Positions 1-40,132 of a stretch of 40,132 nucleotides of DNA are shown one piece after another. The translations under genes were made by a program, and so were the position numbers. The DNA lies in the IMG/VR virus record IMGVR_UViG_3300036781_000274, positions 1 through 40,132 of that record. One strand, 5' to 3'. A model generated the notes under the pieces. That model had not been told where the DNA came from. It saw only the letters and a list, made by a program, of their open reading frames with translations, and ran no database searches. The first letter of the stretch is position 1. The number at the start of each line of letters is the position of its first letter. The DNA comes from a virus.

Positions 1-90
1 ATTGGTTCTTTGTATGATGGATGTAGGGCGGTCATGCACTCATCTGGACGGCGATTGGATGGCATCTCGCAGGCACTTGGCGGTCACTCT

Positions 91-111
91 GCACCCGAAT
101 TGCACCCGAAT
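91..111. repeat. tandem direct repeat near the left end
   Basis: Two back-to-back copies of GCACCCGAAT separated by one T. They lie in noncoding DNA 21 bases before the palindrome at 132. They could be a regulator or initiator site, but the unit is not found in the iteron cluster at the other end. The rest of 1-131 shows no gene I can support. Confidence 0.6.
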
Positions 112-131
112 CGATAGCCTATAAATGCGTG

Positions 132-146
132 TGGAACATGGTTCCA
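132..146. promoter_or_regulatory. 15-bp palindromic operator candidate, copy 1
   Basis: TGGAAC-ATG-GTTCCA is a perfect inverted repeat with 6-bp arms. It ends 9 bases before a TTGACA -35 hexamer. The identical 15-mer occurs at 40001-40015. If the molecule is circular the two copies lie about 260 bp apart across the window junction. Placement next to a promoter suggests a repressor or activator site. The GAAC...GTTC core resembles Gram-positive LexA boxes but has a 3-base rather than 4-base centre, so I do not assign it to LexA. Confidence 0.65.
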
Positions 147-155
147 ATTTATCTA

Positions 156-185
156 TTGACATATTGGCATGGGTAAGCCTACCTT
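156..185 (+). promoter_or_regulatory. early rightward promoter
   Basis: A perfect TTGACA (156-161) is followed after 18 bases by TACCTT (180-185), a weak -10. Transcription would start near 192. That is after the upstream ATG at 169, which supports using the ATG at 238 for the first gene. The palindrome at 132-146 sits just upstream. Confidence 0.5.
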
Positions 186-204
186 TGTATCTGTAATTCA
201 GACG

Positions 205-230
205 TGGGCACCGCCCAGCACCGAAAGGAC
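205..230 (+). promoter_or_regulatory. stem-loop/RBS leader element, copy 1
   Basis: TGGGC-ACC-GCCCA forms a 5-bp stem with a 3-base loop. It is followed by GCACCG and then the Shine-Dalgarno AAAGGA, 9 bases before the ATG at 238. The same block recurs before the genes at 1175 and 2765, and a changed but still paired version precedes 3435. It probably controls translation or mRNA stability. Confidence 0.75.
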
Positions 231-237
231 GTACCGC

Positions 238-897
238 ATGGATAATCTATTCGCCACTTCCGCAGCATCCCAGACAGACATACTGACCGAAAAATACAGA
301 CCGCATCACATCGCGGAGTTTGTCGGACTAGACAAACCGCGCCGTATTGCAACCAAGATTGCATCCAATCCGCCGACAAAAGGCGGCCTCTTGTTTTTGG
401 GTGAGCCGGGGATTGGTAAGACGACGCTTGCGCTTGCCATCGCCGCAGAGATGCCAGCGGAGTTACATCACGTAGCATCGCAGGATTGCAACGTTGACCG
501 CTTGCGCCAAGTGGTTAGCAATTGCCACTACGTGCCCAGCATGGGATTCAAAAGGCACCTTGTATTGATCGATGAAGCCGATCAAATGACTGCCGCCGCG
601 CAGCTCTACATGCTCTCAATCTTGGATAGCACCGCACCGCCGCCTGATACTCTCTTCATTCTCACCGCGAACAATACCGACAAATTGCATGACCGCTTAC
701 TCTCCCGTTGCATCCCTGTACAGTTTTCATCTCATGGTCAATCCACGCAAACCGCCGCGCTATTAGAGCGTGTCTGGGATGCAGAGGCACCGCGCACCGC
801 CCAGCGTCCCAACTTCACTCGCATAGTAAAAGAAGCCTGTAACAACGTCCGCGCATCGCTCATGCAGCTACAAACCGAGTTACTTTTGTCCGAATAG
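238..897 (+). CDS. RFC/DnaX-like clamp-loader AAA+ ATPase
   Basis: A 219-aa AAA+ ATPase resembling the small subunit of replication factor C and phage clamp loaders, which open sliding clamps and place them on primed DNA. Visible motifs are the N-terminal EKYRP box (19-23), Walker A GEPGIGKT (55-62), Walker B LVLIDEAD (108-115), sensor-1 TANN (143-146) and the SRC arginine-finger box LLSRC (154-158). It is shorter than usual loaders (about 320 aa), so much of the collar domain is missing. No sliding clamp is recognised in the window, so it may act on the host clamp. The start at 238 is chosen over 169 because it follows the conserved hairpin/AAAGGA leader and the promoter would begin transcription after 169. 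It is the first gene of the rightward operon. Confidence 0.8.
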   Translation: MDNLFATSAASQTDILTEKYRPHHIAEFVGLDKPRRIATKIASNPPTKGGLLFLGEPGIGKTTLALAIAAEMPAELHHVASQDCNVDRLRQVVSNCHYVPSMGFKRHLVLIDEADQMTAAAQLYMLSILDSTAPPPDTLFILTANNTDKLHDRLLSRCIPVQFSSHGQSTQTAALLERVWDAEAPRTAQRPNFTRIVKEACNNVRASLMQLQTELLLSE

Positions 898-907
898 TTC
901 TTATAAT
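880..907 (+). promoter_or_regulatory. possible internal promoter before the small membrane protein gene
   Basis: A perfect TATAAT lies at 902-907, just after the stop of the clamp-loader gene. The matching -35 (TTACTT, 880-885, 16-base spacer) is poor. It would give the genes from 930 onward their own start. Confidence 0.35.
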
Positions 908-929
908 CAGCACCAATTCAGGGGGATTT

Positions 930-1124
930 ATGCACGATGTACTATCCGTAGGCATCACAATCGCAACCATCCTTGCCGCTGCATTTTTCAGCGCGCAATC
1001 AACCAACAATCTACGCACTGAGGTAATCGGCAAGCTAGATGCCATTCAGCGCGATCAGCGCGAGTTCTACGCGGAGCAAGCCCGCCACGATGTACGAATC
1101 AGCAACTTAGAACATCACAAATAA
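930..1124 (+). CDS. small membrane protein with cytoplasmic helical tail
   Basis: A 64-aa protein of unknown function. Residues 5-21 are hydrophobic and form one transmembrane helix. The remainder is polar and helical with heptad-like spacing (about 30-62), suggesting an anchored coiled coil. The GGGGG run seven bases before the ATG can act as ribosome-binding site; this gene lacks the hairpin leader of its neighbours. A gene of the same plan (membrane helix plus charged helix, 47 aa) follows repA at 38333. It might be a superinfection or inner-membrane regulator, but nothing in the sequence proves this. Confidence 0.6.
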   Translation: MHDVLSVGITIATILAAAFFSAQSTNNLRTEVIGKLDAIQRDQREFYAEQARHDVRISNLEHHK

Positions 1125-1141
1125 ACCACTGTAAAAACCCT

Positions 1142-1166
1142 TGGGCACCGCCCAGCACCGAAAGGA
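1142..1166 (+). promoter_or_regulatory. stem-loop/RBS leader element, copy 2
   Basis: Same 25-base block as at 205-229 (TGGGC-ACC-GCCCA stem, GCACCG, AAAGGA). It ends 8 bases before the ArdC start at 1175. Confidence 0.75.
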
Positions 1167-1174
1167 TTACAACG

Positions 1175-2059
1175 ATGTCAAATGCTTATGAAGTAGTTAC
1201 AAATAGACTCATCGCCAAACTAGAAACAGGCGTCATCCCGTGGCGTCAACCTTGGAAAAATACATCTCGCGGAGCACATCTCCCCTGCAACTTCGCCACT
1301 GGTCGCAGTTATCGCGGTATCAATACCGTGATGTTGCTTTGCAGCGGATTTCAGTCGAAACACTGGATGACGTACAAGCAAGCGCAGACACTCGGTGCGC
1401 AGGTTCGCAAGGGTGAGACGGGCACCCCTGTTGTCTTCTGGCAGTTTGGCGAAGAAGCGGATACGAAGAAAAAAACCGCGTGGTGCAAGTATTTTACTGC
1501 TTTCAACCTAGAACAGATTGACGGGATTCAACCCGAAATCCCTTTTGACGTTGCGCCGTTCGATGCCATCGCAGAGGCGCAAACCATAGTAGATGGCTAT
1601 CTCGCCGCCGCGTCTCATCCACGCTTGACGCATGGCGGTTCTATCGCGTGTTACTCGCAGTCCACCGACACCGTACACATGCCCGATGGCGTGCAGTTCG
1701 CCAAACGCGAGTTGTACTATGACACCCTTTTTCACGAACTAGGGCATAGCACCGCTCACCCGTCACGCCTCAAGCGTGATCTATCCGGCAAGTTCGGCAC
1801 TCCTGCTTATTCGCAAGAAGAATTGACCGCCGAATTTACCGCCGCGTTTCTTATGGCTGAATCCGGTATCAGCTCCGAACTTACAGAGGCACATAATGCG
1901 GCCTATCTCGCATCCTGGCTGCGTGTCCTCAAAGCTGATTCACGCATCGCTATCTTCGCCGCGCAACGGGCACAAAAGGCCGCAGACTACATCTGCGGTC
2001 GCACCGCCGCCCAGCTCGAAGAAGTGGCCGCCGACGCTGCGATGCAGGTGGCGGCATGA
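1175..2059 (+). CDS. ardC: ArdC-like antirestriction protein
   Basis: A 294-aa two-domain protein. Residues 5-90 match the ArdC N-terminal single-stranded-DNA-binding domain (DUF1738), with LETGVIPWRQPW, a GRSYRGIN segment and KGETGTPVVFW. Residues 125-280 form a zincin-type metallopeptidase domain with HELGH (187-191) and a downstream EELTAEF segment (215-221) that likely supplies the third zinc ligand. In plasmids such proteins are carried into new hosts and shield incoming DNA from restriction. Its place early in the rightward operon behind the hairpin leader fits an entry role. The length is normal for the family. The following gene overlaps its stop by 4 bp. Confidence 0.9.
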   Translation: MSNAYEVVTNRLIAKLETGVIPWRQPWKNTSRGAHLPCNFATGRSYRGINTVMLLCSGFQSKHWMTYKQAQTLGAQVRKGETGTPVVFWQFGEEADTKKKTAWCKYFTAFNLEQIDGIQPEIPFDVAPFDAIAEAQTIVDGYLAAASHPRLTHGGSIACYSQSTDTVHMPDGVQFAKRELYYDTLFHELGHSTAHPSRLKRDLSGKFGTPAYSQEELTAEFTAAFLMAESGISSELTEAHNAAYLASWLRVLKADSRIAIFAAQRAQKAADYICGRTAAQLEEVAADAAMQVAA

Positions 2060-2529
2060 TCGGCCAATTAGGACTATTCGCACCCCTGCCGCCATCCATC
2101 GAAGGAATCGACCCAGCTAAGGCGGTGGCGTCTTATAGTGCCGATGTCATCGCCATGAACAGCAAGGTTCGCAAACCTGTTTCGTGTGGCGGCGATCTGT
2201 GGGTGTCCGTTGGTAGTAGCGGCTCCGCAGCGCATCGCCTCGTCAAAATGTACCGCTTGGTTCAACTCGCTGACTTTGACGGCATGGTGACGCACTACAA
2301 CGAAAAGACGGCTATCTGGCGCGATGGCGATAAGTATCCGGGTGACTATGCGCGAAACGATCCAAACGGCTTTTATCACGGCATGAAAGTAAGCAACGGT
2401 TCAAATACCTATGTCCTGTTTGGTCCTGAACAAACACTCGAAGTAAATGGAGTCGTGGAATTGCTCGATTCTGACAACGAAGATGAAGAAAATTACGAAG
2501 ATGTGGAATGGAGTGAAGACGATGAGTAA
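2056..2529 (+). CDS. hypothetical acidic-tailed protein
   Basis: A 157-aa protein I do not recognise. The N-terminal part starts with a short hydrophobic stretch rich in L and P (3-15). The middle has many aromatic and glycine residues (WVSVGSSGSAAH, GFYHGMKV) and may be a small beta domain. The last 25 residues are almost all D and E, a feature of DNA-mimic or chaperone-like tails. Its ATG overlaps the ardC stop (ATGA), so it is translationally coupled to ardC and may work with it; that pairing is inference. Confidence 0.7.
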   Translation: MIGQLGLFAPLPPSIEGIDPAKAVASYSADVIAMNSKVRKPVSCGGDLWVSVGSSGSAAHRLVKMYRLVQLADFDGMVTHYNEKTAIWRDGDKYPGDYARNDPNGFYHGMKVSNGSNTYVLFGPEQTLEVNGVVELLDSDNEDEENYEDVEWSEDDE

Positions 2530-2719
2530 GCCAACCAAAACACAGAAATTCAACCTCAACGTGGCAGAGGAGTTACTAGACCGTGCCGCCGCCGCACAAA
2601 AAGATTATTGGGATGCCCTCGCCGCGTTGGAGCGCGAAGTGGGCTTCGAGATTGATACCACCGACTTGGGCGATTTAGATGCTTACACCGTCCGCGACCT
2701 CTATAAGAAATTCGCATAA
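2522..2719 (+). CDS. small hypothetical helical protein
   Basis: A 65-aa protein with no family I recognise. It overlaps the previous gene by 8 bp, which favours the ATG at 2522 over the longer reading from 2447. The GAGTGAAGACG upstream gives a weak ribosome site. A central helix (about 15-45) carries alternating charged residues, followed by a short acidic segment. Confidence 0.6.
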   Translation: MSKPTKTQKFNLNVAEELLDRAAAAQKDYWDALAALEREVGFEIDTTDLGDLDAYTVRDLYKKFA

Positions 2720-2755
2720 CTCTAACCGCATGGGCACCGCCCAGCACCGAAAGGA
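2720..2755 (+). promoter_or_regulatory. stem-loop/RBS leader element, copy 3
   Basis: CTCTAACCGCA is followed by TGGGC-ACC-GCCCA, GCACCG and AAAGGA, ending 9 bases before the diguanylate cyclase ATG at 2765. The CTCTAACCGCATGGGC portion is also found before the fourth leader at 3390, so conservation reaches upstream of the hairpin. Confidence 0.75.
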
Positions 2756-2764
2756 TCACCCGAA

Positions 2765-3394
2765 ATGATGAATCTACCCTCTGACCTGTTCGCCGCCCAC
2801 AACATCATTCGCCAGCTCGAAGCCAAGAATGAACAACTTGAAGTCCTCGCACGCATCGACCCTGTAACCCGCATCTGTAACCGCCGCGCCTTCGATGAGC
2901 AGTTGCTTTCTGCCTTCTCCCATTCACGACGCACGGCCACGTCTTTGTCGGTGGCCGTGCTCGACCTGGACAACTTCAAGCGCCGTAACGATACCCTCGG
3001 GCACATTGCCGGCGATCATTGTCTCGGTGCCTTCGCCGCCCAGCTCGTCGAACACTCCCGCGCTGGTGACACCGTGGCGCGGATCGGCGGCGAAGAGTTC
3101 GCCATTCTCATGCCGGATACCTGCGAAGAGGACGCCGCGCAGCTCTGCCGCCGCGTCGCGGAGAGGGTGCGGTATGGCTGCTGTGCTGGCGAACCGCTGA
3201 CGTTCTCTGGTGGCGTGGCCTCGGTCGATAGCACCATGATGCACCCGTCCACGATGGTCGATTATGCCGATCGTGCTATGTACCTGGCTAAGCAGTCCGG
3301 CAAGGATAAAGTTTGCATCCACACTCCCACCTTTCACCGCGCCGTGGCCGATTCTGGCCTCTTCCAGCGCATCACGCGGTATCTTTCCCTCTAA
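2765..3394 (+). CDS. GGDEF diguanylate cyclase
   Basis: A 209-aa protein of a short N-terminal helix (9-29) and one GGDEF domain (about 30-185) that makes cyclic di-GMP from two GTP. Catalytic features look intact: DPVTRICNRRAF (32-43), metal-binding DLDNFKRRND (67-76), GDHCLGAFA (83-91) and the active-site loop GGEEF (108-112). RAGD (99-102) lies five residues before GGEEF and matches the RxxD inhibitory site for product feedback. There is no membrane segment or sensor domain, so activity is probably set by expression or by dimerisation through the N-terminal helix. It is preceded by hairpin leader copy 3. Such enzymes are known on some integrative elements but are rare on phages. Confidence 0.92.
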   Translation: MMNLPSDLFAAHNIIRQLEAKNEQLEVLARIDPVTRICNRRAFDEQLLSAFSHSRRTATSLSVAVLDLDNFKRRNDTLGHIAGDHCLGAFAAQLVEHSRAGDTVARIGGEEFAILMPDTCEEDAAQLCRRVAERVRYGCCAGEPLTFSGGVASVDSTMMHPSTMVDYADRAMYLAKQSGKDKVCIHTPTFHRAVADSGLFQRITRYLSL

Positions 3395-3429
3395 CCGCAT
3401 GGGCGGCGCGTGAGCCGCCCCAAAAGGAT
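3390..3429 (+). promoter_or_regulatory. stem-loop/RBS leader element, variant copy 4
   Basis: After the shared CTCTAACCGCATGGGC, the sequence changes to GGGCGGC-GCGTGA-GCCGCCC, a perfect 7-bp stem. It is followed by CAAAAGGAT, 5 bases before the ATG at 3435. The hairpin differs in sequence from copies 1-3 but stays paired and keeps its place before the ribosome site. This argues that the fold itself matters. Confidence 0.75.
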
Positions 3430-3434
3430 CTCCA

Positions 3435-3767
3435 ATGGCTAAATTCAAGATCAAAGTCCGTGTGGTCGCCGCGTGTGAGTACGAGGTTGAAATCGATCAC
3501 GATACCGAGGCGAAGGCCGAGGATGAAGCAACCCGCATATGGCGCGACAAAATACCCAGCGATTTTCAGGTCGAAAAAGGCTACATCACCGATTGGGAAG
3601 TAGAGACTGAGCAACAGACGGCCATCTGTCCCGATTGCGGCATCGAGCACACCATTCCCACCGCCGACCGCAACCAGGCCGGTGCCGATAGCTGGCATGA
3701 AGACTATGAATATTGCAAGCCTTGCGGTGCGAAGATGGAAGCGGAGGATAAAGCCAATGGCCGATGA
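3435..3767 (+). CDS. small zinc-ribbon protein
   Basis: A 110-aa protein of unknown role. The N-terminal half (3-70) is probably a beta-rich domain with a charged helix (KAEDEATRIW). The C-terminal half has CPDCGIEH and CKPCG, a two-knuckle zinc ribbon. It lies behind hairpin leader copy 4, starts a three-gene overlapping set (3435-4276), and could bind nucleic acid or a protein partner. Confidence 0.65.
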   Translation: MAKFKIKVRVVAACEYEVEIDHDTEAKAEDEATRIWRDKIPSDFQVEKGYITDWEVETEQQTAICPDCGIEHTIPTADRNQAGADSWHEDYEYCKPCGAKMEAEDKANGR

Positions 3768-3957
3768 TCTCACCACGCCGCCACCCGCGCCGCGTTCCTA
3801 CCTCGGTGATGGTCTGTATGCCGAGTTCGACGGCTTCCAGATACGTCTCTGGTGCGACCGTGGCGATTCCATTCACGAAGTCTATTTAGAACCTGATGTT
3901 GTGGCCGAGTTCCTGCGCTACATTGAAAGACTGAAAGGTGGTCCCGTTGCAACCTGA
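3757..3957 (+). CDS. small conserved phage/plasmid protein
   Basis: A 66-aa protein. The segment YLGDGLYAEFDGFQIRLWCDRG followed by VYLEPDVVAEFLRYIERL resembles a small family I recall from many phages and plasmids, with unknown function. I chose ATG 3757, which overlaps the previous stop by 11 bp, over the longer reading from 3682. Confidence 0.65.
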   Translation: MADDLTTPPPAPRSYLGDGLYAEFDGFQIRLWCDRGDSIHEVYLEPDVVAEFLRYIERLKGGPVAT

Positions 3958-4276
3958 TTTCACACTCGCCCAGGCTAACGATCTGGCCCGATACTTTCTC
4001 GGGCCGGATTGGAAAGCTGTTTTCCTTCCGGGTGGACGTGCGCCGTTCATGCTTTGCTTGGAAACTAAGCCTTTAGGAGTTAGCTATCAGGATGCAAGCT
4101 GGCGCGACGTCTTCCGTTCTGCTGGCGTCCAGATGCCGCTGCGTTCGCAGTTCGTCGCCAATGGCACCAGCGTTATGTTTCGTGAAAAGGCCGTCTGCAC
4201 CGCAGTCAGTAACAACATGGCGAAGCGGATCGCCGCCGCCCTCAACGATCACATCCCAGATCGCAGGGGAATATAA
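3947..4276 (+). CDS. hypothetical protein, last gene of the rightward operon
   Basis: A 109-aa protein from a TTG start at 3947, 8 bases after AAAGG (3934-3938). A GTG at 3938 in the same frame is the alternative but has no ribosome site. I recognise no domain; the sequence looks like a small alpha/beta fold (DLARYFLGPDWKAVFL, MAKRIAAALNDH). It overlaps the previous gene by 11 bp and is followed after 67 bases by a rightward terminator. Confidence 0.55.
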   Translation: MQPDFTLAQANDLARYFLGPDWKAVFLPGGRAPFMLCLETKPLGVSYQDASWRDVFRSAGVQMPLRSQFVANGTSVMFREKAVCTAVSNNMAKRIAAALNDHIPDRRGI

Positions 4277-4342
4277 TCACTCTCGCGTCCCCTCACGACA
4301 TCGGCTGTTGAGGCCGAGGGGTAGCCAGTAGGTGTCCAGAAC

Positions 4343-4374
4343 GCCCCTAGCGTCCGCGCTGGGGGCTTTCTGTT
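4343..4374 (+). terminator. intrinsic terminator of the rightward operon
   Basis: GCCCCTAGCG-TCCG-CGCTGGGGGC forms a 10-bp stem with one G-T pair and a 4-base loop (4343-4366), followed by TTTCTGTT. It ends the operon 238-4276. The hairpin also encodes the last two codons and TAG stop (4347-4349) of the facing leftward gene. Confidence 0.75.
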
Positions 4375-4679
4375 GTCTGCCACAGCTCAGGGTGTGCCTT
4401 GGCGTCTGCGATCGCCTCCTCGATGCCTTTCCGCCTCGCGTCGTCGCGCTCCCACTCCAGCTCGTCGCGCAGCTTGGGCGGCGTGGCCTTGGCAAAGTGC
4501 GCGGCCTCCCACCAGGTGAAGCCGTACCAGTCGGCCTCACCCTCCCATTGCATCCAGATCCCGCTCTCATAGATTGCCACCCGCACCCAGCCTTGGTAGT
4601 GATGCGTCGGGCCGTCCACGGTGGTGCGGAACTGCGCGACGCACTGTTCTCCAGTTGGCAATCGGCTAGGTTCGCGCAT
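4347..4679 (-). CDS. hypothetical protein, end of the leftward operon
   Basis: A 110-aa protein without a family I recognise. It is aromatic-rich in the middle (GWVRVAIYESGIWMQWEG, WYGFTWWEAAHF) and charged at the C-terminal helix (LRDELEWERDDARRKGIEEAIADAKA). It is the last gene of the long leftward transcript and its stop lies in the opposing terminator hairpin. It overlaps the upstream gene by 14 bp. Confidence 0.6.
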   Translation of the reverse strand: MREPSRLPTGEQCVAQFRTTVDGPTHHYQGWVRVAIYESGIWMQWEGEADWYGFTWWEAAHFAKATPPKLRDELEWERDDARRKGIEEAIADAKAHPELWQTTESPQRGR

Positions 4680-4899
4680 GGATCTCCGGCGGCTCGATCT
4701 TCGCCCAACAGATTACCCGGAATCCCGGAGCGCAGCCGTGGTACGTCCATCCGGGTGTTTCATAATCGTAGTGTCCGGTACCGTAACGATCCGCATATGG
4801 ATTGTCCGTGCATATCCAGACGGTCTCAGTGGCTGGGCTGTTAAGTTCCATCTCTGGCATTTCACAATCATCTTCGGGCGTGTATTTAATCCAGTTCAT
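4666..4899 (-). CDS. DUF551-like small protein
   Basis: A 77-aa protein. The order of an N-terminal NWIKYTPED, a central ETVWICT, then HYDYETPGWTYHG and a C-terminal VICWAKIEPPE resembles phage DUF551 proteins (W-I-S...P; W...P-P pattern), whose function is unknown. GGAAGAGG precedes the ATG by 10 bases. The start overlaps the stop of the 51-aa zinc-ribbon gene (ATGA). Confidence 0.6.
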   Translation of the reverse strand: MNWIKYTPEDDCEMPEMELNSPATETVWICTDNPYADRYGTGHYDYETPGWTYHGCAPGFRVICWAKIEPPEIHART

Positions 4900-5051
4900 C
4901 GAATGCTTACCTCTTCCAGCAACATCGGCAGATTGCATTTATTGCAGAATTGCATCTCCCGACACTCGGCCGCGGGGCGGTCTTCGATGGTTCCGCAACC
5001 GACGCACTTAAGCTTGAATGTAACTACCGCATTGGTTTTCTTCTTTTTCAT
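4896..5051 (-). CDS. 51-aa zinc-ribbon protein
   Basis: A short gene. It has a lysine-rich start (MKKKKT), CVGC at 16-19 and CNKC at 36-39, giving a four-cysteine zinc ribbon. GGAG lies 7 bases before the ATG. It overlaps the end of the HNH gene by 44 bp in another frame and joins the next gene by an ATGA overlap, so it fits the packed operon. The role is unknown. Confidence 0.6.
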   Translation of the reverse strand: MKKKKTNAVVTFKLKCVGCGTIEDRPAAECREMQFCNKCNLPMLLEEVSIR

Positions 5052-5379
5052 CGAATAACTCCATCGTCTGTTTCTCAGCTCGTCGCCTTCGCTGCCGGCT
5101 TTCGATTCTATGTTTCAAGTCGTAGCGGTTATGGTGAAGCTGGCATCCGGCCAACAGGTTCTCGTCGCCGCAATCGCTCTCATCGTGGTTAAGGTGCGCC
5201 ACGGTCAGCACCACGATAACGCCTGTAAACGGGTGACGGTGGCCGTGCCTGGCGGTGCAGCGTTCGCCGTCGTAGGTCAGAAACTCGCAGCGACTCTCCG
5301 CACGCTCAAAGCGGATACGATCACTGATCGCTGGCCAGTCCTTCGGATACTTCCTCTTGTTTTCTTTCAGAATCGGCAT
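5008..5379 (-). CDS. HNH endonuclease
   Basis: A 123-aa HNH nuclease. AHLNHDESDCGDENLLAGCQ and LHHNRYD (61-87) carry the H-N-H residues. Cysteines at 31, 41, 70 and 79 could hold a structural zinc. It is not beside the terminase, where packaging-associated HNH proteins usually sit, but in the accessory leftward module. It may be a free-standing nicking or homing enzyme, or serve recombination with the ATPase at 7478. No strong ribosome site is visible. Confidence 0.8.
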   Translation of the reverse strand: MPILKENKRKYPKDWPAISDRIRFERAESRCEFLTYDGERCTARHGHRHPFTGVIVVLTVAHLNHDESDCGDENLLAGCQLHHNRYDLKHRIESRQRRRRAEKQTMELFDEKEENQCGSYIQA

Positions 5380-5387
5380 AGCGTTTT

Positions 5388-5633
5388 TTACCGGGGTTTT
5401 AGGCCAATCGGAAAGATGGTGCGACCTCCGTACTTTTCGGAGATAGCTTTCATTGCGGGATTAAGTGCGCTGGCCAGATCTTGGTCGGTGCCGTCGTAGC
5501 CCAGCGCCGCGCTCATGCCTGCGATAAATGTCAATTTCAAAGTGGCTTCCAGACCTTCATCTCGCTTACCTTTGATAGCCATCTTTCGCATCTGTTCAAA
5601 TTCATCGTCGATATATTTGCGCGGGTCGCTCAC
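5388..5633 (-). CDS. hypothetical protein (GTG start)
   Basis: An 81-aa helical protein I do not recognise, with DEFEQMRKMAIKGKRDEGLEA and a small hydrophobic stretch (LTFIAGMSAALG) that is too short for a clear membrane helix. A GTG at 5633 overlaps the previous stop (GTGA) and is preceded by GAGAGG at 8 bases, so I prefer it to the longer reading from 5720. Confidence 0.6.
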   Translation of the reverse strand: MSDPRKYIDDEFEQMRKMAIKGKRDEGLEATLKLTFIAGMSAALGYDGTDQDLASALNPAMKAISEKYGGRTIFPIGLKPR

Positions 5634-6217
5634 TGGCTCAACCTCTCGCTGAAAAACTCGTGACATGCGCCGCAGTATCTCTCTCGCACGTCGTTGGGGT
5701 TGTAGCTCACCGCGCCGCACTTCGGACAGGTGAAGCTCGGCGGAAGGCTGGCTTTGTCTGTGAGTGGGCGTTCGCTCTGCGGAAAGTGAGAGCGGTAGAT
5801 CTCCGCAAACTGCTGGGCCGTGGCGTGCGTGCGGTCAATGATCGTCTTATTAGTGGGCTTCGTCGCCTCGGCCAACCGATCGGCCATCTCTGGATTGACG
5901 GCGCGAATCATATCCTGCGCCTCTTTGTAAAAGACCCCTTGGCACTCATCCTTGAAGCAATAGGCAAACCGCGCCGTCGCCCAGCCGGTCTCCTGCGTGA
6001 GTGGATCTCCGCAGTGGCCGCAAACAATAAGTCTGATGATATTGGCCTTCCTCCAGAGAAGAAGCGCGAGATTCACCGCCTGGTCTGGGGAGAAAACAAT
6101 ATGCCCGCAGCCCTCGGCGTCGGGTTGTAGGTCTGGATGATTGATGACCACGTTCTGGCCATCTTCCGTTAGCGCGACGATCAAACATCCAGCGGCGGGT
6201 TTCTCCAGGTCTGCCAT
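5630..6217 (-). CDS. double zinc-ribbon hypothetical protein
   Basis: A 195-aa protein with two zinc ribbons: CGHC...C...C near 67-92, and CPKCG...YCGAC near 164-186. The N-terminal 60 residues are probably beta-rich (CLIVALTEDGQNVVINH). Unknown role; possibly nucleic-acid binding. The start overlaps the upstream stop by one base. Confidence 0.65.
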   Translation of the reverse strand: MADLEKPAAGCLIVALTEDGQNVVINHPDLQPDAEGCGHIVFSPDQAVNLALLLWRKANIIRLIVCGHCGDPLTQETGWATARFAYCFKDECQGVFYKEAQDMIRAVNPEMADRLAEATKPTNKTIIDRTHATAQQFAEIYRSHFPQSERPLTDKASLPPSFTCPKCGAVSYNPNDVRERYCGACHEFFSERLSQ

Positions 6218-6420
6218 CAGTACTCCTGCTCGTCCAGTGTTAGGTCGCGGATCTCCGACGCGGCGGTTTTCAAGTCATCCGCTGCCCCTTCTCCCGCAAT
6301 AAGGAATTCTCCGGTTCGTACTTCGCTATTTACAAAGTCGCGTATCTCCTGCGCCTTTGTCTCGCAAAAGGCCGCAGCCTCTTCCATCAATTCATTCACT
6401 TTTATTCCATCAGCCGACAT
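6217..6420 (-). CDS. small acidic hypothetical protein
   Basis: A 67-aa helical protein (ELMEEAAAFCETKAQEIRDFV, then DDLKTAASEIRDLTLDE). A strong GAAAGGAG lies 6 bases before the ATG. It overlaps the upstream gene by 11 bp. Function unknown. Confidence 0.6.
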   Translation of the reverse strand: MSADGIKVNELMEEAAAFCETKAQEIRDFVNSEVRTGEFLIAGEGAADDLKTAASEIRDLTLDEQEY

Positions 6421-6988
6421 CAGAATCTCCTTTCAATTTTCGTGTGTTATCTTCGCCCGTTCGTCCCATGCGATCGCGCTCGAACTCCTCCCGCGATTCG
6501 CCCTCTAAAACCTGCCGAATCGGTGCGGCCAGGTCCACGCGCAGCATCAGGTGAGCGCGTGTGTCATTGCTTCGTGCCGACCATAGACCGTTGCCCTGGC
6601 AGTCGATCAGCTTGCCGTCAATCTGTCCGGCCTCGATCGCGGCGGCCAGCTCCCGCAGCCCAGCGGCCAGATTGCGGTCGAGCTTCGCCTGGATCTCGTC
6701 GGGTGTAAAAATGACAATTGCTTTATCTTCCCGTCGGTTTTGAGGGTCTATCAGGCCAAGCATCTCCTCTGCTTTTTGCAGTGTGACGATGGCCAATTCC
6801 CCGGCCATTGTCAGCTCGCATCTTAGGTTGATTGCATATTGGTTAGAGACTGCATAGGTCTCTTCGCCGCCCGCCCAGGCTTCCGCCATCAACTCGTAGG
6901 TTGAGGGGCGCAACGGCACATGCGGCTCGATGTTTTTAACTACATCCCGAGCTGCTTCCATCTTCTGTTCAAACGTAAACTCTCTCAT
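6410..6988 (-). CDS. hypothetical helical protein
   Basis: A 192-aa protein of unknown function. GAGG at 8 bases before the ATG at 6988 favours this start over 7012, which would overlap the upstream gene. The sequence is mainly helical with a charged tail (ESREEFERDRMGRTGEDN). It shows no motif I can name. Confidence 0.6.
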   Translation of the reverse strand: MREFTFEQKMEAARDVVKNIEPHVPLRPSTYELMAEAWAGGEETYAVSNQYAINLRCELTMAGELAIVTLQKAEEMLGLIDPQNRREDKAIVIFTPDEIQAKLDRNLAAGLRELAAAIEAGQIDGKLIDCQGNGLWSARSNDTRAHLMLRVDLAAPIRQVLEGESREEFERDRMGRTGEDNTRKLKGDSDVG

Positions 6989-6993
6989 CCGCT

Positions 6994-7242
6994 CTACCTC
7001 AACCAAAGACATTCATATTGCGGGTTCTGATAAAAGCGTCCGTCAATCGACGCCACAATCGTACCGTCTGCCAGCGACTTGCCTATGCTCCAGATCCATT
7101 GCTCGGTCGCCGCGTCGCAGTAGTCGACATCCATCTGGCAGCTATCCAACTCAAACAGGCCGCCTCCAATCGGGCGGCCTATCGCGTTCACGTCCAGGCA
7201 TTCGCCCAGATTCAGCTTTTCGTGCATTCGCAGATTCTTCAT
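6994..7242 (-). CDS. small hypothetical protein
   Basis: An 82-aa protein starting at the ATG at 7242, which overlaps the upstream stop (ATGA). The C-terminal part (WIWSIGKSLADGTIVASIDGRFYQ) looks like a small beta domain. Three cysteines near 15, 35 and 43 are not spaced like a classic zinc ribbon. Function unknown. Confidence 0.55.
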   Translation of the reverse strand: MKNLRMHEKLNLGECLDVNAIGRPIGGGLFELDSCQMDVDYCDAATEQWIWSIGKSLADGTIVASIDGRFYQNPQYECLWLR

Positions 7243-7481
7243 CGTTTCACCATCGCGTCGTCTTCGGTGGGATTGCCGTGCAGTGTCCAGCCTCCACTTT
7301 CCAGGTTGACGTACCATACTCGCCCTTGTCGGTCGACCCCGTAGACCGTCCTGCCGGTGTAGCACAGCGACGCTATGGGTACGCGTCCGCCTCGGGGTTT
7401 AACAAGTCGGAATACGACGATTCTGTAGATGAGTGCGCCGGCCAAACCGCCCAGCACACCGTAAAGGATGGGTTCTATCAC
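7239..7481 (-). CDS. small single-pass membrane protein
   Basis: An 80-aa protein with a glycine-rich transmembrane helix (about 4-26), a basic stop-transfer segment (RLVKPRGGR) and a C-terminal domain with GRTVYGVDRQGRVWYVN, which looks like a small beta unit. It could be an anchor or a regulator. It lacks the usual length and double helix of holins, so I do not call it one. It overlaps the ATPase stop (ATGA). Confidence 0.6.
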   Translation of the reverse strand: MIEPILYGVLGGLAGALIYRIVVFRLVKPRGGRVPIASLCYTGRTVYGVDRQGRVWYVNLESGGWTLHGNPTEDDAMVKR

Positions 7482-8872
7482 TTCTCAACCTCCACGTCGT
7501 CGCCGGTGGCCTCGCCGTCTTCCATAATGACGCTCACCTTCCCGCCTGTCTCTACGCGCTCGATCCACACCTGAAAGTCCTGCTCTTTGGCCGCGTCGCC
7601 GATGAGCTGCAGGCTGTCCTCGTCAAGCAAGCTGCCGTCGCTGATGCGCAGCACGCGTAGCTTCGGGTTAGCGGCCATCCCCAGCGCCATACTGACGCGG
7701 ATCTGCTCGGCGTTCGATGCCTGGCTAAGCGGCAAACCGTTGTAGACCACTTCGCCGTTGCCGATGGAAAGCTTCTCGATAGGCATCTTCGCCCGCGCGA
7801 TCGCCTTCTCGCGCTCGATGTCGCGCTCCTTCATCCGCTTGTCGATCGCCTTCCAGTTCTCGTCTTCGGCGTCGAGATCCTTCTCAAGCTGGCGATAGTT
7901 CGCCGCCCGCTGGATGGCCGTGTTGGTTTCGTTGGCGCGGGTCAGCTCTGCTGCAACCTCGGCGGTGTCGATCTCCTTGCCGATTTTGACTTTGGAAGCC
8001 AGCGCCAGGGCCTCGGCACCGCCGCGCACGCACTCCTCGGCCTCCTTGTCCAGCAGGTCGGCCTGCCGGCGCAGCTCGGCGGCCTGGGTGCGCCGCTGGG
8101 TGGCTTGGGAGGCATGGGTCGCCGCATCCTCTTCCAACCGCGTCTTGCGCGCCTTCTCTGCCGCAATCTCGGTGTTGTGCGTGGCCGCGTTTTGCAGCTT
8201 CAACGTGATCGCGGCGGTGTCGATCGGCTTCTCCGGCAGCGCCGCGTCCGGCACGGCCATCGCAGCAATCCGGCTCTTCAACGAATCCACCACGCGCCCA
8301 GCCTCGCGCCGTGCGTCGTAATCGACCTTCTGCGTGGCGTCGAGCGCATCGATGTCAATATCGAAGTGGACCAGGCCGCGCAGCTCCTCCAGCTGGTCAT
8401 CGTCCTTCATCCGCATGAACTCCATCGGATCAAAGCTAATCTTGCCCAGCAGCTTGTCGAGCAACACCTGGGGGCTGGGGAAGGCCTCGCCGCGCTTGCC
8501 GGTGACAACCAGCTTGCTCATGTAGGTGTGGCCCTTCTCGCTCTTCTCCTCGTCAACGTGGGTGAAGAAGCGCGTCACCACAAAGTCGCCGATATCGATC
8601 TTGACGCTTCCGGTGCGCTGGCCCTTGCGGATGGGATAGCGCGGCACCGTCGAGGTTCCCGTCAGTCCCCAGCTAATCGCATCCAGAACGGAGCTTTTGC
8701 CCTGGCCGTTTTTGCCGGCCACAACAACCACGTTTCCTTTTGGCTTGAGATGCGCGACGCGCACCCGCTTAATGTTCTCGATGCGCATCTCGATGATGTG
8801 CATATCATTGCTGCTGGCTTCAACAATCGCGTCAACCTGCGCGTGCCGTTCTTCCTTCGGTATCCGTGCCAT
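7478..8872 (-). CDS. Rad50/RecF-like coiled-coil ATPase
   Basis: A 464-aa ABC-type ATPase of the SMC/Rad50 group (AAA_23-like). Walker A GKNGQGKSS lies at 53-61 in the typical setting IENIKRVRVAHL...VVVVAGKNGQGKSSVLDAI. A coiled-coil middle spans about 200-370. The C-terminal lobe has the signature-like LPLSQASNAEQIRVSMALG and a short Walker B/D-loop (LRVLRISDGSLLDEDS). It is much shorter than SbcC, as in phage ATP-binding proteins linked to recombination. No SbcD-like nuclease or RecT is seen nearby; the HNH gene at 5008 is the only nuclease of the module. GAGAGGG precedes the ATG at 3 bases. Confidence 0.85.
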   Translation of the reverse strand: MARIPKEERHAQVDAIVEASSNDMHIIEMRIENIKRVRVAHLKPKGNVVVVAGKNGQGKSSVLDAISWGLTGTSTVPRYPIRKGQRTGSVKIDIGDFVVTRFFTHVDEEKSEKGHTYMSKLVVTGKRGEAFPSPQVLLDKLLGKISFDPMEFMRMKDDDQLEELRGLVHFDIDIDALDATQKVDYDARREAGRVVDSLKSRIAAMAVPDAALPEKPIDTAAITLKLQNAATHNTEIAAEKARKTRLEEDAATHASQATQRRTQAAELRRQADLLDKEAEECVRGGAEALALASKVKIGKEIDTAEVAAELTRANETNTAIQRAANYRQLEKDLDAEDENWKAIDKRMKERDIEREKAIARAKMPIEKLSIGNGEVVYNGLPLSQASNAEQIRVSMALGMAANPKLRVLRISDGSLLDEDSLQLIGDAAKEQDFQVWIERVETGGKVSVIMEDGEATGDDVEVEK

Positions 8873-8944
8873 TTTCCCTCTCCCGATACTGCCTTATATA
8901 CGTACCAAGACAATATAGGGAAAGTGGATGCAGTGCAAGCCGGA
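8873..8944 (-). promoter_or_regulatory. intergenic gap with possible leftward promoter
   Basis: A 72-base gap between the fibre gene and the ATPase gene, the only sizeable gap in this stretch of the operon. The minus strand has TTGCAC with TATTGT 17 bases downstream, and an AT-rich TATATAAG nearer the gene. This might restart transcription for the accessory genes 4347-8872. The hexamers are poor matches. Confidence 0.3.
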
Positions 8945-11900
8945 TTAGTAAACCGTACACATGCCGTCATAGGTCATCGACGCGGTGGCCGTGTGGGTGA
9001 CGGTGATCTGGTTGGTGGTCTTGGCGCTGATGTAAGTGGTGGCAATGTTGGTTGCGGCGGCGGCGTTGGTCGCGCCGAAGCTGCAATGCCCTGATGAGGT
9101 CATGCCCGAGACCGTCACCGTGTCGCTGGCCGCCGCCGTGGTGGTGAGGCTCCAGGGGCGAACGATGATGCTGTGACCCGAGTTCTGGAAGTCGCCGGTG
9201 GTGTCGGCGGTCGGCGGTCCTACTGCTGTGCCGGCTTGTCCGGTGTCTTTACATCCTCCATTGTTGGCTAGTGCGATGGTGATGTTGGCGCAAATCAACG
9301 ATGGGACGGTGTAACCTCCAGGCGCTGCGGTCCTGTAGACGTTTATGAACTGCGCGCCGTATCCAGGTGTGATATTCAGCGCATTGAAGTTGGTCGCGCT
9401 CAGCGTCGCATTGCCGGTGTTGGTGGTGATGGAAGCTGTGGGCAGTCCCTCCCCCAGCTGCGTTACGCTCGTCGCCTGGTAACTGTAGGTGGAAGATCCC
9501 GGAGTACCCCCCACAAAAACGCCATTGCCACCTGGCACCTTGGCCCCCGCATAGATAAGTGCGGTGTCATTTTCCTTCGACGATATGGCCGCCGAATTGT
9601 CAAACAAACCGCCACTGCCGAACACTGCATATGCTCCCATCGGTACGTTGTTTAGTTCGCTGTTGGCGCTGGTCATGGCAACCGGCGTCCCGCCATGTGC
9701 CTCTGTACCTGTAGAGAGGATGGGGCTATGGATGCTGCTGATGCCGTAGAGATTTGTAAAGTTGAAGGTCTGAGTCGGATAGGTGTAGGACATAATGCCG
9801 GTGTTGATCTGAAATATGTTGATGGGGAGATTGCTGTTGCATCCGCCCTGCGCGGAGATCGGACACCCGATGTTGAAGAGCGGCGAGCCGTCGATCGGCG
9901 CGAACTGATCGGTGATGAGTGTTCCTGTAACCCCAGCGACGTTGAGGAATTTAGGCGCGCTTAGTCTTCCGCCATCGCCGATGTAGTGATTCATCAGGTT
10001 GTTGTTCTGCCAAGAAAATAGCGCATAATTTCCGCTGGCTCCGTCGCCTTCTGTGCTGACAGAAATGCCGCCCGTTCCCACAAGTGGAATCTGCGTATTG
10101 ATCTGGTCATTCAGCGTAAACGTGTATCCGCGAAATGCAGGGTTGGGCGGGTTCTCAACCGTATCTCCCGCGTTCCATGCGACGGTGTTGGGTTCGAGCG
10201 TGCAGCCTGCGGATGTGCATGGACCTTTCAGCTCTGCGCCTGGAATCAGGTAAAAGTTGAATGTCAGTGATGGGAAGGAAAGCAGACAGCTCGATGATGT
10301 GCCGCTCGGGCCGCTCTGTGTCCACTGGAGCTGTTGACTGCCGATCGCAGTGATATTCCCCGTCGTTCCGTTGAATGCGCTATTAGTGCAGCTCGAGACA
10401 ACCGCGCTGCTGAGCCCGTTGTATTGCAGCGGATTGTTTGCTCCATAGGTCGCTGTAACCGTAGTCCCGCTGATGGTCAGATTGAGCAACGGCACGTTGG
10501 CCGTTACCGCCGAATAGTAATTCGGAATCGGCTTGCTGTTGTTGGTTGGATTTCCGTTCCCTCCGGTCTGAAAGAACCGTCCTACCAGGTGCGTCGTGTC
10601 GGGTGCGCCCAGCACGATATACGGTGCTGCCCAGCCATTCAGATAATCGCGCTGGGGAAGGTAGTAGTCGCCGCATGGCCCTCCCTGCCAAAGCGACGTT
10701 CCCACCTGACCGTTGGGGAAGAAGTGATTGAAGGTAACGCTCTGCGTGCCTCCTGAGAGTGTTCCAACCGCTGTAATCTGCACCGATTCGTACATCTCTT
10801 CACCGTCCAGGCAAGCTTGCCCGGTGGTGAATCCTCCGGCGTTCGTTCCGCCCAGCACGGTAAAGTTCACAGTGTCCGATTGCGGCGTCTGGTTGCCAGG
10901 GTTCGCCAGCGGCGGGATTGCAGCTTGCGCCTGCGCCCAAGCCGTCGATTCGGTGAAGGTCACTCCTGTAACCGGCGTAGACCAAGCCGCCAGTCCGGAG
11001 AATTGCGCCGCCGTCCCTGTCACTGTCCCCACTCCGACCAGGTGCGTTGTATCCAGCATCGTGCCGCCGATCGCGTACTGTGTTCTCCCTGTCGAGAAAG
11101 TGGTCTTGAGTAATAACGTTCCGTGGGAGCTGCCGGATACGGGTGTGCCATGAAACCATGTCGCGTTTTGCAACCGCTGAATGCCGCCTCCGGTGCATCC
11201 CTCATCCGCGCTCGCGATCGCGCCTCCGTCGCAGTGATTGTAAAAATAGAAATTCTGGGAGTCGCCGATCGAATATTTGGAAAACTGACCGCCCAACATC
11301 TGCCCGATGCCAGGCGTCGAATCGTTCATCGTCATGCTGATACCAGACTGCAATGACCAAGCCGGACCGCTGAATCCTGGGTACGGCGAACCATAGTCCC
11401 AGCCGGGCCCGTTGAAGGTGAGATAAAGAGAATGTGCGGTCTGTTTCTGGCTGAAGTCCGGTGCCTGGGTGAGCGCATCCCACGTCCCAAAAATCTGATG
11501 GCCGCCTGAGAACGGCTGTCCTGTGGGGTTGAATCCTCCCGCTCCGTTCACGATTGGATCGTAATAGAAATCTCCCTGGCTGCCGTTGCGGTAGTCCTGT
11601 ACGTGGGTATTGGCGACGGTAGTAAATGTCGCATAGGCGTTCTCCGTGGATGTGCTGGTTGCCGGAAACATCGGCGTACATGCACCCGACGCGCATACGC
11701 TGCTCATCAGGTTAGCCAGGCCGTTGTTGCCGCCTCCCGTCTCGGCGGTGTCGGTGTTGTAGCTTCCGTTCGCAAGCAACGTGCTTAGGCCGTGGCTGGT
11801 GGGATTGAACATGAACGATCCGTCTGCGTTGAACGCTGTCGCTCCGGTTCCGGCAAACTGCACGGCAAAGGCCGGGGATGCTGGCGGGCTTCCGCCGCCT

Positions 11901-12121
11901 GCCGCTTTCACCCATCCACTCGCTGAGCAGTTGTACTGTGCATTCGCGCTCAGATCGGTGTAGGGCTGCCCATAGTTTGCAGGCGTGCATGGGGCTGTCG
12001 GCGCGCCATTCGCCGTCGCCATCGGCCAATTGATGCCCGTATTGGGGTTGGTCTTTTGCGCTACGGCGCTAGAAGCTGAAACGATAATTAGCGATGTGAG
12101 AATCCCCAACCTGCGGTACAT
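8945..12121 (-). CDS. large fibre-like protein with N-terminal signal peptide
   Basis: About 1059 aa. The start reads MYRR, then a hydrophobic core LGILTSLIIVSASSA, then AVA-Q, a textbook Sec signal peptide. The following residues NYGQPYTDLSANAQYNCSASGWVKA look like the entry motif of acidobacterial fibre-like proteins I recall. The rest is glycine-, serine- and threonine-rich repetitive beta sequence with many YN, GG and FNF segments, as in tail fibres or beta-helix tailspikes. The last 90 residues form a possible C-terminal beta domain. I chose the ATG at 12121 (GAGG six bases upstream); 12133 in the same frame is the alternative. It overlaps the gene at 12069. A signal peptide on a virion fibre is unexpected; it may instead be a secreted receptor-like or surface protein. 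Confidence 0.7.
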   Translation of the reverse strand: MYRRLGILTSLIIVSASSAVAQKTNPNTGINWPMATANGAPTAPCTPANYGQPYTDLSANAQYNCSASGWVKAAGGGSPPASPAFAVQFAGTGATAFNADGSFMFNPTSHGLSTLLANGSYNTDTAETGGGNNGLANLMSSVCASGACTPMFPATSTSTENAYATFTTVANTHVQDYRNGSQGDFYYDPIVNGAGGFNPTGQPFSGGHQIFGTWDALTQAPDFSQKQTAHSLYLTFNGPGWDYGSPYPGFSGPAWSLQSGISMTMNDSTPGIGQMLGGQFSKYSIGDSQNFYFYNHCDGGAIASADEGCTGGGIQRLQNATWFHGTPVSGSSHGTLLLKTTFSTGRTQYAIGGTMLDTTHLVGVGTVTGTAAQFSGLAAWSTPVTGVTFTESTAWAQAQAAIPPLANPGNQTPQSDTVNFTVLGGTNAGGFTTGQACLDGEEMYESVQITAVGTLSGGTQSVTFNHFFPNGQVGTSLWQGGPCGDYYLPQRDYLNGWAAPYIVLGAPDTTHLVGRFFQTGGNGNPTNNSKPIPNYYSAVTANVPLLNLTISGTTVTATYGANNPLQYNGLSSAVVSSCTNSAFNGTTGNITAIGSQQLQWTQSGPSGTSSSCLLSFPSLTFNFYLIPGAELKGPCTSAGCTLEPNTVAWNAGDTVENPPNPAFRGYTFTLNDQINTQIPLVGTGGISVSTEGDGASGNYALFSWQNNNLMNHYIGDGGRLSAPKFLNVAGVTGTLITDQFAPIDGSPLFNIGCPISAQGGCNSNLPINIFQINTGIMSYTYPTQTFNFTNLYGISSIHSPILSTGTEAHGGTPVAMTSANSELNNVPMGAYAVFGSGGLFDNSAAISSKENDTALIYAGAKVPGGNGVFVGGTPGSSTYSYQATSVTQLGEGLPTASITTNTGNATLSATNFNALNITPGYGAQFINVYRTAAPGGYTVPSLICANITIALANNGGCKDTGQAGTAVGPPTADTTGDFQNSGHSIIVRPWSLTTTAAASDTVTVSGMTSSGHCSFGATNAAAATNIATTYISAKTTNQITVTHTATASMTYDGMCTVY

Positions 12122-12680
12122 AGTCAGCCTCATAGATAATTTTGTTTCCTACCAGATGAAATCCAATGCCTGCGGTAAGCCGGGTGCCGTCCTTGAAAAA
12201 ATTCAGGCTGTTTTGCGGGTTGGGCACCTGCGGCAGAAAGAAGATCGCCGTCGTGCCGTCGATCGCTGGCGTGGGCACAACGTCATCGGCAAAGTAGGTT
12301 GGTCCCGTCGGCGTCACCGGCGGAGGATTGTAGGGCGGCGCGGCGCTCAGATCAATTGTTCCGCTTCCGACGAACTGATACCTCGCGCACTGCAGGATAT
12401 TGCCGTCGCCGTCGAGAAGTGTGATGGCGTAGAAGGTTCCCCCTGGTGTGATGACATCGTTACCCCATAGCGGGGTGCTTACGCCGCTGCCATCGTCGTA
12501 AAAATCTTCAGGGCCGACGCGCACCAGGTTCGAGGTTCCAACGATGCAGGGCAGTGTCAGCCCGAACCCTGTCAATGCGATGCGCAGCACTGCGGGGCTT
12601 GCCGTGCTTCCGGCCGCGACACCGGCGATATCCTGCAGCGTGGCGGTCAACGTGATCTGGGGAGTGATAGATGTGGGCAT
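12069..12680 (-). CDS. fibre/tail-associated beta protein
   Basis: A 203-aa protein. The N-terminal half (2-110) is beta-rich with TLTATLQDIAGVAAG and FYAITLLDGDGNIL. Then comes a proline-rich linker (PPYNPPPVTPTGPTY) and a C-terminal part ending in HLVGNKIIYEADYVP. The plan suits a fibre attachment or decoration protein. No Shine-Dalgarno precedes its ATG (the context is C-rich), so it is probably translated by coupling to the gene at 12690, which ends 9 bases upstream. Confidence 0.6.
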   Translation of the reverse strand: MPTSITPQITLTATLQDIAGVAAGSTASPAVLRIALTGFGLTLPCIVGTSNLVRVGPEDFYDDGSGVSTPLWGNDVITPGGTFYAITLLDGDGNILQCARYQFVGSGTIDLSAAPPYNPPPVTPTGPTYFADDVVPTPAIDGTTAIFFLPQVPNPQNSLNFFKDGTRLTAGIGFHLVGNKIIYEADYVPQVGDSHIANYRFSF

Positions 12681-12689
12681 GGGGGAGGG

Positions 12690-13133
12690 TTATTCAAAAA
12701 ACATCATAAGTCCCATCGTCGTGTTGCTTGGGTGATTTTCTTTGTCGCCGGCGATGTTGTCCTTGAACCATTGCCGCATCGGCCTGTTGAGAAATAACCA
12801 GTAGAAGCATGGGCGTTCCTTTTCGCACAAGCTGTCTTCAAGAGTTCGCCCTTCGCTGAAGTCTGAGCTATGGCCAAAATAGATATCGTCAACGTCATGC
12901 AGCAGTTTCTGGTAGGCGCGGCTTGACGTGTCGATGCGTATGGGATCGATCGGCTCGTTAGCGCGCGTCTCGTCTGCGCTCTCGATCACGTCCATCCATT
13001 CGCCCCATCCCGCGCGTACGCGGTTGCGCAGGCAGTAACAGATGGCCTTCATCTGCTCAAGGCTCCCCCGCGGCCCCGCCTCCTGTACGGCATAGCGCAC
13101 CAGCATCACGCGGTCCACGTCTTTCTGTGTCAT
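12690..13133 (-). CDS. possible cell-wall hydrolase
   Basis: A 147-aa protein. RYAVQEAGPRGSLEQMKAICYCLRNRVRAGW resembles the start of SleB-like hydrolases, which have a catalytic glutamate followed by a helix leading to NRV. The rest is aromatic and charged (PCFYWLFLNRPMRQWF). It lies between tail and ejection genes and is the only endolysin candidate in the window. The similarity is partial, so the call is tentative; a virion-associated or structural role is possible. Confidence 0.4.
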   Translation of the reverse strand: MTQKDVDRVMLVRYAVQEAGPRGSLEQMKAICYCLRNRVRAGWGEWMDVIESADETRANEPIDPIRIDTSSRAYQKLLHDVDDIYFGHSSDFSEGRTLEDSLCEKERPCFYWLFLNRPMRQWFKDNIAGDKENHPSNTTMGLMMFFE

Positions 13134-13381
13134 GCCAAATGCACCTTTTTTTTCTGACTGTCACGAATAAATTCACTCATAAGAAACGCCTGGTGGCTCT
13201 CCCATCCCGCATCGAACCCCGCGCAAAACGTATTCTTGGCAGCCTGCACCTGTTCGCTGTTAAGGCCTCCCTTGGCGAACCTCGGTGCGCACTGTGTCAT
13301 CCATAGCTTCTCGCGCTGGTCGTCTCTTGCCGCTTCCGATCGCGCCTGAGTCCGTCTCTCTTCTTCGTCGAATGTCGACAT
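13130..13381 (-). CDS. small hypothetical protein
   Basis: An 83-aa protein, strongly charged at the N-terminus (EEERRTQARSEAARDDQRE). The segment AAKNTFCAGFDAGWESHQAFL resembles short helical motifs found in many small phage proteins. It overlaps the upstream stop by one base and the next gene by 4 bp. Confidence 0.6.
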   Translation of the reverse strand: MSTFDEEERRTQARSEAARDDQREKLWMTQCAPRFAKGGLNSEQVQAAKNTFCAGFDAGWESHQAFLMSEFIRDSQKKKVHLA

Positions 13382-13563
13382 CAGCTCACCAACTTTTTCA
13401 ATGCGTTTCGATCTGCGCGTAACTGCTTCAAATGCTTTTTGTTTGTCTCCATCGCCTTAACGCTGTAAGTGTTTCCATCAGCACCGTTGACGGATTCGAC
13501 CATTCGACGCTCGCAAAAATCAAGCCATTCGATGGTTCGTTCAATTAATGACTTCTTTTTCAT
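13381..13563 (-). CDS. small basic hypothetical protein
   Basis: A 60-aa helical protein (MKKKSLIERTIEWLDFCE at the start, KKHLKQLRADRNALKKL at the end). The ATG at 13563 overlaps the previous stop by one base (TGATG), so the upstream part of the open frame is excluded. Unknown role. Confidence 0.55.
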   Translation of the reverse strand: MKKKSLIERTIEWLDFCERRMVESVNGADGNTYSVKAMETNKKHLKQLRADRNALKKLVS

Positions 13564-14633
13564 CAGTTCACCGTCTCTCCGTTGCGCTGCATATAGAGCT
13601 GCTGCAGATACCACTGCGCAGCTGGCCCGGTGCCCACCGGAAACGCCTTATTAGCCTCTTCCTCGGTAATCACCCGCGCTCGCACCATCGTCAGCAGCGC
13701 GGTGCGCCATCCTACATACTTTGCCGACGTGGGTACGCCGAACTCGTCGAAGCCCATAATCATCCACTCGGTGCCCAGCGGGGCCTGCAGGGTGCCCACT
13801 CTCAGGAACTCCGGAACCTCGGCCTCATATGCCTCTCGCTCTAGCAGCATCTCGGTCGCGGTCTGGATCATGTCGCCAGCCAGGTGAAAGCTCTTGTCGG
13901 CCTCGGCGTTGTGTTTCGCCCTACGTAGCCGCTTGGCCTTCACCAGCTCACCCTCGGCCGCTTCCTTCATCCCTGCAGCCTTCACCTGTGCATAGTCGTG
14001 CTGCATGGCGGTCTGACCGTTCCACATCGGGTTACGGATCACCAGCGCCAGCAGGCCGCTCTTTCCGGTGGCGCTCATCTTCACAATGCGGTCGTCTTTC
14101 AGCAGTATGCGATCTCTGCGTCCCAGCGACTCACACAGGCGCTCGTGAAACTGCCAGGGACTCAACACCTCGCCGCGTCGCATCTCTTCGTTCTCGCGGC
14201 CTTCCCATCGTTCCTGTCCCTTCCACTTGTTGCGCTCTTGCTCTGCCGCCAGCAGCTCGTGCATCCGCCAGCGCATCTCCAGCTCGGCCTCGGGTGTCTT
14301 CGCGTCTTCGATCTCCATCTGCATCCGCTCCATCGCCTCCTGCACGCGCGGATGCCGCCCCAGCTCGTTCATCTGCCGGGTCGCCTGCTCTTCCCTGTGC
14401 CAGTCGGCGAAGCTCGGCGCAGCTCCCACCGCGACGCCATCGATGCCCATGCCCAGCGCAAGACCCAAACCGTCCAGCGCCCTCTCGTCACTCGCGCGGG
14501 TGTCGGCCACGTAGCGTCCACCGTCAATCTCCTCGGCTGCCTTGCGGATCTCCGCCTCGGCCGGGTGCGCCTTCGGTGCGCTCTGGTGTCGACGTGCGAT
14601 GTGAACGGCTGCGCTCTGCGGTTTGTGGCTCAT
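13563..14633 (-). CDS. hypothetical virion-region protein
   Basis: A 356-aa, largely helical protein of unknown function. It has an A/R/E-rich coiled section (about 70-165), a basic central part (EGELVKAKRLRRAKHNAEADK) and a more globular C-terminal end (WMIMGFDEFGVPTSAKYVGWRTALLTMVRARVI). Start at 14633 by ATGA overlap with the Tad2-like gene. Its place beside ejection proteins suggests a virion or tail role. Confidence 0.6.
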   Translation of the reverse strand: MSHKPQSAAVHIARRHQSAPKAHPAEAEIRKAAEEIDGGRYVADTRASDERALDGLGLALGMGIDGVAVGAAPSFADWHREEQATRQMNELGRHPRVQEAMERMQMEIEDAKTPEAELEMRWRMHELLAAEQERNKWKGQERWEGRENEEMRRGEVLSPWQFHERLCESLGRRDRILLKDDRIVKMSATGKSGLLALVIRNPMWNGQTAMQHDYAQVKAAGMKEAAEGELVKAKRLRRAKHNAEADKSFHLAGDMIQTATEMLLEREAYEAEVPEFLRVGTLQAPLGTEWMIMGFDEFGVPTSAKYVGWRTALLTMVRARVITEEEANKAFPVGTGPAAQWYLQQLYMQRNGETVN

Positions 14634-14890
14634 AGTTGATCCCAATCCTCGGCCAGCATGTCCTCTTGTGAAGGGGTCCACGTCACTACTGTTCCCCGCA
14701 TGGTCTTAATGGCGATGTAAGGCTGATACGGCACTAAGCCTTCCGTGCCCCACTCAGCCCTCGCTATGGCGGTACGCGCGGGATATTGACCTTCTGGCAC
14801 GTAATACAAAAACATTCCTGTACCATCCCACAGCTTTCGCCTTACTCGTCTTCCGATCTTCAGTGCTTCGATCGCATCTCCAAAATTCAT
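14630..14890 (-). CDS. tad2: DUF2829 / Tad2-like anti-Thoeris protein
   Basis: An 86-aa protein matching DUF2829 along its length: MNFGDAIEALKIGRRVRRKLWDG at the N-terminus, GMFLYYVPEGQYP, PYQPYIAIKT and the closing WTPSQEDMLAEDWDQL. Members of this family named Tad2 bind the cyclic ADP-ribose signal made by Thoeris TIR proteins and so block that defence. GAGGAG precedes the ATG at 8 bases, and both ends overlap neighbours by 4 bp. It is placed inside the late operon between ejection and unknown genes, so it may be made with the virion proteins. Family membership is well supported by the pattern; anti-Thoeris activity for this copy is inferred. Confidence 0.82.
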   Translation of the reverse strand: MNFGDAIEALKIGRRVRRKLWDGTGMFLYYVPEGQYPARTAIARAEWGTEGLVPYQPYIAIKTMRGTVVTWTPSQEDMLAEDWDQL

Positions 14891-17259
14891 TGTGCCGGCT
14901 CCTCTTTCTTTTCTTCCTGCGTTGGTTGGTTCTCCTGAATGATCGCAGACGAGATCAGCCCCGCCGCCACTTTCGGCGTTACATTGTTGCGCACGGCGTA
15001 GTCGACCAACTGACCGATGCGCGGATTCGTCGCGGCCTGCTGCAGCACCCACCGCTCGGCCTTCGCGCCGGCATACGATCCTGCCACCGCTCCCTCCCAT
15101 CCTCCCAGCTGGTGGCCGATGAAGGCTCCCGCCGCGCCTCCCACCTTGCCGTGCAGGATATTGTGCATGATGCTCATGCTCATCCCCTTCAGGCCTTCCG
15201 CTGCCTTGGGTGTATTCAACAGGTCGGCCATGCGGGTCATGTTCTCCATGCCGTCCTTGCCGATCACGCTCTCGATGCGGTCTGCCCCATACTGGTTGAT
15301 AAGTCGGTTCAAACCGTTCTGCAACCGCACTCCGCTCAGCACGCGGCCACCGGCAACCTCGGACGCATAGCGTTCATTGACGTTGGCAGCATGTTCCACC
15401 GCGCTGTGCAGGCCATCGAGTACCATCGACTTCGACCACAGCCGCGACGCCTGGGCGCGCTCGTCGTGCGTGATTCCGTCAGAGCTGTCGATCATGTCTC
15501 GAATCTTGCCCTCCAGCTCGTACTGCTTGGTGAAGTCGCCGCGCTTGCCGGCTGCTGCTCGCTCGCGGTTGATCCGGCCAAACTCACCGTCTGAAACCTC
15601 ATCGAGCTTTTGATAGATCGGGCGAGCTGCGTTCTGTAGCTGGTCTGCTGCGCCTCCGAAGGTGCCGACATCCTGCGCCGCGCGCGCCGCCTGCAATGGT
15701 CTGAAGTTGGGCAACGTCCGCTGATAGGTGTGGTACATATCCAGCTGCTCCTGCAGGCTGTCCCGTGCCTCCGTCTGCGCCCTGAGCTGCGCGGGGGTTG
15801 TATCGGGATCGGGATTGTCGATCAGGTCATTGAGACGGGTCAGATGGGTCTGCGCGGTTTCGGGATCTGCCGCGACGAGATCTCCAGCTCCGGTTACGCT
15901 CGTGCTTCCCGCTTCCTGCCCTGGCTTAAGGCTGGTGAGGTACTGAAACACCGGCTCTTTGTGTGTGGGGCCTTGGAACGGTTCAGAATCGTTTACCGGA
16001 GGCAACGGTTCCTGGTCGCCGTACTTGAAAGCTCCCTCGTTGTATGGCTCGACATTGGGCGTCGTGCCCGATCCCTTTCCGGCAACGAACTGTGTGTCGA
16101 TCTGCTTTTTGCGCGGCTCATTCCCTCCTGCCACGCTCTCTTCATTCGCTCCGGTGCCTTCGATGGTGAAGGGATACGGACGCGCACCCTCTGGCGCTCC
16201 CAGCAGCCTTGCGGGGTCCGTGATCTGTCCTGGGATGACGCGGCCCTGGTTGGCCTCTTCGAGCGCGTCGTGGGTCGCGCGCTGCGCGATATTGCGGAAG
16301 ACACGCGGAGCTGCAGCCTGTTGCTCTGCCGCCAGCTTCGGGACTTCGTTAATCGTCACGCTTCCCTTCGGCCCTGTGCCTGGTCGCTGCGAAGAAAGCG
16401 TTTTTATCTTCTCTCCCGCGATATCCTCAATTGCCGGCGCAGCGCGTTCCACCAAACCCTTCGCGGTCTGCAATCCGCCCTCGAGCAAACCGCCTGTTCC
16501 GGCTCCCATCTCCGCCGCTTCGGTCGCGGCCTCGGTGTTGCCGCCTGTATGTACGTACGTCTGCGCTCCGGTCTCTGCTCCGGTTTTCACCGCCGCATGG
16601 ACTGCGCGAGCGCCGATCGCCGCGAGCTTCGCAATCTTGGGGTTGTTCTCCAGAAACTTCGCCGCCCGCACCTGTTGCGCCAGCTTGTCGGCTGAGCTTA
16701 GGACCCTGCCGCCCTCTGCGGCCGCGTCCTCGACTCCCAACGGGCTAAGCAGCTCGCCGGCCATCTCGCCCACGCCACCGAGGTTTTGCCAGATTCCATT
16801 CTCCTGTCCGTGCTTGGTGAGCCAGTCCGAGGCCTCGGTCAGATGTGCATTCGCTTTCTGCGTGGTCGGCCCTCGGTAACCGCCCTTTACGGCCTCCATC
16901 GCGTCCGCGTCGTTCGCCTGGGGGTTGGCCTGCTTGTACTCCTGCACGTCGCTGGGGCTGGCTCCATTGCCTGTATAGGCATGGACGATATGCATCAACC
17001 CTCCCAGGCCTGCCGCCGCACTCTTGGCGAACCCGACTGGAATATCGACGTTCGGATCTCCAGTGCCCTCGGAGATCGCGCCGGCCAAGTTCTTAACCTT
17101 CCCCCATATTGAGGTATCAGCGGGCGGGGTGGCTGCTGGCGTCGTCGGCGCACTGCCGGCAGCGGTTCCGATGCCTGCCAACGGATCGCCGCTAGCAGCT
17201 GGCGGTGGCGCACCTACCGACGTGCCGATCCCCGCGAGCGGGTCTGCCGCCGCGTTCAC
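14887..17259 (-). CDS. large internal virion / DNA-ejection protein
   Basis: A 790-aa protein. The first 50 residues repeat DPLAGIGT(S/A) twice and are rich in A, P and T. There follows an amphipathic, alanine/glycine-rich stretch typical of ejection proteins and long helices (e.g. RLNDLIDNPDPDTTPAQLRAQ). The C-terminal 150 residues have GKVGGAAGAFIGHQLGGWEGA, glycine-rich and possibly membrane-active. It corresponds in position to T7 gp15/gp16. I see no lytic transglycosylase motif. It overlaps the next gene by 4 bp on each side. Confidence 0.65.
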   Translation of the reverse strand: MNAAADPLAGIGTSVGAPPPAASGDPLAGIGTAAGSAPTTPAATPPADTSIWGKVKNLAGAISEGTGDPNVDIPVGFAKSAAAGLGGLMHIVHAYTGNGASPSDVQEYKQANPQANDADAMEAVKGGYRGPTTQKANAHLTEASDWLTKHGQENGIWQNLGGVGEMAGELLSPLGVEDAAAEGGRVLSSADKLAQQVRAAKFLENNPKIAKLAAIGARAVHAAVKTGAETGAQTYVHTGGNTEAATEAAEMGAGTGGLLEGGLQTAKGLVERAAPAIEDIAGEKIKTLSSQRPGTGPKGSVTINEVPKLAAEQQAAAPRVFRNIAQRATHDALEEANQGRVIPGQITDPARLLGAPEGARPYPFTIEGTGANEESVAGGNEPRKKQIDTQFVAGKGSGTTPNVEPYNEGAFKYGDQEPLPPVNDSEPFQGPTHKEPVFQYLTSLKPGQEAGSTSVTGAGDLVAADPETAQTHLTRLNDLIDNPDPDTTPAQLRAQTEARDSLQEQLDMYHTYQRTLPNFRPLQAARAAQDVGTFGGAADQLQNAARPIYQKLDEVSDGEFGRINRERAAAGKRGDFTKQYELEGKIRDMIDSSDGITHDERAQASRLWSKSMVLDGLHSAVEHAANVNERYASEVAGGRVLSGVRLQNGLNRLINQYGADRIESVIGKDGMENMTRMADLLNTPKAAEGLKGMSMSIMHNILHGKVGGAAGAFIGHQLGGWEGAVAGSYAGAKAERWVLQQAATNPRIGQLVDYAVRNNVTPKVAAGLISSAIIQENQPTQEEKKEEPAQ

Positions 17260-19244
17260 TGACGCACCACCAGGCCGGGAATGTTCTTCGGCACTTGGTT
17301 AGTTGGAACGTCTTTCCATGTGGGAGATCCAGGTGCCCAGATGCGGCTCATGCCTGCAGCTGGTGCTGCCGTTCCTGCTGGAATCGCTGGAGGCTGGTTC
17401 GCGTGAGATGGACCGCCCTGCTCTTCAACTAGTCGTGCTCGGTAGCTGGGATCGAGCGCCGCTCTTGCTTCCTTCGCCTTCTGGTCGATGCCGGGCATGG
17501 GTGCTTCGTAGGAGCTGCTGGGTGCCGCGTTCTTCCATTGCTGTTCGAAGCTGTCGAACTTATCCGACATGGACTTTGCCTGTGTGTTGATGCCGGCGTC
17601 CCGGTTTCCGGGGAGCGTTGCAGTCAGAGTGCCCTTGATGGCCGCGATCGCTGGAATGGTATTGGTGCCGTAGAAAGTTGCCAGCTCCGTTGATAGCGTG
17701 TCGGCTTTATTCATATATGCGTTGTAGGCAGGAGTTCCGTAGATATGGCTCGCGGGTGTGTTCAACGCTTTCAATTCCTGCATGTGCTTAAGCGCCGTGG
17801 CTCCGGCATTCAAGGCCGATCCCGCAGTGTGCGGCTTCGTGCTCGTGAACTCCTTATAAACGGATGGATACGCGGCGGCTTTGGAGCCGTCGAAATCCGG
17901 ATATTTCTGCGTCACTGCCGCCAGTAGCTCCGGATTGCGCGAAAGCATATAGGCCATTCGTTCGGGAGCTATTTTTCCGGTCCCGATCGAATCGACCAGC
18001 GGCGATGAACCTGCCGGTCCTGTCCCGCTCAGTGCCCGGTCCTTTGCCGCTGTCGCTTCGCTTGCGTCGGCCCGCGCATTGTTGGCCCGAATTTCGCTGG
18101 GCGTCTTCGCTGCGGTCGCTCTTGCTGATCCCGCTTCGGCGTTATTTTTTGCGATCTCACTTGGTGCTTTGGTCGCGTTGGCTTTTGCCTCCTCTGTCGC
18201 CGCCTGTTTCTGCGCAAGGTTTGCCTGGTCAAGCTTGAACTTCTGCGCGGCGGTGCCGGCTGCGGTCTCGTAGTCATCTACTTCGCCGGCGGTCAGAGGT
18301 TCACTGCTTTTGTGCTCGACATACTGGCCCGTCGTGCTGTCGAAGGTATGGAAGACAGTCCCTGCCGGCTCGATCGTCTTACGGTATCCATCCGGCATCT
18401 TGAACACGCGGATTCCCGCTGCTGTGCCGTCCGGATTGTAGTGGGGAAGGACCTCGATCAGATGATTTTGAATCATGTTCTTCATCACCTCCGGGTCTGC
18501 ATGAAGGATCTTGCCGATGTCGTTCGGATCGGCGGCGGTGCCTAGCAACGTCGCTCCGTCCACCTTCATCAGCCTGTCTTCCTGCCCCTGGGCGAACGCG
18601 ATATCATGCTGGGTCGCCTCGTGCTTCATGGCGGTCAGATGCCACGCCTGCTCTGCGGTGTCCATGCGCAGCTTCTGATAGTTGGCGTTCGCAAGGATCT
18701 GCCTCTGCAGCGCGGGTGTCTGCGCAGCTGCATCTTTCGCCTGCTGCTGTCCCTGGTCGAACCCGGCCGCCGCTGCAGCTCCGGGGTTACGTCCCTTTCC
18801 CGCTGCGAATCCCTTGGCCGCTCCACCTATCAGTCCTGCGCCGATCCGCACCCACTGCTGGCCACGGCTCATCGTCTGCTGCTTCACATACTGGTTGCCC
18901 TCGGCGTCCGTGCCCATCTCCGGCTTGGTCTTACCTACCAGCGCATCGGCGATCGAATCCACCACTCCCAGAATCCCCGGTGGCTTCTGCGATGTCACAA
19001 CTACCGGCTGCGTTGGAGCTGGCGGTGTTGGAGTTGCTGGAGTGGCCGTGGAACCCGGTGCAGGGCTTGCGGGCGTCGCCGCTGGCGGCGTGGCGGGAGA
19101 TTGGGAAGGCTGCGAGCTGCTGGGCGGCTGTGAGGCCACTGGTGCCGATTGTGATGGTGGCGTTGCCGCCGCGTCCCATCCGCTGGTTCCGGCCGCTGCC
19201 TCCATCTGGCCCGCTGCCTGTACTCCCGATGTCGTTCCGTCCAT
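17256..19244 (-). CDS. internal virion / ejection-like protein
   Basis: A 662-aa protein. Residues 20-90 are a low-complexity P/A/T/S linker. A glycine/alanine stretch near 130-175 (IGAGLIGGAAKGFAAGKGR) could insert in membranes. Around 350-400 two related helical units start KAPSEIAKNNAEAGSA and KTPSEIRANNARADAS, an internal repeat of about 20 residues. The C-terminal 200 residues are helical. Placement and style fit T7-like internal core proteins. A GGGAGAGACC sequence ends at the ATG. Confidence 0.6.
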   Translation of the reverse strand: MDGTTSGVQAAGQMEAAAGTSGWDAAATPPSQSAPVASQPPSSSQPSQSPATPPAATPASPAPGSTATPATPTPPAPTQPVVVTSQKPPGILGVVDSIADALVGKTKPEMGTDAEGNQYVKQQTMSRGQQWVRIGAGLIGGAAKGFAAGKGRNPGAAAAAGFDQGQQQAKDAAAQTPALQRQILANANYQKLRMDTAEQAWHLTAMKHEATQHDIAFAQGQEDRLMKVDGATLLGTAADPNDIGKILHADPEVMKNMIQNHLIEVLPHYNPDGTAAGIRVFKMPDGYRKTIEPAGTVFHTFDSTTGQYVEHKSSEPLTAGEVDDYETAAGTAAQKFKLDQANLAQKQAATEEAKANATKAPSEIAKNNAEAGSARATAAKTPSEIRANNARADASEATAAKDRALSGTGPAGSSPLVDSIGTGKIAPERMAYMLSRNPELLAAVTQKYPDFDGSKAAAYPSVYKEFTSTKPHTAGSALNAGATALKHMQELKALNTPASHIYGTPAYNAYMNKADTLSTELATFYGTNTIPAIAAIKGTLTATLPGNRDAGINTQAKSMSDKFDSFEQQWKNAAPSSSYEAPMPGIDQKAKEARAALDPSYRARLVEEQGGPSHANQPPAIPAGTAAPAAGMSRIWAPGSPTWKDVPTNQVPKNIPGLVVRQ

Positions 19245-19253
19245 GGTCTCTCC

Positions 19254-19871
19254 CTATCCCCACTTGTTGATGCTTGCGCCTGACGCCATGCCTGCGGCAC
19301 TTCCAACCGCTCCAATCGTCGCATTGAGCCAACTGTCGTCTTCGCTGGCGATCTGGCCGGCCGTGGTCGAGGCCGCCGATCCTGAACTGGTCTCGTTCGC
19401 TTGGTAGCCCAGCGGGTTCTCGCCGGCGGCGATCGATTCCAGTCCCTGGCCTGCGTTCTCCCATTCGTTGTATCCCTGCGAGTAGTCGGCCGCTTCGATC
19501 TGGCTCTCCTGCCGCGATTCCTCCTGGGCGGCGCTGGTTGCGATATTGGATTGAATCGCGGAATCAGCTCCGGTCGGCAGCGGATTCGTACCGCCTCCCC
19601 TGGCTGCGGTCGTCTCGCCCACCGCACGCGCTGCGTTGCCGTAGTTTTCGGCGGTCCCTTCTTCGGCCTGTGATTGCAGGTCTGCGTTCTCTTCGTCGCT
19701 GAAGCCCTTTTGTCCGGGACCTTTCGCGAAGATCGATTGAAATTGTGTAACCATCGGCCCAAAGATAGCCTGCTGATTGGCGTACTGCTGCTTCGTCAAA
19801 TCGGCGGCCTGTTGGTAGGCTGCGATCTGCTCGTCGCCAAGCTCGGTTTGTTGCATCGTGGGACCCGACAT
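19254..19871 (-). CDS. internal virion protein (gp14-like)
   Basis: A 205-aa protein, Q/A/E-rich and helical at the N-terminus (EQIAAYQQAADLTKQQYANQ), then a glycine/serine-rich C-terminus with WLNATIGAVGSAAGMASG. The size and location just before the larger ejection proteins match T7 gp14, which forms the outer part of the ejection channel. The sequence match itself is not decisive. Confidence 0.55.
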   Translation of the reverse strand: MSGPTMQQTELGDEQIAAYQQAADLTKQQYANQQAIFGPMVTQFQSIFAKGPGQKGFSDEENADLQSQAEEGTAENYGNAARAVGETTAARGGGTNPLPTGADSAIQSNIATSAAQEESRQESQIEAADYSQGYNEWENAGQGLESIAAGENPLGYQANETSSGSAASTTAGQIASEDDSWLNATIGAVGSAAGMASGASINKWG

Positions 19872-19880
19872 CGGCGTCTC

Positions 19881-20144
19881 CTATTTCTTCTTCATCATCA
19901 TGGAATAGCCTGCATGGTCGCCGATGGCGTCGTGTCCCTTGGCTTCGCGCTTGCCGCCTCTGCCTGCGTGGTCTTTGTGCTTCGCGGCACTCTTCACATT
20001 CTGCGCAAAAATCGCTTCTTTCTTCCTGACGCCGCCCGCCTTCTTACCTGCCGCGATTTTCTTCTCGGTGGCCTTTCCGAACTTACCGAGAGTCCCTTTG
20101 CGCTTCATCTTCGCTGTTGCTTTTTGAATCCAATTACCTGCCAT
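19881..20144 (-). CDS. small very basic virion-region protein
   Basis: An 87-aa protein with a very high lysine content. WIQKATAKMKRKGTLGKFGK at the N-terminus resembles small phage proteins starting with WIQ-x-A-I-K. Probably binds DNA or packs in the capsid. A strong GAGGAGGCACG precedes its ATG; the AGGAGGCACGATG string is also used at the gene at 25918. Confidence 0.6.
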   Translation of the reverse strand: MAGNWIQKATAKMKRKGTLGKFGKATEKKIAAGKKAGGVRKKEAIFAQNVKSAAKHKDHAGRGGKREAKGHDAIGDHAGYSMMMKKK

Positions 20145-20154
20145 CGTGCCTCCT

Positions 20155-20634
20155 CTATGAAGCCTGTTTCGCCTGGGACTCGGTGCCCTTCAGCGTGTAG
20201 ATCTCCCGTATGCCATCCTTCACAAAACCAAGCCTCTTTTCCGTGAACAGAATCAGGTCCTCGTTCTTACTCACGAAATACAAGGCTTTGAAACCGTTCA
20301 TGGGCAACGCCTTTTTCAGCCACGCAAAACCCACTTCCAGCCCTCTCACTACTCTCGCCTTCGAGACGAGGCCGCATTCCCGATCGAACTGCAGCGTGAT
20401 TTCTATCTCATTGCCCATGTGCCGAATCGACTTCACGAAAAACAAAATTCCGATCGCGTCTTCGAGCACATAGCTGTTCGTCTGACTATTCTGTTCGATC
20501 CAGAAATCCGGGTACTGCAACTCCCATTTATGATCGGGGTCCATCATGTTCCATTGCCGCGCCAGAGGCTGATCTCGCGGGGTAGCCGGGCGAAATGTGT
20601 AACCGTCGAACTGATACACCGGAAGATTTGCCAC
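20155..20634 (-). CDS. GNAT acetyltransferase-like protein in the tail module
   Basis: A 159-aa protein from a GTG at 20634, preceded by GAGG at 7 bases. The open frame runs on upstream inside the tail gene. It has a GNAT-like layout: an N-terminal strand-helix (YTFRPATPRDQPLARQW) and a C-terminal part with LYFVSKNEDLILFTEKRLGF, the usual N...L..K.GF signature. The acetyl-CoA-binding loop (Q/RxxGxG/A) is not visible, so it may be catalytically dead and structural. T7-like phages carry a protein of this kind near the ejection genes. It does not prove enzymatic activity. Confidence 0.6.
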   Translation of the reverse strand: MANLPVYQFDGYTFRPATPRDQPLARQWNMMDPDHKWELQYPDFWIEQNSQTNSYVLEDAIGILFFVKSIRHMGNEIEITLQFDRECGLVSKARVVRGLEVGFAWLKKALPMNGFKALYFVSKNEDLILFTEKRLGFVKDGIREIYTLKGTESQAKQAS

Positions 20635-20651
20635 TGTCGTACCTCGTGCCA

Positions 20652-23600
20652 CTACTTCGTGCTTGCTACCTGCTCTTCGCGCTCGTCGTGCTGTCTCGCG
20701 AAGATGCCCCAATCCAGTAATTCATCTGCAACCGTCTGCGTACCATAGTCGAACTTCGTCAATAAAGAATCGCTCAGCGTATTGATCCCGCTCTGCTTGA
20801 GCACGTATCGATCGCTGTAGACGCTCTCGCTGCGCGGCGTCCGCGCCGGGTCGTTGCTCTTGTCGTCGAGCTTCAGTGCGCGGTATGGCCGCTTCTTGCT
20901 GGGTTGGATCTCGCCCAGCAAAACGCTCACAACCGGACGTTTACCAACCGCTGCGGACTTCGTGCTGATATGCACCGTTTCGGCCCATTGTCCGGTCGAG
21001 CAAAGCAGATTCACGCCTTTGGCATCCCAGCTCGGATATCCCGTTCCGTTGTCGCTGCACTCCCCACCGCTGTCGTCGCGGCAAAGGATGGGTCCGGGTG
21101 TTCCTGCAGGCGGCCCGATCAGCAACTGCGTGAGGCCCGGCGCGGTCTCGATTGCCTGAACTGCGCTCGTGCCTCCGACGATCGCGCGGCGCGGGTGCCA
21201 CATCAGGCCGCTCTCGGGTGGCGACACTGCGGACATGCGGAACCATCCCACCGCACCATCGGCCACATACAACGCATTCTCTTCCGTGCTCTGGTCGTTC
21301 CAGCTTAGAAACGCTGTCGTGGAGCTGTAGAGCGATTGATTGATTCCGCCCGTCGTCACCTTGCGGAACTGATCTCCGATCGGGAAACCGATCTCTTCAT
21401 ATCCGGTGTTGGGGTTGAACGGATATTGGATGGCGATCGAGCTGAGCTTTAAATTCACCTCAAGCACATACATCGTCGTGCCCTGGACGCATACGCAGTT
21501 GTAGCCGGCCACATTCACGTTGTTGTAGTAGCTCGTCGCGTAGAAAGAATCGCCGGGAGTACCGCTGCCCAGAATGATCTGAATCCCTGAGCTGGTGTAT
21601 ACGATCAGGCCGCCGTCCTGCACCGTCACCGGCACAATGTCATAGACCATCCCCAGAAAGGGAAGGTAGTTCAGAGGAGGCTGTGTAGTATTGCCGTTGG
21701 CCGCGAGCGTGTCCGGCCCTCCCGAGTAGCGCACCAGATTACCGTCTGCCCACCACATCCGCTGAAACGCATAGCACATTGGAAGGCTGGTAGGTGTCGG
21801 CGGATTGTTTGTTCCGTTGATGGGTGCCGGAATCAGCGGATTCAGTGCAGCAAGCCCAAGATTCGACGTATCGGCTATGCCTGCCTCACCGTAGCTGAAG
21901 GAGTTCGTTAACCCGTCTGCCGGAATCTGGTCCTCCAAAACCAATGTAGGCTCGCCCTGCGCCGTTCGCCAGATCCACACCTGGTCGGTCTGTGTATCCG
22001 AGAACATTCCCGGCGATGTCGCCGCGACCATGAGCGTTGGATCAAGCACTGCTGGAGTCGTACCCAGGATGCCTCCATAGACGATCGCAAGCGGAGCTGC
22101 GGTGCTCAAGCTGCCGTCCACCCCATGCAGGCTATAGGAATACTGCAGCGTCTTGTACGTCAGCGCCACGCCCGACCCTCCGGTCGAGATGCACACCCAG
22201 GTCAGTCCGCCATCGGTCGTAGTCGCGCCCAGCGTCGTTCCCCAGGTTGGCTGGGTTACGCCACTCGTGCCGCCTATTCCGTTGAAGAGCCACTGCAGGT
22301 TATTGTTCGAGTCGATCAGGCACGATCCGGTCACGCCGGCGTTGGCGGCGTCGGCTTGCCACACGCCCGGCTGTCCAAGGTTGTACCAGGTCAGTCCTCC
22401 ATCCTTGGTTACAGCATTCGCGCCTCCTGGCGTCGCGATCCCTGTAGCTACCGGAGACAGTGGCGTGCTGTCCCAATAGCCGGGCGCGGGGTCTACATCT
22501 CCGCCAGCCACCATCTCGTAGTACCATCCCGGGGGCACCGAGAAACTGAATCCCAGCTGGCCATTGCTCCCTGTGCCGGCCTTGTCGGTCGCCGTGAACG
22601 TCGTGCCCCATGTGTTGATGGTGGGAGGATTCGTGGGGCCGATCAGCAGTTGAAACCACGCGATGCCCCCGCCTGCCGCGACATTTCCGAATCCACTATG
22701 CAGAGCAACATTCGCGCTGGTGTTCTGATAGATCGTGCCGAAACTGTTGCCCAGCGGCGTCGGGGTTCCCGTAAGGTTGGTTGCCACCAGCTGCGCGGCT
22801 GCGGGCGCGGTGCTCCACTGTGGATAGATCGGACCGCTCCGGTTGGTTCCCGTTGTCGAGGCGACCACTTCGATGTTGCCGTTTGAGTCGAGCAGGCTGG
22901 TGTACTGCGGAAAGGCCGTGTTGGGCTGCCAGAATCGCCCCGTTACCGGCGTCAGCGTGGGCGGCACTAATGGCGCGGCCAGCCCTGTATTCTCGACTGC
23001 GGAGCCATAGCACTTCCATTGCTGGCCGCTGTCCTGGGTTACATGCAGACGGGTTGCATCGAACGCGGGCGAGCTGCTGCCGGTGGTTCCATTCCCGGTT
23101 GTTGCAGATCCGGTGTCCGGCGTATAGTCCTGCGCAGTTCCGCTGGTGAACGTCACCTGGAAGATGCCCAGCGTGGAACTCAGCACATTGTCCACTGGCA
23201 GCGTCTGTCCGTTCAACACCGTATCCGTGGTCAATCCGGAGAATGTCACCTGGACACCGACGAGGTTTGCGAAGTTGATAGGGACCTGCGCGGGATTGAC
23301 ATACAACAGGTGTTGCCACGAAGATCCGCTGCCCGAGACGGCCGACGCCACGATCGGCACCGTGATCCCGCCCAGCGCCATATAGAGAGTGCCTGGCTCC
23401 GCGCCCTGATTGATGAGCGTTCCCGGAGTCACTGGCTTACTCGCCTGCCATCCACCGGGAAACAGCCATTTCTTCTGATCGACTCCGTTCCCCATATAGA
23501 ACTGCGCATTGGGCAGTCCAAACATCCGATTCACGCCAGCGCCGGCGCTTTTGGTGAACAGGGAAGATTTTTGTCCGGGAGTTGCGTCGTACAGCGTTCC

Positions 23601-23939
23601 ATCGGTTCCATCTTCCAGCAGGCGTATTACTTCGACGCCATTACGCAGCGTCTTCCATGAGTAAAAGCTCTCGGCGGGTGGAAAGACGAGTTCATTGAAG
23701 ACGATGGAACCGGGGCTGCGCTTGTCCGTGAGGTCCACGCTGATCTCGCGGTTGATGCCATCAAGGATCGAATCGAAGCGGCTGCCGGAATAGAACTTTG
23801 CGGCAAGATATGGAACGGCGGCATCCCGATAGGGGCTGCGCTGTGTCCACAGCCCGGTCATCTGGCGCGCACCCATGCTCAGCGCGGCGTACTTGGTCGG
23901 GTTACTCACCGCTCCGGCGGCTGCAATCGGTCCCGCCAT
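20652..23939 (-). CDS. large tail protein (tubular/nozzle-like)
   Basis: A 1095-aa beta-rich protein. The start has GARQMTGLWTQRSPYRDA and YLAAKFYSGSRFDSILDG, then many G/T/S-rich strands. The position after the shorter tail protein at 23940 and the size fit a podovirus nozzle/tubular protein B. Several segments (e.g. FDATRLHVTQDSGQQWKCYG, TKDGGLTWYNLGQPG, TTDGGLTWVCISTGG) repeat a DGGLTW motif as in Asp-box/sialidase-like beta repeats, suggesting surface-binding modules. No gap to the neighbouring gene (stop at 23940, start at 23939). Confidence 0.65.
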   Translation of the reverse strand: MAGPIAAAGAVSNPTKYAALSMGARQMTGLWTQRSPYRDAAVPYLAAKFYSGSRFDSILDGINREISVDLTDKRSPGSIVFNELVFPPAESFYSWKTLRNGVEVIRLLEDGTDGTLYDATPGQKSSLFTKSAGAGVNRMFGLPNAQFYMGNGVDQKKWLFPGGWQASKPVTPGTLINQGAEPGTLYMALGGITVPIVASAVSGSGSSWQHLLYVNPAQVPINFANLVGVQVTFSGLTTDTVLNGQTLPVDNVLSSTLGIFQVTFTSGTAQDYTPDTGSATTGNGTTGSSSPAFDATRLHVTQDSGQQWKCYGSAVENTGLAAPLVPPTLTPVTGRFWQPNTAFPQYTSLLDSNGNIEVVASTTGTNRSGPIYPQWSTAPAAAQLVATNLTGTPTPLGNSFGTIYQNTSANVALHSGFGNVAAGGGIAWFQLLIGPTNPPTINTWGTTFTATDKAGTGSNGQLGFSFSVPPGWYYEMVAGGDVDPAPGYWDSTPLSPVATGIATPGGANAVTKDGGLTWYNLGQPGVWQADAANAGVTGSCLIDSNNNLQWLFNGIGGTSGVTQPTWGTTLGATTTDGGLTWVCISTGGSGVALTYKTLQYSYSLHGVDGSLSTAAPLAIVYGGILGTTPAVLDPTLMVAATSPGMFSDTQTDQVWIWRTAQGEPTLVLEDQIPADGLTNSFSYGEAGIADTSNLGLAALNPLIPAPINGTNNPPTPTSLPMCYAFQRMWWADGNLVRYSGGPDTLAANGNTTQPPLNYLPFLGMVYDIVPVTVQDGGLIVYTSSGIQIILGSGTPGDSFYATSYYNNVNVAGYNCVCVQGTTMYVLEVNLKLSSIAIQYPFNPNTGYEEIGFPIGDQFRKVTTGGINQSLYSSTTAFLSWNDQSTEENALYVADGAVGWFRMSAVSPPESGLMWHPRRAIVGGTSAVQAIETAPGLTQLLIGPPAGTPGPILCRDDSGGECSDNGTGYPSWDAKGVNLLCSTGQWAETVHISTKSAAVGKRPVVSVLLGEIQPSKKRPYRALKLDDKSNDPARTPRSESVYSDRYVLKQSGINTLSDSLLTKFDYGTQTVADELLDWGIFARQHDEREEQVASTK

Positions 23940-24653
23940 CTATCGCGTCCTTCCCGCTCCGCCGTTCTTGGACAGATCCTGGCTACGCTGCACCGTTCGC
24001 GTCGTGTTCATAAACTGGTTGTAGAACATATCCTTCGCCTGCGCGTCGAGACCGTCCTGCGTTGCAAGACACTGTGCAATCCACTCCGATCGCCAGATGG
24101 AAAAACGTGAATCATTCACAAGCAACGCGCCCTCGCTCAACATCCCCTTATTGAATAAGTAACCGAAGTAGTCACTTAATGGAGAGAACGTATCACCGGG
24201 GTTTGTGATGAGCGGTGCGGCATTCTGGAAGTCAAGAAATGCGGTATAAGCGCCATCGGGCACAGAGTTAACGCGAAAGGTGATGTTGCCCTGGTTGTCG
24301 TCGTACTGCGCTGCTATCAGGGTGGGCTGCCTCTGGTAGCTCACTTTTGCCAGCGCAGTCGCTCCGTTCAATTCGAGGATGTTGCCGGTGGAGTCTGCCA
24401 GCCATTGCGTCTCGATAAATCCCAGCGTCGGCACGGATTCGATATAGTCGGTGCCTCCCGCTGTATTGATGGCGAAGGCCAGATTGGTGCGGTTCTGTCT
24501 CCAGACGAAAGGCGGTCCCAACATCGTGCCCAGCACAGTGTTCGCCATCGTCACGCCGGGTTCCATATTGTTTACATTCAGGCGCTGGTTGTCGATCAGC
24601 GACTGAACATAGGTCATCGAATTCTGAATGCTTAGATTCACGTTCAATTCCAC
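23940..24653 (-). CDS. tail or head-tail adaptor protein
   Basis: A 237-aa protein of unknown exact role. The N-terminus is helical (SIQNSMTYVQSLIDNQRLN), the middle beta-like (PPFVWRQNRTNLAFAI), and the last 40 residues helical (DAQAKDMFYNQFMNTTRTVQ). It lies between a capsid-side gene at 24644 and the big tail protein, the place of a head-to-tail joining or tubular A protein. The ten-base overlap with the gene upstream supports one transcript. Confidence 0.55.
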   Translation of the reverse strand: MELNVNLSIQNSMTYVQSLIDNQRLNVNNMEPGVTMANTVLGTMLGPPFVWRQNRTNLAFAINTAGGTDYIESVPTLGFIETQWLADSTGNILELNGATALAKVSYQRQPTLIAAQYDDNQGNITFRVNSVPDGAYTAFLDFQNAAPLITNPGDTFSPLSDYFGYLFNKGMLSEGALLVNDSRFSIWRSEWIAQCLATQDGLDAQAKDMFYNQFMNTTRTVQRSQDLSKNGGAGRTR

Positions 24654-25648
24654 CCATAGGGGTTATCCGCTGTGCGTGGGGCGCTCGATCCCCACTTTGG
24701 CTCGACTACACTCTGCGCCGGCAGCAACGCATACACATTCAGTTCGCGGTCACCCTGCTTCTTGGGTTCTTTCATCCATCTTGGTTCTCCATCCTTGTCT
24801 CGTTCCGTCAGTGCTTCTCCGCGCTTTACATCGTTGGGATTTGGACTATTCAGCAGACACTGAGCCTGCAGCCCGCGAAAGAAAAATCGGCTAAAACTGT
24901 CGGGAATCGGATCGAGCATCTGTTGCATGGTGGTGAAGCGCGGCGGGTCGAGCTGGTAGTAGGGGCGGATCTCCAGCGTGGGGCCCGCAGCGGACGGCAG
25001 CCGGTCGATGCGGAATCCCTGGGAGGTGGGACTCACACAGGTCCACGTCACGGTGCCGTCGTCAATCGTCGTGCCTTCCACCGAATTTGCAGGCAATACC
25101 GGAGCAACGCTCCCGGTGGTGCCAAATACGGTGACGATCAGAATGTTTCCGTTCGCATCCCGCATATTCAGGATCGGGTTCTGGCCGCCAGGTGCGCTCG
25201 TGCCCAGCAGTGGATAGATCACGACATCCGCGCCTGGCCAGATTGCGATCTCCAGCTCGTTGTTGGACATCCAGCACAGGTTTTGCGGCCACCACCGGCT
25301 TAGGTTGGTGCGGCTCAGGCCTCGCCGCCACTTTATGTTGTCCATCGGCTTCGGGATGTAGGTATTGTTCACGTCGATCACGTCGCCATCTTCGCCCCAA
25401 CCGATCGGGCCGGCCGTCTGCGCGAGCTGGGGATAGTCCTGCTGGAAGCTGTTGGTGTAGAACGGCGCGGCATAGGCGCGGTTCCACTTCTGGTTGTAAC
25501 GTTCGCAGACGATATCCGCCATCACTTCGCTGGCGCACTCTAGGGCGAGTTGGTCGCCATAGCCGCTGGGTCCTCCCCTGGGATCGGGAATACCCTTAGC
25601 GGCAATGACGTTGAAGACGTTGCGCAGCATGATGGTGGAGTTACCCAC
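24644..25648 (-). CDS. head-tail connector-like structural protein (GTG start)
   Basis: A 334-aa protein. GTG at 25648 follows GAGG by 8 bases and lies three bases after the previous stop. Aromatic and proline-rich (FYTNSFQQDYPQLAQTAGP, YNQKWNRAYAAPFY), with a central domain of GNILIVTVFGTTGSVAP and TIDDGTVTWTCVSP, a short beta-sandwich insertion also seen in the large tail protein. Likely a tail or adaptor component. Confidence 0.5.
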   Translation of the reverse strand: MGNSTIMLRNVFNVIAAKGIPDPRGGPSGYGDQLALECASEVMADIVCERYNQKWNRAYAAPFYTNSFQQDYPQLAQTAGPIGWGEDGDVIDVNNTYIPKPMDNIKWRRGLSRTNLSRWWPQNLCWMSNNELEIAIWPGADVVIYPLLGTSAPGGQNPILNMRDANGNILIVTVFGTTGSVAPVLPANSVEGTTIDDGTVTWTCVSPTSQGFRIDRLPSAAGPTLEIRPYYQLDPPRFTTMQQMLDPIPDSFSRFFFRGLQAQCLLNSPNPNDVKRGEALTERDKDGEPRWMKEPKKQGDRELNVYALLPAQSVVEPKWGSSAPRTADNPYGWN

Positions 25649-25651
25649 GTC

Positions 25652-25918
25652 TTAGACCTCTTCACCTTCTTGGGGTTCAGGATCTTCTTGCGTATCGGCA
25701 TCCAGATGAATGCCATGCGTCCGCAATTTGGCTCCGAGAAACAAAAGGCCCTTCTCAATCCGTTCCACGCGCTGCTCAAGCGTGAGCGGTGCAGCCTTCT
25801 TTCCCTTCCTCGTCGCCGGCTCTTTTTCTTTGGTCCAGGGTTGCGGCATATCGGCGGTCGTCGATTGCCTCTTCTCTACGGCTTTATCCTTCTGTGCGGC
25901 CTGTTTCTTTGTCGTCAT
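25652..25918 (-). CDS. small charged hypothetical protein
   Basis: An 88-aa protein, lysine-rich at the start, then a short helix (LTLEQRVERIEKGLLFLGAKL) with leucine spacing and an acidic end. Preceded by AAGGAGG four bases before the ATG. The amphipathic helix suggests oligomerisation. Unknown function in the structural module. Confidence 0.55.
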   Translation of the reverse strand: MTTKKQAAQKDKAVEKRQSTTADMPQPWTKEKEPATRKGKKAAPLTLEQRVERIEKGLLFLGAKLRTHGIHLDADTQEDPEPQEGEEV

Positions 25919-25927
25919 CGTGCCTCC

Positions 25928-26572
25928 TTAGGCTTCGTACATCACCGTGGCCGAACGCAGTTGTGCGCTGGGTACTGCGGCGCTGGCTGCGATGGTCACG
26001 CCCAGCGTGGTCGCTGCGGTAAGGTTCACCGCTGCCGACACTGCGGTATTCGTATCCAGGTAACTTGCTATGGCGCTGGCGGCGGCGGTTCCAATGTTGG
26101 CGTCCACCTTTCCGTGACTCTCCAGCGTGGCCGTCGCACCCAGCGTTACAACGGTGGTCTCGAACTCGAAATGAATGGGGAGGTTTGCGCTCGCCGCCGT
26201 GTTGGTGGCAGCCGTGGTGATGGTGCATAGCGTCACGCCGCCCAGCGTCATCGCAAAGCTGATCGTCGCTACGTTCGCCGCCGTTGTCGAGTAGATGAGA
26301 ACTCCCTTCACTCGCAGCTTGCGTCCGGTGACATTCAGCGCGCCGGCGACGAATGCGAAGCTCAGCAGCGTTTGCGCGGTTGTGATGGCTGTAAGCGCAG
26401 TCTGCGCAGATAACACTAGAGGCGCTCCCATTGCGACCATCAGTTTGCGATTGTTGGCCGCGCCGCTCACATACAGCACGCCGTTTGTTTGGTCGAGCAC
26501 CAGCGCCTTCTGATCGTAGGCATTCACTCCGCTGGCACTCGGTGGTCCGTAGCTTACGCGATCTGCACCCAT
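25928..26572 (-). CDS. capsid decoration-like beta protein
   Basis: A 214-aa protein from the ATG at 26572, preceded by AGAAGG at 6 bases. An in-frame upstream ATG at 26620 lacks a ribosome site. It is rich in A, T, V and G with regular beta spacing (LSFAFVAGALNVTG, VLIYSTTAANVATISFAM), typical of a beta-sandwich decoration or minor capsid protein. The gene at 34263 has a similar style. No catalytic motif. Confidence 0.6.
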   Translation of the reverse strand: MGADRVSYGPPSASGVNAYDQKALVLDQTNGVLYVSGAANNRKLMVAMGAPLVLSAQTALTAITTAQTLLSFAFVAGALNVTGRKLRVKGVLIYSTTAANVATISFAMTLGGVTLCTITTAATNTAASANLPIHFEFETTVVTLGATATLESHGKVDANIGTAAASAIASYLDTNTAVSAAVNLTAATTLGVTIAASAAVPSAQLRSATVMYEA

Positions 26573-26625
26573 TGTTTTCCTTCTCTCTGCCTCGCTCGCG
26601 CGACGCGAATCATCTGACATTGCTG

Positions 26626-26638
26626 GTTAAAATTTAAC
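26626..26638. repeat. 13-bp AT-rich palindrome in intergenic gap
   Basis: GTTAAA-A-TTTAAC, a perfect palindrome with one central base, in the 81-base gap upstream of the decoration-like gene. It could be a regulator site or a small hairpin. No convincing promoter was found beside it. Confidence 0.4.
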
Positions 26639-26653
26639 GACCTACTAAAAACT

Positions 26654-27325
26654 TCACGCGACAGCTTGCGGATAGAAGTCGCTCGGCCGACGCCGATAGA
26701 CTGGCATCCCCTTGTGGTCCTTGACCTCGAAGGTATTGCCGCAATCCATCGTGCTCGAATACTCGTCCGACTTCGACTCTTCGCTCTTCTCCAGCAGCTC
26801 ATCGAATGCCTTGGTATCTGCCTTCCACTTCGCTACTCGCGCCTTCGCCTGCTCCGCGTTCTCCATCTTGCCGGTGCGGAAGTTTTTCTGCGGCTCGGGA
26901 TTCTGATCGTAGGGATGCGGGCTGAAGACGGCCAGCCGGCAGATCGCACAGTGGATCAGGATGGTGAAGCCGTCCATCATCCGCACCTTCTTGAGCGTGG
27001 TGTCGCCCTTGCCCTTGTAGATGTTCTTGGGGCTGGCTCCCTGCCGGTGAGAACACTTCCTCGCAACCGCCGCGCGTCCGCGCATCTTGCTGGCCAGTTC
27101 ACTCTGACGTTGCGCGTTCTGTAAGGACTTCGACCGCTCGGCTGCCTCGAACTTTTCGAGTTGGCGCTGGGCGATCTTCATATTCATCTCAGCCGTCTTC
27201 AGCTGGATATCTTCGAGCTGCTGCGCCATCGTTTTTTCTGCCATACCATCCTCCTCGGGCGGTGCAAGAGACACGCTCCGCAGAGCACCGTTGTCCACAA
27301 CGCTTTTTTTAGATTTCTTTGCCAT
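26654..27325 (-). CDS. coiled-coil protein with zinc-binding C-terminal half
   Basis: A 223-aa protein. The first 80 residues are charged and helical (EKTMAQQLEDIQLKTAEMNMK), a probable coiled coil. The second half has CSHRQG and, about 35 residues later, HCAICRL, which could hold a zinc ion through C-H and C-C pairs. Unrecognised family. It lies just downstream of the capsid gene, where a head-maturation or head-completion protein might be. Confidence 0.55.
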   Translation of the reverse strand: MAKKSKKSVVDNGALRSVSLAPPEEDGMAEKTMAQQLEDIQLKTAEMNMKIAQRQLEKFEAAERSKSLQNAQRQSELASKMRGRAAVARKCSHRQGASPKNIYKGKGDTTLKKVRMMDGFTILIHCAICRLAVFSPHPYDQNPEPQKNFRTGKMENAEQAKARVAKWKADTKAFDELLEKSEESKSDEYSSTMDCGNTFEVKDHKGMPVYRRRPSDFYPQAVA

Positions 27326-27337
27326 GTTTTTCCTTCA

Positions 27338-27365
27338 CCCCGGATGCTTCCTTAGCCATCCGGGG
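27338..27365 (-). other. strong hairpin between capsid gene and next gene
   Basis: CCCCGGATG and CATCCGGGG form a perfect 9-bp stem around a 10-base loop. It lies 40 bases after the major capsid stop and just before the ribosome site AAGGAAAAAC of the next gene. No U-tract follows in the leftward sense, so it is not a classic terminator. It may protect capsid mRNA 3' ends or cut expression of the next genes relative to capsid. Confidence 0.6.
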
Positions 27366-27405
27366 CTGCCACTAGTTGCTCTGTTGGATAAATGTGCTGC
27401 TCTAT

Positions 27406-28668
27406 TTATGTCGTCATCGGAACGGCGATCGCGATCCGCATACGGCTGGTGACGTCGGGCGGTGGCCCGATGCCCAGCACGCAGTTGTATCCGGTTCCCG
27501 CCTGGATGAGCTGGTTGGCGTCATAGGCGGTCCGGGCTGTGAACTTCTCAGCCCACAGGTCCAGATTCTGCCATTTGTGGCCGGGTTTGGTCAGTTTTCC
27601 GTGCGGAAACTGAATGAAGACCATGCCGTCCATGCCCGCGAGATAGGTGCTGATCCCGGTCTCGCCGGAACTCTGCCAGTTCGCCGTCTGGGTCTGGTTG
27701 GTGCTCTTTCTCCAGTGGCAGCCGAACAACTCCAGCGTGCGCACCGGAGCCTCGCCGTCGTCGCCATCCAGCGGCTCCAGCTTCAACTGTCCCGCGTCGG
27801 TGTGTTTCCAGATATCGACGATGGAGTTATTGGAATCGTCGAGCATCAGGTCCGAGACAAAGAACGGATGAATGCTTCCGTTGTAGAAGCCGTCCTTCAT
27901 CTGCGGCACCTCGGCACCTTCGAGCGAACCCGGCATCTGCTCGATGATGTTCTTGGTGAACGCATAGGGGCTGCTGGTGGCGTCCTGGTTGGCCGTCCGC
28001 GTGTCCATCGTGCGCAGATAGTCCATCTGGTACATGATCAGGTCGTCGATCGTCAGCGCGAGCTGGTAGGCCATGATGCGCCTGTTCTCTACCAGGTCAT
28101 CCGAGATCGAGGTCAAGGCGGCGAAGTCGGAGATGGTATTGAAATTCGCCCATTGCCCGACGACGATATCCTTGAAATTGACGTTGATCTGCTCTGGCGG
28201 CCCAGGCGTACCCTCGGTCTGCTGCGTGATGTCCGGTCCCAGCGGGATCGACATGAAGTTTCGCCAGGTCTGCCCGCTCTTCTCGGGTAGATCCATATGC
28301 GTACACATCAGCAGCTTGTTGGTCTTGGCATACAACCATTGCATGAAGACGCGGTTGTAATAGACCGTCAGACGCGCCTGCGGCATGTTCGCAGAGGTCT
28401 GAGCGGCTGCCGTTGCTCCACCCTCCCCTACTACCGCTGAATGCGCTGACTGCGCGCCCATTGCCATCGCCGTGGCTCCGGTCGCCATCAGCGCCGCCGC
28501 ACAAGCGATCAGCAGCTGCAGCAAAGGCCACAGGATGTACTTAAACAAAAATGCAGCGATCCCGTCCTGAGTCCCGGTTCGCATCCCGATTGGGCGGAAC
28601 TGCCTGCTGGTTCCGCTCACCCATTGCTTCTTTCGCTTCCACATCCGATACGTCATGGTCTGACGCAT
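27406..28668 (-). CDS. major capsid protein, N4-gp56 family
   Basis: A 420-aa protein. Residues 95-410 fit the N4-gp56-type major capsid: RLTVYYNRVFMQWLYAKTNK, then the loading segment with FKDIVVGQWANFNTISDFA, and a C-terminal domain with VFIQFPHGK. Before it lie 65 unusual residues: basic start (MWKRKKQW), then a hydrophobic helix (37-60, FLFKYILWPLLQLLIACAAALMA). GGGAG seven bases before the ATG at 28668 supports the long form. An internal ATG (M68) preceded by GGAG and 8 bases could start a shorter, more ordinary capsid of 353 residues. The long form may be membrane-linked or carry a cleaved leader. Confidence 0.8.
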   Translation of the reverse strand: MRQTMTYRMWKRKKQWVSGTSRQFRPIGMRTGTQDGIAAFLFKYILWPLLQLLIACAAALMATGATAMAMGAQSAHSAVVGEGGATAAAQTSANMPQARLTVYYNRVFMQWLYAKTNKLLMCTHMDLPEKSGQTWRNFMSIPLGPDITQQTEGTPGPPEQINVNFKDIVVGQWANFNTISDFAALTSISDDLVENRRIMAYQLALTIDDLIMYQMDYLRTMDTRTANQDATSSPYAFTKNIIEQMPGSLEGAEVPQMKDGFYNGSIHPFFVSDLMLDDSNNSIVDIWKHTDAGQLKLEPLDGDDGEAPVRTLELFGCHWRKSTNQTQTANWQSSGETGISTYLAGMDGMVFIQFPHGKLTKPGHKWQNLDLWAEKFTARTAYDANQLIQAGTGYNCVLGIGPPPDVTSRMRIAIAVPMTT

Positions 28669-28685
28669 GTTGCGCTCCCTCAGCT

Positions 28686-29507
28686 TCAGGCCATCGCCTT
28701 CGCTGTCGGGTAGTAGAACTCACAGGCATCCGCGTAGTCCTTGTCACCGCTGCGAATCAGCGCCTCGGCTTTGGTCAGGCTCATCCTGTCGATCTGCTCC
28801 CGCGTGTATTTGAGTGTCCTTGTCTGGACGGTCTGGGGGGCGCGGAAGTTGGTGCTTCGCGTTCCTGTCCCAGGGCGTCCGCCTCGGCTCGTCTCTTCAC
28901 GCTGGACCTGATTCTCTTCAGGAAACGCTGTGACGTTCGGTGCTACTCCACCGGGATCTTCAACTAAATCCCCGGCTTCCAACATCTGGTGAAAGCACTG
29001 CGTCATCATCTCTTTCGAGATAAGGGCGACATCGCCATTCACCATCCTTCCCAACTGCGTCGCCAACAGCGATCGATTCGGCTTGCAGTTGTAAAATTCT
29101 GAGTGTTCGCTTACCCACTCATCGGCCCGCGTCTTGAAAGCATCCATCGCCATCTGGCGAAGGTCCATGCCGGTCGCGTCCTGTACCAACTTGGTTACTG
29201 CTTCTGCTGATTTCGCCGGGTTCTGCAGGTCGGTGGTTGCCTGCATGGTCTCGTCGGCGGTCATACGCTTGCGTGGTGCGATGGGAGAGGGAGTGGTCGT
29301 AGTGCTGGGAGTGGGAGTTTCAGCGCGTCGCGCCAGGGCGCGCTGTGCGTGCATATTGTTCAGCGCGATCTTGTCGTTCACTTCATCTTGGGTCTTGCCG
29401 TAGTAGTAGATCGGGTTGGTGCCGTCCTCCATGTCTAGTACCCGGCAGAAAGTGCCAGACTCGACAGGTTTACCGTTTGGGCGTGTCGTTACCCATTCCA
29501 TCCTCAT
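28686..29507 (-). CDS. scaffold-like capsid assembly protein
   Basis: A 273-aa, acidic and helical protein with a P/T-rich low-complexity linker (TPTPSTTTTPSPIAPRK, about 65-80). The location directly before the capsid gene and the mix of disordered and helical parts fit a scaffolding protein. No protease motif. It overlaps the upstream gene by 4 bp. Confidence 0.6.
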   Translation of the reverse strand: MRMEWVTTRPNGKPVESGTFCRVLDMEDGTNPIYYYGKTQDEVNDKIALNNMHAQRALARRAETPTPSTTTTPSPIAPRKRMTADETMQATTDLQNPAKSAEAVTKLVQDATGMDLRQMAMDAFKTRADEWVSEHSEFYNCKPNRSLLATQLGRMVNGDVALISKEMMTQCFHQMLEAGDLVEDPGGVAPNVTAFPEENQVQREETSRGGRPGTGTRSTNFRAPQTVQTRTLKYTREQIDRMSLTKAEALIRSGDKDYADACEFYYPTAKAMA

Positions 29508-29905
29508 TGTTCGTTCTCCAACTCTGCCAGTTCCCCGTTTACAGCCAATTCCAGTTCCTCAATGACACGACGAAATATTTTCACATACGCCCAGGCAATG
29601 GCGACTTCATCCCGGTTGGTAAGTGGATCGTCCTGACTAAGAGAAATAGCACGTTTCTGGTGAAAATGAATAGACTTTTCAGCGATGCGGAGATACAACT
29701 TCTGTCCCGGCATCTCCCAGAACTCCTTCAGATCCAGCCGTTCCGGCCGGCTCAGTTCGCGTTCGGGATCGTCGTACGCTCTCCGCTCCGCCGGCGCAGG
29801 CCTCGGCGTCATCTCCGGGTCTCGTCCGTTGCGTAGCGCGGCCAGCTCCGGGGTCAATGGCTCCCCGCGTAAAAACTTCTCGTGTGCGGTTAGGTTAGAC
29901 GCCAT
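29504..29905 (-). CDS. hypothetical protein between portal and scaffold
   Basis: A 133-aa protein. N-terminal part proline/arginine-rich (EMTPRPAPAERRAYDDPERELSRPERLD), C-terminal part helical (QKLYLRIAEKSIHFHQKR, then FRRVIEELELAVNGELAELENEQ). It overlaps the portal by 11 bp. No known domain; a head-assembly role is likely from its place. Confidence 0.55.
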   Translation of the reverse strand: MASNLTAHEKFLRGEPLTPELAALRNGRDPEMTPRPAPAERRAYDDPERELSRPERLDLKEFWEMPGQKLYLRIAEKSIHFHQKRAISLSQDDPLTNRDEVAIAWAYVKIFRRVIEELELAVNGELAELENEQ

Positions 29906-32108
29906 TCTGCAGCTCCCCCATGTCCGTGTTGCGCTCTAAACGGCCTTCGGCTTCCTCGAACTCCTGCGAACCCTCCAGCCGTTCTGCAACTTTGTCTGCG
30001 GCTGCCTTCACCACGGCGACTTGAGTATCGACCTTCCCTTTGGCATCGATGGCCTGCAGCTTGTTTTGTCCGCGTACTTGCTCGATCGCCGCTGCGCTCT
30101 GCGTTCTCTGAGCGGCCGGGTTCAATGCCTTCACCTGTTCCATCTCTTCCGGCGTGAGGTCCACGATGATGTCCTCCGCGCCCTGCAGCTCGCTCACGCG
30201 CATAAAGATCTTCTCGATCGCGGCAAAGTTGATCGTCTTCCCTTTCTGGTGCATAAATTCCATCAGTTGCGGCTGCTGCATCAGCTGCAGCATGAAGGGA
30301 ATCAGTTGCTGGATGGAGGCCTTCGCGGCCAGCTTCTGTCCCGCCAGGATCTTGATGTTGAACTCCGCGCAAACCAGCTTCTCCGGATCGATCTTATCGA
30401 TGATCGTGTCGGCGTATTTCTTGCTGAGAATTCTGCGGATCTCGGCGATCGGCATCTTGGTTTGCACAATCCACCACAGAAAGCGGTACCAGCGCACCAA
30501 CACGCCCTCGATATGAGAGATAGGCGTCGCCACGTTGTCGTCGGCCTTGTTTCCCAGCCGATTGACGCCGGTGGCCGTCTTCAGGGCGGTGGATCCGGGT
30601 CCGGTGTTGCCCTGCATGGTGGTCGCGTTCGCGCCTACCAGGTCCTCGCCGCCTTCCTTGCCCAGCTCGTAAATCTTCCACGCCTCGGGGGGTATCTCGG
30701 GCTTCGGGACATAGGCGAGAGCTTTTCTGATGTCGCCGCCGCCGGGCACGTTGACTCCCCATAGAGTGCCTAGCCCCATCACCACGTTCTGCGTCGGCTC
30801 GTTGCCGCTTGAGCTGTCATACATCAGCGGAGCGTTCGTCCAGTAGCCGATCATCTTCAGTACTTCGTTCAGCACGCCCTGGTCCATGCGCTGATCGCCC
30901 GCGTTCAACCGACCGATGCCCATGCCGTAGCCGCTGTTGTCGATGTTCCACCAATTCGCGGTGACACCAAGCGCGAAGTCCTGCAGGTCATGCGGCCCAT
31001 TCCGTATCGTCTTGCGCCGGCCCTGATAGCACAGCACTTCGATGATGTTCTCTTTGGTCGAATACTTGAGACGCATCAATGGCCGCAGGGTCGGATCCAC
31101 ATTAGTCTGCTCGTGCTCGCCCTGGGCATGGAAGACGACGGCCGAGTTGGAGTTCATGCTGTCGGAAGTTGTTGAGGCCGGCGCGGCATCGCCCAAGGGA
31201 TTCTCAAAAAAGAATTTCTTCAGGTCCTCGTCGTCGGGAATGTCCTTGTAGCAGTCCATTTCGCGGAGCTGCTGCAGGTCCTGCAGGTTCGGGTAATCGA
31301 CATCGATCTTTCCGTGCGCGCTCATCTCCGGTCGGTTCGGTGTGCGCCACGCCGGATCGTAGAGCGTCGTTCCTAGTTTTCGGTATTCAAAGTAAGGCCA
31401 GGTCTCCGTCACCCTGCTGGTCACAGGTTCAAACTCATCGCTCTCCCAGGTATTGACGATCCTCGGCGGTCCTACCGGCATCTGGATCTGTTCGGGCTGC
31501 TTTTTGCGTTTGCGCGTCGTATACACGCATTCCTTCTCTTCATACCCCATGTCGCCGATCCCGGTTCCCTGAAGTACCAGGCAGTCGATCAGCAGTCCCA
31601 TGTTGTATTCGAGGTCCGCGCGTTCGCTCAGCGTGTTGAAGATCTCGGTGATGGCATCGACATAAATCTCCTGGTCGTCGTCGTCGGCCAGCGGTCCACG
31701 CGGTTCCAGTAGAAACGGAGTCGGATCGGCAAAGACGCCTCGTTTGATCTGTGTCGCCATCGTGTTCGAGTTCTTGGCCACATTGAACCGCGAAATGCGC
31801 GCCGTTCCGCCGTTACTTCCGCGCCAATTGCTGTCGAAGTTAGGGCTTTGCTTGAGGTAATCGATGTACTGCCATTCAGCGAGCCACGCATTCTCGTCCA
31901 GCCATCCAACCCACGCCTGGTAGTTCTCCCACACGATCGTCGCCGCCGCGTCGTCGTCGTATGCGGTCTCTGTCGCGCCGTCTTCCCCCAGCTCGGCCTG
32001 CGACTGCGCTATGCGCGGGGTCATCTCATTGCCTAGCGGCATTCCATCGCCGCCAGCTCTCGCCGCTACGTCGTCACTCTCGCGCGGGATATCCAGTTCT
32101 TCAGCCAT
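29895..32108 (-). CDS. portal (head-tail connector) protein
   Basis: A 737-aa protein, large for a podovirus portal (T7 gp8 is about 536 aa) and close to N4-type portals. It sits next to the terminase and overlaps it by 8 bp. Features: an acidic N-terminus, then WENYQAWVGWLDENAWLAEWQYIDYL; a central domain with FNTLSERADLEYNMGLLIDCLVLQGTGIGDMGYE; and a long helical C-terminus (FMLQLMQQPQLMEFMHQ; ALNPAAQRTQSAAAIEQVRGQ) as in portal barrels. Confidence 0.75.
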   Translation of the reverse strand: MAEELDIPRESDDVAARAGGDGMPLGNEMTPRIAQSQAELGEDGATETAYDDDAAATIVWENYQAWVGWLDENAWLAEWQYIDYLKQSPNFDSNWRGSNGGTARISRFNVAKNSNTMATQIKRGVFADPTPFLLEPRGPLADDDDQEIYVDAITEIFNTLSERADLEYNMGLLIDCLVLQGTGIGDMGYEEKECVYTTRKRKKQPEQIQMPVGPPRIVNTWESDEFEPVTSRVTETWPYFEYRKLGTTLYDPAWRTPNRPEMSAHGKIDVDYPNLQDLQQLREMDCYKDIPDDEDLKKFFFENPLGDAAPASTTSDSMNSNSAVVFHAQGEHEQTNVDPTLRPLMRLKYSTKENIIEVLCYQGRRKTIRNGPHDLQDFALGVTANWWNIDNSGYGMGIGRLNAGDQRMDQGVLNEVLKMIGYWTNAPLMYDSSSGNEPTQNVVMGLGTLWGVNVPGGGDIRKALAYVPKPEIPPEAWKIYELGKEGGEDLVGANATTMQGNTGPGSTALKTATGVNRLGNKADDNVATPISHIEGVLVRWYRFLWWIVQTKMPIAEIRRILSKKYADTIIDKIDPEKLVCAEFNIKILAGQKLAAKASIQQLIPFMLQLMQQPQLMEFMHQKGKTINFAAIEKIFMRVSELQGAEDIIVDLTPEEMEQVKALNPAAQRTQSAAAIEQVRGQNKLQAIDAKGKVDTQVAVVKAAADKVAERLEGSQEFEEAEGRLERNTDMGELQNGV

Positions 32109-33795
32109 CCAACCCTCCCGGCATCGGCGGTAGTCTATACGTCGTCGCTTCCTGCATCGCCTGCTGGTGTGCCATCGCCTTTTTCTTTACCTGGTCATCC
32201 ACGATTGGCGTACCCTGAAGATTCAGGAGCCAGTTCAACGTAGCATCGTCCTTACGGCTCCGCTGGTATTCTGCTTCATCATCTTCCAGTGCGGCGCGCA
32301 TCTGTGACATTGGCACCAGGTTCCCAAGCTTCGACACGCACTCGATGATGCCGTTCTCTTCGATCAGGCCAAAGTAGACAAACTGCTTCTTACATTCGCT
32401 GCCTTTGGTCATGCCCCGCGCGAAGATAATCCGTCCTACTTTGAGCAACGGTTCCATCTGTTTAATCGAGCTGTTGCGCAGGTTTTCATTGTCTTCAAAG
32501 TCGCTCCACTGAATACGCAGGCTGACATTCTTTCTTGCGGCCTCATTCCGAATATGCGGTGTAAAAGCATCGCATCCGGGTGTATTCAGAATCATCATTC
32601 CATCGGCCTGCAGCTCGCGGTGAATCTTGACCATCCTCTCGGCCTGATGGCTGGGCGTGCCGCCGATCTGCCAGCAGTCGATCACGTACACCTTGCCGTC
32701 GATGATCCGCGCCGCCGCACCTTCCATCAGTTTGCTCGTCGCCGGCTTGCTGCCATACTGCAGACGCCAGCACACAAACGTCTCGCCACCATAGGGCGGG
32801 ATGCGCTCGATGTCAGCCTCGCACGTTCCATACAGTTTCTCGTCGAAGATCGGCGTATGGCCACCCTGGGGGTCATTCTGCTGCTGACACATGAAAGTTT
32901 CGTAGTTCTCATAAAACATTCCACGCAACCGCTTGTACGTCATGCCTGGCAAATCGGAGAATGGCAAGATCACTTCATCTTCTGGAGGGAACTCCCCGAG
33001 CAAAAGCCGCGATCCGTCCTTGCGCTCGATCGAGTGGCGAATCAAAACATCCCACTCGTCGGGGTCCATATCCGCGAGTCTGACACCGTAGAGATCGAAA
33101 GGGTGGTAGCGTGTGCCGACGAGATATAGGTAACCGCCTGGGACGAGGGTGTTTTTGTTGGTGTCGAAGGTCTCGATGACACCCTGCCGCGCGTCCTGCG
33201 TCGCGCGGATACCGCTGTTCTTCGTGGCCACCATGTCATCGCAGTTAAGCAGCCACGGATGCCAACCGGATTGTTCCGTCTGCGGCGATGTATATGCGAT
33301 CGTATCGTCTAGCGCGTTTGTATCGTGAGTGGGAACATTCCACGAATCGGCAAAGTTGAGTGGTTCTTTATTCACCACCAACTCGGGGAAGCAAAGCTGG
33401 AAGCGCGTCGGCTTCTCATACTTGGGGCAGTAGAAGTAATTGCCAATGCCTTTGGATATCTTCTTCGCGAGCGGTTGTGTGGCCGTCTGATTCAGCAGGG
33501 TGATGAACTTCGGGAACCCCGCAATCCACTGCACCTTATCCACGCGGTTCCATGTGGTCTTGTAGGTGAAGCGTGGATCGAAGTGCATGAGCTTCTTTTT
33601 CTGGCGCTGCTCCTCGATCGACAGCAAAGGATTTTTCCTGCCATAGAGATCGGCGACTGGCTTATGCAGGATCGGATGGAACTCCCATCCCAACATACGA
33701 CCTGCGAAGAATGGATCGGTAATGAAGCGATGCCGCAAATCTTCGCGATAGGCGGCATCCTGGACAATGCGTTCGTTGTCGTCTGGTTCAATCAT
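32101..33795 (-). CDS. terL: terminase large subunit
   Basis: A 564-aa DNA-packaging motor. The ATPase domain has a Walker A-like PRFTYKTT (74-81), in which the usual glycines are replaced, and a Walker B LLNCDDMV (182-189). The C-terminal nuclease-like half has conserved acidic segments (KVYVIDCWQIGG). The length is typical. No clear small terminase subunit is next to it; the 105-aa gene at 33803 is the only candidate. Confidence 0.88.
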   Translation of the reverse strand: MIEPDDNERIVQDAAYREDLRHRFITDPFFAGRMLGWEFHPILHKPVADLYGRKNPLLSIEEQRQKKKLMHFDPRFTYKTTWNRVDKVQWIAGFPKFITLLNQTATQPLAKKISKGIGNYFYCPKYEKPTRFQLCFPELVVNKEPLNFADSWNVPTHDTNALDDTIAYTSPQTEQSGWHPWLLNCDDMVATKNSGIRATQDARQGVIETFDTNKNTLVPGGYLYLVGTRYHPFDLYGVRLADMDPDEWDVLIRHSIERKDGSRLLLGEFPPEDEVILPFSDLPGMTYKRLRGMFYENYETFMCQQQNDPQGGHTPIFDEKLYGTCEADIERIPPYGGETFVCWRLQYGSKPATSKLMEGAAARIIDGKVYVIDCWQIGGTPSHQAERMVKIHRELQADGMMILNTPGCDAFTPHIRNEAARKNVSLRIQWSDFEDNENLRNSSIKQMEPLLKVGRIIFARGMTKGSECKKQFVYFGLIEENGIIECVSKLGNLVPMSQMRAALEDDEAEYQRSRKDDATLNWLLNLQGTPIVDDQVKKKAMAHQQAMQEATTYRLPPMPGGLDG

Positions 33796-33802
33796 GGCGT
33801 GG

Positions 33803-34120
33803 CTACTGTCCCGGCATCACTCCGCCACCCGCTGATGCATCCGGCGCCGCGCCACCCGGAGCTGCTGACGCATCGGGCGCTGCACCCGCGTCAGGCGGCG
33901 GTTCATTCATCCCGAACTGTTCCGCCGCGTGGTCGCCGGCCTCGTCTGCAGTCATGCTGACGGCGGTGTTTTTCCGCTCGGGTTCGGTCTCGGCGTCTCC
34001 GCGCTTCTTTTTGTACGTCTGATGATGAACGTAATGCCCGTCTTCGGTCTCTTCAATCGTGTGCTTGTGAAGGTGTTTTCGCTCGGGCTTTTTTTCTTTC
34101 TCTTTTTTTTCTTCGGCCAT
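33803..34120 (-). CDS. charged hypothetical protein, possible small terminase
   Basis: A 105-aa protein. Its start is nearly all K/E/H (AEEKKEKEKKPERKHLHKH) with several histidines (HYVHHQTY). The end is a disordered P/A/G/D-rich tail. No HTH is visible. Position immediately upstream of terL is where a small terminase subunit is expected, but the length and composition are poor for one. Confidence 0.5.
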   Translation of the reverse strand: MAEEKKEKEKKPERKHLHKHTIEETEDGHYVHHQTYKKKRGDAETEPERKNTAVSMTADEAGDHAAEQFGMNEPPPDAGAAPDASAAPGGAAPDASAGGGVMPGQ

Positions 34121-34138
34121 ACTTCCCTCCTTTAGGGT

Positions 34139-34253
34139 TGGTTGGATCGCCAGGACTCGAACCTGGACGCCACACTTTCTACCGGGATATCACTCGGTAG
34201 GTTTGTGCGACACAGCCTCTCCGGCTGCGCGTCTACCATTTCGCCACAATCCA
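34139..34253 (-). tRNA. leucine-type tRNA with aberrant anticodon loop and oversized variable arm
   Basis: Read on the minus strand from 34253: acceptor TGGATTG pairs with CGATCCA (one G-U), then a 3-bp D stem GCG/CGC with AAATGGTAGA loop as in leucine tRNAs. The anticodon arm is CAGCC-GGAGA-GGCTG, so the loop has 5 bases. Opening the top pair gives a 7-base CGGAGAG with GAG in the anticodon place but G instead of U at 33. The variable arm is about 45 bases and folds as CGCACA/TGTGGCG enclosing CTACCG/CGGTAG. T arm CCAGG-TTCGAGT-CCTGG, discriminator A and encoded CCA are normal. It lies inside the late operon. Confidence 0.75.
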
Positions 34254-34262
34254 AATCAATCT

Positions 34263-34892
34263 CTAGCCGACGCTGAACTTCTGAATGTTCACTGTCGTCA
34301 GTGCCCCACCAGTGGCTCCGCTGGATGCGAAGGTGAGGGTAAAGCCTGGGAGATTCGCTACGGTCGGAGGGTTCGCGGACGGATTGCCCTGGTTGAGAAA
34401 TCCGCTGGGGAAGTTGGAGAGGGTTACCGCTGCCACAATGATTTTGTTGACGTAGAAGTCGATTTTACCGACCAGTAGTCCGCTCACTGAATCGAAGATG
34501 AGTTGCGCATGTGCAAACCATGCCGCGATCGCGGTGTTCTGCGTGATCGCGCCGCTGCTGCCCAGCAATGTATTGCTGGCGATGGTATCGCTGACCCCCT
34601 CGTACACGTCGATGGTCACAGTTCCGCTAGCCCTGGTCTGTATGTAGCCGGAAGCATAGAGGTCAAACACGGTCTGTTCAAGCTGCGTGTCGGGCGGGAT
34701 CTGGATCGCGAGGGGAACAGCAGCATTTGGCGCGCTGGGTGCAATCGTCTGGGTGGCTGCTGCCAGCGTGAACTGAACCGGCAATATGCCGGCCAGCGTC
34801 TGGGTCTGCGTCGCCTGCTGGTTGAGGGGGATTTGGTTCGCTACGCTGGCCGCTCCTGAATTAGGGCCATAGGGACGATCTGACAGAGCCAT
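34263..34892 (-). CDS. beta-rich structural protein
   Basis: A 209-aa protein, T/A/G/V-rich. Segments such as LYASGYIQTRASGTVTIDVYEG and GFTLTFASSGATGG form regular strands, like a decoration or fibre protein. CCAGGAGAGTAAGT precedes the ATG. Similar in style to the gene at 25928 but without obvious sequence identity. Function in the virion is inferred from the location. Confidence 0.6.
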   Translation of the reverse strand: MALSDRPYGPNSGAASVANQIPLNQQATQTQTLAGILPVQFTLAAATQTIAPSAPNAAVPLAIQIPPDTQLEQTVFDLYASGYIQTRASGTVTIDVYEGVSDTIASNTLLGSSGAITQNTAIAAWFAHAQLIFDSVSGLLVGKIDFYVNKIIVAAVTLSNFPSGFLNQGNPSANPPTVANLPGFTLTFASSGATGGALTTVNIQKFSVG

Positions 34893-34918
34893 ACTTACTC
34901 TCCTGGGGGGGCTGCATG

Positions 34919-35161
34919 TTATTGCACATTCTCGGCAAGTCTACTCTCGCCGCGATTTTCGTCCAGCAGTTTATCTTTTCGGGGCGTCCTGCGGAGTGCC
35001 TTGCGGCTTACGATTGCTGTAAACCCGTCCTCGAAACGCACCTGCACGTTGCCGATGGTATTTCTAACCCCGATAATCTCACACCGCTTGCCCTGGCGGT
35101 CGAAGCGGTTCCAGCGCAGCACATGCGGGAATGGATCTGTATCTGTTGGCAGTGGCCTCAT
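34919..35161 (-). CDS. small conserved phage protein
   Basis: An 80-aa protein. The pattern RWNRFDRQGKRCEIIG then VRFEDGFTAIVSRKALRR recalls a small family I remember in many proteobacterial phages (unknown function). The last 20 residues are charged. It overlaps the gene upstream by 4 bp (ATGA), and GGAGG lies 10 bases before the ATG. Confidence 0.6.
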   Translation of the reverse strand: MRPLPTDTDPFPHVLRWNRFDRQGKRCEIIGVRNTIGNVQVRFEDGFTAIVSRKALRRTPRKDKLLDENRGESRLAENVQ

Positions 35162-35355
35162 GTCTGTGCAACCTCCAGTTCTCTCAGATCCCCCAAAAGT
35201 CGTAGAAGCTCACCTGGCGTTGTGATGGTAGCCGGATCTTCAGAGCAGTTCACGAACTCCTGCGGCTCCTCGGTGTTTCGCATGTAGGCAATCAGAATAT
35301 CGACGAGTGCCATTTGCTGGCTCCTGGTCAATCTCACAACCACATTAACGCTCAT
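35158..35355 (-). CDS. small hypothetical helical protein
   Basis: A 65-aa protein from the ATG at 35355, with GG five bases ahead; a GTG at 35361 is the other choice. It is mainly one long helix (LTRSQQMALVDILIAYM) and a second (PGELLRLLGDLREL), suited to a protein-protein role. Unknown function. Confidence 0.5.
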   Translation of the reverse strand: MSVNVVVRLTRSQQMALVDILIAYMRNTEEPQEFVNCSEDPATITTPGELLRLLGDLRELEVAQT

Positions 35356-35752
35356 AGTCACCTATCGCATCGCGCAGCTCGCGAAGCAAACTAACGCTAA
35401 CTTCGATCACTTCCGTGTCGGCGATGTCATCAAATTTTTCGCCTGCGCGCAATGACTCCTGCGCTTCGTTGCTCACCTCCAGAGCTGCCCGATAAAGTCG
35501 GGTCGCGGCCTCCACCGAAAATTTCTGCTCGAACTTGCGGAATCGTTTGTATGCCTCGCGTTCCTCTGGCGTGCTTGGGCGGCGGCAGTATCGACAGTCT
35601 TTTTTGTCCGTGATGGCTTGCAGTTGAGCACGGCGCAGCTTCGCGTGTTCTTTCGTGCATGTGATAGCGCCGCGCATCAGTCGATCTTTTGGAACTTCGT
35701 CTTTACAAATAACGCAGTGGGTTTTGATGTCGTCGTAAGTTTTTCTAGCCAT
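35345..35752 (-). CDS. zinc-finger hypothetical protein
   Basis: A 135-aa protein with two zinc-like units at the N-terminus: CVIC...CTKEH (13-37) and CRYC (53-56), then helices to the end. Possibly a DNA-binding accessory of the RusA-like resolvase, whose gene it overlaps by 8 bp. Confidence 0.6.
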   Translation of the reverse strand: MARKTYDDIKTHCVICKDEVPKDRLMRGAITCTKEHAKLRRAQLQAITDKKDCRYCRRPSTPEEREAYKRFRKFEQKFSVEAATRLYRAALEVSNEAQESLRAGEKFDDIADTEVIEVSVSLLRELRDAIGDYER

Positions 35753-36227
35753 TTTTCCCTTCCCTGTGAAACATGTCTCGCATTCGTTCGGCCAGCGTTC
35801 GCCGCTGTTGACATATCGAAGCGATGATGAGTGTTCCGGCCTTATCTCGATATCGATCTTCTACCTCGATATGCCATTTCCTCACTCGCGCGTCGGAGTG
35901 AATGATTACAGCGTTGACCAGGCTGTCTGCGATGCACTTCCAATTGTTATCTCCGTCGCCGCGCTCGCCTTTTCCTAAAAACACTGTCACGGTCAACGCA
36001 TAACGGATATTGTTTTTTTCTTTCGCGGTAAGTGGTACTAGAGTTTGACCGCGCGCAAAGATCGCAATCGCATCCCTAAAGGCCTTCGCTTCGGGGGTTA
36101 GCGCAAAGCTCAGTCTGGGGCCGTTGCTGGTGCGTAAAGTAATTGGCTTTTTGTAGTGATTAACAGATGGCGGCGTGAATGGTATTTCTAATATGATGGA
36201 TTTGACACATACCATTTTCATGCCCAT
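35745..36227 (-). CDS. rusA: RusA-like Holliday junction resolvase
   Basis: A 160-aa resolvase of the RusA family, which cuts four-way DNA junctions. It has PFTPPSVNHYKKP near the start and the acidic catalytic cluster DGDNNWKCIADSLVNAVIIHSDARV, where the D residues of DGDN and SDAR match the metal-binding aspartates. M1, M3 and M5 are all possible starts and there is no ribosome site. The gene is the first of the leftward late series and lies divergent from the RHH gene, over a shared -10-like region. Confidence 0.8.
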   Translation of the reverse strand: MGMKMVCVKSIILEIPFTPPSVNHYKKPITLRTSNGPRLSFALTPEAKAFRDAIAIFARGQTLVPLTAKEKNNIRYALTVTVFLGKGERGDGDNNWKCIADSLVNAVIIHSDARVRKWHIEVEDRYRDKAGTLIIASICQQRRTLAERMRDMFHREGKNG

Positions 36228-36232
36228 ATAAT
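36202..36232 (+). promoter_or_regulatory. leaderless promoter for the RHH gene
   Basis: TTGACA (202-207) and a perfect TATAAT (227-232) with a long 19-base spacer. The ATG begins 7 bases after TATAAT (36239), so the transcript would begin at or next to the ATG without a ribosome site. Its reverse, TATTAT, lies just ahead of the RusA-like gene, so the region may also serve leftward transcription. Confidence 0.55.
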
Positions 36233-36238
36233 ACAGGC

Positions 36239-36496
36239 ATGACGACGAAGAGAAAAGCTAAAAGGAAAAAGATGGCCACGAAGGGTAGACCGAAAGGTAA
36301 AAGCCCCTCATATGTAGAGATGGGATTACGTGCAACTCCTGAGGAATGTGGGTTGATTCAAAGAGCGACCGAGGCCGAGGCCGCGCGGCTTCATGTCGTC
36401 GCGTCTCGCAATAACTTCTGTCTGCGTGCTTCTTTGGCGGCAGCGAAAAGAGAATTGGGCATAGTCGATGAACCCAACGGTTCTAACGAGGTTTAG
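36239..36496 (+). CDS. ribbon-helix-helix-like DNA-binding protein
   Basis: An 85-aa protein. The start is very basic (TTKRKAKRKKMATKGRPKGK) with a GRP core like an AT-hook. Residues about 25-80 run as strand YVEMGLRATPEE, helix LIQRATEAEAARL and helix NNFCLRASLAAAKREL, the order of ribbon-helix-helix regulators or antitoxins (DUF1778-like). No toxin partner is adjacent. The convergent gene shares the stop region (36493-36496). Candidate repressor of the element. Confidence 0.55.
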   Translation: MTTKRKAKRKKMATKGRPKGKSPSYVEMGLRATPEECGLIQRATEAEAARLHVVASRNNFCLRASLAAAKRELGIVDEPNGSNEV

Positions 36497-37059
36497 TGTG
36501 TTCCCTGCGCGGCCTCTCTGTCTTCGAGGTCCGCAAACATCCGTTTTAAATCCTCCGCTTCTTCATTGACTGCGTTCGTTTTGATTGGTTCATATTGGTG
36601 GGCGAACTCTTCCAGGTCGTCGTCGAGTATTCGCGCCAACATGAACAGGTTTGTTACCAGCTCCTCCATCGTTTCAAAATCAATTTGAAGGTGGCCGCGC
36701 TCGACGCGCAGCGAGTCCGGCATTCCTGCCAGGCTAACTGGCGATGTGTCGCGGCGCACCATGCTCCGCACTGAGCGGCGAGATGGCGCTTTTTTTTCCG
36801 CTCTTAGCCGGCGCATCAAGGTAGTTACGTCGTCGGTCTCTGACACCTTATCCAGAAACGCCAACAAGCCCTCGCGCTCGGCCAAGTAGCCGGTATTCAC
36901 CTTCAAGGTGGGCACGATCTCCAGCAACCTCGACGCCGCGCCCTGCTGGATCTGGAATAGGACCTCCAACTCCGTGCGCGTGTAATGCGACCTCACCGAA
37001 TTGTCCACCGATCGCCGGATCTCATGCAGCCGTGGGAGCCATGTAATCGGTCGCGCCAT
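36493..37059 (-). CDS. hypothetical protein, possible DNA-binding regulator
   Basis: A 188-aa protein with no family I can name. Residues about 25-75 (RTELEVLFQIQQGAASRLLEIVPTLKVN, then YLAEREGLLAFLDKV) have the look of a helix-turn-helix with a following helix. The middle is arginine-rich (KKAPSRRSVRSMVRRD). The end is acidic. It sits between the RHH gene and parA, so a regulatory role is plausible. GGGA lies 11 bases before the ATG. Confidence 0.5.
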   Translation of the reverse strand: MARPITWLPRLHEIRRSVDNSVRSHYTRTELEVLFQIQQGAASRLLEIVPTLKVNTGYLAEREGLLAFLDKVSETDDVTTLMRRLRAEKKAPSRRSVRSMVRRDTSPVSLAGMPDSLRVERGHLQIDFETMEELVTNLFMLARILDDDLEEFAHQYEPIKTNAVNEEAEDLKRMFADLEDREAAQGTH

Positions 37060-37173
37060 CGTTCAAAGTCCCTTCCCTGGGCTAAGTTGCTATCGTTCTC
37101 AGATGCCGGGGGATTATTACAAGCTCTCACCATAACCCCAAAATAGGCAATTTCTCGGCTTTTGTAGAAGTGT

Positions 37174-37188
37174 ATTACACGGTGTAAT
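37174..37188. promoter_or_regulatory. 15-bp palindromic operator of the par operon
   Basis: ATTACAC-G-GTGTAAT, a perfect palindrome with one central base, in the 215-base gap before parA. A related half-degenerate version TTACACCGTTTA occurs in the putative rep promoter at 39512-39523. Confidence 0.55.
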
Positions 37189-37274
37189 CTCCGGTGTAGA
37201 GATTACAGTAAGCTATACGGTAGAACCTCTGTATGCACTACCGTAATCCCTACGGTGTGGCATATCGTAATCTC
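37184..37274. repeat. cluster of GTAATCTC-type and TACGGTAG inverted repeats before parA
   Basis: GTAATCTC at 37184 and inverted GAGATTAC at 37199; GTAATCCC at 37243; GTAATCTC again at 37267-37274, directly against the ATG. In addition TACGGTAG (37216) and CTACCGTA (37238) form an inverted pair. Such clusters before parA usually act as centromere and/or autoregulation sites bound by the small partner protein. parA itself has no strong ribosome site. Confidence 0.6.
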
Positions 37275-38015
37275 ATGCCAATCATTGTTGCCATTGCGAA
37301 CCAAAAAGGCGGCTGCGGAAAGACCACCACCACCATGAACCTCGCCGGCGGCCTCTCCCGCGCCAAGTATTCCGTACTGGTCGTCGATGCCGATCCGCAA
37401 GCCAGTTCGACCGTTTGGAGCCTGGCACAAGGGCAGGGAAGGCTGCCGTTTGATGTCAGGCCGGCTCGCCAACTCAAATGGCGCTTCTCGGCCCTCCAGG
37501 AGGCCGAGGAGGAGATTGTTCTGGTCGACTGTCCTCCTGGCATCACCGACCCGAACGACGAGGCCGCCAGGTTCACCAGGGCGGTACTCCGTGGGGTCGA
37601 CGCAATCCTGGTGCCGCTCCGTCACACGACGCTCGATTTCTCAGCGGCGGCCAGCTTCGTGCTCTACCTGATGCGCGAGAAGATGCCAGAAACTAAGGTC
37701 GCCGTTCTCATCAACGCCCGCAAGAATACCCTCCTCGGTCGTCAGTCGCTGGACAAGGCTGCGGTCCTGTTCTCGCCGATCGAGGGTACTGTCGTCCTCA
37801 ACACCACCATCGGCGATCGCGCTCCGATTGCGGAAGTGTCCGGGTCCGGTGAAACCATCTTTGACTATGCTCCCAGCCATACAGCGGCGAAAGAGTACGT
37901 CGAACTAACTAAGGAGATCCTGTCATGGCTCAGAAACGTGCCCCCCTCGCCGCATACGCTCTCGAAAGCCTCCACGCTGACATTGCCCCCATCCGAGATC
38001 ACCGAACGCCTGTAG
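37275..38015 (+). CDS. parA: ParA partition ATPase
   Basis: A 246-aa ParA/MinD-family ATPase. Deviant Walker A KGGCGKTT (11-18), LVVDADPQ, and IVLVDCPPG follow in order. It moves plasmid copies apart by ATP-driven DNA binding. ATG 37275 is preferred, since the N-terminus then begins directly with the strand before Walker A; 37233 is possible. The last 30 residues (VPPSPHTLSKASTL...) are encoded by DNA that also encodes the partner protein (91-bp overlap), and are probably a disordered tail. Confidence 0.88.
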   Translation: MPIIVAIANQKGGCGKTTTTMNLAGGLSRAKYSVLVVDADPQASSTVWSLAQGQGRLPFDVRPARQLKWRFSALQEAEEEIVLVDCPPGITDPNDEAARFTRAVLRGVDAILVPLRHTTLDFSAAASFVLYLMREKMPETKVAVLINARKNTLLGRQSLDKAAVLFSPIEGTVVLNTTIGDRAPIAEVSGSGETIFDYAPSHTAAKEYVELTKEILSWLRNVPPSPHTLSKASTLTLPPSEITERL

Positions 38016-38260
38016 AGGCTCCTAGCGAGTTTCCGATCGTATTGCCAGTTGGTGAACCGGATACCCCTGGCGCGACCATTCTTGAGAGTTTTGCATCGCT
38101 TCGGCCTGGCGCGAAGCGCGAACGCATGGTGCCGTATCCCATTCGATTGCCTGTAGCCCAGATTGCCCGACTTGAGCAGTTGAAGCGCGATCGTGGCGTT
38201 ATCCCTGCTGAGTTCATCCGCGACGCGGTGGCGGGCTGTCTGGCGCTGCTGCCGGACTAA
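37925..38260 (+). CDS. ribbon-helix-helix ParA partner (ParB/ParG-like)
   Basis: A 111-aa protein. A long, flexible N-terminal region (1-65) and a C-terminal RHH-like unit (about 66-105: YPIRLPVAQIARLEQLKRDRG, AEFIRDAVAGCLALL). This is the plan of ParG-type centromere-binding proteins. AAGGAG lies 8 bases before the ATG. The gene overlaps parA by 91 bp in another frame, and a hairpin follows its stop. Confidence 0.75.
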   Translation: MAQKRAPLAAYALESLHADIAPIRDHRTPVEAPSEFPIVLPVGEPDTPGATILESFASLRPGAKRERMVPYPIRLPVAQIARLEQLKRDRGVIPAEFIRDAVAGCLALLPD

Positions 38261-38293
38261 AAAAGGGGTGCTCGCCTGGCGAGTGAGCACCCC
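38259..38293 (-). terminator. intrinsic terminator for leftward rep transcription
   Basis: GGGGTGCTC and GAGCACCCC make a 9-bp stem with a further small inner pairing. In the minus sense it is followed by a run of six T (six A at 38259-38264 on the plus strand), so it ends transcripts coming from repA and the 47-aa gene. It may also weakly help end the par operon. Confidence 0.75.
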
Positions 38294-38309
38294 AATCTGC
38301 CTTTGGTTC

Positions 38310-38334
38310 CTCTCATCGTTGGGAGAGCTTTTTT
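38310..38334 (+). terminator. weak rightward terminator of the par operon
   Basis: CTCTC and GAGAG (5-bp stem, 8-base loop) followed by CTTTTTT. The stem is short. Its T run includes the stop codon of the opposing 47-aa gene. Confidence 0.4.
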
Positions 38335-38476
38335 ACTGAACTTTTGTTTGTTCCCGATCGAAGCGCATCTTCCGCAGCTCTGTCCTGATGTCTTGAAGCG
38401 TGCGCAGTAGATCAAATGCGATGATGACGGCCACGAACCATCCAACAATCTTGAGTATGACGATCACGAGGCTCAT
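38333..38476 (-). CDS. 47-aa single-pass membrane protein after repA
   Basis: A small gene that begins immediately after the repA stop (TAG-ATG). Residues 2-24 form one transmembrane helix (SLVIVILKIVGWFVAVIIAFDLL); the rest is charged and helical. It is like the 64-aa protein at 930 in plan. Translation is probably coupled to repA. It could tie the replicon to the membrane or regulate copy number; unproven. Confidence 0.55.
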   Translation of the reverse strand: MSLVIVILKIVGWFVAVIIAFDLLRTLQDIRTELRKMRFDREQTKVQ

Positions 38477-39490
38477 CTAGCCGAGGTCCACCTTTACGCG
38501 CGGCGCGATCGCTGGCCGGCTGACGCGGATCTCCAGACCGCCGCCCTGGGGAGGGTAACCAAACTTGAGTCCTGGGTGGGCTAACTTCACCTTGCGCATT
38601 GCGCCCTTGATTTTTTTCTTGAGGTTGCCCTGGTCTGCGTATTCGCAGCCGAGCTGTTGGCCCAGCAGTCTCCATGTGATGAAGTGCTTGGTTTTCCCTC
38701 TCTGCTTGAGGTTTGCGCCGATGTAGTTGCAAAAAAGATATAAATCCAGCGCCAGCGGCGACTTTCGCAATATGCCGATTGCACGCATATCAAACGGAAT
38801 CGCGCTCTCCATAATCGCGGCGAAGAAGGTAGGGCTAAGGTCGATGTAACTGGCGAACAGTGCGCGTTTTCCAGGCGTCCACCATCCGATCTGGCTTTCC
38901 TCAACGATCGGTTGCTGGCGCGTGAATTCCATCTCGGCGTGTTGCAGCTTTTCTCCGTCCCAGGCGGTGTCGCGGTATCGGGTCCGATAGCTGATGTGCG
39001 ACATGATGAGACGAGCGAATTGGTCTTTTACTCGCGCCGTGTCGCTTCGTTTTCCGCCCTTCGTTGTGTCCAGCCCCAACTCATGCGAGAAGTCAGCTAG
39101 GCGGCCTCCGAGATGAAGCCGCCGCACCCCTGTACGCTTAGCCTCGGTGACTATCCAGATGAGAATCAGGCGCGGCAAAATGCCATAGGGATACCCCACT
39201 GAACAGTCGTTTTTTTCATCCCATCCGGGTTGAATGACGAGTGTGTAATCACCGTTCTTACGCTTCCATACCGGCACTTTACCCGGATCTTTATGGGGCA
39301 ACGTGCATTGCACCAAAAAGCGCGCAAGGAAGGCGGTTTTTCCCAGCGGATCGCCCTTGATTTCTTCCGATCCCTGGATAAGTTTTAGGTCCGCTTTGGT
39401 TGGTTCTGGGGTGGCTGCGGCGGTCCCGATTTGCTCTTTCAGGCCCGTTACATCTGCGATCTCAGCGATGGAATTGGGAAGGTCGTTCAT
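38477..39490 (-). CDS. repA: RepA-family replication initiator
   Basis: A 337-aa plasmid initiator of the RepA group (PF04796-like). The signature segment YGILPRLILIWIVTEAKRTGVRRLHLGG, then FSHELGLDTTKGGKRSDTARVKDQFARLIMSHISY (about 104-170) is clear. The C-terminal part is a winged-helix-like region with WRLLGQQLGCEYADQGNLKKKIKGAMRKV. It binds the iterons at 39622-39839 and opens the origin with DnaA. AAGGA is only four bases before the ATG, and the start lies in the inverted repeat 39488-39501, pointing to autoregulation. Confidence 0.88.
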   Translation of the reverse strand: MNDLPNSIAEIADVTGLKEQIGTAAATPEPTKADLKLIQGSEEIKGDPLGKTAFLARFLVQCTLPHKDPGKVPVWKRKNGDYTLVIQPGWDEKNDCSVGYPYGILPRLILIWIVTEAKRTGVRRLHLGGRLADFSHELGLDTTKGGKRSDTARVKDQFARLIMSHISYRTRYRDTAWDGEKLQHAEMEFTRQQPIVEESQIGWWTPGKRALFASYIDLSPTFFAAIMESAIPFDMRAIGILRKSPLALDLYLFCNYIGANLKQRGKTKHFITWRLLGQQLGCEYADQGNLKKKIKGAMRKVKLAHPGLKFGYPPQGGGLEIRVSRPAIAPRVKVDLG

Positions 39491-39501
39491 AAGTCCTTAT
39501 G
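39488..39501. promoter_or_regulatory. palindrome over the repA start and ribosome site
   Basis: CATAAG-TC-CTTATG on the plus strand; in the mRNA this is the AAGG ribosome site and the AUG. Binding of a protein here, or folding in RNA, would block repA translation or transcription. Confidence 0.5.
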
Positions 39502-39508
39502 ACTAGCC

Positions 39509-39536
39509 ACGTTACACCGTTTACCCATTTTGTCCA
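39509..39536 (-). promoter_or_regulatory. putative repA promoter
   Basis: On the minus strand TGGACA (-35, 39531-39536) and TAACGT (-10, 39509-39514) are 16 bases apart, giving a short leader. The -35 overlaps a DnaA-box-like TTGTCCACA, and the spacer holds TTACACCGTTTA, which resembles the parA operator. Confidence 0.45.
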
Positions 39537-39538
39537 CA
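39530..39538 (+). promoter_or_regulatory. DnaA box, variant
   Basis: TTGTCCACA, one base from TTATCCACA. It lies upstream of the rep gene and over its promoter. Confidence 0.55.
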
Positions 39539-39569
39539 TATTTTTGGTACAACCTTTGGTTCACATACA

Positions 39570-39672
39570 AAAAGCGAATTAATTTTATCCACACCGCGCT
39601 GTGGGTCTAAAAAGTTTTCCACGCTGAAACGGTACCCCCCCCCTTCGGCGCAGAGAAAGCGAATTAATTTTA
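39570..39672 (+). repeat. AAAGCGAATTAATTTTA repeats of the origin
   Basis: AAAGCGAATTAATTTTA occurs twice (about 39571 and 39657), and the shorter ATTCGCTTTTT at 39749 is an inverted partial copy. They alternate with the iterons and could be a second protein site or part of the unwinding element. Confidence 0.55.
39585..39593 (+). promoter_or_regulatory. DnaA box, consensus
   Basis: Perfect TTATCCACA. Its CCACA also forms a small inverted repeat with TGTGG at 39600. Confidence 0.8.
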
Positions 39673-39839
39673 CCGCTGAAACGGTACCCCCCCTTTCAAA
39701 AATGTTCTTTATTGGTAGGCATTTTTACATCATTTCACCATTTCAATGATTCGCTTTTTCATCACCACTTTCTTACAAAATTGGTTTTTAAGTGACCGCT
39801 GAAACGGTACCCCCTTTTACCGCTGAAACGGTACCCCCC
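39622..39839 (+). repeat. origin of replication with four RepA iterons
   Basis: Four direct copies of CGCTGAAACGGTACCCCC at about 39622, 39674, 39797 and 39821. The longer C tracts vary from 5 to 9. The stretch 39698-39795 between copies 2 and 3 is AT-rich and is the probable unwinding region. Together with the DnaA boxes and the adjacent repA this is a typical theta plasmid origin. No gene is supported in 39491-40132. Confidence 0.85.
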
Positions 39840-39842
39840 AAA

Positions 39843-39882
39843 TACCATGTAGTAGAGGCATGTAGTTAAGTACCATGTAGTA
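39843..39882 (+). repeat. TACCATGTAGTA direct repeats
   Basis: TACCATGTAGTA twice (39843, 39871) with GCATGTAGTTAA between (39859). Regular spacing of about 14 bases. It may be a regulator site between origin and the right-end palindrome. Confidence 0.55.
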
Positions 39883-40000
39883 AGGCGGGGTCGGCATTCG
39901 GTGGAAAATGTGCAAAACCCTGCTCTCGCGCTCCGCGCACCCTCCAGGCGAATTCATCACCCTAGCCTTCCCTTTCCCTCCATCCACTTCTTCGGCGCGT

Positions 40001-40015
40001 TGGAACATGGTTCCA
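40001..40015. promoter_or_regulatory. 15-bp palindromic operator candidate, copy 2
   Basis: Identical to the palindrome at 132-146 (TGGAAC-ATG-GTTCCA). A TATATT lies at 40021-40026 and a TTGGAA overlaps the left half, giving a possible rightward promoter with a short 15-base spacer. Confidence 0.6.
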
Positions 40016-40132
40016 CAACGTATATTCAGCCCTCCATAGAGGGGCTGTTGCAGCCTCTAAAGGGAAGGCAAAAACGCTAAAGAGCGGGGGATCGGGATCG
40101 TCGACGGATAAGGGAGTGGGTAAAACATTGTT
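40016..40132. other. noncoding right end
   Basis: No gene supported. There is a partial hairpin AGAGG-GG-CTG-TTG-CAG-CCTCT near 40037-40059, with a two-base bulge. If the molecule is circular this continues into 1-237, making about 880 bases without a gene between repA and the first early gene, all of it origin and control DNA. Confidence 0.5.

Follow-up and report, generated by a model that had tools for sequence, protein, structure and literature searches.

A standalone GGDEF diguanylate cyclase gene predicted in the early gene block of a phage-plasmid

It is known that phages sense signals of their hosts, and a phage-plasmid that made a global host signal would write to that network. An open reading frame (ORF) near one end of a viral contig raises the question of whether such an element carries its own cyclase for c-di-GMP and, if so, what the enzyme would do. 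The window analyzed here is the whole 40,132-bp record, a single virus contig. The original prediction, made from the letters alone, described an intact-looking diguanylate cyclase (DGC) on a phage-plasmid.

The carrier is a probable phage-plasmid

The gene content of the window argues for the predicted phage-plasmid identity. Structural and packaging genes lie on the minus strand and encode a major capsid protein (27406 to 28668), a portal or head-tail connector-like protein (29895 to 32108), and the terminase large subunit, TerL (32101 to 33795). Replication and partition functions comprise a plasmid RepA with a RepA_C domain (38477 to 39490, − strand), a ParA partition ATPase (37233 to 38015, + strand), and, immediately upstream of repA, a set of four iteron-like repeats of 25 nt each (39616 to 39839), which form a putative plasmid origin. 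A RusA match was also present. An SMC/AAA_23-like ATPase gene (7478 to 8872, − strand) gave a full-length match to phrog_1499 and had homologues in every related contig examined.

The best plasmid match of RepA was on a Granulicella tundricola plasmid (39.7% identity), and a second one ranked third; in pACIX902, repA likewise adjoins a ParA gene, in the opposite orientation. An Acidobacteriota host is a reasonable guess from RepA similarity, with Terriglobales as a first candidate group. A terminase scan of species genomes returned one weak match only, and comparisons of ParA and ArdC indicated no phylum.

The predicted protein is a single GGDEF domain with a short helix

The ORF at 2765 to 3394 (+ strand) yields a stop-free translation of 209 amino acids, which matched Pfam PF00990 (127 bits, cut-off 23.8 bits; E = 7.7e-37) and NCBIfam TIGR00254 (136 bits). 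An AlphaFold model built from a four-sequence alignment (mean pLDDT, 81.7) placed a helix at residues 8 to 28, the GGDEF domain at residues 30 to 181, and a low-confidence tail from residue 190. In Foldseek searches, the best PDB match of the model was WspR (3bre; E = 2.7e-18), and DgcB, a coiled-coil-plus-GGDEF protein (6ttr), matched with a TM score of about 0.8; together with a match to PleD, these results identify a GGDEF fold. No sensor or transmembrane stretch was found in the 209-residue protein, in agreement with the claim that these parts are absent, and a short N-terminal helix stands in place of a sensor. This helix (2786 to 2848, + strand; pLDDT of about 90) resembles that of 6ttr and is a predicted dimerizing stalk, so dimerization through residues 8 to 28 may be expected from the model. 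The fold, the GGEEF/GGDEF site, the RxxD motif, and the helical stalk are common to the window protein, the GGDEF domains of WspR, PleD, and DgcR (3bre, 2wb4, and 6zxm), and DgcB (6ttr). In contrast to these proteins, to which it is 27 to 37% identical, the window protein has no receiver or input domain and is borne by a phage-plasmid.

Motif residues point to a canonical diguanylate cyclase

Both motifs named in the original prediction were recovered in the translation and the alignment: the GGEEF active site at residues 108 to 112 (3086 to 3100, + strand) and, as RAGD at residues 99 to 102 (3059 to 3070, + strand), the RxxD product-inhibition site (I-site). RAGD ends exactly five residues upstream of GGEEF, a spacing that is common, though not universal, among diguanylate cyclases. 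Metal- and guanine-binding residues lie in DLDNFK (67 to 72) and NDTLGHIAGD (75 to 84), encoded at 2963 to 3016 (+ strand), as assigned by alignment and by a published specificity rule (PMC6456294). GGEEF, the metal-binding Asp67 and Asp69, the guanine-binding Asn75 and Asp84, and the I-site are invariant in four full-length homologues, so chance is not an issue for these motifs.

The DxLTGL motif is changed, reading DPVTRI in the window protein and DPITNI in the related contigs G001 and G002; DPLTGI in G003 is the sole canonical-like version. This departure would suit a catalytically dead or weak GGDEF protein that acts through its I-site as a c-di-GMP receptor or scaffold, and phage DGC-like proteins can indeed be degenerate, as illustrated by SGDEF in YuA and AGDEF in CN2. 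However, dead GGDEF receptors normally lose their metal-binding, base-binding, and GGEEF residues, all of which are intact and invariant here, and we consider this reading improbable.

A different product was also weighed. RepA points to an Acidobacteriota-related host, and Hypr-type enzymes, which produce 3′,3′-cGAMP, have been described in Acidobacteriota. The base-reading position decides this case: Hypr enzymes carry Ser or Thr there (PMC6456294), whereas the window protein has Asp84. Asp at this position together with GGEEF occurs in the window protein and three full-length relatives. When tested, a Ser/GGEEF mutant showed no activity, and the natural enzymes with Ser or Thr use only GGDE; a tested enzyme that combined Asp with GGEEF worked exclusively as a diguanylate cyclase (PMC6456294). 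Therefore, c-di-GMP is the expected product. Asp84 with GGEEF marks the protein, as judged from its residues, as a canonical diguanylate cyclase, and a Hypr identity was rejected as very improbable.

Independent contigs carry the gene at the same place

Four other contigs, one of them truncated, carry a homologous gene that is 64 to 74% identical. The copies in the three IMG/VR contigs were 74, 73, and 66% identical to the window gene; the fourth contig, G004, starts inside the gene. G001 to G004 all have it in the early block that also contains it in the window, and in every carrying contig, it is followed by homologues of the window's genes at 3435 and 3938. Pairwise NG86 estimates (dN, 0.01 to 0.32; dS, 0.14 to 0.98; dN/dS, about 0.1 to 0.4) indicate that the gene is kept for its protein by purifying selection. 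Together, the motifs, the structure model, this selection, and the independent contigs back the description of an intact-looking diguanylate cyclase.

The original prediction had also worried about a chimera in this part of the contig. The gene does lie close to one end of the contig, and many of the GGDEF matches in phage records resemble bacterial contamination. Nonetheless, four other contigs carry the homologue in the same position beside the same phage genes, and the window copy bears a lineage-specific leader (see below). An assembly chimera or bacterial contamination was rejected on the independent contigs, and its probability is negligible.

Between G003 and the window, the cyclase is 66% and the clamp loader 78% identical, whereas the terminase and capsid share only about 30% identity; hence, the early and structural modules have separate histories. 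Separately, two contigs from one metagenome (3300036790), L003 and L004, have widely different structural genes and similar early modules, a sign of module exchange.

The gene shares a leader with other early genes

Upstream of the GGDEF gene, at 2732 to 2755 (+ strand), is a leader composed of a hairpin, GGGC-N3-GCCC, and the Shine-Dalgarno sequence AGCACCGAAAGGA, 9 nt before the ATG. The same leader precedes two other + strand genes: at 206 to 229, the first gene of the block, which encodes a clamp-loader (RFC-like) AAA ATPase (238 to 897), and at 1143 to 1166, ardC, which encodes an ArdC-type anti-restriction protein with ArdcN and MPTase-PolyVal domains (1175 to 2059). A terminator-like hairpin at 4343 to 4366 (+ strand) closes the block. 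The window contains exactly three copies of the pattern GGGC-N3-GCCCAGCACCGAAAGGA, all positioned 8 to 9 nt ahead of a start codon, and shuffled windows contained none. Among 2.9 million viral contigs, the pattern was present in 8 records, 7 of which are known members of the lineage; the eighth, L126, shares the clamp loader and other genes. Leader repeats before early genes were also seen in G001 to G003, G005 to G007, G009, G024, and L126.

Stem variants (GGGT-ACCC, GGGGC-GCCCC, and GGGGA-TCCCC) still pair, which amounts to a few compensatory changes. The folding energies of single leaders were not significant (z, −1.1 to 0.3); the case for the hairpin therefore draws on the conserved sequence and on these changes. 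An Rfam search with the leader gave no match, and we set aside its identity with a known Rfam element. No convincing promoter was recognized. The repeats suggest a shared translational leader of early genes, and they may also provide homology for cassette exchange. Because the leader is common to the clamp-loader and ArdC genes, the GGDEF gene looks coregulated with early genes.

The gene is optional among relatives

A full GGDEF domain was present in 3 of 26 related records and a truncated copy in 1 of the 26; a further 19 related records, many of them fragments, had none. G005 and G009 lack the gene, yet their terminases are 90% identical to that of the window. At the GGDEF site, both have, behind the same leader, a conserved ORF of 78 to 80 amino acids with no assigned function (G005, 2714 to 2950; G009, 960 to 1202, with both contigs reversed and G009 numbered without its first 183 bases). 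The ORF is not recognizably GGDEF, and the idea that it is a decayed copy was tested and found no support. G009 retains a short piece, RIGGEAFAIILPNTSE, which matches the window at 40 of 48 bases and gave a best blastp E value of 2e-6 in a search of very small size; we read this piece as the likely scar of a lost GGDEF copy. The gene was thus probably lost in at least one relative. Since it is missing in most relatives and was probably lost, the phage cycle does not need it. The window and G001 to G004, with the gene, and G005 and G009, which lack it despite their 90% identical terminases, form a natural presence/absence set for comparison.

Comparison with known phage-borne and mobile cyclases

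The gene had been described as a kind rare on phages. This is fair. GGDEF matches at E = 1e-3 occurred in 162 of 50,697 phage records, several of which appear to be bacterial contamination, and other viral GGDEF ORFs in IMG/VR are mostly longer, multidomain-sized proteins. The statement has to make room for precedents, however, namely, YuA gp44 and Bordetella phage CN2 gp39 (SGDEF/AGDEF without RxxD) and the intact proteins of Bacillus phages SP-15 and G.

Like the window protein, Yuavirus gp44 and the Vojvodinavirus proteins (YuA, CN2, and LK3) are phage-encoded, standalone, and GGDEF-like. Unlike it, they are 152 to 156 amino acids long, with SGDEF or AGDEF and no RxxD, and they align with it over part of the domain only; none of these Yuavirus-type features is seen in the window protein, a compact sensor-free cyclase with more complete motifs. 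Their phages are not phage-plasmids as far as annotated. In YuA, the gene after gp44 is a putative anti-restriction gene. LK3 lysogens overproduce biofilm, and the tie to the DGC-like gene of LK3 is correlative (PMC8471281). SP15_150 of SP-15 and gp350 of phage G share an intact GG(E/D)EF and RxxD with the window protein, to which they are about 30% identical, but they have N-terminal hydrophobic membrane-like segments and belong to very large phages.

Other mobile elements carry cyclases as cargo: DgcK and DgcL of SXT/R391 ICEs and the DGCs of the VPII island change biofilm and motility on expression (PMC10672970, PMC2791158). These reside on conjugative or integrative Vibrio elements and are likened to the window gene by description, not sequence. 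In the three papers found to mention both phage-plasmids and diguanylate cyclases, no title or abstract described a phage-plasmid with its own cyclase. Phage-borne DGCs are already known, and the window gene is unusually intact and sensor free; its product is ordinary in enzymology and uncommon in its carrier.

Proposed role of the cyclase

The best explanation, to which we assign a probability of about 0.7, is that the gene encodes a functional canonical cyclase that is expressed with early genes and raises host c-di-GMP. The protein would dimerize through its N-terminal helix, be constitutive in needing no input signal, and convert two GTP molecules into c-di-GMP, limiting itself through product binding at RxxD. 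Expression together with the early genes for the clamp loader and ArdC, via the shared leader, would raise c-di-GMP after entry, during plasmid-prophage carriage, or both. Profile and Rfam searches of these phages found no EAL, PilZ, or c-di-GMP riboswitch, and a phage-borne circuit with its own receptor was rejected on this ground. Given that neither an EAL nor a PilZ partner turned up, the output would run through the host's own c-di-GMP receptors. The simplest effect would be less motility or pilus function and more attachment, a shift that would be to the advantage of the cell carrying the phage-plasmid and might limit superinfection. The original prediction had suggested biofilm growth, changed receptor exposure, and an altered lysogeny choice as possible consequences. 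Counted against this explanation are the altered DxLTGL motif, the absence of the gene from most relatives, and the lack of a recognized promoter. In E. coli, infection by phage N4 depends on c-di-GMP (PMC8669472).

An active cyclase could instead serve mainly to bias the phage-plasmid's choice between lysis and lysogeny or its establishment as a plasmid, with raised c-di-GMP sensed by a phage or host regulator. The plasmid-like phage VP882 offers a precedent that c-di-GMP can move such a lysogeny decision: on surfaces, high c-di-GMP lowered lysogenic conversion, which fell from 75% to 22% with a DGC and rose from 21% to 75% with a phosphodiesterase (PMC11315295). The position of the GGDEF gene in an early block with replication genes also fits. 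However, the VP882 work manipulated host-encoded enzymes; the phages studied here show neither a PilZ receptor nor a c-di-GMP riboswitch, and close relatives manage without the gene. We regard this alternative as possible but unlikely.

Speculatively, this lineage of phage-plasmids may use its own early-switched cyclase to set host c-di-GMP, tipping its own lysogeny/lysis decision or the lifestyle of the carrier cell, and gain and loss of the gene might mark alternative strategies of sister phages; we hold this proposal as doubtful.

Contig ends

The near-complete relatives of the window (G001, G002, G005, G006, G007, and G009) were all classed as linear. Their contigs, like the window, stop at a common point, give or take a few hundred bases, between repA and the clamp-loader gene, which suggests real linear ends. 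A search for the protelomerase family PF16684 found no match, and a protelomerase was set aside as the cause of the common ends. The 15-mer TGGAACATGGTTCCA occurs at 132 to 146 and 40001 to 40015, 131 bases in from either terminus of the record. A further contig, G044 (IMGVR_UViG_3300010376_000035; L173), is a symmetric 69-kb sequence. A base-by-base check of its central 9 kb showed a perfect inverted palindrome whose center, at 34488/34489, lies upstream of the clamp-loader gene; either a hairpin telomere or a fold-back in assembly would produce such symmetry.

Follow-up and report, generated by a model that had tools for sequence, protein, structure and literature searches.

A leucine-type tRNA mimic with an encoded CCA lies on the minus strand at positions 34139-34253 of the window, a 40,132-base virus record from IMG/VR. 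Its shape and the absence of a normal decoding loop are well supported, and it probably cannot decode. The earlier note on this DNA had described a leucine-type cloverleaf in the late operon, and its coordinates were right. The element retains the acceptor stem, D arm, T arm, discriminator A73 and CCA of a canonical tRNA-Leu, and lacks the 17-nt anticodon arm, the 7-nt anticodon loop and U33. As to what such an element does, our favoured but tentative explanation is that it serves in cis as a structured, probably processed, element between two cistrons.

The mimic fills the gap between two late cistrons and is on the same strand as their coding strand. Upstream is P0003 (34263-34892, minus strand), a protein of 209 aa without assigned function that has 9 related loci, and downstream is P0002 (33803-34120, minus strand), a small charged protein of 105 aa; the mimic starts 9 nt past the P0003 stop codon, and its CCA ends 18 nt ahead of the P0002 start. 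On the same strand follow the terminase large subunit (32101-33795; phrog_38, E 4.6e-15) and a head-tail adaptor/portal-like protein (29895-32108; phrog_332, E 5.8e-9). Scans for promoters and terminators around the element returned no site above chance. No close annotated phage was found for the window, and a search for terminase relatives among genome contigs found none. Elsewhere the record encodes a ParA-like ATPase (37233-38015, plus strand), a RepA_C replication protein (38477-39490, minus strand) and an ArdC-like anti-restriction protein (1175-2059, plus strand), so that it looks like a phage-plasmid.

All parts of the cloverleaf can be placed on the minus strand. The 5' strand of the acceptor stem, UGGAUUG (34247-34253), forms 7 of 7 pairs with the 3' strand CGAUCCA (34143-34149), both in the sequence and in the predicted fold, and the 3' strand is also placed by cmscan. 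Direct reading then gives U8, G18-G19 in the D loop and G26. The D arm, GCG-AAAUGGUAGA-CGC (34229-34244), follows the cmscan alignment and belongs to a 21-nt stretch that exactly matches tRNA-Leu genes in many genomes. The T arm, CCAGG-UUCGAGU-CCUGG (34150-34166), was recovered by cmscan and by a T-arm search, and A73 with the CCA (34139-34142) can be read from the sequence. These arms had been called intact beforehand, and the sequence, cmscan and the fold agree. The departures are confined to the anticodon and variable arms. With nucleotide 26 kept in its standard place, the anticodon arm (34213-34227) is CAGCC-GGAGA-GGCUG, 5 pairs closing a sealed 5-nt loop (34218-34222), and measures 15 nt versus 17 in the canonical form. 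If G26 is instead taken as nucleotide 27, an alternative register offers 5 pairs and a 7-nt loop with G33 and the anticodon GAG; the loop had been described as either two bases short or carrying G33, and each description holds in its own register. The variable region (34167-34212), previously put at about 45 bases and double-hairpinned, is 46 nt long and folds into two stacked helices, GUCGCAC/GUGUGGC with CUACCG/CGGUAG as a cap, versus 12-18 nt in 81 control genome Leu hits.

Detection of the element depended on how the search was run. The Infernal check that the earlier note had proposed bore it out: cmscan over 601 bases gave RF00005 at 36.4 bits (E 5e-6, gathering threshold 29), the only Rfam family at E<=1 within 33900-34500. 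With fast filters, cmscan over the whole window did not report the element, nor did ARAGORN, and an RF00005 search of the whole record at E up to 10, of limited sensitivity, returned it as the only match. Energy minimisation returns the cloverleaf (-46.4 kcal/mol, z -2.81), a stability that 1 of 200 shuffled sequences reached. In our own cloverleaf scan, which ignores U33, the element scored 46.2, the top score in 745,752 bases of family DNA on both strands, versus a top score of 37.2 on shuffled DNA.

The same scan applied to 80 genome control loci, picked by an exact match to the Leu D arm, found U33 in 127 of 127 tRNAs and no sealed loops, and the ordinary tRNAs found in L074, L077 and L078 all carry U33. 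In five annotated phage regions U33 was present in 69 of 75 matches; two of the six others are unannotated tRNA mimics, and the remaining four are tRNAs that have C33 in a loop normal in all other respects. The presence of the latter in phage clusters means that U33 is not absolute. The four C33 tRNAs (L270:14688, L271:14396, L271:15961 and L271:20491) are in Caulobacter and Brevundimonas phages. Judged from its anticodon arm, decoding by the window element is unlikely; the proposal that it is not an ordinary tRNA, and may be a non-decoding RNA, accords with the 15-nt arm and the lack of U33 in the standard register.

Altered anticodon arms recur in the family when the search is blind to the anticodon. 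We queried with perfect T arms only, over 41,890 nt, largely intergenic, from the surroundings of P0003, P0002 and the terminase in 63 regions, which came from terminase searches (24, later 60 loci) with L027, L030 and the window added, and which include near-duplicates (e.g., L011/L012, L041/L042, L043/L044, L050/L051, L056/L060 and L063/L064). Nine T arms were found versus 0.15 expected from shuffles, in 7 of the 63 regions: the window, L013, L027, L040 (2), L057 (2), L059 and L071. Since an upstream half is missing from one of the two L040 T arms, 8 elements remained in which the stretch from D stem to T stem could be measured. A D stem is present in all 8 and a canonical 17-nt anticodon arm in none (Fisher p 1.6e-4, a value to be read with the small numbers and possible shared ancestry of the elements in mind). 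Arms with 5 pairs and a 5-nt loop occur in four of them, with the loops GGAGA (window), CAGGG (L027), CGGGG (second element of L057) and CAUGG (L013). Long hairpins, about 18-20 nt longer, take the place of the anticodon arm in L059 and L071, and in the first L057 element and the L040 element the arm is shortened to about 11 nt. From D stem to T stem, three normal type I tRNAs measure 23 nt, and the mimics measure 21 nt (L027 and L057 second), 41 nt (L059), 43 nt (L071), 17 nt (L057 first) and 16 nt (L040); the window (62 nt) and L013 (41 nt) both have long variable regions. By eye, at least 6 of 7 acceptor pairs form in 6 of the 8 elements, with 5 pairs in L071 and about 4 in L040. L013 is the weakest of the set, with a short D loop and an offset acceptor. 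This distribution of tRNA look-alikes in several relatives suggests that they are retained for a purpose other than translation.

Conservation in close relatives had been put forward as a check, and the outcome is divided: the exact element is absent and other RNA structure occupies the gap, while the class of tRNA-like elements recurs. By the earlier note's own standard, this absence counts against the element itself, though not against the class. Neither blastn of the window element against the family loci nor a pattern scan of viral contigs for Leu mimics bearing the loop GGAGA (0 matches) gave a second copy. Because the exact element is unique to the window, covariation cannot test it. In L002-L005 and L009, whose terminases are 88-93% identical, the P0003|P0002 gap holds different structured spacers or hairpins. 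An RF00005 search of 28 whole records found the window element only, and cmscan detected no tRNA in four relatives; neither search recovered the L027 element, which ARAGORN calls a tRNA-Pro, so that absence in these searches is weak. Our own cloverleaf scanners were written after these misses; ARAGORN with relaxed thresholds gave mainly noise. Ignoring U33, the scan of whole loci ranked the window first and L057 second, with L013 within the top seven. When the whole anticodon arm was ignored, the top five were L059, the window, L027, L071 and L057, all above the best shuffle (34.5), and L013 at 32.0 was not above the best shuffles. One scanner, scan3, accepts only candidates whose acceptor, D and T arms are intact and so favours anticodon damage, a bias of which the T-arm search is free. 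A portal-based search for further relatives returned 78 loci, and in 23 of these the T-arm search over the DNA preceding the portal (65,657 nt) gave 0 matches; the 23 include contigs already counted (L112, L130 and L146), and several have <600 nt upstream.

Whatever its sequence, the P0003|P0002 junction usually holds a stable RNA structure in the window's family. Among gaps of 60-300 nt, 30 of 46 have z<-2 against dinucleotide shuffles (median z -2.48), versus 2 of 57 coding controls taken from stretches of P0003 homologues (median -0.14). In a minority of relatives tRNA-like elements are found at this junction or in neighbouring gaps, none of them with a canonical anticodon arm. Two other motifs are common to small sets of relatives: AUGRCC...CCCUGYYCGC...GCGGRCAGG...GGAUGGYCAU, a structured RNA that is not tRNA-like, in the P0003|P0002 gap of L008, L009 and L010, and another in L003, L043 and L044. 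That the junction is usually structured is our main reason for favouring a cis role; by the same token, the stability of the element may count for more than its likeness to a tRNA.

The next gap, between P0002 and the terminase, is at most 31 nt in 39 of 59 regions, which marks it as an optional hotspot. In L057 and L059 it contains the mimics in tandem cassettes (three and two, respectively) with the common ends AAGUUUGC and GCAAUUCAA and no encoded CCA. Compared with L058, the two-cassette insertion of L059 is flanked on both sides by GGGGAUGUAA-like sequence, which hints, without proving it, that the insertion came with a short duplication. Related cassette ends enclose non-tRNA inserts in L056/L060, L061, L062 and L010. 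A pattern scan combining cassette ends with a T arm returned 5 loci: 2 known family contigs and 3 others, the latter comprising an ordinary tRNA cluster (L077) and one normal tRNA-Met locus (L074 and L078). Since the pattern also matches ordinary tRNA loci, the ends are partly common to ordinary tRNAs, by chance or descent. Larger structured RNAs were seen at L056:3290-3466, L060:3448-3624, L059:3732-3848 and L016:3289-3453. By eye, an acceptor-like closing helix stands beside a T-arm-like hairpin in L056/L060, the second L059 cassette and L016, and these RNAs are possibly highly diverged tRNA mimics. Apparent extra coding sequence was noted by eye in the same gap of L014, L015, L018, L045 and L049; about 500 nt in L045 resemble, again by eye, an HNH-type homing endonuclease gene.

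The explanation we favour, at a probability somewhat short of even, is that the non-decoding mimic is a structured and probably processed intercistronic element acting in cis. The mimic would be transcribed within the late mRNA and would stand in it as a structured element between cistrons. RNase P and RNase Z bind the acceptor and T-arm part of tRNA, and such host tRNA-maturation enzymes could recognise the acceptor/T half of the mimic, with RNase P acting on the 5' side and the CCA or RNase Z setting the 3' side. Cleavage would separate the message for P0003 from that for P0002 and the terminase and leave a defined, protected end, and the by-product, with its anticodon arm closed, would not enter translation. 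In favour of this reading are the intact top half of the tRNA with its CCA and the tight fit between stop and start codons, and diverged cassettes also seem to keep the acceptor-like helix and T-arm-like hairpin. Among the functions the earlier note had listed, the one that best suits the structured gaps is a tRNA-like role in regulation or structure. Against the favoured explanation, the acceptor stem in L057 is prolonged into a longer helix with its flanks, which would be an obstacle to the usual processing of a tRNA. Most relatives have non-tRNA structures in the P0003|P0002 gap, so that recognition of a tRNA as such may not be required. With other mimics in the P0002|terminase gap or upstream of P0003, and RNA1 of phage T5 in a tRNA cluster, one cis role would not account for every case.

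T5 RNA1 provides a precedent, showing that phages can maintain a tRNA-like RNA whose anticodon arm has been rebuilt. The T5 record (AY543070) annotates RNA1 and RNA2 as "tRNA-like stable RNA with unknown functions", and both resemble the window element in having intact acceptor, D and T arms around an altered anticodon arm. In RNA1, Leu-like D, acceptor and T arms surround a long rebuilt anticodon arm; a search with it matched 484 phage records, 421 of them covering at least 80%. With the structure taken from T5 together with the consensus of the alignment, pairing holds in 98.9% of 544 cells over 16 chosen sequences, and changes on both sides occur in 11 of 34 pairs, 6 of them in the rebuilt anticodon arm and 4 in the acceptor. 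Both-side-change cells number 48, versus 13 (sd 3) after shuffling and no more than 5 after sliding; a further covariation measure, "further pair types", was not above shuffles. In RNA1, at L269 (T5) 10502-10645, the tip of the rebuilt arm has the sequence GAACAUCC.CUC, which is nearly invariant across 16 relatives and is a possible binding site. The window element has the RNA1-type feature of kept tRNA arms around a rebuilt anticodon arm, but RNA1 has a long covarying hairpin where the window has a sealed 5-nt loop, and it sits in a tRNA cluster. No full-length similarity links the two: blastn of the window element against phages returned 68 records, none covering 80%, and the best 20 of the 68 are short pieces, mostly within tRNA genes.

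Other tRNA-like elements that are not annotated lie at L271:17147-17261 (Brevundimonas phage Kikimora) and at L273:4394-4492 and 4961-5036 (Salmonella phage pSal-SNUABM-04). They share with the window element a tRNA-like acceptor and T arm and a modified anticodon region, but lie near normal tRNA genes and differ in sequence. The Kikimora element was found in 11 records (7 covering at least 80%), one pSal-SNUABM-04 element in 4 and the other in 1; for two of the three, the Kikimora element and the second of pSal-SNUABM-04, the predicted minimum-energy fold is not a clean cloverleaf. Outside phages, the Bacillus cereus tRNA-Other pseudo-tRNA (PMC3399842) is described as a chromosomal, genomic-island-linked RNA that affects stress-gene expression; it is a non-translating, tRNA-like element inside larger transcripts, as the window element is proposed to be, but is not described as having a phage operon role. 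A literature search, with most subscription papers outside its scope, gave no account of sealed-loop phage tRNA mimics or of T5 RNA1 function.

The strongest alternative, which we consider rather unlikely, is that a recently captured tRNA-Leu gene, of phage or host origin, is decaying, with a two-base loop deletion and a variable-arm insertion, and that its leftover stability makes it a structured spacer. Two indels could convert a normal tRNA-Leu into the window element, which exists in this contig only; L040 carries fragments of three tRNAs, one without a 5' half and one stopping after the D arm, and phage tRNA genes come and go. However, damage is focused on the anticodon arm across the 8 elements while D stems remain intact in all, the same arm of 5 pairs and a 5-nt loop appears in four different tRNA backgrounds, and the inserted variable arm itself folds, although this argument is limited by shared ancestry and small numbers. 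A plain pseudogene, already doubted in the earlier note, is a poor fit because related elements nearby repeatedly lose the canonical anticodon arm and keep the D and T arms, with most of the acceptor.

It is less probable still that the RNA acts in trans, being processed, accumulating and occupying a host protein that binds the acceptor/T half, such as a tRNA-tail-cleaving defence nuclease, a nucleotidyl-transferase toxin or EF-Tu, with the sealed loop keeping it off the ribosome. Its acceptor end and CCA are intact, the elements are optional cargo with tandem cassettes in L057 and L059, and published reports describe a tRNA-tail-targeting defence, Cas12a3 (PMC12851939), and phage tRNAs that counter tRNA-targeting defence (PMC10264068, PMC11555353). 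A late structural operon would, however, be late timing for anti-defence, no target is known, and the L057 and L059 cassettes, without an encoded CCA, may not be released. The narrower suggestion of a decoy for anticodon nucleases is unsupported because the element has no normal anticodon loop to cut.

Most improbable is a working tRNA that decodes leucine codons through the alternative register, for although that register yields GAG in a 7-nt loop and C33 tRNAs account for four of the six exceptions in phage clusters, it would require the loss of nucleotide 26, a 32-38 pair and the lack of U33 all together, against the closed loops or replacement arms of relatives and the uniform U33 of the control tRNAs.

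Beyond the cis role favoured for the window, a broader reading is conceivable, which we hold at less than an even chance. Several unrelated phage groups may carry a largely unannotated class of RNAs, tRNA mimics with a sealed, cut or rebuilt anticodon arm, selected for recognition by tRNA-maturation or tRNA-binding proteins and not for decoding; in one uncultivated family they would be mobile as tandem cassettes with the ends AAGUUUGC...GCAAUUCAA at a hotspot before the terminase, and tRNA finders would reject or misname them. If the mimics are functional, phages would be reusing the tRNA fold without its code, standard annotation would hide such elements, and the unexplained tRNA-like RNAs of T5 would gain a wider context. 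A testable question would then be what recognises a tRNA without an anticodon in the infected cell, the candidates being defence proteins with tRNA ends as their binding site, or processing enzymes, in a form of the RNA punctuation that is familiar mainly from mitochondria.
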